DNA of 45,316 bases. Origin: Phycisphaerales bacterium (GTDB lineage Bacteria; Bacteroidota; Bacteroidia; Chitinophagales; Chitinophagaceae). The translations under genes and the position numbers were made by a program. A model generated the notes under the pieces. The model was not told the origin of the DNA and searched no databases. It saw only the letters and a list, made by a program, of their open reading frames with translations. Positions 1 to 45,316 of this stretch are shown here, piece by piece. Where the stretch lies: assembly GCA_030053995.1 (NCBI GenBank), contig JASGCP010000005.1, positions 1-45,316 of the forward strand. Direction: 5' to 3'. Position 1 is the stretch's first letter. Each line of letters begins with the position of its first letter.

Positions 1-54
1 TTCCTTTTTTTTTTGTAACTTTGCATGCTTTCTCACACGAAACTTAGTAATGCC
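1..54 (+). repeat. Left terminal copy of promoter/leader repeat
   Basis: These 54 bases recur as the reverse complement at 45262-45314. The only difference seen is the length of the T run (10 here, 9 there). The unit holds a T tract, a Bacteroidota -7 element (TAACTTTG, 16-23), a leader of about 25 nt and ATGCC. At the right end this is the promoter and start of a lipoprotein gene. Here the reading frame stops after five codons (MPFND), so the unit drives no recognisable gene. Both copies lie at the ends of the sequence, which suggests further copies elsewhere in the genome where the assembly broke. Confidence 0.9.
16..23 (+). promoter_or_regulatory. Bacteroidota -7 promoter element (left repeat)
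   Basis: TAACTTTG fits the TAnnTTTG -7 consensus and is followed by C, as is common. A run of ten T precedes it. It points rightwards, into the dispersed repeat and towards sdhC, about 460 bases away. Confidence 0.6.
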
Positions 55-57
55 GTT

Positions 58-266
58 TAATGATTAATTGGGTGTGGTTTATTAATAATTTTACTATTGT
101 GCTACCACTCGCTTTTCTTGATATATTTACCACCACCCATTTTCGATGGGAACTTCTGCTCGCCTTGTTTTGCAACGCACTTCCTCTGAGGGCGTTCGGC
201 TATAGGCGAAAGGGGTAATCAATATGAAATTGAGCTTTTTTACCCACTCATTTCGTCATAGAGCCA
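58..266 (+). repeat. Dispersed non-coding repeat, copy A
   Basis: About 210 bases that align by eye over their whole length, at roughly 80% identity, with 39964-40181 in the same orientation. The best conserved blocks are the first ~45 bases, the segment around TTTCGATGGG, a CCTCTGAGGG block, GGTAATCAATAT and TTTCGTCATAG. The copies differ by single-base indels and neither keeps a conserved reading frame, so it is not a gene remnant under coding constraint. A small hairpin (CCCAT-TTTCG-ATGGG, 137-151) is kept in both. The rest of the gap, 267-481, shows no gene; a short echo of the repeat end (CATAGAGCCA) occurs again near 365-374. Confidence 0.8.
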
Positions 267-441
267 ATTTTTTACTCAAAATTGCTCCTTTTCAACTACT
301 AAATTATATCTTAACTACCTGTCCGAAAAATGCACCCCACCATAATTTTACAAACTCTTTACATCATAGAGCCATCTAAAACACACTATCCCTAAACCCC
401 TGACACAACAAATAGCACCCTAAAAATTAAGTTTTTTTTGT

Positions 442-449
442 TATCTTGC
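442..449 (+). promoter_or_regulatory. Possible sdh operon promoter
   Basis: TATCTTGC follows a run of eight T and a G, 33 bases before the sdhC ATG. It resembles the TAnnTTTG element but is one T short, so the assignment is tentative. No better match lies in the 200 bases before sdhC. Confidence 0.35.
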
Positions 450-481
450 GACAAATTATTTTCTAAAAAACAGCATTGTTT

Positions 482-1204
482 ATGTCCTTCCTCAAACAGC
501 TCTTTATATCTTCAATAGGCAAAAAGTTAGTAATGGCTTTGACCGGCTTATTCTTGATTGGCTTCTTGATTATTCATGTTTCATTAAACGCTTGTGTATT
601 TGCAACACTGATATGGCAGGACGATCGAGGCGAGATGTTTAATAAAGCAGCGGCATTTATGGGTAGCAATGTGGTTCCAAGAATTTTAGAAATTGGGCTA
701 TTTTTAGGGCTTTTAGCACATATTGTACAAGGTTTAATGCTTACATTTGAAAATAGATCCAAGCGAACTATAGGTTATAAAGTCCCCTACACAAAAGGTA
801 GCAAATGGTATAGTCGTAGCATGGGTTTATTAGGCACCTTACTACTATTGTTTCTCATTTTACATCTTTATAATTTTTGGATTCCTTCTCGATTGGGGGG
901 TAAAGTTGGCGATATTCACCACCTCCAAGAAGTAATCTATAATGGTCGCTCTTATCATAATCTTTTCATAGAAATGCAAATAGTTTTTCAATCAGGTTTG
1001 ATTGTTGTAATTTATGTTTTGGGTTGTATTGCTTTAGCCTACCACTTGTTACACGGCTTTTTAAGTGCATTCAAAACAATGGGTGTTTTAAACAAAAACT
1101 ACCTTGCCTTGATTCATTGTTTGGGTCTAATGTTTTCAATCATCGTGCCTTTAGTTTTTGCACTCATGCCTATTAGTTTTTACTTTGGTTGGGTACATGG
1201 CTAA
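482..1204 (+). CDS. sdhC: Succinate dehydrogenase cytochrome b subunit
   Basis: Membrane anchor of succinate dehydrogenase/fumarate reductase (complex II). It binds haem b and passes electrons between SdhB and quinone in the inner membrane. The 240-residue protein has about five hydrophobic segments, with histidines in or near them (for example in LIIHVS, GLLAHIVQG, LILHLYN and YHLLHGF) that suit haem ligation. This is the single-polypeptide anchor found in Bacteroidota, not the SdhC/SdhD pair. The frame is open from a TTG at 476, but the ATG at 482 (MSFLKQLF) is the likelier start. It leads the sdhCAB operon; sdhA begins 51 bases downstream. Confidence 0.93.
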   Translation: MSFLKQLFISSIGKKLVMALTGLFLIGFLIIHVSLNACVFATLIWQDDRGEMFNKAAAFMGSNVVPRILEIGLFLGLLAHIVQGLMLTFENRSKRTIGYKVPYTKGSKWYSRSMGLLGTLLLLFLILHLYNFWIPSRLGGKVGDIHHLQEVIYNGRSYHNLFIEMQIVFQSGLIVVIYVLGCIALAYHLLHGFLSAFKTMGVLNKNYLALIHCLGLMFSIIVPLVFALMPISFYFGWVHG

Positions 1205-1255
1205 TACAACTTTAATGATCTATAAAGAAAATTTTACAAACAGAAAAATTACACT

Positions 1256-3232
1256 ATGATATTAGAATCAAAAATCCCAGAAGGCAGTATAGAAAGTAAG
1301 TGGACACAGTACAAAGGTCATTGCAAATTAGTCAATCCCCCTAATAAAAGGAAAATGACTATTTTAGTAATTGGTACTGGTTTAGCCGGTGCTTCAGCTG
1401 CAGCAACTTTGGGTGAATTAGGGTACAAAGTAAAAGCATTTTGTTTTCAAGATTCACCTCGTCGAGCACACTCTATTGCTGCTCAAGGTGGTATTAATGC
1501 GGCAAAAAACTACCCTAATGACGGCGATTCAGTATTTAGATTATTCTATGATACCATTAAAGGGGGCGATTACCGCTCACGCGAAGCAAATGTTCATCGA
1601 TTGGCAGAAGTGAGCTCTAATATCATTGACCAATGTGTAGCCCAAGGCGTGCCCTTTGCTAGAGAATATAGTGGCTTGCTGAGCAATCGTTCTTTTGGCG
1701 GAACACAGGTTCAAAGAACTTTTTACGCGGCAGGACAAACCGGTCAGCAATTATTAATAGGTGCTTACCAAGCCTTAGAACGACAAATAGCAATTGGCAA
1801 TGTTACCATGTATAATCGTCATGAAATGTTAGATGTTGTTGTAAAAGATGGAAAAGCAGTAGGTATTATCGTTAGAAACTTGCTTGACGGAAAGATTGAG
1901 CGATTCGCAGGAACAGCTGTTTTGCTTTGTTCAGGCGGTTACGGTAATGTATTCTATTTATCCACCAATGCGATGGGTGCTAATGCCACAGCTGCATGGA
2001 AAGCTCATAATAAAGGTGCTTTATTTGCTAATCCTTGTTTTACACAAATTCATCCTACTTGTATTCCAGTATCCGGGGAATATCAAAGTAAATTAACCCT
2101 AATGTCTGAAAGTTTAAGAAATGACGGCAGAATATGGGTACCTAAGAAAAAAGGAGATGAACGCCATCCAGCTGATATCCCTGAAGACGAACGCGATTAT
2201 TACCTCGAAAGAAAATACCCCGCCTTTGGTAATTTGGTACCACGAGACGTAGCATCTCGTGCCGCTAAAGAACAATGTGATACAGGATTGGGTGTTGGTA
2301 CATCTAAAAAAGCTGTTTACTTAGATTTTGGTAGTGCGATTGAACGCTACGGTAAGGAAAAAGCACATATTCAAGATATACACAATCCTTCAATTGATAA
2401 AATTAAAGAACTCGGTCGGATTGTACTTAGTGAAAAGTACGGCAATCTTTTTGATATGTACATGAAAATAACAGGCGAAAATCCTTATTTACAACCAATG
2501 CGTATTTATCCAGCAGTCCATTATACAATGGGGGGACTGTGGGTGGACTATGAACTACAATCAACCGTTAAAGGATTATATGTTTTAGGGGAAGCAAACT
2601 TCAGCGACCACGGGGCTAATCGTTTAGGTGCTAGTTCATTGATGCAGGGTTTAGCAGACGGCTATTTTGTAATACCTTACACACTGGGTAATAATTTAGC
2701 ACAAGAAATATACAACAAACCTATATCAACCGACGACCCAATTTTTGATATTTCTGAAAAAGCTGTTCGAACACAGATAGAAAAACTGATGAATATTAAA
2801 GGTAAAACCAGTGCTGATACCTTCCATAAAAGATTAGGAAAAATTATGTGGGATAAATGTGGGATGGCTAGAAATGAGAAAAATCTAAAAGAAGCTATCA
2901 TAGAAATACAAGCCCTGAAGAAAGAATTTTGGCAGGATTTAAAAATACCAGGTAGTCAAAATGAATTTAACCCCGAACTAGAAAAAGCCGGAAGAATAGC
3001 CGACTTCATTGAACTAGGTGAACTCATGTGCATCGATGCCTTGCATAGAAATGAAAGTTGTGGCGGACATTTTAGAGAAGAATACCAAACCCCAGAAGGT
3101 GAGGCTTTAAGACAAGACGAACAATTTTCTTATGTGGCTGCTTGGCATAGAAAAGCAGAGCATGAGTGGGAACTGTTTAAAGAACCCTTAGTTTTTGATT
3201 CCATTAAATTAGCACAAAGAAATTATAAATAA
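1256..3232 (+). CDS. sdhA: Succinate dehydrogenase flavoprotein subunit
   Basis: Catalytic subunit that oxidises succinate to fumarate, or the reverse, using covalent FAD, on the cytoplasmic face. The 658 residues include the dinucleotide-binding [17 protein letters not shown] near residue 40, the [11 protein letters not shown] segment whose His carries FAD, the active-site region [14 protein letters not shown], and the conserved [18 protein letters not shown]. The C-terminal helical region contains [13 protein letters not shown]. Length and motifs are normal for the Bacteroidota group. It lies between sdhC and sdhB in one operon (21-base gap to sdhB). Confidence 0.96.
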
Positions 3233-3253
3233 ACTATCCCTAAATATTATTTT

Positions 3254-4021
3254 ATGCAACACTATAAAATGAATTTAACTATTCAAGTATGGCGACAAAA
3301 AAACGCACTTGAAAAAGGACAATTCGAATCGTATCAGGTAAAGGATATATCTTCTGAAATGAGTTTTTTAGAAATGTTCGATGTATTAAATGAGCAATTA
3401 TTACAAGAGGGAAAAGACCCAGTAGCATTTGATCATGATTGTAGAGAGGGTATTTGTGGTATGTGTTCTATGTATATCAACGGCAAACCACACGGACCTT
3501 GGCAAGCAAACACAACTTGTCAACTACACATGCGTGCTTTTAAAGATGGCGATACAATTGTGGTAGAGCCTTGGCGTGCTCAAGCATTCCCTGTTATAAA
3601 AGATTTAGTCGTTGATAGAAGTGCTTTTGACAGAATTATTCAAGCCGGTGGCTATGTTAGTGTTGGAACATCCGGTAATACCATTGACGCCAATGTTATC
3701 CCTATTGAAAAGCAAAAAGCGGATATGGCATTTGCTGCTGCTATGTGTATTGGTTGCGGTGCCTGTGTCGCAGCTTGTAAAAATAGCTCAGCGATGCTTT
3801 TTTTATCGGCAAAAGTTTCACATTTGTCCTTATTACCACAAGGGCAACCTGAAAGAAAAATAAGAGTGTTAAATATGCTTAATAAAATGGACGAAGAAGG
3901 TTTTGGTGCTTGTACCAATACTAATGCTTGTGAAGCCACTTGTCCTAAAGAAATTTCTGTTACTAATATTGCTAGGCTTAATTTAGAATATCTAAATGCT
4001 AGTTTGTCCAAACAAGATTAA
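3254..4021 (+). CDS. sdhB: Succinate dehydrogenase iron-sulfur subunit
   Basis: Electron-transfer subunit of complex II. The three cluster sites are visible: the 2Fe-2S ferredoxin site [19 protein letters not shown], the ferredoxin-type [12 protein letters not shown] and a third [14 protein letters not shown]. Length (255 residues) is typical. The ATG at 3254 is open, but a second ATG at 3269 ([12 protein letters not shown]) matches the usual SdhB start better. The last base of its TAA stop is the A of an ATG at 4021 that stops at once; the next gene starts at TTG 4034, so transcription is very probably shared. Confidence 0.96.
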
Positions 4022-4033
4022 TGTTTTAATACC

Positions 4034-5359
4034 TTGAGTATAAAGAAGCCATTGTCATTTATTCATTCCCCCTATTTATTGTATGCAGACAATAAAGGGC
4101 AAATTTTTGAAGATGATAGTCTATATGCTGTGGGTAGATTAGTCTATGATGCTGTCCCCATTCCATTAGAAGACTGGATTGAATTACCCGATGGTGGTAA
4201 TCTTTATGAGTTACCACAAAGACAAGCCATTGGTATTGATGTCAAAACTGGGGAAATGCGATTGTGCACCAAGGGCGTTGCCGTAGCGGCTTTTATTCCA
4301 CCGGCACATACCGGATTATACCTCGCAGCTTATGAAACGGCTAACAATGCACCAACCCTTCCTCTATTTGCTTATACCGCAGTTGGCTGGTACCAAAATA
4401 AATTCTATGTACCGGCTGTAAGAATTGAAAAAGACATCAGACAAGAATCATCTGGCTATTCAAAATCGGCCATTGCATTAGGTAGTAAACAACTATTAAA
4501 AAATTATCCTAAAAATAGACTTGTACAACATTTAATGGATAATTGTTGCAACACCTATCACTGCCCTGCTGCCCGCAATTTATCACTGGGACGATGGGAA
4601 TGCCCTATTCCAACATCACCCGCTTGCAATGCTAATTGCATCGGATGTATATCGTTTCAACCCGCTACAGAGACCATTGTTTCTACACAAGATCGGCTAA
4701 CTTTTAAACCAACGGTAGCAGAAATTGTAGAATTTACCGTACCACACTTACTATCAGCACCTTATCCTATTATCAGTTTTGGACAAGGGTGCGAAGGCGA
4801 ACCACTCTTAATGTGGGAAACCATAAGAGATGCCATTATTGAGATTAGAAAGCACACCGATAAAGGAACAATTAATATCAATACAAATGGCTCTAAACCA
4901 AATGCCATAGAAGCACTCTGCAAAGCAGGACTCAATAGTGCACGCATTAGCACAAACTCTTTACAACCAAGCATCTACGAAGCTTATTACCGACCTAATA
5001 ATTACCAATTTAATGACATTGTTGAAAGTTTAAAAATTCTCCACCAATACAAGCGTTGGTCAAGTATCAACTATTTTGTATTTCCAGGATTAACCGACAG
5101 TGAACAAGAATATCAAGCACTCAGAAAATGTATAAAAGGCACTCATCTTAAAATGATACAGTGGCGCAATTTTAATATTGACCCTGATTGGTATTTGAGT
5201 AAACTACCGATCAACCACGAACAAATCTATCTTGGTATGAAACAGCTTTTTAATCTACTCAATAATGAATTCCCAAAATTACGATTCGGATATTTTAATC
5301 CACCAATCGAAAGAATAATGGGTAATTTCGAAAAAGATTTTGCTAGAATAGAAGAATGA
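4034..5359 (+). CDS. Radical SAM protein of unknown function
   Basis: A 441-residue radical SAM enzyme. The 4Fe-4S/SAM motif is CNANCIGC (CxxxCxxC) near residue 200. It is preceded by a second Cys-rich stretch (DNCCNTYHCPAARN and GRWECP) that could hold another cluster. Later conserved pieces include SFGQGCEGEPLL, NINTNGSKPNAIEALCKAGL and MIQWRNFNIDPDWY, which mark a widespread but functionally unassigned radical SAM family. The start is a TTG at 4034: the only nearby ATG (4021) is followed by a stop. It lies 12 bases after sdhB, and its TGA overlaps the ATG of the next gene, so it is probably expressed with sdh. The substrate is unknown. Confidence 0.85.
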   Translation: MSIKKPLSFIHSPYLLYADNKGQIFEDDSLYAVGRLVYDAVPIPLEDWIELPDGGNLYELPQRQAIGIDVKTGEMRLCTKGVAVAAFIPPAHTGLYLAAYETANNAPTLPLFAYTAVGWYQNKFYVPAVRIEKDIRQESSGYSKSAIALGSKQLLKNYPKNRLVQHLMDNCCNTYHCPAARNLSLGRWECPIPTSPACNANCIGCISFQPATETIVSTQDRLTFKPTVAEIVEFTVPHLLSAPYPIISFGQGCEGEPLLMWETIRDAIIEIRKHTDKGTININTNGSKPNAIEALCKAGLNSARISTNSLQPSIYEAYYRPNNYQFNDIVESLKILHQYKRWSSINYFVFPGLTDSEQEYQALRKCIKGTHLKMIQWRNFNIDPDWYLSKLPINHEQIYLGMKQLFNLLNNEFPKLRFGYFNPPIERIMGNFEKDFARIEE

Positions 5360-6066
5360 TGAGCATGAAAAAATTACTGTTTATAGTTTTTATACTATTA
5401 AGCAATGAACTCCTATCACAAACCTATATCGATCAATTTCTATCGATCAAAGTAGACTCTACCCTCTTGAAATTATATCAAGAAAAAAAAGAAATAGAAG
5501 AACGACAAGAAAAAATAAGGCACGAAGATTCACTGATATTAAATGACTCAAACTATTTCAAAAATATCTTAGCCGATTTGCATCGTAACTGCCAATTAGA
5601 ATTTCCTAAAATTGCTTTTTCACTAGCTTTGATTGAAAGTGGCTTGTATTCTAAAAAAGGATACAGAGGTATGAACAAACTATACCATTCCCTCTATTCT
5701 ATACATGATGTCAATTGCCTACATACCCATCGTGGTAGAAATCATGATTCGTGTGTCTTAATAAAATGTAATACCCTGATGGAGTCTATAATGAATTACT
5801 GCCATTGGGAACATAGCAATGTAACCTCTTTTAATAATATGATTCGCTATTATCAAAAACATTCCAAAAGAGAATTTAGACAAGCAATAGATAAAAATAC
5901 AGCATGGGATCTTTACTATCGTGAATACCGTTATAACAAAAAATGGCCTACCACAAGAATTAGAAATAATAATGATTATATTCGATTTCTAAGTTTTATT
6001 TTTTTAGGGCACCACAACAAAAAGGATATAAAAGAATATCGGGACGCACTCAGAAGAGGACTGTAA
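5356..6066 (+). CDS. Secreted protein, possibly glucosaminidase-like
   Basis: A 236-residue protein with a signal peptide (MKKLLFIVFILLSNELLSQ), then a charged coiled-coil-like stretch (LYQEKKEIEERQEKIRHED) and a basic C-terminal half. The segment KIAFSLALIESGLYSKK resembles the helix with the catalytic Glu of FlgJ-type N-acetylglucosaminidases (A-x-ESG), followed by a plausible later region, but the match is too short to be sure. Its ATG overlaps the TGA of the radical SAM gene (ATGA), indicating translational coupling; ATGs at 5359 and 5365 are alternative starts, the last giving the cleanest signal peptide. It is the last gene of the sdh run and converges with mnmA. Confidence 0.5.
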   Translation: MMSMKKLLFIVFILLSNELLSQTYIDQFLSIKVDSTLLKLYQEKKEIEERQEKIRHEDSLILNDSNYFKNILADLHRNCQLEFPKIAFSLALIESGLYSKKGYRGMNKLYHSLYSIHDVNCLHTHRGRNHDSCVLIKCNTLMESIMNYCHWEHSNVTSFNNMIRYYQKHSKREFRQAIDKNTAWDLYYREYRYNKKWPTTRIRNNNDYIRFLSFIFLGHHNKKDIKEYRDALRRGL

Positions 6067-6096
6067 AATACTGTCGTTATTATAAAATTGTGGCTA

Positions 6097-7203
6097 TTAA
6101 TTTAAAAACGATGTAGCTATAACTCCGCCGGCAACAATCATATTATCCTGATAAAAAACGGCACTTTGTCCCTTTGCAATTGATTTAACTGGACTATGAA
6201 ATTGCACTTCTACATCAGTCCCAACAGATTGTACCGTACTCATGCTTCCGACATCCTTGTACCTAATTTTAGATACCAAGGTTAAAGGAGAAAGAGGCGG
6301 ATATTCATACATCATCCAATTCAATTTTGACACAATCATTTTTTGTTGTAATAGATCATCTTCATCACCAAGTACAACGACATTCGTCTCTGCATTGATA
6401 GCGACCACAAATTTAGGTTTCCCAAAAGCAACCTGTAATCCTTTTCTTTGTCCAATTGTATAAAAAGGGTAACCTTGGTGTTTACCGATTACCTTTCCAT
6501 TCGTATCCACAAAATAACCATTTTGTAATTTGTTCTCTATATCAGGGACTTGGTTTTTCAAAAAAGCGTGATAATTATTATCAGGTATAAAGCATATTTC
6601 ATAGCTTTCACTTTTTTTAGCTAGTTTTTCATATCCTAGCTGAAGAGCTATATCGCGTATTTCAGTTTTGCGATATTGCCCTAATGGCATAATGGTTCTC
6701 TTGAGCAATTCTTGATCCAAACCCCAAAGTACATAACTTTGATCTTTTAAATAGTCAATACCTTTAGCAATTGTCATTCGTTTATTTGCTAACAACAATA
6801 CTTGTGCATAATGTCCAGTTGCTATAAAATCACAATGAAGTATATTTGCCCTTTTAAAAAGTGCACGCCATTTAATATGCGTATTACACATAACACAGGG
6901 GTTCGGCGTTCGTCCAGCCATATACTCATCAACAAAATTAGATATAACATGACTATTAAACTCCTCTCGTATATCTAAAATATAGTGTGGAAATCCAAAG
7001 TCAACAGCGACCTGTCGTGCATCATTAAAGCTATCCAAATTACAACAGCCTGTTTCTTTACCTTGAACGCGACTCGTTGCATAATCCCAAGTTTTCATGG
7101 TAATACCCACAACTTCATAACCTTGTTGATGCAACATAATAGCCGTAATCGTACTATCTATTCCGCCACTCATAGCCACAAGTACTTTACCTAATTTACT
7201 CAT
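6097..7203 (-). CDS. mnmA: tRNA-specific 2-thiouridylase
   Basis: Makes the 2-thio group of wobble uridine in tRNA-Lys, -Glu and -Gln, using ATP and a relayed persulfide. The 368 residues show the N-type ATP pyrophosphatase P-loop (SGGIDST, near residue 13), the first catalytic cysteine region (NPCVMCNTHIKW), the second (ESYEICFIPD), and the C-terminal barrel with YTIGQRKGL. Length is standard. The gene is convergent with the sdh run and lies 39 bases downstream of the heptose kinase gene on the same strand, so the two may be co-transcribed. Confidence 0.96.
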   Translation of the reverse strand: MSKLGKVLVAMSGGIDSTITAIMLHQQGYEVVGITMKTWDYATSRVQGKETGCCNLDSFNDARQVAVDFGFPHYILDIREEFNSHVISNFVDEYMAGRTPNPCVMCNTHIKWRALFKRANILHCDFIATGHYAQVLLLANKRMTIAKGIDYLKDQSYVLWGLDQELLKRTIMPLGQYRKTEIRDIALQLGYEKLAKKSESYEICFIPDNNYHAFLKNQVPDIENKLQNGYFVDTNGKVIGKHQGYPFYTIGQRKGLQVAFGKPKFVVAINAETNVVVLGDEDDLLQQKMIVSKLNWMMYEYPPLSPLTLVSKIRYKDVGSMSTVQSVGTDVEVQFHSPVKSIAKGQSAVFYQDNMIVAGGVIATSFLN

Positions 7204-7242
7204 ACGATGATCAGATTATGGATATGATACTACCAACAAATA

Positions 7243-8250
7243 TCAACAATCACCTAAATTATTACCGAGGTATTTTATTACTTCAGATAGCAATTTATTT
7301 TTATCAATAGCCCTAGTCCCAATCTCTTCACAAACAATTCCACCGGCAATATTTGCTAACTCCGAAGCTAATTGAATATTTTTAGTAACTGCGTAAACTA
7401 CTGAAGCAACAGCTATCACGGTATCCCCAGCACCACTAACATCTGCTATATTGCGGACATGTGCGGGGATAATTTTTGCACAATTATTAGTAGCAAAAAA
7501 AACACCATGCTCAGATAAGGTAACCAAAGACATGTGATTTTTAATTCTATCAACAAGGGCAAGATGTAACTCATTTAAAGAATCGACATCGATAGAATAA
7601 ACAGATGGTTTATTAAATGCTTCCAATATTTCTTTAAAATTAGGTTTAAATATCGTTGCCCCAATGTATTCAAAAAAATTGTTTTTCTTAGGATCGACGG
7701 CAACAATCATATTAGCGACTTGTGCTTCTTTCATAATCGCCCTGATAAAAGACTTAGTCAAAACCCCCTTATTGTAATCTTCCAATATCAAAACATCGGG
7801 CTTGTGTAATTTCATACACAACAGACATTTTTCTAAAAGTTGTGCTTCAATAAGGGGGTCGATATACTTTGTTGTCTCAGCGTCGATTCTCAACAATTGC
7901 TGCGATTTAGCTATCAATCTTGTTTTAGCAGTTGTTGGTCTGGTCTTGTCCTGAACACAATATTCAACATTAATATGAGCATTTTTAAAAAGAGACAGTA
8001 ACAAAGTAGCCTGATCATCTTCCCCTAAAACAGATGCCACAAATGTTTGGGTGCCTATCGAACTAAGATTACAAGCTACATTACCGGCTCCGCCAATTCG
8101 AGTCTCTTTATTATTTAAAGAGTAAATAGGTACTGGAGCCTCAGGTGATATGCGTTCAACCGATCCAAACAAATATTCATCAAGCATCACATCACCTACT
8201 ACCAACACCTTAATATTAGATACTAAATTAAACAAGCTAGTGACTTCCAT
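7243..8250 (-). CDS. rfaE1: D-glycero-beta-D-manno-heptose-7-phosphate kinase
   Basis: PfkB/ribokinase-fold sugar kinase that phosphorylates heptose 7-phosphate at C1, in the route to ADP-heptose for lipopolysaccharide core. The 335 residues carry the RfaE domain-I start (VVGDVMLDEYLFGSVERISPEAP), the substrate-binding GGAGNVACNL and the anion-hole/catalytic GAGDTV. The second, nucleotidyltransferase domain of fused HldE proteins is absent, so this is the kinase-only form; the partner cytidylyltransferase-like enzyme is not in this window. The family could also cover related sugar kinases, but the N-terminal motif favours RfaE. Confidence 0.9.
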   Translation of the reverse strand: MEVTSLFNLVSNIKVLVVGDVMLDEYLFGSVERISPEAPVPIYSLNNKETRIGGAGNVACNLSSIGTQTFVASVLGEDDQATLLLSLFKNAHINVEYCVQDKTRPTTAKTRLIAKSQQLLRIDAETTKYIDPLIEAQLLEKCLLCMKLHKPDVLILEDYNKGVLTKSFIRAIMKEAQVANMIVAVDPKKNNFFEYIGATIFKPNFKEILEAFNKPSVYSIDVDSLNELHLALVDRIKNHMSLVTLSEHGVFFATNNCAKIIPAHVRNIADVSGAGDTVIAVASVVYAVTKNIQLASELANIAGGIVCEEIGTRAIDKNKLLSEVIKYLGNNLGDC

Positions 8251-8293
8251 AAATTATGAGATATTCATATAAAGAGAATGTACATGCTCAGAA

Positions 8294-9361
8294 CTAAAAG
8301 CTCATTAATGAAATTTTACTACTAATTTCTACTGTTATTGTTTTAAGATTAGACAAATTGTTTTTCTTAGCATAGGTAACCGTTAAAGTGCGTATATTTT
8401 GTGCATATAAGCTTCTCAACAATTCATCAATAACATCAAGTGTATTGGTATGCATATGATTAACATCTACAATAAAGTCACCTTTCCTTATACCTTTTTT
8501 ATAGAGCAATCCACCCTTATTAATCCCAATAACTTCAAGACCAGTTGTATGTGGCAATTCTTTCAACAAAACACCGAGTACCATAATGTCAGGGAATGCT
8601 TTTTCATGCGTCCACAATAATAAATTCAATTGTTTTTTCAATAAATTGTTATTGCCATGCGAAAGGAGCATGTCTAAAACATATTTATTAGTTTGACTAA
8701 TATTAAAGGGCGGATGCTTTAAGTTATTTAATGGGGTGTCATCAGCCGAGTGCCCCTCTGCATATTGCGATAATGTAACATTCATAGACATGGGTACAAA
8801 GTCTCGTAAAATATCAAGGGATATAACATCACCTACTTTATGTTTGTTAACAATACTATACAATTTATCCGGCGTATTTAAAATTTGGCTATCAGCTTTT
8901 AATATAATATCCCCTACGGCAATACCTGCAAAATCAGCAACGGTATTTTTATAAACTTGAAGAACCTTGAGCCCATTTTTATTGTGCATTTCAGTAGAAA
9001 CGCCTAAAAATAACTTCAAGGGCGGCAGTCCACCTTTTGAATCATAAACTTGTGCATAATGATTGAGCAGAATATCGTCCTCGCCAGAATCCTTCACTAA
9101 GGATAAGCCATAGTTTATCTTTCCATTAAACAAATCCCTCATAAGAAACAATTTAAGCCCTACCCAACTATTGTCAAATTCTTTACCATTGATATATAAA
9201 ATTCTATTTTTAACCATTATAGACAAATCACTATCGCCAACTTGTGAAAAAACGGTATATATATCAGATGGAACTCTATTTTTTGAAACTACCACCTGAC
9301 TGTAAACATTACAGGACAATAAAACTAAGAAAAACATTATCAAAATCAAATTAAAACGCAT
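8294..9361 (-). CDS. Periplasmic or envelope protein with two PDZ domains
   Basis: A 355-residue exported protein. The N-terminus is a hydrophobic signal ending LLSCNVYSQ, where LLSC could be a lipobox. Two PDZ-like domains are visible: one near residues 117-197 (LGVSTEMHNKNGLKVL, VGDIILKADSQILN, ISLDILRD) and one near 262-345 (GVLLKELPHTTGLEVIGINKGG, KGDFIVDVNHMHTN). No protease catalytic domain is present, so it is likely a binding or scaffold protein rather than a DegP/Ctp protease. It sits 43 bases upstream of the heptose kinase gene on the same strand. The specific function is unknown. Confidence 0.7.
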   Translation of the reverse strand: MRFNLILIMFFLVLLSCNVYSQVVVSKNRVPSDIYTVFSQVGDSDLSIMVKNRILYINGKEFDNSWVGLKLFLMRDLFNGKINYGLSLVKDSGEDDILLNHYAQVYDSKGGLPPLKLFLGVSTEMHNKNGLKVLQVYKNTVADFAGIAVGDIILKADSQILNTPDKLYSIVNKHKVGDVISLDILRDFVPMSMNVTLSQYAEGHSADDTPLNNLKHPPFNISQTNKYVLDMLLSHGNNNLLKKQLNLLLWTHEKAFPDIMVLGVLLKELPHTTGLEVIGINKGGLLYKKGIRKGDFIVDVNHMHTNTLDVIDELLRSLYAQNIRTLTVTYAKKNNLSNLKTITVEISSKISLMSF

Positions 9362-9604
9362 CTCAATAAAAATAGATAAAATAATTCGCGAATATACTAA
9401 ATAAAATATGAATTACATGAAACTACTTTATTCAAAACATAGCATTTATATAAATAAACAATTGATTTGCAAAATAATTGACAACCAAAATACAATAGAT
9501 AAATTTAGGTAGCCCGGTGGCATAATTTATACAGCCTACAAAACTATGACCGTCTAGCGATATTTGCAATCTTGATTATATACGAAGCCCCACACAATTT
9601 GGTA

Positions 9605-11758
9605 TCAAGAAATCTTACCCAGCTGAATCGTATTGTTGGGCGACAACTTAACTAAATAATTTTTCAAAGGTTGGTTTTCAGGTTGTGCAAGCACGGGGTC
9701 AGCTACCATTAAATCTGCAACCGCCTGTTGTGCAAGCTGATTAATATCTTGATCTAAAACCAAAGAAGCCACTTTAAAAGGTAAAGCACCACTTTGCTTT
9801 GTACCTTCAAACTCACCTGGCCCGCGCATGTCTAAATCTTTTTGGGCAATTTGAAAACCGTCAGTTGTAGAACGAATTACTTCTAATCGTGCTTTCGCTT
9901 CTTTAGACAGCCTAAAACTCGTTAACAAAATACAATAACTAAGTTCCGCTCCCCTACCCACTCGACCCCTTAACTGGTGCAACTGCGAAAGTCCAAATTT
10001 CTCAGCACTTTCTATAACCATTACGGTAGCATTTGGAACATTCACCCCGACTTCTATAACCGTTGTAGCAACCATTACCTGCGATGTGCCATTAATAAAC
10101 CGTTTCATATTAATGTCCTTTTCAGCATCAGACATCCGCCCGTGTAGCTTACTCAAATTATATCGATCACTAGGCAAATAACTTTGAACCTGTACAATAC
10201 CCTGCTCTAAATCTTCGTACCGTAGTTTTTCACTTTCCTCAATAAGCGGATACACAATATATGCTTGCCTTCCCAAGTCAATCTGCGACCGAACAAACCC
10301 CATTACATTACCACGATGGGTTTCATAGCGCACAACTGTTTTAATCGGCTTTCTACCGGGTGGCAATTGGTCTAAAATACTCTGGTCTAAATCACCATAT
10401 ACTGTCATAGCCAATGTTCTAGGAATAGGCGTTGCCGTCATCACTAAAACATGCGGTGCTGGCTTTGCTTTTTGCCACAATTTAGCCCGTTGTTCAACAC
10501 CAAAACGATGCTGTTCATCAATAACCACAAACCCCAATTTTTTAAAAATTACCTCATCTTCTATTAAAGCATGCGTACCAATTACAATATCAATCTCATG
10601 CTGTGATAGCTGCAATAATATTTTTTTGCGTTCTATTTTTTTTAAAGCACCAACCAAAAGTGCTATACGAATCGGTAGCCCTTGTGCATAATTAGAAATA
10701 GTTTGAAAATGTTGTCGAGCTAATATTTCAGTAGGTGCCATCAAACAAGCCTGATAGCCGTTACCTAAAGCTATAAGAATAGAAAGAAAAGCTACTATTG
10801 TTTTACCACTACCAACATCACCTTGCAATAAGCGATTCATCTGATAACCTTGCTCGGTATCCGCTTTAATTTCCTTCAAGACTCGTTTTTGAGCTTGTGT
10901 CAGCGGGAACGGTAAATGATGCTTATAAAAATCCATAAACACATCGCCGACGACTTTAAATACCGCCCCACCGGCTTTATCTTGGTGGCGTAACATTTTA
11001 ATCCTTTGTAGTTGTATATGTGCAACAAAAAACTCTTCAAATTTCACTCTTCTCAGTGCCTGGTCAAGCAGTTCTTTTGATTTCGGAAAATGAATGTTTT
11101 TTAATGATTGATCACGCGTTAAGAACTTTTGTTTTTCTAAAAGTGTATTGGGCAAAAACTCGGCAAGCTCATATCCGGACAATTGCTCAATTAATTGTGC
11201 AGTAAGTTTTCCAAGAGCACGACCTGTTAACCCAACATTCCTAAGCTTTTCAGTGGAAGGATATACCGGTTCCAATAAAATATGGGGTACTTCTTGTTGG
11301 GCTTTATCAGCAACTGCTTCAATATCAGGATGCGTAATTTGATATTGTCCCAAAAATGAGGTCAACCGACCATAAACTAAATAGGTACCCCCCAATTGAA
11401 TCGATTTTTCAACCCATGCAATCCCCTTAAACCATACCAACTCAATCGTACCAGTTGCATCTTGAGCATAAACAATTAATCTTTTTTTTCCACCATCACC
11501 CCTAATTTTTTTAGCTGTAAGCACCACCACTAATTGCACAAAGTCCCTTTCCGCATGTAGCGATACAATTTGATCAATACGCGTTCTATCTAAATAACGA
11601 AAGGGAAAATATAAAAGCAAATCATTGTAAGTAAAAATTTGCAATTCCTTTTGTAACAAAGATGCTTTAAAAGGTCCAACACCTTTCAAATAGGTAATAG
11701 GCGTCTGCAGGAGTCGTTCAGGTGGGGGAGGCAATGTTACAGAAGTTGAAAGATACAT
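9605..11758 (-). CDS. recG: ATP-dependent DNA helicase RecG
   Basis: Superfamily 2 helicase that reverses stalled forks and branch-migrates recombination intermediates. The 717 residues include the N-terminal wedge/OB domain (about 70-170), Walker A (LLQGDVGSGKTIVA), DEQH box (VIDEQHRFGVEQRA), motif III (MTATPIPRTLAMT) and motif VI region (QLRGRVGRGAE). The extreme C-terminus is shorter than that of some homologues but otherwise complete. It appears monocistronic, with a 71-base gap to RNase G. The 243-base gap downstream (9362-9604) holds no gene that I can recognise, only a weak hairpin near 9506-9539. Confidence 0.96.
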   Translation of the reverse strand: MYLSTSVTLPPPPERLLQTPITYLKGVGPFKASLLQKELQIFTYNDLLLYFPFRYLDRTRIDQIVSLHAERDFVQLVVVLTAKKIRGDGGKKRLIVYAQDATGTIELVWFKGIAWVEKSIQLGGTYLVYGRLTSFLGQYQITHPDIEAVADKAQQEVPHILLEPVYPSTEKLRNVGLTGRALGKLTAQLIEQLSGYELAEFLPNTLLEKQKFLTRDQSLKNIHFPKSKELLDQALRRVKFEEFFVAHIQLQRIKMLRHQDKAGGAVFKVVGDVFMDFYKHHLPFPLTQAQKRVLKEIKADTEQGYQMNRLLQGDVGSGKTIVAFLSILIALGNGYQACLMAPTEILARQHFQTISNYAQGLPIRIALLVGALKKIERKKILLQLSQHEIDIVIGTHALIEDEVIFKKLGFVVIDEQHRFGVEQRAKLWQKAKPAPHVLVMTATPIPRTLAMTVYGDLDQSILDQLPPGRKPIKTVVRYETHRGNVMGFVRSQIDLGRQAYIVYPLIEESEKLRYEDLEQGIVQVQSYLPSDRYNLSKLHGRMSDAEKDINMKRFINGTSQVMVATTVIEVGVNVPNATVMVIESAEKFGLSQLHQLRGRVGRGAELSYCILLTSFRLSKEAKARLEVIRSTTDGFQIAQKDLDMRGPGEFEGTKQSGALPFKVASLVLDQDINQLAQQAVADLMVADPVLAQPENQPLKNYLVKLSPNNTIQLGKIS

Positions 11759-11829
11759 AAGCAGTATATAAACAACAACGAAGATGAATCAAAGGATATA
11801 ATTATTTTTTAAAGCATCGTACCATACAA

Positions 11830-13383
11830 TTAGAATTTAATTTTCTCATCATGCTCATCTAAAAATATGTATTCAATAAGCCCCAGAGCATGATTTTCTA
11901 TAATCTTTAGTTGTAGTTTAAATTCTTTCTGCCATTTAGAGCCAATCGATTGGAACAACCATCCTTTTTTAAGATACGCATACACAATGGGATTCACTTG
12001 TAAAACAAGTTTGCGTCTTCCTTGCCCCTTTAATATTTTAATTTTATTTCTGATATCTGAATCTAAATTATAAACAGAAGAAACGCGCCCAGTACCCCCG
12101 CAAGTGATACAGGCTTCTGAAGTATTAATTTTTAGCTCAGGCTTCATACGTTGACGCGTAATTTGCATCAGTCCAAACTTAGAAAGTGGTAATATCGTAT
12201 GTCTTGCCCTATCCAATTTCATAAAATCTGACATAGCATTATAAACCTGCTTTCTACTTTGTGGTAGTTTCATGTCAACAAAATCAATCACAATAATTCC
12301 CCCAATATCACGCAAGCGCAATTGCCGAGCAATTTCTATCGCCGCTTCAATATTAGTTTTCAGTGCTGTATCTTCTTGACTATTACTAATACTTAATGGA
12401 CCACTGTTAACATCAATAACATGTAACGCCTCTGTATGTTCGATACAGAGATAAGCACCGCTAGGCAAAGATACATTCGTCCCAAAAGAGTTTTTAATCT
12501 GTCTTGTAATGCCTAATTCATCAAAGAGGGGTACTGAACCTGAATACAAAGACAAGATCGATAATTTCTCAGGGGCTATTTTTTTAATATAGTCTTTCAT
12601 ATCCCGAAACATATCCCGATCATTGACCACAATTTTGTTAAACTCATAATTCAGCAAATCTCTTAAAATCGTATTCGTTTTTGTTTGTTCCGTATGTATG
12701 CAAGCCGGCACCGATATACCCTTCAAATTCCGCTGAATATTTTTCCAAATAGCTAACAAATCAATGATATCCGTATGTATATCAGCAGTTGATTTATTAT
12801 CCGCAGCCGTCCTAATAATAACGCCAAAATTCTTAGGTTTAATAGCATTCACAATATTAAACAACCGTTGCCGCTCTTCCTGCAAAACTATTTTTTTTGA
12901 AACAGCAATCACATCATTAAAAGGTGTCAAGACAACAAACCTACCGGGCAAACTAATTTCGCAGGTAAGTCTAGGTCCTTTAGATGCTATTGGCTCTTTC
13001 AAAATTTGAACCAACACATTAGGTTTTGTTCCCAACACATTATTAATTTTACCACTTTTACTAATGTGCTCTTGCTGCTCAACATTTTCAAGTGGATAAC
13101 CATCGGGCTCTGAACTTTGTATGGCTAAATCAGTATATTTAATTAAGGAACGAATATGGGGAGATAAATCAGTATAATGCAAAAATGCCTGTCGTTCATA
13201 CCCCAATTCTACAAAGGCAGCATTGATACCTTGCATAATTTTTTTAACCTTCCCAACATAGATATCACCTACCGAAAAAGCATGATCATTCTTTTCCCTG
13301 TGTAATTCAACCAATTTCTTATCCTCCAGCAAGGCTATCTCTATTAGCCCTACGGAAGTATTTACGATTAATTCTTTATTCAC
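11830..13383 (-). CDS. rng: Ribonuclease G/E family endoribonuclease
   Basis: Endonuclease acting on 5' ends of rRNA precursors and mRNAs. The 517-residue protein has the start region LIVNTSVGLIEIALLEDKKLVELH, an S1 domain (VGDIYVGKVKKIMQGINAAFVELG), the catalytic Mg-binding aspartates in LHVIDVNSG and IIVIDFVDM, and a Zn-link-like CITCGGTGR. It lacks the long C-terminal scaffold of RNase E, so RNase G is the better name. The start codon is GTG at 13383. It follows the small COX24-like gene, the TPR protein and HU on the same strand, an order common in Bacteroidota. Confidence 0.93.
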   Translation of the reverse strand: MNKELIVNTSVGLIEIALLEDKKLVELHREKNDHAFSVGDIYVGKVKKIMQGINAAFVELGYERQAFLHYTDLSPHIRSLIKYTDLAIQSSEPDGYPLENVEQQEHISKSGKINNVLGTKPNVLVQILKEPIASKGPRLTCEISLPGRFVVLTPFNDVIAVSKKIVLQEERQRLFNIVNAIKPKNFGVIIRTAADNKSTADIHTDIIDLLAIWKNIQRNLKGISVPACIHTEQTKTNTILRDLLNYEFNKIVVNDRDMFRDMKDYIKKIAPEKLSILSLYSGSVPLFDELGITRQIKNSFGTNVSLPSGAYLCIEHTEALHVIDVNSGPLSISNSQEDTALKTNIEAAIEIARQLRLRDIGGIIVIDFVDMKLPQSRKQVYNAMSDFMKLDRARHTILPLSKFGLMQITRQRMKPELKINTSEACITCGGTGRVSSVYNLDSDIRNKIKILKGQGRRKLVLQVNPIVYAYLKKGWLFQSIGSKWQKEFKLQLKIIENHALGLIEYIFLDEHDEKIKF

Positions 13384-13538
13384 TCAATATTTTTTAATAT
13401 CCCTTGAACAATTAAGGGTATAAAATAGATTATTGAAATTATCAATCAATAACATGAATAATATAAAAACCCTTCTCATTTATGAAGCAAGAGAATAATT
13501 ATTTAATTAAATAACCGGCACACCATCAAGATAAAAAA

Positions 13539-13634
13539 CTATTTACCCTTTTTTTTGTGCCTATTTTTTCTCAATCTTTTTTTTCTTTTATGGGTTGCAA
13601 TTTTATGTCTTTTTCTTTTTTTACCACAAGGCAT
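13539..13634 (-). CDS. COX24/AURKAIP1 (mS38)-like small ribosomal protein
   Basis: A 31-residue, extremely basic protein: MPCGKKRKRHKIATHKRKKR followed by LRKNRHKKKGK. It matches my memory of the AURKAIP1/COX24 domain proteins that sit upstream of RNase G in many Bacteroidota. Relatives are mitochondrial mS38 and mycobacterial bS22, bound at the small-subunit decoding region. The sequence is far too regular in Lys/Arg codons, and its start and stop too well placed in a 300-base gap, to be chance. It lies between the TPR gene (about 50 bases upstream) and rng (about 155 bases downstream). The rest of that gap, 13384-13538, holds a small hairpin (CCCTT/AAGGG near 13400) and AT-rich palindromes but no gene. 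Confidence 0.82.
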   Translation of the reverse strand: MPCGKKRKRHKIATHKRKKRLRKNRHKKKGK

Positions 13635-13683
13635 AACAATAATTTTTTTAAGTGAATAATATTTTTCCTATTAAGATAAATTT

Positions 13684-14574
13684 TCAAGATTTACTAAGTT
13701 CTGTTATTTTATCATCAATTTGTTCAACAACGGATTGGTTGCTACGAAGCAAGGCTTTAGCCTTGGTGTACCAAAACAACGATTGGCTATTATTATGTTG
13801 CATATCATAACACTCAGCCAACAACAGTACAACTTCAACATTATGCGGTTGTCGCTGTGCAACAAATAAAAAGCGATTAATCGCTTTATCGATTTGTCCA
13901 CTTTTCTTACTTCCTAAGCCCAACATATATTGTGCGTACAAATTATTAGAATCCTTAACAACTAAATTTCGAATAGACAATATCCCAGACATCGGATTAT
14001 TAGAAACATTACCAAACATAAAACACGCACCCCGATTAACTATAGCACTATCATTATTTTGACCGGCTAAGGCTTGATAACGATCTAAAATATATAAGAC
14101 TTGTGTTGCTAACCATTGTTGCGTTACTAACTGATCAGCTACTATTAAGTTATTAACCATTGCCTGTACTACCTGATTCATCTTTTGCCCTGAATGATCT
14201 GCAAGTGCAACAAGCCCTTGATAGTACAAATAAGGTTCAATAATGCCAATACTATCTCGCCAATATTGAGATAAATCTTCCAAAATACTTATTTTAGTTG
14301 CCTCATCATAAGAAGTATCTACTTTGTTGAGTGCCTGCTCCAACTCATTTAATTTTTCTAACTGATGGGCATTACAAAGTTTTTTGGAATCCACCAAAAT
14401 AACTTTAGTATCCTCATTCATGATCTTATTAAATGCTATGCTATCCTCTTGATCTATAGACGGTGATGACGCCTGATTGTTTGCCGTATGAACCGATACC
14501 ACAGTAGGCATAAAATAAATTACAAATACTAAAATAACGCCAACTGTAAAAAAAACAACATACTTATTTTTCAT
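13684..14574 (-). CDS. Membrane-anchored TPR protein
   Basis: A 296-residue protein with one N-terminal transmembrane segment (YVVFFTVGVILVFVIYFMP), a linker, and a helical region. The C-terminal repeats (SNNLYAQYMLGLGSKKSGQIDKA and PHNVEVVLLLAECYDMQHNN) are TPR-like. Orthologues are usually found between HU and RNase G in Bacteroidota; the role is not known. It starts 4 bases after the HU-like gene's stop, so the two are co-translated from one mRNA. Confidence 0.75.
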   Translation of the reverse strand: MKNKYVVFFTVGVILVFVIYFMPTVVSVHTANNQASSPSIDQEDSIAFNKIMNEDTKVILVDSKKLCNAHQLEKLNELEQALNKVDTSYDEATKISILEDLSQYWRDSIGIIEPYLYYQGLVALADHSGQKMNQVVQAMVNNLIVADQLVTQQWLATQVLYILDRYQALAGQNNDSAIVNRGACFMFGNVSNNPMSGILSIRNLVVKDSNNLYAQYMLGLGSKKSGQIDKAINRFLFVAQRQPHNVEVVLLLAECYDMQHNNSQSLFWYTKAKALLRSNQSVVEQIDDKITELSKS

Positions 14575-14578
14575 CCAA

Positions 14579-14896
14579 TCATTTATTAGTCTTTTTTAAT
14601 TTCTTATTTATTTCTGCCGTACATTTTTTCATCTGCTTATTAAAACTTTTTGCAGGCTTCAAAAAAGGGATATAATGTTCTGCTATTTTAACGGTCGTAT
14701 TTTTAGTAATATTTCTCGCTAATTTTGCCGCTCGTTTCTTAGGAAGGAAAGTTCCAAACCCCCTTAAAAATATACTATCACCATTCAATAGGTTATTCTT
14801 AATTTCTAACAACAAAGTCTCTACCGTAACTAACACATCAGACTTAGAGATACCTGTTTTATCAACAACATTGTTTACTATATCTATTTTTCGCAT
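14579..14896 (-). CDS. HU/IHF-family DNA-binding protein
   Basis: A 105-residue histone-like protein. The family pattern is clear: dimerising helices (IDIVNNVVDKTGISKSDVLVTVETLLLEIKNNLL), the GDSIFLRGFGTFLPKKR turn, the beta-arm (ARNITKNTTVKIAEHYIPFLKPAKSF) that grips the minor groove, and a Lys-rich C-terminal tail a little longer than in E. coli HU. The arm proline usually found in the RNPxT motif is replaced (ARNITKN). It lies 38 bases after dnaN on the same strand and just before the TPR gene. Confidence 0.9.
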   Translation of the reverse strand: MRKIDIVNNVVDKTGISKSDVLVTVETLLLEIKNNLLNGDSIFLRGFGTFLPKKRAAKLARNITKNTTVKIAEHYIPFLKPAKSFNKQMKKCTAEINKKLKKTNK

Positions 14897-14934
14897 AAAC
14901 CAGCATTCTTAAAATTAATATTGTTTTATAATCT

Positions 14935-16053
14935 TTAACTCACTGCAAGTGGCATCATTAATTGAAACAAAAACTCGGTTGATTTATCTTGTCCTTTAGG
15001 TAACAAAGGTACCACATGATTTGGAGAATTGATATGAATTTCGACCTCGGTTGTTTCAATAGAAGCTAACATTTCTATAAAAAACTGCACATTAAAACTT
15101 AAACTCATACTATCCCCGTCATATTGACAAGATAGTTTTTCAGTACCAGAAATATTGAAAAGTGTATCTTGTCCAGAAATACTTAGTTGATTACCGTCTA
15201 ATCGAATGATAATGTGATTCGTACTTTTATCAGTGAAAGCATTTACGCGCTTCAAGGCCGATTCCATATCTTTTTTCAAAACCGATACACAAAAATTACT
15301 CTTCTCTGGAATTACCGGTGCATAATTAGGGTATTTCTCTTCTATTAAGCGACAACTCATTGTTACATTTTCAAATACAATAAACAAATGTTGTGCATTA
15401 TATCTAATTTTACATAAGTCGTCCTTATCCGGTAAAGAGGATTTTAAAAAAGCTAAAGGTTTACGTGGTACCAATGCTGAGCCAGGTGCTGATGCTTGAA
15501 CATTCATATAGGTATAGCGAACCAACCGATGCGAATCTGTAGCTACAAAATTAATCCGATCATCCAAAATTTCAAAAAAAACACCACTCATGGACTTCTT
15601 GATCTCGTCCTCGCCACCAATAGCTATTAGTGTTTTATTAATCGCCGTTAATAAAGTATTACAAGGCACTTCGACATTCTCAGTCCCCTCTAATAATGGG
15701 GATTTAGGATAGTCATCAGGCGACAAGCCCGCTATTTGATATTGTCCGGAAGAACTGGTTACAGAAACATGATAAAGCTCATCAACATCAAAGGTCAAAG
15801 GTTGATCGGGCAAATTTTTTAAAAGCTCAATTAACACTTTAGAAGGCAAGGCAAACTTAACATTTCCCGTTGCCGTTACAGATAAATTAACCTTTGCGAT
15901 AATTTCTAGATCTGATGCGGTAATATAAACAAGGTCGTCAACGACTTCGAATAGTAAATTCTCCAAAATAGAAATTATAGGCTTTGAAGAAATAATATGT
16001 ACAATTTTATCTAATTGCTTATATAACAAGGACGAGGAAACAATAAACTTCAT
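14935..16053 (-). CDS. dnaN: DNA polymerase III beta subunit (sliding clamp)
   Basis: Ring-shaped processivity clamp for the replicative polymerase. The 372 residues have the three-domain clamp layout, with signatures SKPIISILENLLFEV, ATGNVKFALPSKVLIELLKNLPD, INFVATDSHRLVRYTY and the C-terminal NSPNHVVPLLP...FLFQLMMPL. Length is standard. dnaA is not adjacent, which is common in Bacteroidota, so dnaN does not by itself mark the origin. It is the first gene of a minus-strand run with HU and the TPR gene. Confidence 0.96.
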   Translation of the reverse strand: MKFIVSSSLLYKQLDKIVHIISSKPIISILENLLFEVVDDLVYITASDLEIIAKVNLSVTATGNVKFALPSKVLIELLKNLPDQPLTFDVDELYHVSVTSSSGQYQIAGLSPDDYPKSPLLEGTENVEVPCNTLLTAINKTLIAIGGEDEIKKSMSGVFFEILDDRINFVATDSHRLVRYTYMNVQASAPGSALVPRKPLAFLKSSLPDKDDLCKIRYNAQHLFIVFENVTMSCRLIEEKYPNYAPVIPEKSNFCVSVLKKDMESALKRVNAFTDKSTNHIIIRLDGNQLSISGQDTLFNISGTEKLSCQYDGDSMSLSFNVQFFIEMLASIETTEVEIHINSPNHVVPLLPKGQDKSTEFLFQLMMPLAVS

Positions 16054-16266
16054 TATTCTAAGTATTTATTTTGCAAAATCTACGGTTAAAAATGATGTCG
16101 AAGGTACTCTATTTATTTTATTCAAAAAAATTATTTCATTGCTATTGAACTTTTAAAAGAGGGCGAAAAATCATTATAAACGAATATAATCGCAACAAGC
16201 ATGAGCACTTATTAACATTTATGTTGACTACTGTTAAAATTTATTCTTTGATTATTGAACTATTGC

Positions 16267-16274
16267 TAATTTTG
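16267..16274 (+). promoter_or_regulatory. Promoter of the ClpS-like gene
   Basis: TAATTTTG followed by C fits the TAnnTTTG(C) -7 element exactly. It lies 19 bases before the ATG at 16294, so the leader would be only about 12 nt. TTTG at 16247-16250 could be the upstream element. Confidence 0.6.
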
Positions 16275-16293
16275 CTAAAATACTTGCCTCAAA

Positions 16294-16587
16294 ATGAAGG
16301 AGCGAAAAAAACAGCAAAAAAAATCAGTGCGTAGCTTTATGTTTACTGATCAATCTATTTATAATTTAGTCGTTTGGCGCGATTTATCTATTAATTTAAT
16401 TGATTTCATTGAGGCACTTATGTTTTCTTGTGGTCACAGCTTTGAACAAGCCTGTCAATGTATTTTAATAACCTACACACACGGAAAATGTGCCGTTAAA
16501 ATTGGGGATTTTTTTAAACTTAGTAAAATAAGCGATCATTTTAATCAGAAAGGTATCAATTGTACTATTGAACTAAAAGAGATATAA
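16294..16587 (+). CDS. clpS: Divergent ClpS-like Clp protease adaptor
   Basis: A 97-residue protein whose layout matches ClpS, the adaptor that delivers N-degron substrates to ClpAP/ClpCP: a flexible basic N-terminus, YNLVVWRD (23-30), FIEALMFSCGHSFEQACQC (38-56) and THGKCAVKIGDF (62-73). The family normally reads LVVYNDDVNTF and HYKGKCAV. Here the substrate-binding Asn-Asp-Asp becomes Arg29-Asp30-Leu31 and the pocket His becomes Tyr61, so N-degron recognition is probably altered or lost, while the Clp-docking fold seems kept. It is divergent from dnaN with its own promoter. The family assignment rests on pattern alone. Confidence 0.72.
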   Translation: MKERKKQQKKSVRSFMFTDQSIYNLVVWRDLSINLIDFIEALMFSCGHSFEQACQCILITYTHGKCAVKIGDFFKLSKISDHFNQKGINCTIELKEI

Positions 16588-16652
16588 GACCATTACTAAT
16601 TTGTATTAAACCTTTCTCAATTATACCCCAATTATACCCCAAAGAAAAAAAG

Positions 16653-16726
16653 TAGCGAGGGCGGGAGTTGAACCCGTGACCTTCGGGTTATGAATCCGAT
16701 GCTCTAACCACCTGAGCTACCTCGCC
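16653..16726 (-). tRNA. tRNA-Met (CAT)
   Basis: 74-nt cloverleaf read on the minus strand. Acceptor strand GGCGAGG pairs with CCTCGCT (one G-T at the end), D stem GCTC/GAGC, anticodon loop TTCATAA, T stem ACGGG? with loop TTCAACT against CCCGC, discriminator A. No CCA is encoded. The GGC start and lack of the 1-72 mismatch favour elongator Met over initiator; a lysidine-modified Ile2 tRNA is less likely. The anticodon stem has an A-C pair next to the loop (GGATTCATAACCC), as I recall for other Bacteroidota. Confidence 0.9.
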
Positions 16727-16756
16727 TTACAAAATACTTCCATACAGCAAACGGTA

Positions 16757-16764
16757 CAAAAATA
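16757..16764 (-). promoter_or_regulatory. Possible promoter of tRNA-Met
   Basis: On the minus strand TATTTTTG fits TAnnTTTG and ends 30 bases before the first base of tRNA-Met. The match is in AT-rich DNA and could be chance. Confidence 0.4.
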
Positions 16765-16882
16765 TTAAAAAAATCAAAAAAAAACCAAAAGACTATTGCC
16801 AATTATAATTTTGTAAATTGTAAAAATCAAAATCGAATAAATTTTAAAAAGCCCGTTACCAATTTCGTTTAAACTATAAAAG

Positions 16883-16957
16883 GGAGATTGAGGGGATTCG
16901 AACCCCCGGCCTTCAGAGCCACAATCTGACGCTCTAACCGACTGAGCTACAACCTCC
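16883..16957 (-). tRNA. tRNA-His (GTG)
   Basis: 75-nt cloverleaf on the minus strand. Anticodon stem-loop TCAGA-TTGTGGC-TCTGA gives anticodon GTG. The acceptor has the extra 5' G (G-1) opposite C73, the identity pair for histidyl-tRNA synthetase; D stem GCTC/GAGC and T loop TTCGAAT are normal. No CCA is encoded. It lies 156 bases upstream of tRNA-Met on the same strand. Confidence 0.95.
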
Positions 16958-16975
16958 ATATTGCTAACAAAACGG

Positions 16976-16983
16976 CAAAAATA
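16976..16983 (-). promoter_or_regulatory. Promoter of tRNA-His
   Basis: On the minus strand TATTTTTG followed by CC fits the TAnnTTTG element and ends 18 bases before the 5' end of tRNA-His, a sensible distance for a short tRNA leader. Confidence 0.5.
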
Positions 16984-17135
16984 ATAAATATTTACTATTG
17001 TATGTTTAATAAAATAAAATATCTTTACCCTTTTTTCTTATGGAAAAAACTTTCACGATGAAGGGCTCATTATTTTTTCAAATATCCGCTCGTTCTTTAT
17101 TATTGTATTAAAATATTCAACCACACCTTATTTTT

Positions 17136-19295
17136 ATGATCAAAAAGAAAATCCTACAATTTATGAACTCCAAAAAGGGATTGGCGATAACTTTTTTTCT
17201 CGTTTTCAGTTTATTAATCGTAGGATTATCTAGCCATTGCTATAGCCATAAACAGAGTCCGCCGGTTACAGAAGATCTGCTACCTTCTTTAACAGAAATA
17301 CTAGAAACCAATCATTATGAACCTAAACCCATTGGGACTGAATTAGCAAAAACGCTTGAAAGCATGTTTTTTGATAACGCCGACCATGAAAAATCTTTTT
17401 TATTGCAACAAGATATTGATACGCTCATGACCTATCAAGCTGAAATTGTAGCAGAAATGAAGAACAAAGCACCCAATCTTTTTGTAAGCAAATTTATGAA
17501 AATTTACAATCAACGATTCGACACCGTCAATGGTATGATTAATAATATTTTGGCTACGCCTTTTCACTTTGACAACGATGATATAGCTAATCAAGAGTCT
17601 AGTAAACTACAATACGCTCATTCTTTGCCCGAGCTAAAACAACGATGGTACAAACAACTAAAATACTTTACGCTCCAACGATATTTAGATAGATACCTTG
17701 AGAAAAACCCTAAAATTTCAACAGATTCATTAAAGATTTTTAATGACACCCTTGAAAAAGATGCTCGAGCTAAAGTGGTGAAAATCATGAAACGATACAT
17801 GGATAAATTAAAATTTAAAAACACCTACAAAGATTGGAATGCTACCTACCTCAACAGTCTTTGTGGTTCTATGGATCCACACACTGATTATTTTCCACCT
17901 ATTGAAAAAAGAGCTTTCGATGAAGAATTAAGCGGACGTTTTTATGGAATTGGGGCACGATTACAAGAAGTAGATGAAGGCGTGAAAATTGTATCAATCA
18001 TAGCAGGAGGCCCAGCGTGGAAACAAGGCAACATAAAACCAGGCGACATCATTACAAGGGTTATATCAAATACAAAGAGTCAACCAGTTGATATAGCTGG
18101 CTTTCCTGTTGACGAAATTGTTAAACTCATTAGAGGTAATAAAGGTACAACCGTAACCTTAACTCTAAAAACACCAGCGGGCGTTTATACAACACTTTCT
18201 TTAGTAAGAGATGAAATCGTAGTAGATGAAATTTACGCTCGCTCAGCCATTATAGAAAAGGGAAATAAAAAAATTGGTTATATATACTTACCTGAATTTT
18301 ATGCCCCCTTTGATGAAGGAAAAGGCGGTAATAAATGTTCTGAAGATGTAGCCAATGAAGTCCATAAGCTAAAAGATGAACATGTAAGTGGTATTATTCT
18401 TGATTTGCGTAGTAACGGCGGGGGCTCACTATATGAAGTTGTTAAAATGGTAGGTTTATTTACAGGAAAGGGACCTGTTGTCCAAGTAAGAAACAGAAAC
18501 GATGATGCTAAACATGCTACCGTGCTTAACAATGACGAAAACGACCAAATATATGACGGACCATTGGTTGTTTTGGTTAATGAATTTAGTGCGTCTGCCT
18601 CAGAAATTTTTGCCGGTGCTATACAGGATTACAAAAGAGGACTTGTTGTTGGTAGTACATCTACATTTGGTAAGGGTACTGTTCAAAAAAGTATTCCTTT
18701 AGGTGACAACAATTCTGAAACACAACAGCCTCAATATGGTGCCCTAAAAATTACCTTCCAAAAATTTTACAGAATTGATGGTGGCTCTACACAATTAAAG
18801 GGTGTTCATGCCGATGTTGTTATTCCAGATAGATACGAATATTTAAAACTTCGTGAACGCGACCTACCTAATGCACTTCATTGGGACAAAATAGCCAAAA
18901 CAGATTACAATACAACATCGGATGCCAATCGATTAAATAAAATAAGTACTGAAGCACAAACAAGAATATTAAAAGATGAGCTTTTAAAGAAAATTGATAC
19001 AGATGCTAAAATCCTCACGAATAAAAACAATGAAGGTGTCAGTCTTAACATCGTTCAATACCATGAATTTAACAATTCTGTGAGGAAATTGTCGGCTGAT
19101 TTAGATAGTATTAGTAAGTTATCGACAAACAACCTCATGCATATTACCGTAGCAGCAGCTGATACCAATAAATATTATCACAATATCGACACTTTAAAAG
19201 GACAAAATTATATACAATGGTTGAAGGCTATTTCTTCTGATTTGTATATAGACGAGTCTTCTAAAATTGTGGAACAGTTGGCTACTAAACAGTAA
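17136..19295 (+). CDS. prc: Tail-specific (carboxy-terminal processing) protease
   Basis: Periplasmic S41-family serine protease that trims or degrades proteins from their C-termini. The 719 residues have an N-terminal membrane/signal segment (LAITFFLVFSLLIVGLSSHCYS), a helical N-terminal domain, a PDZ domain near 275-355 (LQEVDEGVKIVSIIAGGPAWKQG and KPGDIITRV), and the Ser/Lys dyad in NEFSASASEIFAG and STFGKGTVQKS. The C-terminal DUF3340-type domain follows. This is the long Prc/Tsp type rather than short CtpA. It stands alone and ends before a perfect palindrome. Confidence 0.94.
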   Translation: MIKKKILQFMNSKKGLAITFFLVFSLLIVGLSSHCYSHKQSPPVTEDLLPSLTEILETNHYEPKPIGTELAKTLESMFFDNADHEKSFLLQQDIDTLMTYQAEIVAEMKNKAPNLFVSKFMKIYNQRFDTVNGMINNILATPFHFDNDDIANQESSKLQYAHSLPELKQRWYKQLKYFTLQRYLDRYLEKNPKISTDSLKIFNDTLEKDARAKVVKIMKRYMDKLKFKNTYKDWNATYLNSLCGSMDPHTDYFPPIEKRAFDEELSGRFYGIGARLQEVDEGVKIVSIIAGGPAWKQGNIKPGDIITRVISNTKSQPVDIAGFPVDEIVKLIRGNKGTTVTLTLKTPAGVYTTLSLVRDEIVVDEIYARSAIIEKGNKKIGYIYLPEFYAPFDEGKGGNKCSEDVANEVHKLKDEHVSGIILDLRSNGGGSLYEVVKMVGLFTGKGPVVQVRNRNDDAKHATVLNNDENDQIYDGPLVVLVNEFSASASEIFAGAIQDYKRGLVVGSTSTFGKGTVQKSIPLGDNNSETQQPQYGALKITFQKFYRIDGGSTQLKGVHADVVIPDRYEYLKLRERDLPNALHWDKIAKTDYNTTSDANRLNKISTEAQTRILKDELLKKIDTDAKILTNKNNEGVSLNIVQYHEFNNSVRKLSADLDSISKLSTNNLMHITVAAADTNKYYHNIDTLKGQNYIQWLKAISSDLYIDESSKIVEQLATKQ

Positions 19296-19351
19296 TTTGG
19301 AAGGTGTTATTGTTTATCTTGGCATTCGCCATGCAATGATTACTATCGTGT

Positions 19352-19396
19352 ATCCTTTATATTTCATTTTAAAATTTAAAATGAAATATAAAGGAT
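19352..19396. terminator. Perfect 22 bp palindrome between convergent genes
   Basis: Two 22-base arms (19352-19373 and 19375-19396) are perfect reverse complements around a single central A. The arms begin ATCCTTTATATTTCATTTTA. It lies 56 bases after prc and 155 bases before the end of the convergent DUF5683 gene. It would form a long stem in RNA from either strand and is probably a bidirectional terminator or decay barrier, although no clear T tract follows. Confidence 0.65.
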
Positions 19397-19493
19397 TGTG
19401 TATTGCTTTTATTTCTCAATTTATTTAATTGTGATCAGGTAAAAAGCATAAGCTAAGAAGTCATCGAAAAAAACGAACTATGATTTTTTAATT

Positions 19494-19537
19494 GATCATA
19501 TCACAAGGGACACCTTGTTCCAAGATATACGATGATC
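19494..19537. terminator. Second hairpin before DUF5683 gene end
   Basis: An inner stem ACAAGG/CCTTGT with loop GACA (19503-19518) sits inside an outer stem GATCAT/ATGATC (19494-19499 and 19532-19537). It lies 14 bases beyond the 3' end of the minus-strand DUF5683 gene, so it may end that transcript. Confidence 0.4.
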
Positions 19538-19551
19538 ATACAAAACAATGA

Positions 19552-20328
19552 TTACTCTAATTCTAACTTTCTTATTTTTTCTTTCCTGGAGTGAATATCA
19601 AAGACAAGTCCTGCACCATAAAAACTATTACCCATTAAATTGGGTACAACCTTGGGCTTAATCTTAAATGACAGATTATCAGTAACATTAAAAGTCTTTA
19701 GATGGGCTGAAACGGTTGCATCAACGATATTAAGTGCATACCCAATCAGCAAAAACAATATAGAATAATCTCGATCTTGTCTGAATGCGTTACGATAATA
19801 TTGTAATGAAGACGCCGACAATCCTTTAAGTTTAGGATTAATATTGGGGAAATTATTAGTATCGTTAGTAGCTACCACATTAAATGCGAATGCACACCGT
19901 TTATACCAAACATCATTATAAATTAAAAAACCAATAGGGATACCAACGGCTGCCCATGCTAATGGTATTTTCCAGTATTGTAGATTATATGCTTGTCCTA
20001 ATCCTGGAAAAGTAGCAGACATAATAATAGCTGTTCTAGGTGTAAATGCCTTATTACCATAAAGTTTATTTCTTTTACTCGTGTTGGCTTCATATTGATG
20101 ATTAGCTCTTTCAGCAATTACGGAAGCCTCCACTTCTTTCATCATTTTTATTTCGTTTTGACTATAAATCCGCACAAAACTATTATTAATAACTTTGTTC
20201 ACTTTTGTCTTTTGTTCCTGTTGCAGAATTGAATCAGTAGCTTCAGATAATAATAATTGAGCATTGCCCAAAATATAACTCATGCACAAAAAAAAGAAGA
20301 GAATATACCGATAGTTTAACATAGTCAT
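19552..20328 (-). CDS. DUF5683 membrane protein
   Basis: A 258-residue protein with a signal peptide (ILFFFLCMSYILGNAQ), a variable stretch, and a conserved C-terminal half: PRTAIIMSATFPGLGQAYNLQYWKIPLAWAA, two hydrophobic segments and a later one (DYSILFLLIGYALNIVDATVSAHL). This matches the DUF5683 family, which in Bacteroidota usually follows parB. The start lies 6 bases after the parB stop, so the two are co-translated. The function is unknown; a place in the cell envelope is inferred from the signal and hydrophobic segments. Confidence 0.8.
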   Translation of the reverse strand: MTMLNYRYILFFFLCMSYILGNAQLLLSEATDSILQQEQKTKVNKVINNSFVRIYSQNEIKMMKEVEASVIAERANHQYEANTSKRNKLYGNKAFTPRTAIIMSATFPGLGQAYNLQYWKIPLAWAAVGIPIGFLIYNDVWYKRCAFAFNVVATNDTNNFPNINPKLKGLSASSLQYYRNAFRQDRDYSILFLLIGYALNIVDATVSAHLKTFNVTDNLSFKIKPKVVPNLMGNSFYGAGLVFDIHSRKEKIRKLELE

Positions 20329-20334
20329 TTTCCC

Positions 20335-21270
20335 TTATGTTATGATTACTTTCATAATCTGTAAAATTGCATGGAGTTCGTCTGCTGAAAAATAGGACAG
20401 TGTAATTTCCCCTTTTTTAGTCTGCGGGTCATGTTTCAGTACTACTTTAGTTTTAAAATGATTACACAACTTATCTTGAATTCTTTGAAAAGTAGGATCC
20501 AGTGTTTGCGACTTATTACTTTTAGCTTCAACTGCTTGTCTTGCTGAAGCCCCTATAGCAACCTTTTTAACTAACTCTTCCGTTGCACGAACACTTAGAT
20601 GTTTAGCGGATATTTCGTTATAAACAAACAATTGTTTTTCTATATCCTCTAAAGATAGTAAACAACGAGCATGTCCCATTGAAATAACATTATTACGAAC
20701 AGCTAATTGAATGTCTGGTGGTAATTTTAAGAGTCTAATAAAATTCGTAACGGTACTTCTATCTTTACTCATTCTTTCGGCAACTTGCTCTTGAGTCAAG
20801 TTTAACTCATCCATCATGCGCTTATAACTAATACCTATTTCTATAGCATTAAGATCTTTTCTCTGTAAATTTTCCAATAAAGCTAACTCTAAATAACTTT
20901 GGTCATTTACATTCCTAACAAACACAGGTACATCAGTAAGTCCTGCCATTTTAGAAGCACGCCAGCGACGCTCACCAGCAATGATTTGATATTGATCCTT
21001 AGCCAATGCTACGACGGTCAAGGGTTGAATAATATCGTGCATTTTAATAGAAGCCGCCAATTCCTCTAAATCCTTTTGAGCAAAATCGCGTCTGGGTTGC
21101 TTAGGGTTGGTAATTATCTGCGACAAAGGGATTCTATTAACTGATGTTACTTGTTGTACGACTTCCGGTTTTAAATCTCCGGCCGATGTTTTAAGATCGG
21201 CATCAATGCTTTTTAGTAAGGATCGAATACCCTTCCCTAAAAGTTCCTTGTTGTTTTTAGATTGACTCAT
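20335..21270 (-). CDS. parB: Chromosome-partitioning protein ParB
   Basis: CTP-dependent DNA clamp that loads at parS near the origin. The 311 residues show the N-terminal ParB/Srx domain (IPLSQIITNPKQPRRDF, then the CTP-binding GERRWRASKMAGL), a helix-turn-helix (LTQEQVAERMSKDRSTVTNFIRLLKLP) and a C-terminal dimerisation segment. All key motifs are intact. The parA gene that normally precedes it is absent: gltX is the upstream neighbour. I saw no good parS-like TGTTTCACGTGAAACA in the window. Confidence 0.95.
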   Translation of the reverse strand: MSQSKNNKELLGKGIRSLLKSIDADLKTSAGDLKPEVVQQVTSVNRIPLSQIITNPKQPRRDFAQKDLEELAASIKMHDIIQPLTVVALAKDQYQIIAGERRWRASKMAGLTDVPVFVRNVNDQSYLELALLENLQRKDLNAIEIGISYKRMMDELNLTQEQVAERMSKDRSTVTNFIRLLKLPPDIQLAVRNNVISMGHARCLLSLEDIEKQLFVYNEISAKHLSVRATEELVKKVAIGASARQAVEAKSNKSQTLDPTFQRIQDKLCNHFKTKVVLKHDPQTKKGEITLSYFSADELHAILQIMKVIIT

Positions 21271-21451
21271 AAAAGAAAAATAGAAATATATGAAATAGAA
21301 ATAATCTCTATAAGGTACAAATTATTTCAATCAGATAACTATATAGATATTAAATTAAAAAACATATTTCTTTACATAGCCAAAAAAATCCGGGTAATGA
21401 TATAAATACAAATCCTATTTTTAGAGTAATTTACCAAGTCTTAAATCCTGT

Positions 21452-23053
21452 TTACACAATCTTTTTTATACTCCCCAAAGCATTTTTAATTCTGTTACAA
21501 GATTCTTCTTTACCTAATATTTTTACAATCCAAAAAATATTAAGTCCATGCAATTGACCGATTAAAGAAAATCTTAAAAAAGGGAATATATCTTTATGTT
21601 TAATCTGATGAGACAGAAGTAATTTATTAATAGCATCCTCAAGGAATTGACTATCATCAAAATTCTGTTGACCTGATAACGAGTCGTATATCTCCGTTAA
21701 CACTTTATAACTAATAGTTGATAATTGTTGCAAGAGCTTAGTAAATTCAACATTACTATAAGAAATGGGGCTGTTGACAGGATAGAACAGTTGATAATAT
21801 TTTAAAAAATCATCTAAAACATAACAATTACCCACTAAAGATATTATAATGGAAGGTTTAAAAAACATTTCAAAATGATCTTGATTGTATGTATCAGCCT
21901 GCTTTTTAGCCCGATTGGTACAATATAAATAAACTACTTCGGTAAATAATTGAGCGTCATCAACACATTTTTTTTTCATCCATTCATGATTAAACCATTT
22001 AGCCTTTTCAAAATCAAATTTAGCACTAGTTTTATGAATATGGGCAATTGAGAAATTATCGATCATGGTATTCAGGGGCAAAATTTCTTTTTGATGAGGT
22101 GGTGTCCAGCCAAGCAAGGCAAGGAAATTAATAAAGGCTTCAGGAAGAAAACCTGTCTCTTTAAACCCTTTTGTAAATTCTTGCGTATTTGGATCAATCC
22201 AATCAATAGGATAAATTGGGAATCCTTGTTTTTGAGCGTCCCTTTTGCTCAGTTTACCTTTACCATCTGTTTTTAATATTAGTGGTAGATGTATCCATTG
22301 GGGCATATAATCTGATCCAAATAATTCTTTCCATAAAAGAACATGCAAGGGGGCACTGGGTAACCACTCCTCACCCCTAAAAACATGACTAATATCCATT
22401 TCATAATCATCAACGACTACGGCAAAATGATAGGTAGGCATACCATCATTTTTAATGAGCACCTTGTCATCTAACTGATTGGTTTGAAAAGATATAGGCC
22501 CTCTCAATGCATCGTGCAACAGAATTGTTTCATCAGCGGGCATTTTAAAACGAATAACAAATTTATCCCCGCGAGCTATTCTTGTTTCTACCTCAGTAGG
22601 TAACATAGACAAGGAATTTTTTAGAGCATCTCGGGTATGAATACCATATTGAAAATTAGGCATTATTTTTCTTTGATCTGCTAATTCCTCACTAGTATCA
22701 AAAGCATAGTAAGCTACGCCACTGTCCAATAGTTTTTTAATATACGCTTGATAAATTCCCTTTTCCTTTCTTTCACTTTGTCTATAAGGTGCATAAGCTC
22801 CTTCTTTTTGAGGGGACTCATCGAAGATTACCCCGCTCCATTGTGATACTTCTTCAATATATGCCTCTGCCCCCGCAACAAATCGCAATGAATCGGTATC
22901 TTCAATTCTCAAAATAAGCGTTCCATTATTTTTCTTAGCAAACAAATAATTAAACAAGAGCGTTCTAAATCCACCTATATGCAACCCACCAGTAGGCGAT
23001 GGTGCAAAACGCACCCGAACAGGACGATGCAATTTACTACAATTAATATTCAT
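21452..23053 (-). CDS. gltX: Glutamyl-tRNA synthetase
   Basis: Class I synthetase that charges tRNA-Glu. The 533 residues contain the HIGH-type motif (APSPTGGLHIGGFRT), the KMSKS-type motif (GKLSKRDAQK), and FAVVVDDYEMDISHVFRGEEWLPS in the catalytic core. The C-terminal anticodon-binding half is Leu/Ile-rich and diverged, as is usual. The position normally taken by parA relative to parB is occupied by this gene, 181 bases upstream of parB. It has its own promoter. Confidence 0.95.
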   Translation of the reverse strand: MNINCSKLHRPVRVRFAPSPTGGLHIGGFRTLLFNYLFAKKNNGTLILRIEDTDSLRFVAGAEAYIEEVSQWSGVIFDESPQKEGAYAPYRQSERKEKGIYQAYIKKLLDSGVAYYAFDTSEELADQRKIMPNFQYGIHTRDALKNSLSMLPTEVETRIARGDKFVIRFKMPADETILLHDALRGPISFQTNQLDDKVLIKNDGMPTYHFAVVVDDYEMDISHVFRGEEWLPSAPLHVLLWKELFGSDYMPQWIHLPLILKTDGKGKLSKRDAQKQGFPIYPIDWIDPNTQEFTKGFKETGFLPEAFINFLALLGWTPPHQKEILPLNTMIDNFSIAHIHKTSAKFDFEKAKWFNHEWMKKKCVDDAQLFTEVVYLYCTNRAKKQADTYNQDHFEMFFKPSIIISLVGNCYVLDDFLKYYQLFYPVNSPISYSNVEFTKLLQQLSTISYKVLTEIYDSLSGQQNFDDSQFLEDAINKLLLSHQIKHKDIFPFLRFSLIGQLHGLNIFWIVKILGKEESCNRIKNALGSIKKIV

Positions 23054-23088
23054 GCACCTATTTTTTTATCTGTGTTACAAGCAATGTG

Positions 23089-23096
23089 CAAATCTA
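23089..23096 (-). promoter_or_regulatory. gltX promoter
   Basis: On the minus strand TAGATTTG followed by C matches TAnnTTTG exactly, 35 bases before the gltX ATG. Confidence 0.6.
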
Positions 23097-23156
23097 CGAA
23101 AATATAAAAAATAATAAACATATAGTACTCATATTATTATCATATATCACATATAA

Positions 23157-23176
23157 TTGACATATATTGACATATA
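23157..23176. promoter_or_regulatory. Tandem 10 bp motif upstream of pseudokinase
   Basis: TTGACATATA occurs twice head to tail with a spacing of exactly 10 bases, inside a run of related ATAT/CATATA words (23118-23178). One helical turn of spacing would suit a regulator bound to one face of the DNA. It lies 117 bases before the kinase-like gene and 104 bases before gltX. AT-rich chance repetition is possible. Confidence 0.3.
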
Positions 23177-23292
23177 TGAATAATCTCGATCCGGTAATAA
23201 TCAGGCACTTGTTTTTCAAATTAATCATATTTTTTACTAACTTTAATAAAGAAGACTTTTTTCAATGTTTTCTATCGCATTAAACATGAAGT

Positions 23293-25095
23293 ATGCCAAT
23301 TTTTAAGAGAATATTAATAATGGACAAAGCGTACATAGTGGGCTTCCTTATCGTTCCACTACTAATCTCGTGTTTAATATTATTAGGAATCAATACGCAC
23401 AACAATAATATGATTGTAAAAGATTATAATCGCTTTATTATCAACGATGTGCGATCGATAGAGTATTGTGGTTCTATGAGTGAAGCCTTAAACACTTATT
23501 TATATTCAAACAAGGAAAAAGACGCAAATTTATTATTTAACGACTTTGAGATCAATTTATTAAGACAGAAGAAAAATGCAACACCAGGTCCTGAAAAAAA
23601 AATGACCGATAGTTTAGAAAAAGTATATCGAAGTTTTATTGAAAAAAATAGAATACCCGACACCATACAGTTTAAAAATTTTATTTTAAAAAACATCAAT
23701 CAACTAAAAGATATACTTACTACTATATCCTTGTATAATAGTCATAGCATGTGGATACAAGAAAAGCAAGATCAACAAAAATTCCGCACCTACACAAAAT
23801 ACATCAATATATTTTTAACCACAACGATCATTTTACTATCCCTATTAGGAATCTTATTGTTTCGATCAATTAAACAATATATTGCCAGCCTGTTATTATT
23901 ACGCAGAAATAATAAAAAAACTATTGAATCAATCAACACAGCAAGTAAAATTGAAATAACACTTGCCGATTTTGATGAAATAAAAAGTATTGCAAAAAAT
24001 ATTAATTTAAAATTAAACGAATTTGAAAAGAAACAAATTGTATTAGTACTCGTAAAAGAACAAATGCAAAGTATTTTTCTAGAGAAAATAAACGACCCCT
24101 TAATCGCCATTTTAGATACAAACACGATTTTCTTTATTAATGAAAGTGGATTGAAAATCTTTAACATGAATAAAGAAGATATGGTCAACAAAAATATCAA
24201 TACTTTTATTGACAATGATTTAATGAAATACATCTTAGACCCGATAGAAACAATCGACACCATGAATATTTTCTTTGATGATCAAGAAAGTTTTTTTCAA
24301 AAAGAAATTATACCCATTAGTATTCATGATAAATTTATGGGGCGATATATTATTTTGAAAAATGTTACTAAACTTTATCAAAAAGATATGAAGCGTAATT
24401 CATTTATTGCTAATATTTCTAATGATATTAAAGAATCTCATAACATCATTTTTAAGGGCATGCGTATTCTTAAAGGTACCATAACAAAAGAATCAAGAGA
24501 CATTTCTAAAGAATCTATAAACTTAATTGATAATTTAGCGGAACAAATTCGGCATATTGTTGATACGACCGAGAATTTATTAGATTTAGCACAAACAGAA
24601 ACTGGTAAAATTCAACTGCAGTTAGAACTTGTTGATCCTGTAGAAATTATGGACTATGCCTATGCTGTATTATTCAATGAAATAAATCAAAAAGAGATAC
24701 ACATCATAAAACAATTCAAAAAAGTATCCAAAATATTTTGCAATACTATTAAAACTAAATGGGTTGTTGTTAATATCCTTATTTCTGCAATTCAGCGTAG
24801 TAACAATAATTCTGAAATTACTCTTGGCATATATGAAGAGAAAAATCAGATTATTTTATATGTACGGGATTATGGTTTAGGATTCAACGAAGACGAGCAA
24901 AAACGCCTATTTACCAATCAATATAAGCAACCATTAAAAGAGGATAAAAAAGCAACAGAATTTGTGATAAATTTTGGATTTATTAAGGATTATATTGATG
25001 CCCAAAAAGGTGAAATTAGTTGTAGTTCAGAGCCCCATGTTCAGACAACTTTTTATATTAAATTTCATAAGGCTACAAATGAAGTAATCGTATAA
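23293..25095 (+). CDS. Degenerate sensor histidine kinase (pseudokinase)
   Basis: A 600-residue membrane protein with sensor-kinase layout: TM1 (about 14-31), an extracytoplasmic helical domain, TM2 (about 165-190), a HAMP-like linker, a PAS-like domain (about 250-360), then HisKA and HATPase regions. The key residues are changed. The H-box reads FIANISNDIKES, with Asn377 where the phospho-accepting His should be. The N-box reads NILISAIQRS, with Ser498 in place of the Mg-binding Asn. The G1 box DYGLG (526-530) remains, but the GTGLGL G2 box is replaced around 554-566 (ATEFVINFGFIKDY). The frame is intact over 600 codons, so it is probably still used, perhaps as a sensor or scaffold without kinase activity. 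Confidence 0.82.
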   Translation: MPIFKRILIMDKAYIVGFLIVPLLISCLILLGINTHNNNMIVKDYNRFIINDVRSIEYCGSMSEALNTYLYSNKEKDANLLFNDFEINLLRQKKNATPGPEKKMTDSLEKVYRSFIEKNRIPDTIQFKNFILKNINQLKDILTTISLYNSHSMWIQEKQDQQKFRTYTKYINIFLTTTIILLSLLGILLFRSIKQYIASLLLLRRNNKKTIESINTASKIEITLADFDEIKSIAKNINLKLNEFEKKQIVLVLVKEQMQSIFLEKINDPLIAILDTNTIFFINESGLKIFNMNKEDMVNKNINTFIDNDLMKYILDPIETIDTMNIFFDDQESFFQKEIIPISIHDKFMGRYIILKNVTKLYQKDMKRNSFIANISNDIKESHNIIFKGMRILKGTITKESRDISKESINLIDNLAEQIRHIVDTTENLLDLAQTETGKIQLQLELVDPVEIMDYAYAVLFNEINQKEIHIIKQFKKVSKIFCNTIKTKWVVVNILISAIQRSNNNSEITLGIYEEKNQIILYVRDYGLGFNEDEQKRLFTNQYKQPLKEDKKATEFVINFGFIKDYIDAQKGEISCSSEPHVQTTFYIKFHKATNEVIV

Positions 25096-25198
25096 ACCAG
25101 TTACCATGAATGAGGTAAGCAAAATAAACACCACGAGAAATTAAAAAATAAATATACCTTCGTAATATTTTTTACAATCTTCAAACATTCATCTTACT

Positions 25199-25654
25199 AT
25201 GCAACATCTACAAAAAGTGGCATTATTTACTTTAGGATTATTTTTAATGATTAGTGCTCGTGCCGAATCCATTAATACAGATGCCATATTAGGAACTTGG
25301 TACAATGGTACAAAAACTGCTAAAATTGAAATTTATAAAACCAGTGATAACAAGTACGAGGGCAAAATTGTTTGGCTAAAAGTACCCCTTGATACCGTTA
25401 CACACCAACCGCGCGTTGATAATTTTAATCCTAATAAAGACCTTCGAACAAAACCTTTACTTGGTTTAGTTATTCTAAAAAATTTAGAATTCAATGGGTC
25501 AAACTGGGAATCTGGTAAAATATATGATCCTAAAGATGGCAACACTTACTCCTGTACAATCAAACTCAATGCACCTAACCAATTGAATGTTAGAGGCTAT
25601 ATTGGCGTATCTTGGATTGGCAGAACACAAACTTGGGATAAAACAACGCTTTAA
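25199..25654 (+). CDS. DUF2147 secreted protein
   Basis: A 151-residue protein with a signal peptide (FTLGLFLMISARAES) and the DUF2147 pattern: ILGTWYNGTKTAKIEIYKT, YEGKIVWLK, the central PLLGLVILKNLEFNG, GKIYDPKDGNTYSC and the closing LNVRGYIGVSWIGRTQTW. The domain is a lipocalin-like beta barrel of unknown function, found in the periplasm or cell surface. It lies about 100 bases after the pseudokinase and just before gmk on the same strand. Confidence 0.85.
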   Translation: MQHLQKVALFTLGLFLMISARAESINTDAILGTWYNGTKTAKIEIYKTSDNKYEGKIVWLKVPLDTVTHQPRVDNFNPNKDLRTKPLLGLVILKNLEFNGSNWESGKIYDPKDGNTYSCTIKLNAPNQLNVRGYIGVSWIGRTQTWDKTTL

Positions 25655-25672
25655 CATTCTTTGATACGAGCA

Positions 25673-26329
25673 ATGTGCACAAAAAAGAATACACCCGTCC
25701 CTAATGAGTCTTCACATGGCTATTTACAATGCTATAAAAAAGAAGATTCTATTATTATTATTACTGCACCTTCAGGGACTGGTAAAACATCCGTTATTAA
25801 ATCATTACTAATGAAATATCAGGACAACTTAGCGTTTTCAATATCAGCTACTACGCGTAGCCCTCGTTTACAAGAAATTGATGGTAAAGATTATTATTTT
25901 ATTTCTTCAGCTGAGTTTGAGCAAAAAGTGAAACAGGATGAATTTTTAGAGTGCGAAATGGTTTACGAAGGCATTTATTATGGAACCTTGAAATCCGAGA
26001 TGCAACGAATTTGGGATAAAAATAAAACACCGATACTCGACATCGATGTAGCGGGGGCGTTAGCAATTCAAAAAAAAATGTCATCTACCCCAACAAGTGC
26101 TATTAGAATACTAACTATTTTTATTGAACCTCCTTCTGTTGCAATTCTGAATGAAAGACTCAATAATAGAGGTACGGAGTCTTCTACGAATATTAAAATA
26201 AGACTTGCTAAAGCTACGATAGAGATAGCATCTAAGAAATCATTTCAATACAAATTAGTAAATGATCATTTAGCTGAAACCGTTACAAAAGTAGAGCACA
26301 TATTAAAAAAGGAAGGCTTAATACAATAA
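25673..26329 (+). CDS. gmk: Guanylate kinase
   Basis: Phosphorylates GMP to GDP with ATP, in purine nucleotide supply. It shows the P-loop (TAPSGTGKTSVIKSL), the GMP-binding SATTRSPRLQEIDGKDYYF, and LDIDVAGALAIQKK. The frame is open from a TTG at 25661, but the ATG at 25673 (MCTKKN) is the more likely start, giving 218 residues. There is an unusual N-terminal extension of about 25 residues before the P-loop domain. It converges with the DUF3108 gene over a shared hairpin. Confidence 0.94.
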   Translation: MCTKKNTPVPNESSHGYLQCYKKEDSIIIITAPSGTGKTSVIKSLLMKYQDNLAFSISATTRSPRLQEIDGKDYYFISSAEFEQKVKQDEFLECEMVYEGIYYGTLKSEMQRIWDKNKTPILDIDVAGALAIQKKMSSTPTSAIRILTIFIEPPSVAILNERLNNRGTESSTNIKIRLAKATIEIASKKSFQYKLVNDHLAETVTKVEHILKKEGLIQ

Positions 26330-26334
26330 TAAAG

Positions 26335-26369
26335 AAAAAAAACCGCATACACTATTCAGTTTTTTTTTT
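26335..26369. terminator. A-stem-T bidirectional terminator
   Basis: A8C (26335-26343) pairs with GT8-10 (26359-26369) around a 15-base loop, six bases after the gmk stop. It covers the last codons of the convergent DUF3108 gene. The A/T-rich arms would act as a terminator for gmk on the plus strand. Confidence 0.35.
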
Positions 26370-27158
26370 CTGATTAATCAAAGCACTAAAAGGATGCAAC
26401 AAATTATAATAATCAGAAAGATCAACGCGAACACTACCAACAATAATAGGCGATTCAATTCTTACAGGAATATGATTATCGTCGTCAGTAACCCAAATAG
26501 TCATAGCGTCTTCACCGCCTTGGAACATGGTGCCCTTGAGTAATAAGGGGCTAAATTTAATCGTATTAATTTTACCAATCCTTGTTTTAAGAATGGCTTT
26601 ACCTAAATACTTTATAAATATATTCTGGACTTCATTATCTAGAAATACTTGAAAATAAACCTTTTGGTTAATCTTAAAAGTATCAAAATTAATATTACGA
26701 GCATAACACATACTACTCAAAATATCCTGAATACAGTTAGGGACAGGGAAAGTTTTCGTTTCCGTTATTGCCAAGGAATGTGCCTTATCAAAAAATACAT
26801 TTTCATAAAACTGCGTCCCCCCCTCATGTACGCGTCGCACAAACCTGGCTGGTTGCATCGACATGGTATCGATATAAGTTTCATAGGTATCCCTTACTTT
26901 AAATATCCAGTCGTATTTTGAATTACTCGTTCCAACACCTATTAAATGAAAAACGGGTCTATCTTTAAACATTTCTAACTTACAAGTAAAATTAGCAACG
27001 CCCGCATTTAAGTTGATTATACCCCACTTATAATTGACATCAAAACTTATGTTCTCTGCCCCACCAATAGTTGTATTTTTTATGGAACAACTATCAATAA
27101 TTTGAGCCCGTAACAAAAAAACACCCAATAAAAAAAAAATGACAAGCAAGGATCTCAT
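26352..27158 (-). CDS. DUF3108 exported protein
   Basis: A 268-residue protein with a signal peptide (LLVIFFLLGVFLLRAQ) and the DUF3108 pattern: ENISFDVNYKWGIINLNAGVANF, a middle DTYETYIDTMSMQPARFVRRVHEGG, and the end MTIWVTDDDNHIPVRIESPIIVGSVRVDLSDY. The domain is a beta-rich periplasmic fold of unknown role, common in Bacteroidota. The upstream gap (27159-27454, 296 bases) holds a promoter-like TAATCTTTGC on the minus strand near 27183-27191 and otherwise nothing convincing. Confidence 0.8.
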   Translation of the reverse strand: MRSLLVIFFLLGVFLLRAQIIDSCSIKNTTIGGAENISFDVNYKWGIINLNAGVANFTCKLEMFKDRPVFHLIGVGTSNSKYDWIFKVRDTYETYIDTMSMQPARFVRRVHEGGTQFYENVFFDKAHSLAITETKTFPVPNCIQDILSSMCYARNINFDTFKINQKVYFQVFLDNEVQNIFIKYLGKAILKTRIGKINTIKFSPLLLKGTMFQGGEDAMTIWVTDDDNHIPVRIESPIIVGSVRVDLSDYYNLLHPFSALINQKKKTE

Positions 27159-27454
27159 ATAGTGTATATTACTTTAACGAAGCAAAGATTATGAATAAAT
27201 ATTGTACAATTATCGCATTCCTTTTAGCCACAGCTTATACCCCGTTGTTATGTAAAAAATAAAAAGGTCATTCAACATAAATCTTAAAGCAAGTTAATAG
27301 TCAATACCAAAAAAATGTAAAGATACAAGCAAAAAATAAAGTAAAAAACTTAATTCTTATAAATTAGTTGGTGCGGTATATTATGCATTAAATTAGTTCT
27401 AGCCATCCGTCTCGTATTATTGACATCGTATCATGACTTAAAACTAGGCTCAAG

Positions 27455-28372
27455 CTACCAATTATATAGTGCTACAACAGGATAGTGATCACTTGTTTTT
27501 TCGAGTGTTTCATCGGAAACCCATTGCCCGACAACCGTATCTATTTGAATTGAATTAGGCACATAATATTGAAATAAGGGGCTCGAAACAACCTGATTAT
27601 CAATAACTGAGTTATAATGCGTTGTACTCTTTTGCCCTCGTGCACTCAATTGTTCAGTAAGAAAATGCCAATAATCATGGTGATCCTGCGACCATTTTTC
27701 CAAAGGTAAGTAAGATGATTCATTTGTTTTAACCCCATACGATATAGTATGCAATAAATCATCGTTAAAATCGCCCAATAAGCAAACTAATTGATTACTA
27801 AAATATAAGGACAAGGTATCAACTAATTCATCAGTAGCATAAAATCTTCTATAATATGATGTATAACTATTACCGGCTTTTCCATGTATCAAAATAAAAG
27901 AAATAGGGACATTTTTTTTGTTTATAGTAACTAAAGCGGATAATAGAAAAGGCAAACGCCCATTAGCAAAATTATAATAAGCGGTATGTTCATGAACCAT
28001 CATACCTCTTACTGTAACATGCTTAAAAATATTCTTATTATAAACAAAAGCAAGTTTTTGTCCATTTGCCCAATGTTTATCTGATATATTTTCGGCACCT
28101 GAACAAAACGACGACCATGCATAATTATATTTACTACCCAAATGATGCACTAAATCTTTAAAACGATTAGTATCCACTACCTCACAAAAGGCATAGAGAT
28201 CAGCATTCAGCTCTTTACAGATAGCAAGCACATTACTATTCTGCTGTGCTTTATCTAAAGGTCCAGCCGTATTGGATCCAAACCATTCCAAGTTCCAATT
28301 AACAACCTTTACCGTAGTTGATTGACCTACAAGTACGCATAACAATAATAAAGATGACAATAATAATTTCAT
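27455..28372 (-). CDS. Exported endonuclease/exonuclease/phosphatase-fold protein
   Basis: A 305-residue protein with a signal peptide ([16 protein letters not shown]) and the metal-dependent phosphohydrolase fold shared by DNase I, sphingomyelinases and phosphatases. Visible motifs are VVNWNLEWFG, DLYAFCEVVD (Glu metal ligand), ILIHGKAG, CLLGDFNDD and the closing SDHYPVVALY with the catalytic Asp-His. All catalytic motifs are present. Being exported, it may cut extracellular nucleic acid or phosphoesters; the substrate cannot be told from sequence. It is 9 bases downstream of the HMG-CoA-lyase-like gene. Confidence 0.82.
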   Translation of the reverse strand: MKLLLSSLLLLCVLVGQSTTVKVVNWNLEWFGSNTAGPLDKAQQNSNVLAICKELNADLYAFCEVVDTNRFKDLVHHLGSKYNYAWSSFCSGAENISDKHWANGQKLAFVYNKNIFKHVTVRGMMVHEHTAYYNFANGRLPFLLSALVTINKKNVPISFILIHGKAGNSYTSYYRRFYATDELVDTLSLYFSNQLVCLLGDFNDDLLHTISYGVKTNESSYLPLEKWSQDHHDYWHFLTEQLSARGQKSTTHYNSVIDNQVVSSPLFQYYVPNSIQIDTVVGQWVSDETLEKTSDHYPVVALYNW

Positions 28373-28381
28373 ATAGTGTAA

Positions 28382-29263
28382 TTACGAATACAAATAATTA
28401 TAATTCTTAAAAAAACGATTAGCATATTGTAGAGATTCTTCTAATATAACTTGATTAATAGTACTATACATTTGAGCATCAGATAGGATGCTCATTAAAA
28501 CTTCAGTTGGCAAATTACCGACTAATGTATTTTGAGCCATAGGGCATCCCCCTATTCCACCGAGCGTACTGTCAAACCGTAAACATCCTGCTTGTAAAGC
28601 CGCTATTACTTTATCGTATGCGTCTGCTCTTTTTGTATGTAAATGAATACCAAATTCAACCTGTGGATAATCAGAGCATACTTGCATAAAAATATCTTTT
28701 ATAAGCGGTGGCGTTGCACTGCCGGTTGTATCGGATAATGATATAATTGAAACACCTTTCTCAACTAATTGCCCAATATAATTGTACAAAAGATGGGGGC
28801 TGTAATAATCACTATATGGATTACCAAATCCCATACTCGTATAAACCACCAAGGTTTTATGATATTGCTTGCAGAGTCCTACAAGTTCATCTACTAAGAT
28901 CAAAGCATGGTCAATAGTATTATTCGTATTCTTCTTTTGAAAAGTTGGGGATATAGAAAACGGATAACCAAGATAACGAATACGATCGTAAGTTATAGCA
29001 GTCGATGCCCCCTTCATATTCACCACGATACAAAGTATTTTAGTTGGTGATTCGACCAAGTGCCCTAATACCTCCGCTGTATCAGCCATCTGTGGTACCC
29101 ATTTATTTGAAACAAAACTACCCAGATCCAAGGTATCAAAGCCAACAGTTAACAATTTGTTTACATAATTGATTTTATCGATTGTAGGTATAAGTTGTTG
29201 TATTCCTTGCATAGCATCTCGGGGACATTCAATAACTTTGACTATTGACGATTGTGTATTCAC
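28382..29263 (-). CDS. Hydroxymethylglutaryl-CoA lyase-like enzyme
   Basis: DRE-TIM barrel enzyme that cleaves HMG-CoA to acetyl-CoA and acetoacetate, the last step of leucine breakdown. The 293 residues show ECPRDAMQG near the N-terminus (where the first metal ligand and catalytic Arg lie), TLDLGSFVSNKWVPQMADTAEV, SLSDTTGSATP, the metal-binding HLHTKR and the catalytic Cys in GIGGCPMAQNTLVGN. The start codon is GTG. No other leucine-pathway gene is near, so the pathway is inferred from family only. Confidence 0.88.
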   Translation of the reverse strand: MNTQSSIVKVIECPRDAMQGIQQLIPTIDKINYVNKLLTVGFDTLDLGSFVSNKWVPQMADTAEVLGHLVESPTKILCIVVNMKGASTAITYDRIRYLGYPFSISPTFQKKNTNNTIDHALILVDELVGLCKQYHKTLVVYTSMGFGNPYSDYYSPHLLYNYIGQLVEKGVSIISLSDTTGSATPPLIKDIFMQVCSDYPQVEFGIHLHTKRADAYDKVIAALQAGCLRFDSTLGGIGGCPMAQNTLVGNLPTEVLMSILSDAQMYSTINQVILEESLQYANRFFKNYNYLYS

Positions 29264-29360
29264 GGTGCTTTAATAAAAACTATGAAAGATTAAAAAAATA
29301 CAGGTGTACTGCAAACAACCATTTAGCCATCAAGACCGATCAATAAACAGATGAATAATA

Positions 29361-30074
29361 TTAATTTTGAGCATTAGTGATTAATCTAAAGCCACTCCCA
29401 TGTACATTAACAATTTCAAGTTTAGAGTCATCCTTTAGATATTTCCTCAGTTTAACAATATACACATCCATACTGCGCCCATTAAAATAGGTATCACTTC
29501 CCCATATTTTCCTAAGTGCAAATTCACGCGATACTAAATTTCCTTGTGCTTCGATCAAGAGTTCCATTAACCTAGACTCTTTTGGAGACAAAACAATTGT
29601 TTTGTCATTACTAGTTAATTCCCTTGTGTTCGTATTAAATGCATATTGACCAATGTTATAAACTGTTGAGCTATTAGAAAGTTTGTTGTTATCATCTTCA
29701 TGCCTTTTAATGATAGCCCGTATTTTATGAAGAAGTACATCAACATCAAATGGTTTAGAGATATAATCATCGGCCCCTAATTTATAACCTTTTATAATAT
29801 CCTCTTTTAAATTTTTAGCACTTATGAAAAATAACGGGACTTCGGGGTTATCCTTACGAATTTCCTCAGCCAAGGTAAAGCCGTCAACATGGGGCATCAT
29901 CACATCTAAAAGGCATATATCGTAGGTATGCTTATGAAATCCGCTCAAAGCTGCACGTCCATCTCTTTCTAAAATCACCTCAAAATCATTTAATTCAAGA
30001 TGTTTTTTTAACAGATTACCCAAATTAGTATCGTCTTCACAGAGAAATACTTTATACTTATTGCTGTTTGTCAT
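29361..30074 (-). CDS. OmpR-family response regulator (RprY-like)
   Basis: A 237-residue two-component regulator. The receiver (1-120) has the acidic pair D14-D15, the phospho-acceptor Asp57 (CLLDVMMPHVDGF) and the conserved Lys in DYISKPFD. The C-terminal winged helix (about 140-235) ends with YIVKLRKYLKDDSKLEIVNVHGSGFRL. All key residues are intact. No functional histidine kinase gene is adjacent; the only kinase-like gene in the window (23293) lacks its acceptor His. It resembles RprY of Bacteroides. Confidence 0.92.
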   Translation of the reverse strand: MTNSNKYKVFLCEDDTNLGNLLKKHLELNDFEVILERDGRAALSGFHKHTYDICLLDVMMPHVDGFTLAEEIRKDNPEVPLFFISAKNLKEDIIKGYKLGADDYISKPFDVDVLLHKIRAIIKRHEDDNNKLSNSSTVYNIGQYAFNTNTRELTSNDKTIVLSPKESRLMELLIEAQGNLVSREFALRKIWGSDTYFNGRSMDVYIVKLRKYLKDDSKLEIVNVHGSGFRLITNAQN

Positions 30075-30174
30075 ATCTCTACAATTTTAATTTATTTATT
30101 AAAAACGATTCATTATTACCCTCAAAAATAGAATTATATCTAAAAAGTACAACTAAATTAAATGCCATAAAAGA

Positions 30175-31656
30175 TTAAATAGAATAATTAGGTGCTTCCT
30201 TGGTAACTTCAATATCATGTGCATGACTTTCTTTAATACCGGCATTAGTAACTTTAATAAAGTTAGCTTTCTTGAGTGCTTCAATATTATGAGCACCACA
30301 ATAGCCCATACCTGCTTTCAGTCCACCGACAAATTGATGAATAACTTCAGAGAGATAACCTTTATAAGCCACGCGTCCCTCGATACCTTCGGGTACTAAT
30401 TTTCTTTTTTCAGTTAGATGGTCTTGAAAATATCGATCGCTACTTCCTTCACTCATAGCACTTACTGACCCCATTCCCCTGTACTCTTTAAATTTTCGTC
30501 CATTATAGATAATAACTTCACCGGGGCTTTCATCTGTACCAGCTAATAATCCACCCAGCATAACCATATCCGCCCCTGCTACTATGGCTTTTACTATATC
30601 ACCGCTATAGCGGATACCGCCGTCTGCTACAATTTTAACCGAGCTATTTTCAAGTGCTTGTGCTACATCCATGATGGCTGTAATTTGAGGAACGCCTGCA
30701 CCGGCTACTATACGCGTAGTACAAATTGAGCCGGGGCCAATACCAACCTTTATAGCAGTAGCACCTGCTTTTGCTAAAGCCAAGGCACCGGCACCAGTAG
30801 CGACATTACCCGCCAAAATAGGTAAATTAGGATATTTTGCTCGAACCAATTTTAAAGTATTGATTACGGACTGACTATGTCCGTGTGCACTATCTAAAGC
30901 TATGGCATCAACCCCTGCATTATACAACTCCGATACGCGTTCAACGGCATCGCTGGTAATACCAACTGCAACCCCTACGCGTAGTCTTCCGTAGGCATCC
31001 TTTACCGAATTCGGAAAACGATTCACCTGTTGCATATCTCTATACGTAATTAACCCGACCAGCTTTCGTTGATCATCGACAATTGGTATCTTTTCTATTT
31101 TATTAGCTTTCAATATGGTTTCCGCCTTTTTCAAATCAGTACCCTTATGAGCAACAATCAAATTCTCTTTAGTCATAATTGTGGAAACCGGCAAAGTAAC
31201 ATCATGATGAAAGCGCAAATCTCTGCTTGTCAAAATACCCACCAAAACATTGTCCTTATCAACAATTGGTATACCGCCAATTTTATTATCAGTCATCAGC
31301 TTAATAGCATCAGCAATTGTTGCGTCTTGGTACAGAGTAATGGGATCATAAATAATCCAACTTTCACTTCTTTTAACTTTTTTAATTTGATCTACTTGTT
31401 GTTGCAAAGGCATATTTTTATGAATAAAACCTAAGCCACCTTCACGTGCCATTGCAATCGACATAGACACTTCCGTAACCGTATCCATGGCTGCCGACAC
31501 AATTGGGATATGCAAATTAAAACCTTCAGATAGCGTAGTTGTTACCATGGCATCGCGAGGATGTATTTCGCTATAAGCTGGTACAACCAAAACATCGTCA
31601 AATGTAATAGCTTCACCGATAATTTTTGAATGTCCCAACCTTGTTGTTGACGCCAT
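30175..31656 (-). CDS. guaB: Inosine-5'-monophosphate dehydrogenase
   Basis: Oxidises IMP to XMP with NAD, the committed step to guanine nucleotides. The 493 residues have the [13 protein letters not shown] start, two CBS domains inserted at about 95-205, the catalytic loop [17 protein letters not shown] with its Cys, and the flap region [13 protein letters not shown]. Length and motifs are standard. It has its own promoter. gmk, the next kinase on the pathway, is 4 kb away on the other strand. Confidence 0.97.
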
Positions 31657-31690
31657 AAGCTACATATTATTAAAGCACGGTAACTGCGGG

Positions 31691-31698
31691 CAAAGATA
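31691..31698 (-). promoter_or_regulatory. guaB promoter
   Basis: On the minus strand TATCTTTG followed by CC is a perfect TAnnTTTG element, 34 bases before the guaB ATG. Confidence 0.65.
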
Positions 31699-31773
31699 CA
31701 AATTATTTGTTGATCGATTTAATAAATACACCTGTAATATTTTTTATTGATCATTTATGACTGCTCTATTCAA

Positions 31774-33417
31774 TTACGCCTGTTGCTGTACGATTGTTTT
31801 TTTTCGATATCCGTAATAATAATAAAAAATTAAACCGATGAGTATCCAGCTAAGAAATAATAACCAATTCCGTAACTCCATACCCGTTAACAAATATAAC
31901 GATGTAATAATGCCCAATAAGGGGATGAGTGATTGATTAGTAATTGTTCCCACCAACACTGTGACTACAAAAATAATCCAAAAGATCAGGGTTGTTATTT
32001 TATTAGTTACACTATGGAATAAAATATCCGATTGGTGTCCGGGTACATTATTGTCAAGATATAATAACTCCTTAAAATAAAGTGGATTAGCATATTGAAT
32101 ACAAATTACGATCGCCAAGAAAAGCGGGATCATCCATTTACCGTGAATATGAGGTATAGTAAAAGTATTAGCTTGTTTGGGTAACATTTTTTTATGATCC
32201 ATAATTAAAACACCCAAACAAATAATAATAAAAACAACAATCGTACCAAGGCTTGTAAAGTCGAGCATTAATTGTTTACCGGTACAAATAATAAAAATAG
32301 ATATTAATACAAAAGTAATCCAAGTAGCAAAAGATGGGGTTTGATAGCGTGGGTGTATGGTTGCAAACTTATCCGGCAATAAGCCGTCGCGTCCCATACT
32401 GAACCATACACGCGGTTGACTAATTTGGAAAGCCAAAAGTGCACTGGTCATGGCGATTAGTGCTGTAATGCCTATCAACACAATAAAAAATGTAAATCCT
32501 TGGGGAATAAATACAAAGGTTAGGGGGTCAGCGACATCTAATTGGCGATAGCCGACTATACCGATTAACACCATTGCGACAATTATATAAATTGCCGTGG
32601 ATATAACAAGCGACCAAATCATTGAACGAGGGACATCCCGTTTTGGATTTTTAGCATCTTCCGCCAGTGTGGAAATAGCATCAAAGCCTATATAAGTAAA
32701 GAAAACAGCCGACACGCTACCCATAATTCCAGAAAAACCGTTCGGCAACCAAGTAAATAAATTCTTAGCTTTAACTAAAGTAACGCCAACAACAACAACT
32801 AAAAACAGAATAAATAATTTGATCAATACCATTCCATTATTAATTCTTTTGGATGTATAGATACCAATATAGGCCATACAACTCACTAATATATTGATAA
32901 AAATTGCGGGCAGATCAACGAGTAATTTAAAATGCCATACATGGGGGGCTACCAGCCATGCTCGATAATCTTCCGTGGTTACATTATTATTAACAAAAGC
33001 ATCATAACCGTCCCAATACGAAGTAGATAAATATAAGGGTATATGAATACCAATAGTATGTAAACTAGTTGTTAGATAATCACTCCAAGCAAAAGTTACA
33101 TACACATTAGCAAGGGAATACTCTAATATTAACAACCAGCCGACGATCCAGCCCATCGTTTTGCCCATAGATGCGTAGGCATAGGTATAAGCACTACCAC
33201 TAACAGGATAACGTGCTGCAAAAGTTGCATAACATAAAGCGGATAAAATAGAGGCGACCGCACAAAATAAAAACAAAAAAACAACACCCAACCCACCTTG
33301 ATAACAAGCGACACCTATTGAGCTAAAACTACCTGCACCGACTATGGCAGCTATACCAAAAAAAATAAGATCTCCTTGAGATAATACACGCTTTAGCCCA
33401 ACTTTGTTTTGACTCAT
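31774..33417 (-). CDS. APC-family amino acid permease
   Basis: An integral membrane transporter of the amino acid-polyamine-organocation superfamily with at least 12 hydrophobic segments over about 547 residues. The first helix has the family signature GDLIFFGIAAIVGAGSFSSIG, where small residues line the substrate site; FFTYIGFDAISTLAEDAKNPKRDVP is the helix-6 region typical of cationic amino acid transporters. The frame opens at a TTG (33426), but the ATG at 33417 (MSQNKVGLKR) is the better start. The substrate is not predictable. A promoter-like TAACTTTTGC lies on the minus strand at 33452-33461. Confidence 0.88.
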   Translation of the reverse strand: MSQNKVGLKRVLSQGDLIFFGIAAIVGAGSFSSIGVACYQGGLGVVFLFLFCAVASILSALCYATFAARYPVSGSAYTYAYASMGKTMGWIVGWLLILEYSLANVYVTFAWSDYLTTSLHTIGIHIPLYLSTSYWDGYDAFVNNNVTTEDYRAWLVAPHVWHFKLLVDLPAIFINILVSCMAYIGIYTSKRINNGMVLIKLFILFLVVVVGVTLVKAKNLFTWLPNGFSGIMGSVSAVFFTYIGFDAISTLAEDAKNPKRDVPRSMIWSLVISTAIYIIVAMVLIGIVGYRQLDVADPLTFVFIPQGFTFFIVLIGITALIAMTSALLAFQISQPRVWFSMGRDGLLPDKFATIHPRYQTPSFATWITFVLISIFIICTGKQLMLDFTSLGTIVVFIIICLGVLIMDHKKMLPKQANTFTIPHIHGKWMIPLFLAIVICIQYANPLYFKELLYLDNNVPGHQSDILFHSVTNKITTLIFWIIFVVTVLVGTITNQSLIPLLGIITSLYLLTGMELRNWLLFLSWILIGLIFYYYYGYRKKTIVQQQA

Positions 33418-33642
33418 ATAATTCAAAAAAGAATCTTACTTTATAAAATATGCAAAAGTTACATCATCTTTTCTTACCTTATACAATATTGTACAAAAAA
33501 CAATCGCATTCTTTACTGCTCGTTCTATTAACACATAAAAAAAGAATACCCCACTGCCCCCGACACAAAAATGCGCTTTATATTTTTTAGGAATAGCTGA
33601 ACAGAATTAGAAAGTATTAGTAAAAAGACAACTTAAAAAGTA

Positions 33643-33650
33643 TAATTTTG
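33643..33650 (+). promoter_or_regulatory. Promoter of the GH3-like gene
   Basis: TAATTTTG followed by C is a perfect TAnnTTTG element. It overlaps the earliest possible TTG start (33648), so that start cannot be used from this promoter; the first usable in-frame ATG is 33678. Confidence 0.65.
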
Positions 33651-33677
33651 CTTATAAATTATGCAATAATAGCTACT

Positions 33678-35231
33678 ATGCTTACGCGTTTAAAAAAAAT
33701 AAACAGTTCACAAAAAATATTTACCAGTTTAAAAGTTCTTACTTATCCGATAGATAGCAACAAACAACAACTACGTATTTTAAAAAAACTGATTCGGAAA
33801 GCCCAAAATACTGAATTTGGTAAAAAATATAACTTCAAAGAGATATTAGACAGTACTAAACCATACGAACAGTTTCAACAGCAAGTACCCATTGTGGATT
33901 ACAACGAAATTTATAAAACATGGTGGTATAAAACTTTAGAAGGACAAAAAAACATTTGTTGGCCTGGGAAGATTGTTTATTTTGCACTCAGCAGTGGCAC
34001 AAGTGATGCTAGTAGCAAATACATACCGATTACGGATGATATGATTAAGGGGAATCGCAAAACCATGTTTCGCTACCTCATGACTTTATGGAATTATAAA
34101 AAAATATCTTACAAAAGCATTGGAAAAGGTTGGCTCATGTTGGGGGGAAGTACGGAACTACAAAAAACAGGCCATTATTATGCAGGCGATTGGAGCGGAA
34201 TATCTGCTAAGAAAGCACCATTTTGGTTTTCACCTTTTTACAAACCGGGTAAAAAAATATCACAAGAATCTGATTGGAATAAAAAGTTACAGAAAATTGT
34301 ACTACAAGCTCCAAAATGGGATATTGGCGTTTTAGTAGGCGTACCTTCTTGGATACAAATTTGTATTCAAATGATTATCGACCATTATAAAGTTCCAAAC
34401 ATTCATGTTATATGGCCCAATCTTTGTTATTTTGTACATGGTGGGGTGAGTTTTGAACCGTATAAAAAAAGTTTTGACAAGCTACTTGGCAAACCGATAA
34501 CTTATATTGAAACCTATTTAGCGAGTGAAGGTTTTATTGCCTATCAAAGTAAACAACAAAGCAACAATCTTAAATTAGTAACAAACCAAAACTTATTCTT
34601 TGAATTTATTCCTTTTGATGATCATAATTTTAATGCAGAGGGGACTTTACTAAAGGGTCCTACTGTACACCTCTTAAACAGCGTTGAAGAAAACAAAGAA
34701 TATGCCATCATCTTATCATCTGTTGCTGGGGCGTGGCGCTATATACTTGGTGATACGATTCGTTTTGTCGATAAGAAAAAAGCAGAAATTATCATTACCG
34801 GTCGCATTAAGCATTTTCTAAGTTTAGTAGGCGAGCATTTAAGTGTTGACAACATGACGCGAGCTGTCCATTTAGTTGGTGAAGAACTGAATACTTCTTT
34901 TAATGAATTTACGGTATATGGCGGTCGCTACCAAAACAACTTTGCCCATCATTGGTTTCTATCCTGTGAAGATAAAGGGTTATCGGCCACTTCTGTTCAA
35001 TCGCTATTAGATGGATACTTAAAAAAAATGAATGATGATTATGCTGTAGAAAGAGTCAGTGCTTTACAAGATGTTTTTGTAACCTTGATATCACATTCTT
35101 ATTTTATCGAATTTTTAGAAAAACAAGGAAAATTAGGGTCGCAAAATAAATTTCCAAGAGTACTAAAGGGCAATAGCCTACGATTATGGAAGATTTTTTT
35201 ACATGAAAAAGGTATTGAAACTATTATTTAA
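33678..35231 (+). CDS. GH3-like acyl-adenylating protein
   Basis: A 517-residue protein of the GH3 auxin-responsive-promoter family, relatives of acyl-CoA synthetases that adenylate carboxylates and in plants join them to amino acids. Family features seen: the ATP-binding ALSSGTSDASSKYIP, the central YIETYLASEGFIAYQS, and the hinge GDTIRFVDKKKAEIIITGRIKHFLSLVGEHLSVDNM. GH3-like proteins are common in Bacteroidota, but their substrate there is unknown. I chose the ATG at 33678 because the promoter element at 33643-33650 overlaps the earlier TTG. The gene is followed 15 bases later by rsmA, so the two are probably one operon. Confidence 0.87.
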   Translation: MLTRLKKINSSQKIFTSLKVLTYPIDSNKQQLRILKKLIRKAQNTEFGKKYNFKEILDSTKPYEQFQQQVPIVDYNEIYKTWWYKTLEGQKNICWPGKIVYFALSSGTSDASSKYIPITDDMIKGNRKTMFRYLMTLWNYKKISYKSIGKGWLMLGGSTELQKTGHYYAGDWSGISAKKAPFWFSPFYKPGKKISQESDWNKKLQKIVLQAPKWDIGVLVGVPSWIQICIQMIIDHYKVPNIHVIWPNLCYFVHGGVSFEPYKKSFDKLLGKPITYIETYLASEGFIAYQSKQQSNNLKLVTNQNLFFEFIPFDDHNFNAEGTLLKGPTVHLLNSVEENKEYAIILSSVAGAWRYILGDTIRFVDKKKAEIIITGRIKHFLSLVGEHLSVDNMTRAVHLVGEELNTSFNEFTVYGGRYQNNFAHHWFLSCEDKGLSATSVQSLLDGYLKKMNDDYAVERVSALQDVFVTLISHSYFIEFLEKQGKLGSQNKFPRVLKGNSLRLWKIFLHEKGIETII

Positions 35232-35246
35232 TCAAAATAGTTCTAT

Positions 35247-36005
35247 TTGCAGTATCAAATAAAAAAAAGTTTAGGGCAACACTTTTTACAAGACAAGAGT
35301 ATTTGCAAAAGAATAATTGATCAACTCTATACGTATCAATTTATAAACCTGCTTGAAATTGGACCTGGTATAGGTGCATTAACAGAAGGATTGTTGCAAA
35401 TACCCCATATTAATTTTAAAGCAATTGAAATAGATGACGATAAATTAGCCTATTTAAACAAGAAATGGACATGGACAGATCAACAACTTATTCATGGCGA
35501 TATTTTGAAAGCCGTTTCCCCTTTTAAAGATGAGTTTGGTATTATTGGCAACTTCCCGTACAATATTTCATCACAAATTATTTTTAAGATTTTAGATTGG
35601 CGACAACAAGTACCTTTCTTTGTTGGCATGTTCCAGCAAGAAGTTGCTACAAGGCTAAGTGCTCAACCAAACAACAAAGATTATGGGGTAACAAGTGTAT
35701 TATTACAAACATTTTATGAGGTATCGTATTTGTTTGATGTTCCCCCCACCTGTTTTAATCCACCTCCGAAAGTCATGTCAGCTGTAATTGCTTGTAAAAG
35801 GATCGAGCCTGCTCCTTTACTAAACAACAAAAATCAATTCACGGCACTTGTTAAATGTGCCTTTAATCAACGGCGCAAAAAACTACGCAATGCCCTGTCG
35901 ATGCTCTTTCATAAAGATTTATTACAAGATTCGTTATTTGATAAACGAGCCGAGCAGTTAAGTATTCAAGATTTCATCAATCTCAGCTCAAAAATGTATC
36001 CATAA
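35247..36005 (+). CDS. rsmA: 16S rRNA adenine-1518/1519 dimethyltransferase
   Basis: SAM-dependent enzyme (KsgA) that dimethylates two adjacent adenines in the 3' hairpin of 16S rRNA late in small-subunit assembly. The 252 residues show KKSLGQHFLQDKSI, the SAM-binding LLEIGPGIGALTEGLL, and the catalytic NFPYNISSQI. No ATG exists near the 5' end; the start is a TTG at 35247. It follows the GH3-like gene by 15 bases and converges with pgi. Confidence 0.95.
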   Translation: MQYQIKKSLGQHFLQDKSICKRIIDQLYTYQFINLLEIGPGIGALTEGLLQIPHINFKAIEIDDDKLAYLNKKWTWTDQQLIHGDILKAVSPFKDEFGIIGNFPYNISSQIIFKILDWRQQVPFFVGMFQQEVATRLSAQPNNKDYGVTSVLLQTFYEVSYLFDVPPTCFNPPPKVMSAVIACKRIEPAPLLNNKNQFTALVKCAFNQRRKKLRNALSMLFHKDLLQDSLFDKRAEQLSIQDFINLSSKMYP

Positions 36006-36038
36006 AAAGAGGGTGTATGATGTTTGCGTCATAGAAAC

Positions 36039-37691
36039 TCATTTTCGCATTTTCTTATAAGTCTGAATAAGTCCATTCGTAGAAGAGTCATGAGTACGAA
36101 CAGGTTTTGCGGACAACAGTTCCGGTAAAATTTTATTAGCCAATTGCTTACCCAGCTCAACACCCCACTGATCAAAGCTAAAAATATTGAGCACACAACC
36201 TTGAACAAAAATTTTATGTTCATATAAAGCAATCAAAACACCCAAGTTTTTTGGGGTTAGATCCTCAATTAAAAAAGAGGTAGAAGGGTGGTTTCCCTTA
36301 AAAACCTTATGCGGTAAAAGTTTTTGTATCATTAGCTCGGCGAGTCCTTGTTTTTCTAATTCTGCCCGAACAACTGCTTCAGATTTGCCGGTCATTAATG
36401 CTTCTGTTTGTGCAAAAAAATTAGATAATAAAATAGGCTGATGATGCTGTAATGAATTGTGCGACTTAACAACCGCTATAAAATCGGCAGGGATCAATGA
36501 AGTACCCTGATGCAACATTTGAAAAAAAGCATGTTGGCCATTGGTACCCGGTTCACCCCAAATAACACCACTTGTAGGATAATGAACGGGTGTGCCATCA
36601 CGAGCAACAGATTTACCATTACTTTCCATACAAGCCTGTTGCAAATAAGGCGTTAAACGATGCAACAGCTGACTGTAAGGAATCACCACTTCGGCTGTTG
36701 CACCACAAAAATGCGTATAAGAAAGACTAATCATTGCCATCAGAAAGGGGATGTTATGTTCAAAAGGCGTAAACCGAAAATGTTTATCAGCCACATAAGC
36801 ACCCGATAATAGCTCTTCAAAATTCTTATAGCCAATCGACAGAGCTATTGATAAACCAATGGCACTCCAGAGACTAAAACGACCGCCTACCCAATCCCAA
36901 AAAACAAACATATTATCAGGGGCAATGCCAAATTTAACAACCTCTTGTTTATTCGTACTAATGGCTACAAAATGCTTCACGATATGTTTTTCATTGTGTG
37001 CATGTTGTAAAAACCAAGAACGAGCCGAATACGCGTTGGTCATTGTTTCCTGTGTAGTAAATGTTTTTGATGCAATAATAAACAAAGTTTCTGCGGGTTT
37101 AACATGCTCTAAAACCTGCGACAAGTGATAGCCGTCCACATTACTAACAAAATAACTTGTAATACCCTTCTGCATAAATGGTTTAAGGGCTTCCGTAACC
37201 ATTTGCGGTCCTAAATCACTACCGCCAATGCCTATATTAACAATATATTTTATTTTCTTTTTCGTATAACCAAGCCAAGTACCGCTATGTACTTTATGCG
37301 TAAATTGCTTCATTTGCTTTTTTACGCGTGCGATATCAGGTCGGATATCATTTCCATCAACAAGAATTTTAGTATTTGACAAATCCCGCAAAGCCGTATG
37401 TAACACAGCACGATCCTCTGTTTCATTAATGCGTGTACCATTAAACAGTGCCTCAATCGATTGGTTTAGATTTAATGTGCGTGCTAGTTTAACAAAACAA
37501 TCAATAGTCTCTTGTGTAAGATAATTTTTAGAAAAGTCAACCACCATCTTTTCGATACGATACGAAAGCTTATCAAAACGATTAGGATCTTGCTGAAATA
37601 AATCCACAAGAGTGTGTTGTCGCAAGGATAAATAATGCTTAGCTAACAAATGCCATGCAACGGTGGTCGTAGGATTTTGTCTTGGTAACAT
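36039..37691 (-). CDS. pgi: Glucose-6-phosphate isomerase
   Basis: Interconverts glucose 6-phosphate and fructose 6-phosphate. The 550 residues have the family signatures VNIGIGGSDLGPQMV, FIIASKTFTTQETMTNA, WVGGRFSLWSAIGLSIAL, the catalytic Glu in MESNGKSV and the C-terminal FDQWGVELGKQLA. Length is that of the large PGI class. It lies 33 bases downstream of the threonine aldolase gene on the same strand and may share its transcript. Confidence 0.96.
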   Translation of the reverse strand: MLPRQNPTTTVAWHLLAKHYLSLRQHTLVDLFQQDPNRFDKLSYRIEKMVVDFSKNYLTQETIDCFVKLARTLNLNQSIEALFNGTRINETEDRAVLHTALRDLSNTKILVDGNDIRPDIARVKKQMKQFTHKVHSGTWLGYTKKKIKYIVNIGIGGSDLGPQMVTEALKPFMQKGITSYFVSNVDGYHLSQVLEHVKPAETLFIIASKTFTTQETMTNAYSARSWFLQHAHNEKHIVKHFVAISTNKQEVVKFGIAPDNMFVFWDWVGGRFSLWSAIGLSIALSIGYKNFEELLSGAYVADKHFRFTPFEHNIPFLMAMISLSYTHFCGATAEVVIPYSQLLHRLTPYLQQACMESNGKSVARDGTPVHYPTSGVIWGEPGTNGQHAFFQMLHQGTSLIPADFIAVVKSHNSLQHHQPILLSNFFAQTEALMTGKSEAVVRAELEKQGLAELMIQKLLPHKVFKGNHPSTSFLIEDLTPKNLGVLIALYEHKIFVQGCVLNIFSFDQWGVELGKQLANKILPELLSAKPVRTHDSSTNGLIQTYKKMRK

Positions 37692-37724
37692 GTACGCAGT
37701 TTTAAGTGACGATAGTGGGCAACA

Positions 37725-38741
37725 CTATATATTTTTTATTATATCAACAACGCGGTCTATCTGTTGAAACGATACATCTAAATGGGTAACCATACGAACT
37801 TGTGTATTGGACACCACCGAAGTTAAAATCCCCTTACTTTTAAGGTATAGATGAAATTGATGTGCATTATACTTATCGTGTAATGAAAAAATAATAATAT
37901 TGGTAGCGACTGGATAAATATCATTAATAAAACTCTTAGAAGCAAGGGCGTGAAAGATGGCTTGAGCTTTATCATGGTCTTCTTTTAACCTGTCCACATG
38001 ATGCACCAAAGCATACATACCGGCAGCAGCTAAATAACCGGATTGTCGCATACCACCACCAAAAAGTTTACGATACTTTCTGGCTTTCTGTATAAAATCT
38101 TCAGTTCCCAACAAAAGACTACCTACTGGGGCACCTAAACCTTTCGACAGACATATTGAAACAGAGTCGAACAAAACGCCAACTGATATTGGTGCGATAT
38201 GTTTTGCCACACATGCGTTAAATATTCGGGCGCCGTCCATGTGATAGGCTATTTTATACTTATGACAAACATCCTTAATAGCTTCTAATTCAGACAACTC
38301 ATAACATGAGCCACCGCCCCTATTATTTGTATTTTCAACAACGACCAATGAGGTAGCGGTATTGTGAATATCGGGGAGGCGAATATTTTCAGCTACCTGT
38401 TTAGCGGTCATTCTACCAAAATCCCCGTCAATCAAATTAACAGAACAAGCACTATGAACAGCTATGCCACCACATTCGTACAAATAAACATGCGAATTTT
38501 TAGCACACAAAACTTCTTCACCGGGGTTTGTATGTGCTTTAATAGCTAATTGGTTTGATAAAGTACCACTTGCACAAAACAATCCGGCCTGTTTACCAAA
38601 AATATTAGCTGCGGTAGTTTCTAATTCATTCGTACTCTCATCATCGCCATAAACATCATCACCAACACGAGCCTTCATCATATACGCCAGCATCTCCGGG
38701 GTTGGTTTAGTAACGGTGTCGCTCCTTAAATCTATTATCAT
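37725..38741 (-). CDS. ltaE: Low-specificity L-threonine aldolase
   Basis: PLP enzyme that splits threonine or allo-threonine to glycine and acetaldehyde. The 338 residues start with IDLRSDTVTKPTPEML and include GDDVYGDDESTNELE, GLFCASGTLSNQLAIK, HMDGARIFNA and the PLP lysine in SICLSKGLGAPVGSLL. Length and motifs are normal for the beta-eliminating lyase/aldolase group. Confidence 0.94.
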   Translation of the reverse strand: MIIDLRSDTVTKPTPEMLAYMMKARVGDDVYGDDESTNELETTAANIFGKQAGLFCASGTLSNQLAIKAHTNPGEEVLCAKNSHVYLYECGGIAVHSACSVNLIDGDFGRMTAKQVAENIRLPDIHNTATSLVVVENTNNRGGGSCYELSELEAIKDVCHKYKIAYHMDGARIFNACVAKHIAPISVGVLFDSVSICLSKGLGAPVGSLLLGTEDFIQKARKYRKLFGGGMRQSGYLAAAGMYALVHHVDRLKEDHDKAQAIFHALASKSFINDIYPVATNIIIFSLHDKYNAHQFHLYLKSKGILTSVVSNTQVRMVTHLDVSFQQIDRVVDIIKNI

Positions 38742-38796
38742 AAAACAATTATTGATTCACAAAATATAAACACAACAATACCATGTACATTAATTT

Positions 38797-39906
38797 CTAA
38801 TATGGGGAATAAACATTTGGAAAGGCGATATCTCTTACGCGAATATTTCCACTGATTATAGATAATGGAGACGACCATGTATTAATATTACTATTCGTAA
38901 TAACTAATCGACCGTCCTTACCCACCGCTACCCCATAGGTATTTGTAGAAAAGGATACGCTAGCAATTGTATCATTGGTAAAATTAGGAAAATATTGAAC
39001 ATTACTCCATAATCTTCCGCTATCTGAAGTATAAGCATATACAGGCATTGTATTACTACTTCCAGCAATCAATCCATTCGCCGCATTAGTAAATACAACT
39101 TTATTAACCGTAGCATTTATAAATTGCGGAATTGCAACAGGTGGAGTCCAAGTATTTCCGGTGTCCTCCGTAAATGAATACAGAGCCTGATTTGTAGCAT
39201 CTATTCCTACAATCACTCCGGTTGACCGGGTTGAAAAAGCAACGCCGGTAATTTTGGCAAATCCTGAAAACGGAACTGCAGATGACCAAGTAGCACCGCC
39301 GTCTCTTGTCCGCGTATAATATTGGGCACCAACGGCAAGTCCAATATTATTTGTAGCAAAATCAACGGCTACAAGTGGGGAAGTAGAACCAGTAATGTTG
39401 GCAATCGTTGTAAAATGTTGACCGAAATGTGGCGAGAAGGCATAGGCACCTTCACCGGCAACCGTACTACTAGCACCTACTGCTACGATCGTATCGGGGG
39501 TATTTGATACGGTAATAATATCACGAATAGTAGCCATGCCTTCGATATTCATGGGTGTTCCCCATGTTTCACCACCATCGTTACTCATCACTACAACGGC
39601 TTGATTTTGCCCGTCGATGGTTGTATCACCGGCTACAAATGCAATTGTCAAAGATGAGAAATTAATAGAATTGGGGGTATCAATACCAGGTAAATTCATT
39701 ACGGGCGACCAAGTAACACCACCATCATAAGTATAAGCATAAACACCTTGTGCATTATATGTTCCCACAATAGCGCCAAAATAAGGGTCTGTATTAATAG
39801 GTATATCAGAATTGCCTGATAATTGCGAGGCTTTTTTACAGGATGATAGTACAAATAGTGCAATAAACAACACAAAAAAAATGCAACGAAAAAAGCGAGA
39901 CATCAT
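38797..39906 (-). CDS. YCF48-like beta-propeller lipoprotein
   Basis: A 369-residue surface lipoprotein. The signal peptide ends VLSSC at a lipobox. It is followed by about seven repeats of roughly 45 residues, each ending near a (Y/F)-x-x-x-DGG-x-TW motif (for example VYAYTYDGGVTWSP, YYTRTRDGGATWSS, LYSFTEDTGNTWTP). This suits a seven-bladed YCF48/BNR-type propeller. Several repeats have lost the DGG. The ligand is unknown; YCF48 proteins elsewhere act in assembly, but surface BNR repeats often bind glycans. It resembles the protein at 44150-45217 and has its own promoter. Confidence 0.78.
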   Translation of the reverse strand: MMSRFFRCIFFVLFIALFVLSSCKKASQLSGNSDIPINTDPYFGAIVGTYNAQGVYAYTYDGGVTWSPVMNLPGIDTPNSINFSSLTIAFVAGDTTIDGQNQAVVVMSNDGGETWGTPMNIEGMATIRDIITVSNTPDTIVAVGASSTVAGEGAYAFSPHFGQHFTTIANITGSTSPLVAVDFATNNIGLAVGAQYYTRTRDGGATWSSAVPFSGFAKITGVAFSTRSTGVIVGIDATNQALYSFTEDTGNTWTPPVAIPQFINATVNKVVFTNAANGLIAGSSNTMPVYAYTSDSGRLWSNVQYFPNFTNDTIASVSFSTNTYGVAVGKDGRLVITNSNINTWSSPLSIISGNIRVRDIAFPNVYSPY

Positions 39907-39933
39907 AAGAATTATTTTAGGTTTAATTTTTTA

Positions 39934-39941
39934 CAAAGGTA
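39934..39941 (-). promoter_or_regulatory. Promoter of YCF48-like gene 1
   Basis: On the minus strand TACCTTTG matches TAnnTTTG exactly, 27 bases before the ATG at 39906. The dispersed repeat copy B begins 23 bases further upstream. Confidence 0.6.
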
Positions 39942-39963
39942 AGAAGAATATTGGAATAATGGA

Positions 39964-40181
39964 TAATGGTTAATTGGGTGTAGTTTATTAATAATTTTAC
40001 TATTGTCATATCGAAACCATTCGCTTTCTTTTGATATATTCGTCACCGTCCATTTTCGATGGGCACTTCATTCGCTTTGTTTTGCAAGGACGTTCCTCTG
40101 AGGGCATTCCAGCTATATGCTCAATGGTAATCAATATAAAATTAAGATAAGTTACCCCCACCCTTTTCGTCATAGAACCGA
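39964..40181 (+). repeat. Dispersed non-coding repeat, copy B
   Basis: Second copy of the repeat seen at 58-266, same orientation, roughly 80% identical by eye with several short indels. It fills most of the 307-base gap between the end of pepT (33 bases away) and the promoter of the YCF48-like gene. The CCAT-TTTCG-ATGG hairpin is kept, with TCCAT facing ATGGG (a T-G pair where copy A has C-G). Lying just behind pepT it could act as a transcript end or a small RNA, or be a miniature mobile element; no terminal inverted repeats were seen. Confidence 0.8.
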
Positions 40182-40213
40182 TATTTGGAATAAAATAAGT
40201 TATGTTACCACCC

Positions 40214-41452
40214 TCATTCTGCCACATACAATTGAACTAATGCAACCAGAACTTTAACTGCGGACTTCATATCTTCTACGCCGATCCACTCCTTACAGCT
40301 ATGAATAGCTTGTTGTCCTGTAAAAATATTAGCCGTAGGAAGTCCCATAAAACTTAAAAGACTGCCATCTGTACCGCCACGGATTAGTTTGTTCTTTACA
40401 GGAACCAGTGCTTTTTTACAAGCATCTTCAGCCAATTTCATAACCTGCGGATGCTGATCTAATACGATCTTCATATTTTTATACTGTTCTGTTATGGCAA
40501 TATGGTAACCAGCAGATTGATATTTTTTCAATACTTCTTCAGTTGTTAATCGAATCAAATCTTCATAAACAGTCAATTGTCTAACATCAAAATCGCGTAG
40601 AAGGAAATGAATTTGACAATCCGTTGCAGAACCTTCAATTTTATGGGGATGAATAAAACCTTGTCGTCCCTCCGTATGTTCTGGGGCAAGTTGAGCAGGT
40701 AACTCGTCAATAATGCGGGCTGCTAATTTAATTGGGTTAATAAGCCGATCCTTAGCGGCACCGGGATGAAAGCTCACACCCTTGATTGTTAGCGTCAAAG
40801 CACGTGCGTTAAAACATTCATCTTCAATAGTACCTAAAGCCCCACCATCGAGTGTATAAGCATATTGTGCTTTTATTTTATCCATATCAATTTTAGCGGT
40901 ACCGCGAGCAATTTCTTCATCGGGTGTAAATACAATAAAAATATCGCCGTGTTCTATATCAGGATGGATATAAAAATAATGTACCATATCAACAATTACG
41001 GCAAGTCCACTTTTATCATCTGCACCTAATAAAGTTTTTCCGCTTGCGGTAATAATATCTTTATCAAGATGTGTTAATAAATAAGGCATATCGCGAGGCG
41101 ATAACACCTGATTATGATCATCAGGTAATACTATATCCTGCCCATGATAAGAACGATGAATAATTGGTTTAACGCCTGTTCCTGAGCAATCGCTGGTTGT
41201 GTCAATATGTGCTATAAAAGCAATAGGTGTAAAACTTTTTTTTGTATTGGCGGGCAAACAAGCATAAACATAACCAAATTCATCTACTATTGGATGCAAC
41301 CCTAATTCATGCAATTCTTTACCCAATAATTTTGCCAAATCCTTTTGTTTAGGCGTAGAGGGATAAGTATTGCTATTTGGATCACTAGTAGTATCAATAG
41401 TAACATAACGACAAAATCGTTCTGTTACTGTAAACACATAATCCTGCATCAT
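40214..41452 (-). CDS. pepT: Tripeptide aminopeptidase (peptidase T)
   Basis: M20-family di-zinc peptidase that removes the N-terminal residue of tripeptides. The 412 residues show the first metal His in AFIAHIDTTSD, the bridging Asp in LLGADDKSGLAV, the catalytic Glu pair in FTPDEEIARGTAK, the dimerisation lid with GVSFHPGAAKDRLINPI, and the C-terminal IRGGTDGSLLSFMGLPTANIFTG. Two ATGs (41452 and 41449) are possible starts. Its start and upstream 30 bases are duplicated at 44113-44154, on the other side of the Kelch gene. Confidence 0.95.
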   Translation of the reverse strand: MMQDYVFTVTERFCRYVTIDTTSDPNSNTYPSTPKQKDLAKLLGKELHELGLHPIVDEFGYVYACLPANTKKSFTPIAFIAHIDTTSDCSGTGVKPIIHRSYHGQDIVLPDDHNQVLSPRDMPYLLTHLDKDIITASGKTLLGADDKSGLAVIVDMVHYFYIHPDIEHGDIFIVFTPDEEIARGTAKIDMDKIKAQYAYTLDGGALGTIEDECFNARALTLTIKGVSFHPGAAKDRLINPIKLAARIIDELPAQLAPEHTEGRQGFIHPHKIEGSATDCQIHFLLRDFDVRQLTVYEDLIRLTTEEVLKKYQSAGYHIAITEQYKNMKIVLDQHPQVMKLAEDACKKALVPVKNKLIRGGTDGSLLSFMGLPTANIFTGQQAIHSCKEWIGVEDMKSAVKVLVALVQLYVAE

Positions 41453-41480
41453 ATTGATTTTTTTAATAGGCTACATTAAA
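41439..41480 (+). repeat. 42 bp direct repeat, left copy (pepT start)
   Basis: Contains the first five codons of pepT (minus strand) and its upstream region. It aligns with 44113-44154 at about 90% identity by eye (one T-run length change and a few substitutions). The pair brackets the Kelch lipoprotein gene and its promoter. Confidence 0.85.
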
Positions 41481-41485
41481 GCGGC

Positions 41486-44029
41486 TTACTGCCACTGATT
41501 TGTTGCAGGATTATAAATTTCTACGATAGAGAAAGCGTTAGATGAGTTGAAGCCGTCGTATCCTCCTACTGCGTATAATAGACCATTATATTCTGCAAAA
41601 CTTAATCCTGTTCTTGCAGTTGGCATAGGGGTGCAATATTGCCAACTGTTACCATTAAAAAATTCTACGCTATTAAGAAGACTAGGTCCTGCTGCGAATC
41701 CCCCTACAACATAAATATTGTTATTATAAGTTACTACGCCAAATCCAAATCTTGCGGTATTCAGTGTTTGTATAGCTGTTTGCCAACCACTTGCCGTGTT
41801 AAATACCTCTACGGAGCTAAGATAAGAGCCGTTATAGCCTCCTATTGCATAGAGGTTACCATTATAAACTACTAAGCCAAAATTCCTTCTTGCTGTATTC
41901 AATGTTTGAGCAGAATTTTGCCAACCAGTTGCGGTGCTAAATACCTCTACATTATTAAAATCAGAAATTCCATCATATCCACCTACGGCATATATGCTGT
42001 CATTGTACACGGCCACACCCAAGCCCTCTCTTCTCGTATTCAGTGTTTGTGTAGATTTTTGCCAACCCGTTGCGGTGTTGTTAAATGTTTCTACGCTGTC
42101 AGTATAAGCCGAACCATCAAAGCCTCCCACTGCATAGATACTGTCGTTATATACAACTGTTCCAAAATAAGACCGTGGTATATTTAAATCAGATACTGTA
42201 TTTGTCCAAGTACTAATGCCATTAAAAGATTCTACACTGCGCAGTGGGTTTGTTTCTACCCCCCCTATGGCATAAAGCGGTATATCATTATAAGATACCA
42301 AACCAAAGGATGCTCTTGCCATATTCAAATTAATTGCATTTCTAACAGTAAAACTACTAGTAAGACTATCAACTCGTTCCCCACTTGTATTGATACCAAC
42401 TATTTTCCAATAGTATTGTGTAGCATAGTTTAGATAAGGCGAAGCTAAGCCATCAGGAGAAACGCGCACGGTATCACTAAGATTAGTATTATCGGTATAG
42501 TTTCTAGTATCTCGTGTTAAATTATTCGGGTTAGTCCCATAGTAAAGTGCATAGGAAGTAATAGCGGGGTTGACATTCTCCCATACAAAAATAGGCTGTA
42601 CGGGCTGGTTAGTAGCACCGTTGGCAGGACTTACTAATGTTAGAGAATTAATAACATTCAATTGCAATTTTTGTGTTTGAACTGTTGTATTAGAATCAAC
42701 GAATTGGTTTTTTATAGTAAGTGTTGGAGCAAATGCACCTAAAAGATTTCCTTTAAACACGATGCTATCCAAGCCATTGTTACCTCTTATGTTTTGCAAA
42801 ACGACCCTACTACCCGCTGCGTAAGCTACGCCCTTGTAAATAAAGGCACTATCTATTCTTAAAGAGTAAGTAGTATTTGGGTTAACAGCATTGGTCATAG
42901 CGATAGTAGTTGTATCAAATCCCCCTCTATAAATATTAGTCTGATTAGGTGTAATTACTGGTGTAAATGAATTGTTCACAACCGTTAATTGTAATTTTTG
43001 TGTTTGAATGGTTATATTGGAATCAATCAACGAGTTTTTTATAGTAAGTGTTGGAGCAAATGCACCTGAAACATTTCCTTTAAACACAATACTATCCAAG
43101 CCGTTATTACCTCTTATATTTTGCAACATAATCCTACTACCTGCAGCATAAGCTACCCCTTTGTAAGTGAATGCACTGTCTATTTGTAAAGAATAGGTGG
43201 TATTGAGGTTAACTGAATTACTAATAGCAATAGTAACCGTATCAAAAAAGCCTATGTAAATATCATTTTGCTTTGGTGTAATTACCGGTGTAAATGAATT
43301 ATTCAAGAGATTGATCGTTACATTACCTATTTGTGGTTTATCTACTGAAGTATAGGTAGCAGAATAGCTTAATTGATTTGCTCGTGCATTAAAAGGAGCG
43401 GTAATAGCTAAGTAGGTAAGTGTATCTGTTTTAGGATTCCGCAATGTTATAGGCGTATTGGGGGCATATTGCATAGATTGATAATACACGGTATCACTAA
43501 AACCAATTGTATAGCTACCAGAAAGAGTACCATCAGTAGTTATGCTAATGACAAGCGAGTCTCTATTACCAAATAGGATACTTTGGCTTGTAGGAGCTAT
43601 ATTTACGGCAAATCCTGTTGTTACATTAAATGTAACTTTTTCTTGTACCGATGTACCATTATTTTCTGTAACAGTAAAAGTTAGTACTTTCATAGAATTT
43701 GGAACCTTAGAAGCATACCCAACTGCGTAGTTAACAGCGACCTGTGCATTTTTTACTATTGTATCATTAGGTAATACTGGGGCACCATCGTACATAGTTG
43801 TATCACTTGCGGTAATGATGTACGAGGCACCTTGATAAGGACTGTTGATAGTAATATTTATTGTAGCCGTATCATCACCGGCTAATAGATTGAGTTGGTT
43901 ATTTTTTACCGCAATTGAAACAGTAAAAGGTTTTTTTATTGAATCTGGTACTTTAGATATATTCGCTTTTACACAAGCAGACACTATGGTAATAACTACC
44001 ATGATAGCTAATAAGCTGTAATATTTCAT
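41486..44029 (-). CDS. Large lipoprotein with Ig-like, FN3 and Kelch repeats
   Basis: An 847-residue surface lipoprotein. The signal peptide ends IVSAC (lipobox, about residue 19). Residues about 35-240 form two Ig-like modules. About 243-460 are two almost identical 109-residue modules (each starting near NNSFTPVITP and containing GVAYAAGSR and RGNNGLDSIVFKG). About 462-565 is a fibronectin-III-like domain (LTLVSPANGATNQPVQPIFVW to YYWKIVGIN). About 570-847 carries six Kelch repeats (YAVGGFDG, YAVGGYDG, YAIGGYNG and similar), a six-bladed propeller. The chain ends with the last blade, and no type IX sorting domain is visible. A promoter-like TAGCTTTA lies at 44050-44057. Adhesion or glycan binding is inferred only from architecture. 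Confidence 0.82.
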   Translation of the reverse strand: MKYYSLLAIMVVITIVSACVKANISKVPDSIKKPFTVSIAVKNNQLNLLAGDDTATINITINSPYQGASYIITASDTTMYDGAPVLPNDTIVKNAQVAVNYAVGYASKVPNSMKVLTFTVTENNGTSVQEKVTFNVTTGFAVNIAPTSQSILFGNRDSLVISITTDGTLSGSYTIGFSDTVYYQSMQYAPNTPITLRNPKTDTLTYLAITAPFNARANQLSYSATYTSVDKPQIGNVTINLLNNSFTPVITPKQNDIYIGFFDTVTIAISNSVNLNTTYSLQIDSAFTYKGVAYAAGSRIMLQNIRGNNGLDSIVFKGNVSGAFAPTLTIKNSLIDSNITIQTQKLQLTVVNNSFTPVITPNQTNIYRGGFDTTTIAMTNAVNPNTTYSLRIDSAFIYKGVAYAAGSRVVLQNIRGNNGLDSIVFKGNLLGAFAPTLTIKNQFVDSNTTVQTQKLQLNVINSLTLVSPANGATNQPVQPIFVWENVNPAITSYALYYGTNPNNLTRDTRNYTDNTNLSDTVRVSPDGLASPYLNYATQYYWKIVGINTSGERVDSLTSSFTVRNAINLNMARASFGLVSYNDIPLYAIGGVETNPLRSVESFNGISTWTNTVSDLNIPRSYFGTVVYNDSIYAVGGFDGSAYTDSVETFNNTATGWQKSTQTLNTRREGLGVAVYNDSIYAVGGYDGISDFNNVEVFSTATGWQNSAQTLNTARRNFGLVVYNGNLYAIGGYNGSYLSSVEVFNTASGWQTAIQTLNTARFGFGVVTYNNNIYVVGGFAAGPSLLNSVEFFNGNSWQYCTPMPTARTGLSFAEYNGLLYAVGGYDGFNSSNAFSIVEIYNPATNQWQ
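42632..43285 (-). repeat. Tandem 327 bp in-gene duplication
   Basis: Two copies of a 327-base (109-codon) unit run head to tail inside the Kelch lipoprotein gene; matching points such as GGTGTAATTAC occur at 42948 and 43275. They are highly similar at DNA level, so the duplication is recent or homogenised. Boundaries are approximate. Confidence 0.8.
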
Positions 44030-44049
44030 ACTTTTTTAATAAAAAAAGG

Positions 44050-44057
44050 TAAAGCTA
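44050..44057 (-). promoter_or_regulatory. Possible promoter of the Kelch gene
   Basis: On the minus strand TAGCTTTA followed by CC resembles TAnnTTTG with one change, 20 bases before the ATG at 44029. It lies inside the putative inserted cassette, so the gene would bring its own promoter. Confidence 0.45.
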
Positions 44058-44112
44058 CAATTTATTTTAATTTAAACCAAGAAAAACAGGTAAATGTAAA
44101 TCCCTAATCTCC

Positions 44113-44154
44113 TAATCCTGCGTCATATTGATTTTTTTTATATGCTACATTAAA
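44113..44154 (+). repeat. 42 bp direct repeat, right copy (pepT start remnant)
   Basis: On the minus strand it reads the end of the YCF48-like gene 2 stop codon, then the pepT leader and an ATG followed by three pepT-like codons and a stop (ATGACGCAGGATTAG). It is therefore a dead copy of the pepT start, left upstream of the Kelch gene. Confidence 0.85.
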
Positions 44155-45217
44155 ACAACCTGTAAGAATAGGGGAATGCAACTGATTGAAAAGCACCGGC
44201 ACCATCCCACCCGCTGATTGTTTGAGGGGAAGACCATGTTTTTCCACCATCAGTTGTCCGGATATATATACCCGCATAATTCGGATCATAACCAACAGCA
44301 ATACCATTCGATGAATTTGCAAAGCTAACGGCCGTGATATTAGCAGAACCAGTAATAGTTACTGCATCAGACCATGTTTTTCCACCGTCAAGGGTATATG
44401 AATAGGCACCTACATTATTGGTAGTGGTTCCTACTGCGACTCCGGTTAGTGATGTTGAAAATGCCACATCTTTAATATTCCTAAACCCAGTTATAATGGT
44501 TCCATCAGACCAGTTTTGTCCACCGTCGCTTGTATATGAATAAACACCATAGAAAGGCGAACTCGTATCATTACCTACTGCTACCCCGTTCAATTGAGTA
44601 GAAAATGCCACCGATCGAATATCCGCAAATTTTGCGATACCTAATGCATTAGACCATGTATTTCCGCCATCACTCGTGTTTGCGTATTGTCCGTTCCCGC
44701 CTACTAATATTCCATTTGAAGCCGATGTAAATACAACTTTATTAACATCTACATAAAGACCTATGTCAGGCGAATTCCAATTTACAATATCCCTCTTTGC
44801 AGATGACCATGTATTTCCACCGTCGTTGGTAGTAGCATATTGTCCGCCATACCCTACGGCAACACCGTTTGAATATGTTGAAAAACCAACCGCATAAATA
44901 CCATATATCCATCCTTGAATTGATCGAACAGACGACCAAGTCAGTCCTCCGTCATTCGTAGTAGAATAAACACCGGCAGAATTGGTGTTATTTTTAAATT
45001 CGCCTACAGCTACACCAGTTTTTTGTGATGGGAAAGAAACTGAAAAAATGAAGCCTGTAAACCCACTAATTTGTTGAGCAGATGTCCAATTTGTCCCACC
45101 GTCATTCGTATAAGAAAATAAACCCTTTTGCACATTCCAACCGCCCACTATTACAGCTAAGTTTGCATTATTATTTGGCACCGGATTACTTATATCTTTT
45201 TTACAAGAAAAAAACAT
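44150..45217 (-). CDS. YCF48-like beta-propeller lipoprotein, start out of frame
   Basis: As written, a 355-residue protein starting MFFSCKKD. It has seven clear repeats with motifs such as FSYTNDGGTNWTS, YATTNDGGNTWSS and YSYTLDGGKTWSD, each preceded by an FST-x(3)-GVAVG-type strand: a seven-bladed YCF48/BNR propeller. A lipobox (FFSC) is present, but only three residues precede it, too few for a signal peptide. An upstream ATG at 45266 would supply a full hydrophobic signal, but two A tracts and a 22-base duplication between it and the lipobox leave it one base out of frame. The gene is either phase-variable and currently off, or the homopolymers are miscounted at the sequence end. Confidence 0.75.
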   Translation of the reverse strand: MFFSCKKDISNPVPNNNANLAVIVGGWNVQKGLFSYTNDGGTNWTSAQQISGFTGFIFSVSFPSQKTGVAVGEFKNNTNSAGVYSTTNDGGLTWSSVRSIQGWIYGIYAVGFSTYSNGVAVGYGGQYATTNDGGNTWSSAKRDIVNWNSPDIGLYVDVNKVVFTSASNGILVGGNGQYANTSDGGNTWSNALGIAKFADIRSVAFSTQLNGVAVGNDTSSPFYGVYSYTSDGGQNWSDGTIITGFRNIKDVAFSTSLTGVAVGTTTNNVGAYSYTLDGGKTWSDAVTITGSANITAVSFANSSNGIAVGYDPNYAGIYIRTTDGGKTWSSPQTISGWDGAGAFQSVAFPYSYRLF

Positions 45218-45261
45218 AATAGAGACAGAAAAAAAAAATAATAGAGACAGAAAAAAAAAAA
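45217..45261. repeat. 22 bp tandem repeat with A10/A11 tracts
   Basis: TAATAGAGACAG plus an A run occurs twice: 45217-45238 (10 A) and 45239-45261 (11 A). It lies inside the signal-peptide region of the minus-strand lipoprotein. The unit length is not a multiple of three, so copy-number or tract-length change shifts the frame. Confidence 0.9.
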
Positions 45262-45316
45262 GGCATTACTAAGTTTCGTGTGAGAAAGCATGCAAAGTTA
45301 CAAAAAAAAAGGAACT
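45262..45316 (-). repeat. Right terminal copy of promoter/leader repeat
   Basis: Bases 45262-45314 are the reverse complement of 1-54 apart from one base in the T run. In this copy the unit is the promoter, leader and ATGCC start (45266-45262) of the YCF48-like lipoprotein gene. This is what identifies the left copy as a gene-less duplicate. Confidence 0.9.
45293..45300 (-). promoter_or_regulatory. Promoter of YCF48-like gene 2
   Basis: On the minus strand TAACTTTG matches TAnnTTTG exactly, preceded by nine T and followed by C, 26 bases before the ATG at 45266. Confidence 0.65.

What the first reader, a model, noticed from the sequence alone, without database searches (positions are those of the whole stretch)
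23293..25095. Sensor histidine kinase that has lost its acceptor His, N-box Asn and G2 box
The protein keeps sensor, HAMP-like, PAS, HisKA and HATPase layout and the G1 DYGLG, but Asn377 replaces the phosphorylated His, Ser498 replaces the N-box Asn and the GTGLGL lid motif is gone. Loss of three separate functional sites in a 600-codon open frame suggests selection for a non-catalytic role, for example sensing with another kinase or titrating a regulator.
Basis: partly seen in the sequence, partly recalled or inferred. Interest (0 to 1): 0.7.

Follow-up and report, generated by a model that had tools for sequence, protein, structure and literature searches.

The report
Dead kinase half of potassium sensor
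This bacterium keeps its high-affinity potassium pump and the serine kinase predicted to switch that pump off, but the pump's partner sensor kinase has lost the residues needed to pass on phosphate while still being encoded as a full-length protein, so nature has separated two jobs normally done together.

Summary
The 600-codon frame is intact and has Asn377 for the phospho-accepting His, Ser498 for the N-box Asn and no G2 box; the HisKA phosphatase Thr (now Glu381) is lost too. All 49 orthologues from an unbiased search, and 80 of 80 from a second, pattern-based search, are canonical at His377 and Asn498. The gene is not a generic sensor kinase. It descends from the histidine-kinase half of the split KdpD of Bacteroidota kdp (K+ pump) operons: 47 of 49 orthologues lie directly downstream of KdpD-N. 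This genome keeps kdpABC and a well-conserved KdpD-N, whose E. coli counterpart is a serine kinase that inhibits the pump. The operon is broken up, and no NtrC-type response regulator carrying a receiver was found. The kinase half has diverged far beyond expectation (25% identity, where relatives of equal KdpD-N distance keep 45%). The transcriptional arm of Kdp control is therefore probably dead and the post-translational arm retained. Whether the pseudokinase still works, as membrane sensor or anchor for KdpD-N, or is decaying is unresolved: no relative is close enough for dN/dS. An intact frame despite about 114 excess changes argues against free decay throughout. New variant of a known kind.

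The parts
23293..25095 (+). pseudo-histidine kinase gene, 600 codons, derived from the histidine-kinase half of split KdpD
   Evidence: ORF; full-length homology to kdp-operon kinases
23329..23394 (+). first transmembrane helix, about residues 13-34
   Evidence: hydrophobic stretch in the translation, helix in AF2 model
23395..23805 (+). periplasmic helical (MCP-like four-helix) sensor, residues 35-171; 5 of 11 near-invariant sensor/TM residues kept
23806..23865 (+). second transmembrane helix, about residues 172-191
   Evidence: hydrophobic stretch, helix in model
23866..24027 (+). degenerate HAMP, residues 192-245; in the HAMP/linker 1 of 10 near-invariant residues kept; no Pfam hit
24079..24366 (+). 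PAS domain, residues 263-358; 7 of 9 near-invariant residues kept
   Evidence: PAS_9 E=1.6e-4; model pLDDT mostly 81-94
24367..24603 (+). degenerate DHp (HisKA) domain, residues 359-437; 5 of 17 near-invariant residues kept
24421..24423 (+). Asn377 in place of the phospho-accepting His
   Evidence: 49/49 and 80/80 orthologues have His
24433..24438 (+). Glu381-Ser382 in place of Thr-Pro (phosphatase Thr lost)
   Evidence: 49/49 orthologues have TP
24604..25080 (+). CA (HATPase_c) domain, residues 438-596; 13 of 23 near-invariant residues kept, fold core modelled at pLDDT 93-97
   Evidence: HATPase_c E=3.5e-8
24784..24786 (+). Ser498 in place of the second (Mg-binding) N-box Asn
   Evidence: 49/49 and 80/80 orthologues have Asn
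24868..24882 (+). intact G1 box DYGLG, residues 526-530
   Evidence: invariant columns kept
24952..24978 (+). destroyed G2 box / ATP lid (A-T-E-F-V-I-N-F-G where orthologues have GTG--LGLA), with a two-residue insertion
   Evidence: lid region low confidence in model

Best explanation
The gene is the histidine-kinase half of the split KdpD system of Bacteroidota, now a pseudokinase. In relatives the operon is kdpABC, (porin), KdpD-N, histidine kinase, often with an NtrC-type response regulator. In this reduced genome the operon has been broken up and the response regulator is gone or at least not found. The kinase can neither autophosphorylate (no His, no N-box Asn, no G2 lid) nor act as a HisKA phosphatase (no Thr). 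The pump and KdpD-N are kept with all motifs needed for the serine-kinase reaction (Walker A, Walker B, KdpB TGES serine), so Kdp control is inferred to be post-translational only. Because the pseudokinase still encodes two TM helices, the sensor, PAS and a CA fold, my best guess is that it persists as a membrane sensor or docking subunit that adjusts KdpD-N. Shown: descent, loss of sites, retention of partner and pump. Inferred: biochemical death, serine-kinase activity of KdpD-N here, and the sensor/anchor role.
For: Full-length orthologues only among kdp-linked kinases: 47/49 have KdpD-N directly upstream, 74/80 have it in a second set, 57/60 long loci carry kdpABC and 36/60 an NtrC-type regulator; second copies are also kdp-linked. 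This genome has kdpABC and KdpD-N, with mnmE now where the kinase gene would sit. KdpD-N keeps 122/136 near-invariant residues against 45/94 for the kinase; KdpB keeps TGES. For relatives with KdpD-N identity 0.52-0.60 the kinases are 0.447 +/- 0.034 identical (n=173, min 0.358); here 0.247 (max 0.277). No receiver-bearing sigma-54 regulator. E. coli KdpD-N is a serine kinase on KdpB S162, also controlled by the K+-sensing part of KdpD, and species lacking the Kdp response regulator usually lack kinase-competent KdpD (PMC11018627). No c-di-AMP synthase here, and only in 2 of 24 relatives of the same family, so the alternative input known for short KdpD is unavailable. Frame intact: P(no stop) about 3e-4 for 114 unconstrained substitutions; hydrophobic positions kept beyond all 300 neutral simulations.
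Against: No direct evidence that the pseudokinase contacts KdpD-N, here or in relatives; short KdpD can work without any kinase partner (PMC11018627). HAMP and DHp, which would carry a signal, are the most degraded parts (1/10 and 5/17 residues kept). The constraint signal is weak per domain and could be inherited from a long constrained past followed by recent relaxation. The genome is about 90% complete in 203 contigs, so a missing regulator or cyclase could be an assembly gap.
Confidence: 0.45

Rival explanations
1. Decaying relic: once the response regulator was lost and the operon broken up, the kinase half became useless; it is drifting and has simply not yet met a stop codon, while KdpD-N alone controls the pump.
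For: Catalytic, HAMP and DHp residues all degrade; G+C 0.28, the lowest of the 34 window genes examined and equal to intergenic DNA; response regulator not found; branch of 3.32 changes per site against a mean of 0.35 in relatives; KdpD-only species exist (PMC11018627).
Against: No stop or frameshift in 600 codons although about 114 excess amino-acid changes separate it from expectation; TM helices, PAS and the CA core remain recognisable; hydrophobic columns kept above the neutral null overall; codon-position composition still uneven (0.34/0.23/0.26).
Confidence: 0.38
2. Pseudokinase re-used in another circuit: it pairs with one of the three remaining histidine kinases, or titrates a response regulator such as the RprY-like protein encoded 4 kb away (29361-30074), in the manner of DivL or RocA.
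For: Three catalytically complete kinases and two OmpR-type regulators remain in the genome; DivL and RocA show pseudo-histidine kinases acting on other two-component systems (PMC4211667, PMC7028121).
Against: DHp, the dimerisation and regulator-docking domain, is with HAMP the least conserved part and its hydrophobic positions match the neutral null (0.64 against 0.64); no OmpR-type regulator is linked to any of the 60 long kdp loci.
Confidence: 0.1
3. Not a kdp kinase descendant but a fast-evolving paralogue of another 4-helix/HAMP/PAS kinase family; the resemblance to kdp kinases is general.
For: With an outgroup the tree puts it outside the kdp kinases, and identity is only 22-31%.
Against: That placement is flagged as long branches meeting. 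Hits over the full length including the sensor are kdp-linked almost without exception, the next hits cover only DHp-CA with far weaker E-values, and a non-kdp kinase of the same layout (L030) is only 19% identical.
Confidence: 0.07

Closest known systems
KdpD, tandem serine/histidine kinase (E. coli) and short KdpD-Usp of Deinococcus geothermalis (PMC11018627)
   Same: KdpD-N with Walker A/B and KdpB TGES serine are kept here; loss of histidine-kinase output together with loss of the response regulator matches the pattern reported there.
   Different: There the kinase domains are absent or truncated; here they persist as a full-length separate pseudokinase, and no c-di-AMP synthase was found to supply the alternative input.
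Canonical split-KdpD histidine kinases of Bacteroidota kdp operons (e.g. Taibaiella, Mucilaginibacter, Flavobacterium, Bacteroides luti loci)
   Same: Same length, sensor-TM-HAMP-PAS-DHp-CA order, alignable end to end.
   Different: They keep every catalytic motif and the operon linkage; this one keeps neither.
DivL (Caulobacter), Tyr in place of His (PMC4211667)
   Same: Pseudo-histidine kinase lacking the phospho-acceptor.
   Different: DivL keeps the N, G1, F and G2 boxes and is conserved across alphaproteobacteria; here N-box, G2 box and phosphatase residue are gone too and one genome is known.
RocA (group A Streptococcus) (PMC7028121)
   Same: Membrane pseudo-histidine kinase with a degenerate CA domain.
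   Different: RocA acts on a second, active kinase (CovS); no such partner is indicated here.

Membership tests
HisKA-type sensor histidine kinase (active) | phospho-accepting His in the H box | tested here: not met
   Asn377; 49/49 orthologues His
HisKA-type sensor histidine kinase (active) | N-box Asn for Mg-ATP | tested here: not met
   Ser498; first Asn494 kept
HisKA-type sensor histidine kinase (active) | G1 box DxGxG | tested here: met
   DYGLG 526-530
HisKA-type sensor histidine kinase (active) | G2 box GTGLGL in ATP lid | tested here: not met
   columns read A-T-E-I-N-F
HisKA-type sensor histidine kinase (active) | ATP binding and autophosphorylation | not testable with these tools
   needs purified protein
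histidine kinase half of split KdpD | full-length homology including the sensor | tested here: met
   22-31% identity over about 570 aa to kdp-linked kinases
histidine kinase half of split KdpD | gene directly downstream of KdpD-N in a kdp operon | tested here: not met
   kdpABC, KdpD-N and this gene lie on three contigs with other neighbours; so it is called a descendant, not a member
histidine kinase half of split KdpD | NtrC-type (sigma-54) response regulator available | tested here: inconclusive
   none with a receiver found, but the assembly is about 90% complete
pseudo-histidine kinase with a selected function (DivL/RocA-like) | kinase fold retained without catalytic residues | tested here: met
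   HATPase_c detected, CA core pLDDT 93-97 although the model leans on intact homologues
pseudo-histidine kinase with a selected function (DivL/RocA-like) | purifying selection on the pseudokinase | tested here: inconclusive
   overall above neutral null, per domain only CA; dN/dS impossible
KdpD-N atypical serine kinase (partner gene, contig C77) | Walker A, Walker B and KdpB TGES serine | tested here: met
   APGVGKT and VIVDE in KdpD-N, TGES at KdpB 160-163, 122/136 near-invariant residues kept

The most novel reading that the evidence does not exclude
A catalytically dead histidine kinase serves as the membrane sensor subunit of a separate atypical serine kinase (KdpD-N), so that a two-component sensor has been converted into the input of a purely post-translational transporter brake; this would also explain how KdpD-N is controlled in a bacterial family that mostly lacks c-di-AMP synthase.
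Probability: 0.27. Interest if true: 0.75.

Novelty: new variant of a known kind. Interest (0 to 1): 0.45.

Why it matters
Well-characterised pseudo-histidine kinases are few. Here the ancestral pathway, the cognate serine kinase and its pump target are all identifiable, giving a natural separation of the two activities recently assigned to KdpD. It makes testable whether the sensor of a split KdpD controls the serine kinase independently of histidine phosphorylation, an open point in the 2024 KdpD work. It also shows that Bacteroidota kdp operons, listed there as having mainly the short KdpD, commonly carry a separate histidine kinase right behind it.

Tried and rejected
dN/dS: no congener; an exact-peptide scan of 84,980 species found none, and 396 same-family genomes gave at best 31% identity. 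Sigma-54 promoter upstream of kdpA: scattered weak sites in some relatives and none here, but most relatives lack a match too, so inconclusive. A degenerate receiver on the 439-aa sigma-54 regulator at C123 was considered as the lost partner; it is a receiver-less type, starting directly with the AAA domain, so rejected. Phylogenetic placement of the pseudokinase is not usable (long-branch warning). The structure model cannot prove the fold because it is guided by intact homologues. The idea of a paralogue was tested with second copies, which all proved kdp-linked. The 157-aa antisense ORF inside the gene was not pursued; an AT-rich frame gives such ORFs easily.

Full report
Observation. The ORF at 23293-25095 (+) is real and intact, 600 codons. 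Pfam recognises HATPase_c (E=3.5e-8) and, below its cut-off, PAS; HisKA and HAMP are no longer detected, although an orthologue scores 63 and 55 bits for them. Aligned to 49 full-length orthologues from whole genomes, the His, the N-box Asn, the Thr-Pro after the His and the Gly residues of the G2 box are invariant or nearly so in the orthologues and all changed here; the G1 box, Asn494, Lys487, Trp490 and Phe540 are kept. Eighty more orthologues have the His and the N-box Asn without exception, and the weakest hits in the family are canonical too wherever covered.

Identity. In relatives the gene lies directly behind KdpD-N (47 of 49; 74 of 80 in a second set), in operons with kdpA, kdpB and kdpC (57 of 60 long loci) and often an NtrC-type regulator (36 of 60). 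In some loci the regulator follows the kinase immediately (L212, L215). It is therefore the histidine-kinase half of a KdpD that is split into two genes across Bacteroidota.

State of the system in this genome. The window's genome (2.28 Mb, 203 contigs, about 90% complete) has kdpABC on contig C110, with radA next to kdpC where the porin, KdpD-N and kinase would be expected. KdpD-N is on C77, overlapping the start of mnmE. The kinase half is in the window between gltX and a DUF2147 gene. Of four receiver domains found, two are OmpR-type, one belongs to a PorX-like protein and one to an unrelated gene cluster; the identifiable sigma-54 regulator has no receiver. The cognate regulator thus appears lost, with the caveat of completeness.

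Rates. KdpD-N keeps 122 of 136 near-invariant residues, including Walker A and B, and KdpB keeps the TGES serine; the kinase half keeps 45 of 94. Relatives at the same KdpD-N distance have kinases 0.447 +/- 0.034 identical; here it is 0.247. The acceleration is specific to the kinase half. By domain, near-invariant residues kept are: sensor and TM 5/11, HAMP/linker 1/10, PAS 7/9, DHp 5/17, CA 13/23.

Function or decay. The difference of 0.20 in identity corresponds to roughly 114 excess amino-acid changes over about 570 aligned residues. With a 7% chance of a stop per random substitution, a stop-free frame after 114 unconstrained substitutions has a chance of about 3e-4. Changed hydrophobic positions stay hydrophobic in 80 of 98 cases, above all 300 neutral simulations (mean 0.63). 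Split by domain with the larger alignment the signal is significant only for CA (p=0.024) and absent in DHp and HAMP. These simulations start from living orthologues, so a gene constrained for long and released recently could look the same. The gene's G+C of 0.28 equals that of the intergenic DNA and is the lowest of the 34 window genes examined, but the codon positions still differ (0.34/0.23/0.26). I read this as relaxed but not free evolution. A full refutation of decay needs a congener, and none is available.

Mechanism. Silberberg et al. 2024 (PMC11018627) showed that KdpD-N of E. coli is an atypical serine kinase that phosphorylates KdpB Ser162 and shuts the pump at high K+, that this activity is also under the K+-sensing part of KdpD, that the short KdpD of Deinococcus is instead controlled by c-di-AMP, and that species without the response regulator mostly have no kinase-competent KdpD. 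This genome fits that pattern (serine-kinase arm kept, histidine-kinase arm dead, regulator absent) with one difference: the dead kinase persists. No diadenylate cyclase is found here, and only 2 of 24 sampled relatives of the same family have one, against 13 of 16 in other families of the order. KdpD-N of this family therefore probably receives its signal by another route, and the neighbouring sensor protein is the obvious candidate. That is the basis for proposing a sensor/anchor role for the pseudokinase. It is an inference; the degraded HAMP and DHp count against simple signal relay.

Comparison. As a pseudo-histidine kinase it resembles DivL and RocA in principle but is more degenerate than DivL, and its ancestral pathway is different. 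As a Kdp regulator it is a descendant, not a member, of the split-KdpD kinases: catalytic and operon criteria are not met. The AF2 model gives a CA core at pLDDT 93-97 with an uncertain lid and matches histidine-kinase structures, but intact homologues guide the model.

Verdict. Observation confirmed; interpretation partly supported; new variant of a known kind.

Noticed in passing
L045, L047, L050, L106-L185 (kdp loci): Bacteroidota kdp operons usually carry a separate histidine kinase directly behind KdpD-N, often with an NtrC-type regulator; the 2024 survey (PMC11018627) lists Bacteroidota as having mainly short KdpD, probably because this kinase has no KdpD-type GAF sensor.
   Followed up: partly
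whole genomes G001-G052: Diadenylate cyclase is missing from 22 of 24 sampled genomes of the window's family but present in 13 of 16 genomes of other families in the order, although KdpD-N (a c-di-AMP target elsewhere) is widespread in the family.
   Followed up: partly
29361-30074 (-): RprY-like OmpR-type response regulator with no kinase gene beside it.
   Followed up: no
38797-39906 (-) and 44150-45217 (-): Two Ycf48-like (PSII_BNR) beta-propeller proteins close together, with higher second-position G+C than the other genes.
   Followed up: no
L096:10069-14831 (contig C56): Cluster of a reverse-transcriptase-like protein (780 aa), a 216-aa protein and a 589-aa protein with an embedded receiver-like domain; might be a defence or mobile cassette.
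   Followed up: no
31774-33426 (-); L061:17411-18967; L062:7111-8649: Several amino-acid-permease-like transporters in a reduced AT-rich genome, which may indicate a host-dependent lifestyle.
   Followed up: no
23790-24263 (-): A 157-aa antisense ORF inside the pseudokinase gene; probably chance in AT-rich DNA.
   Followed up: no
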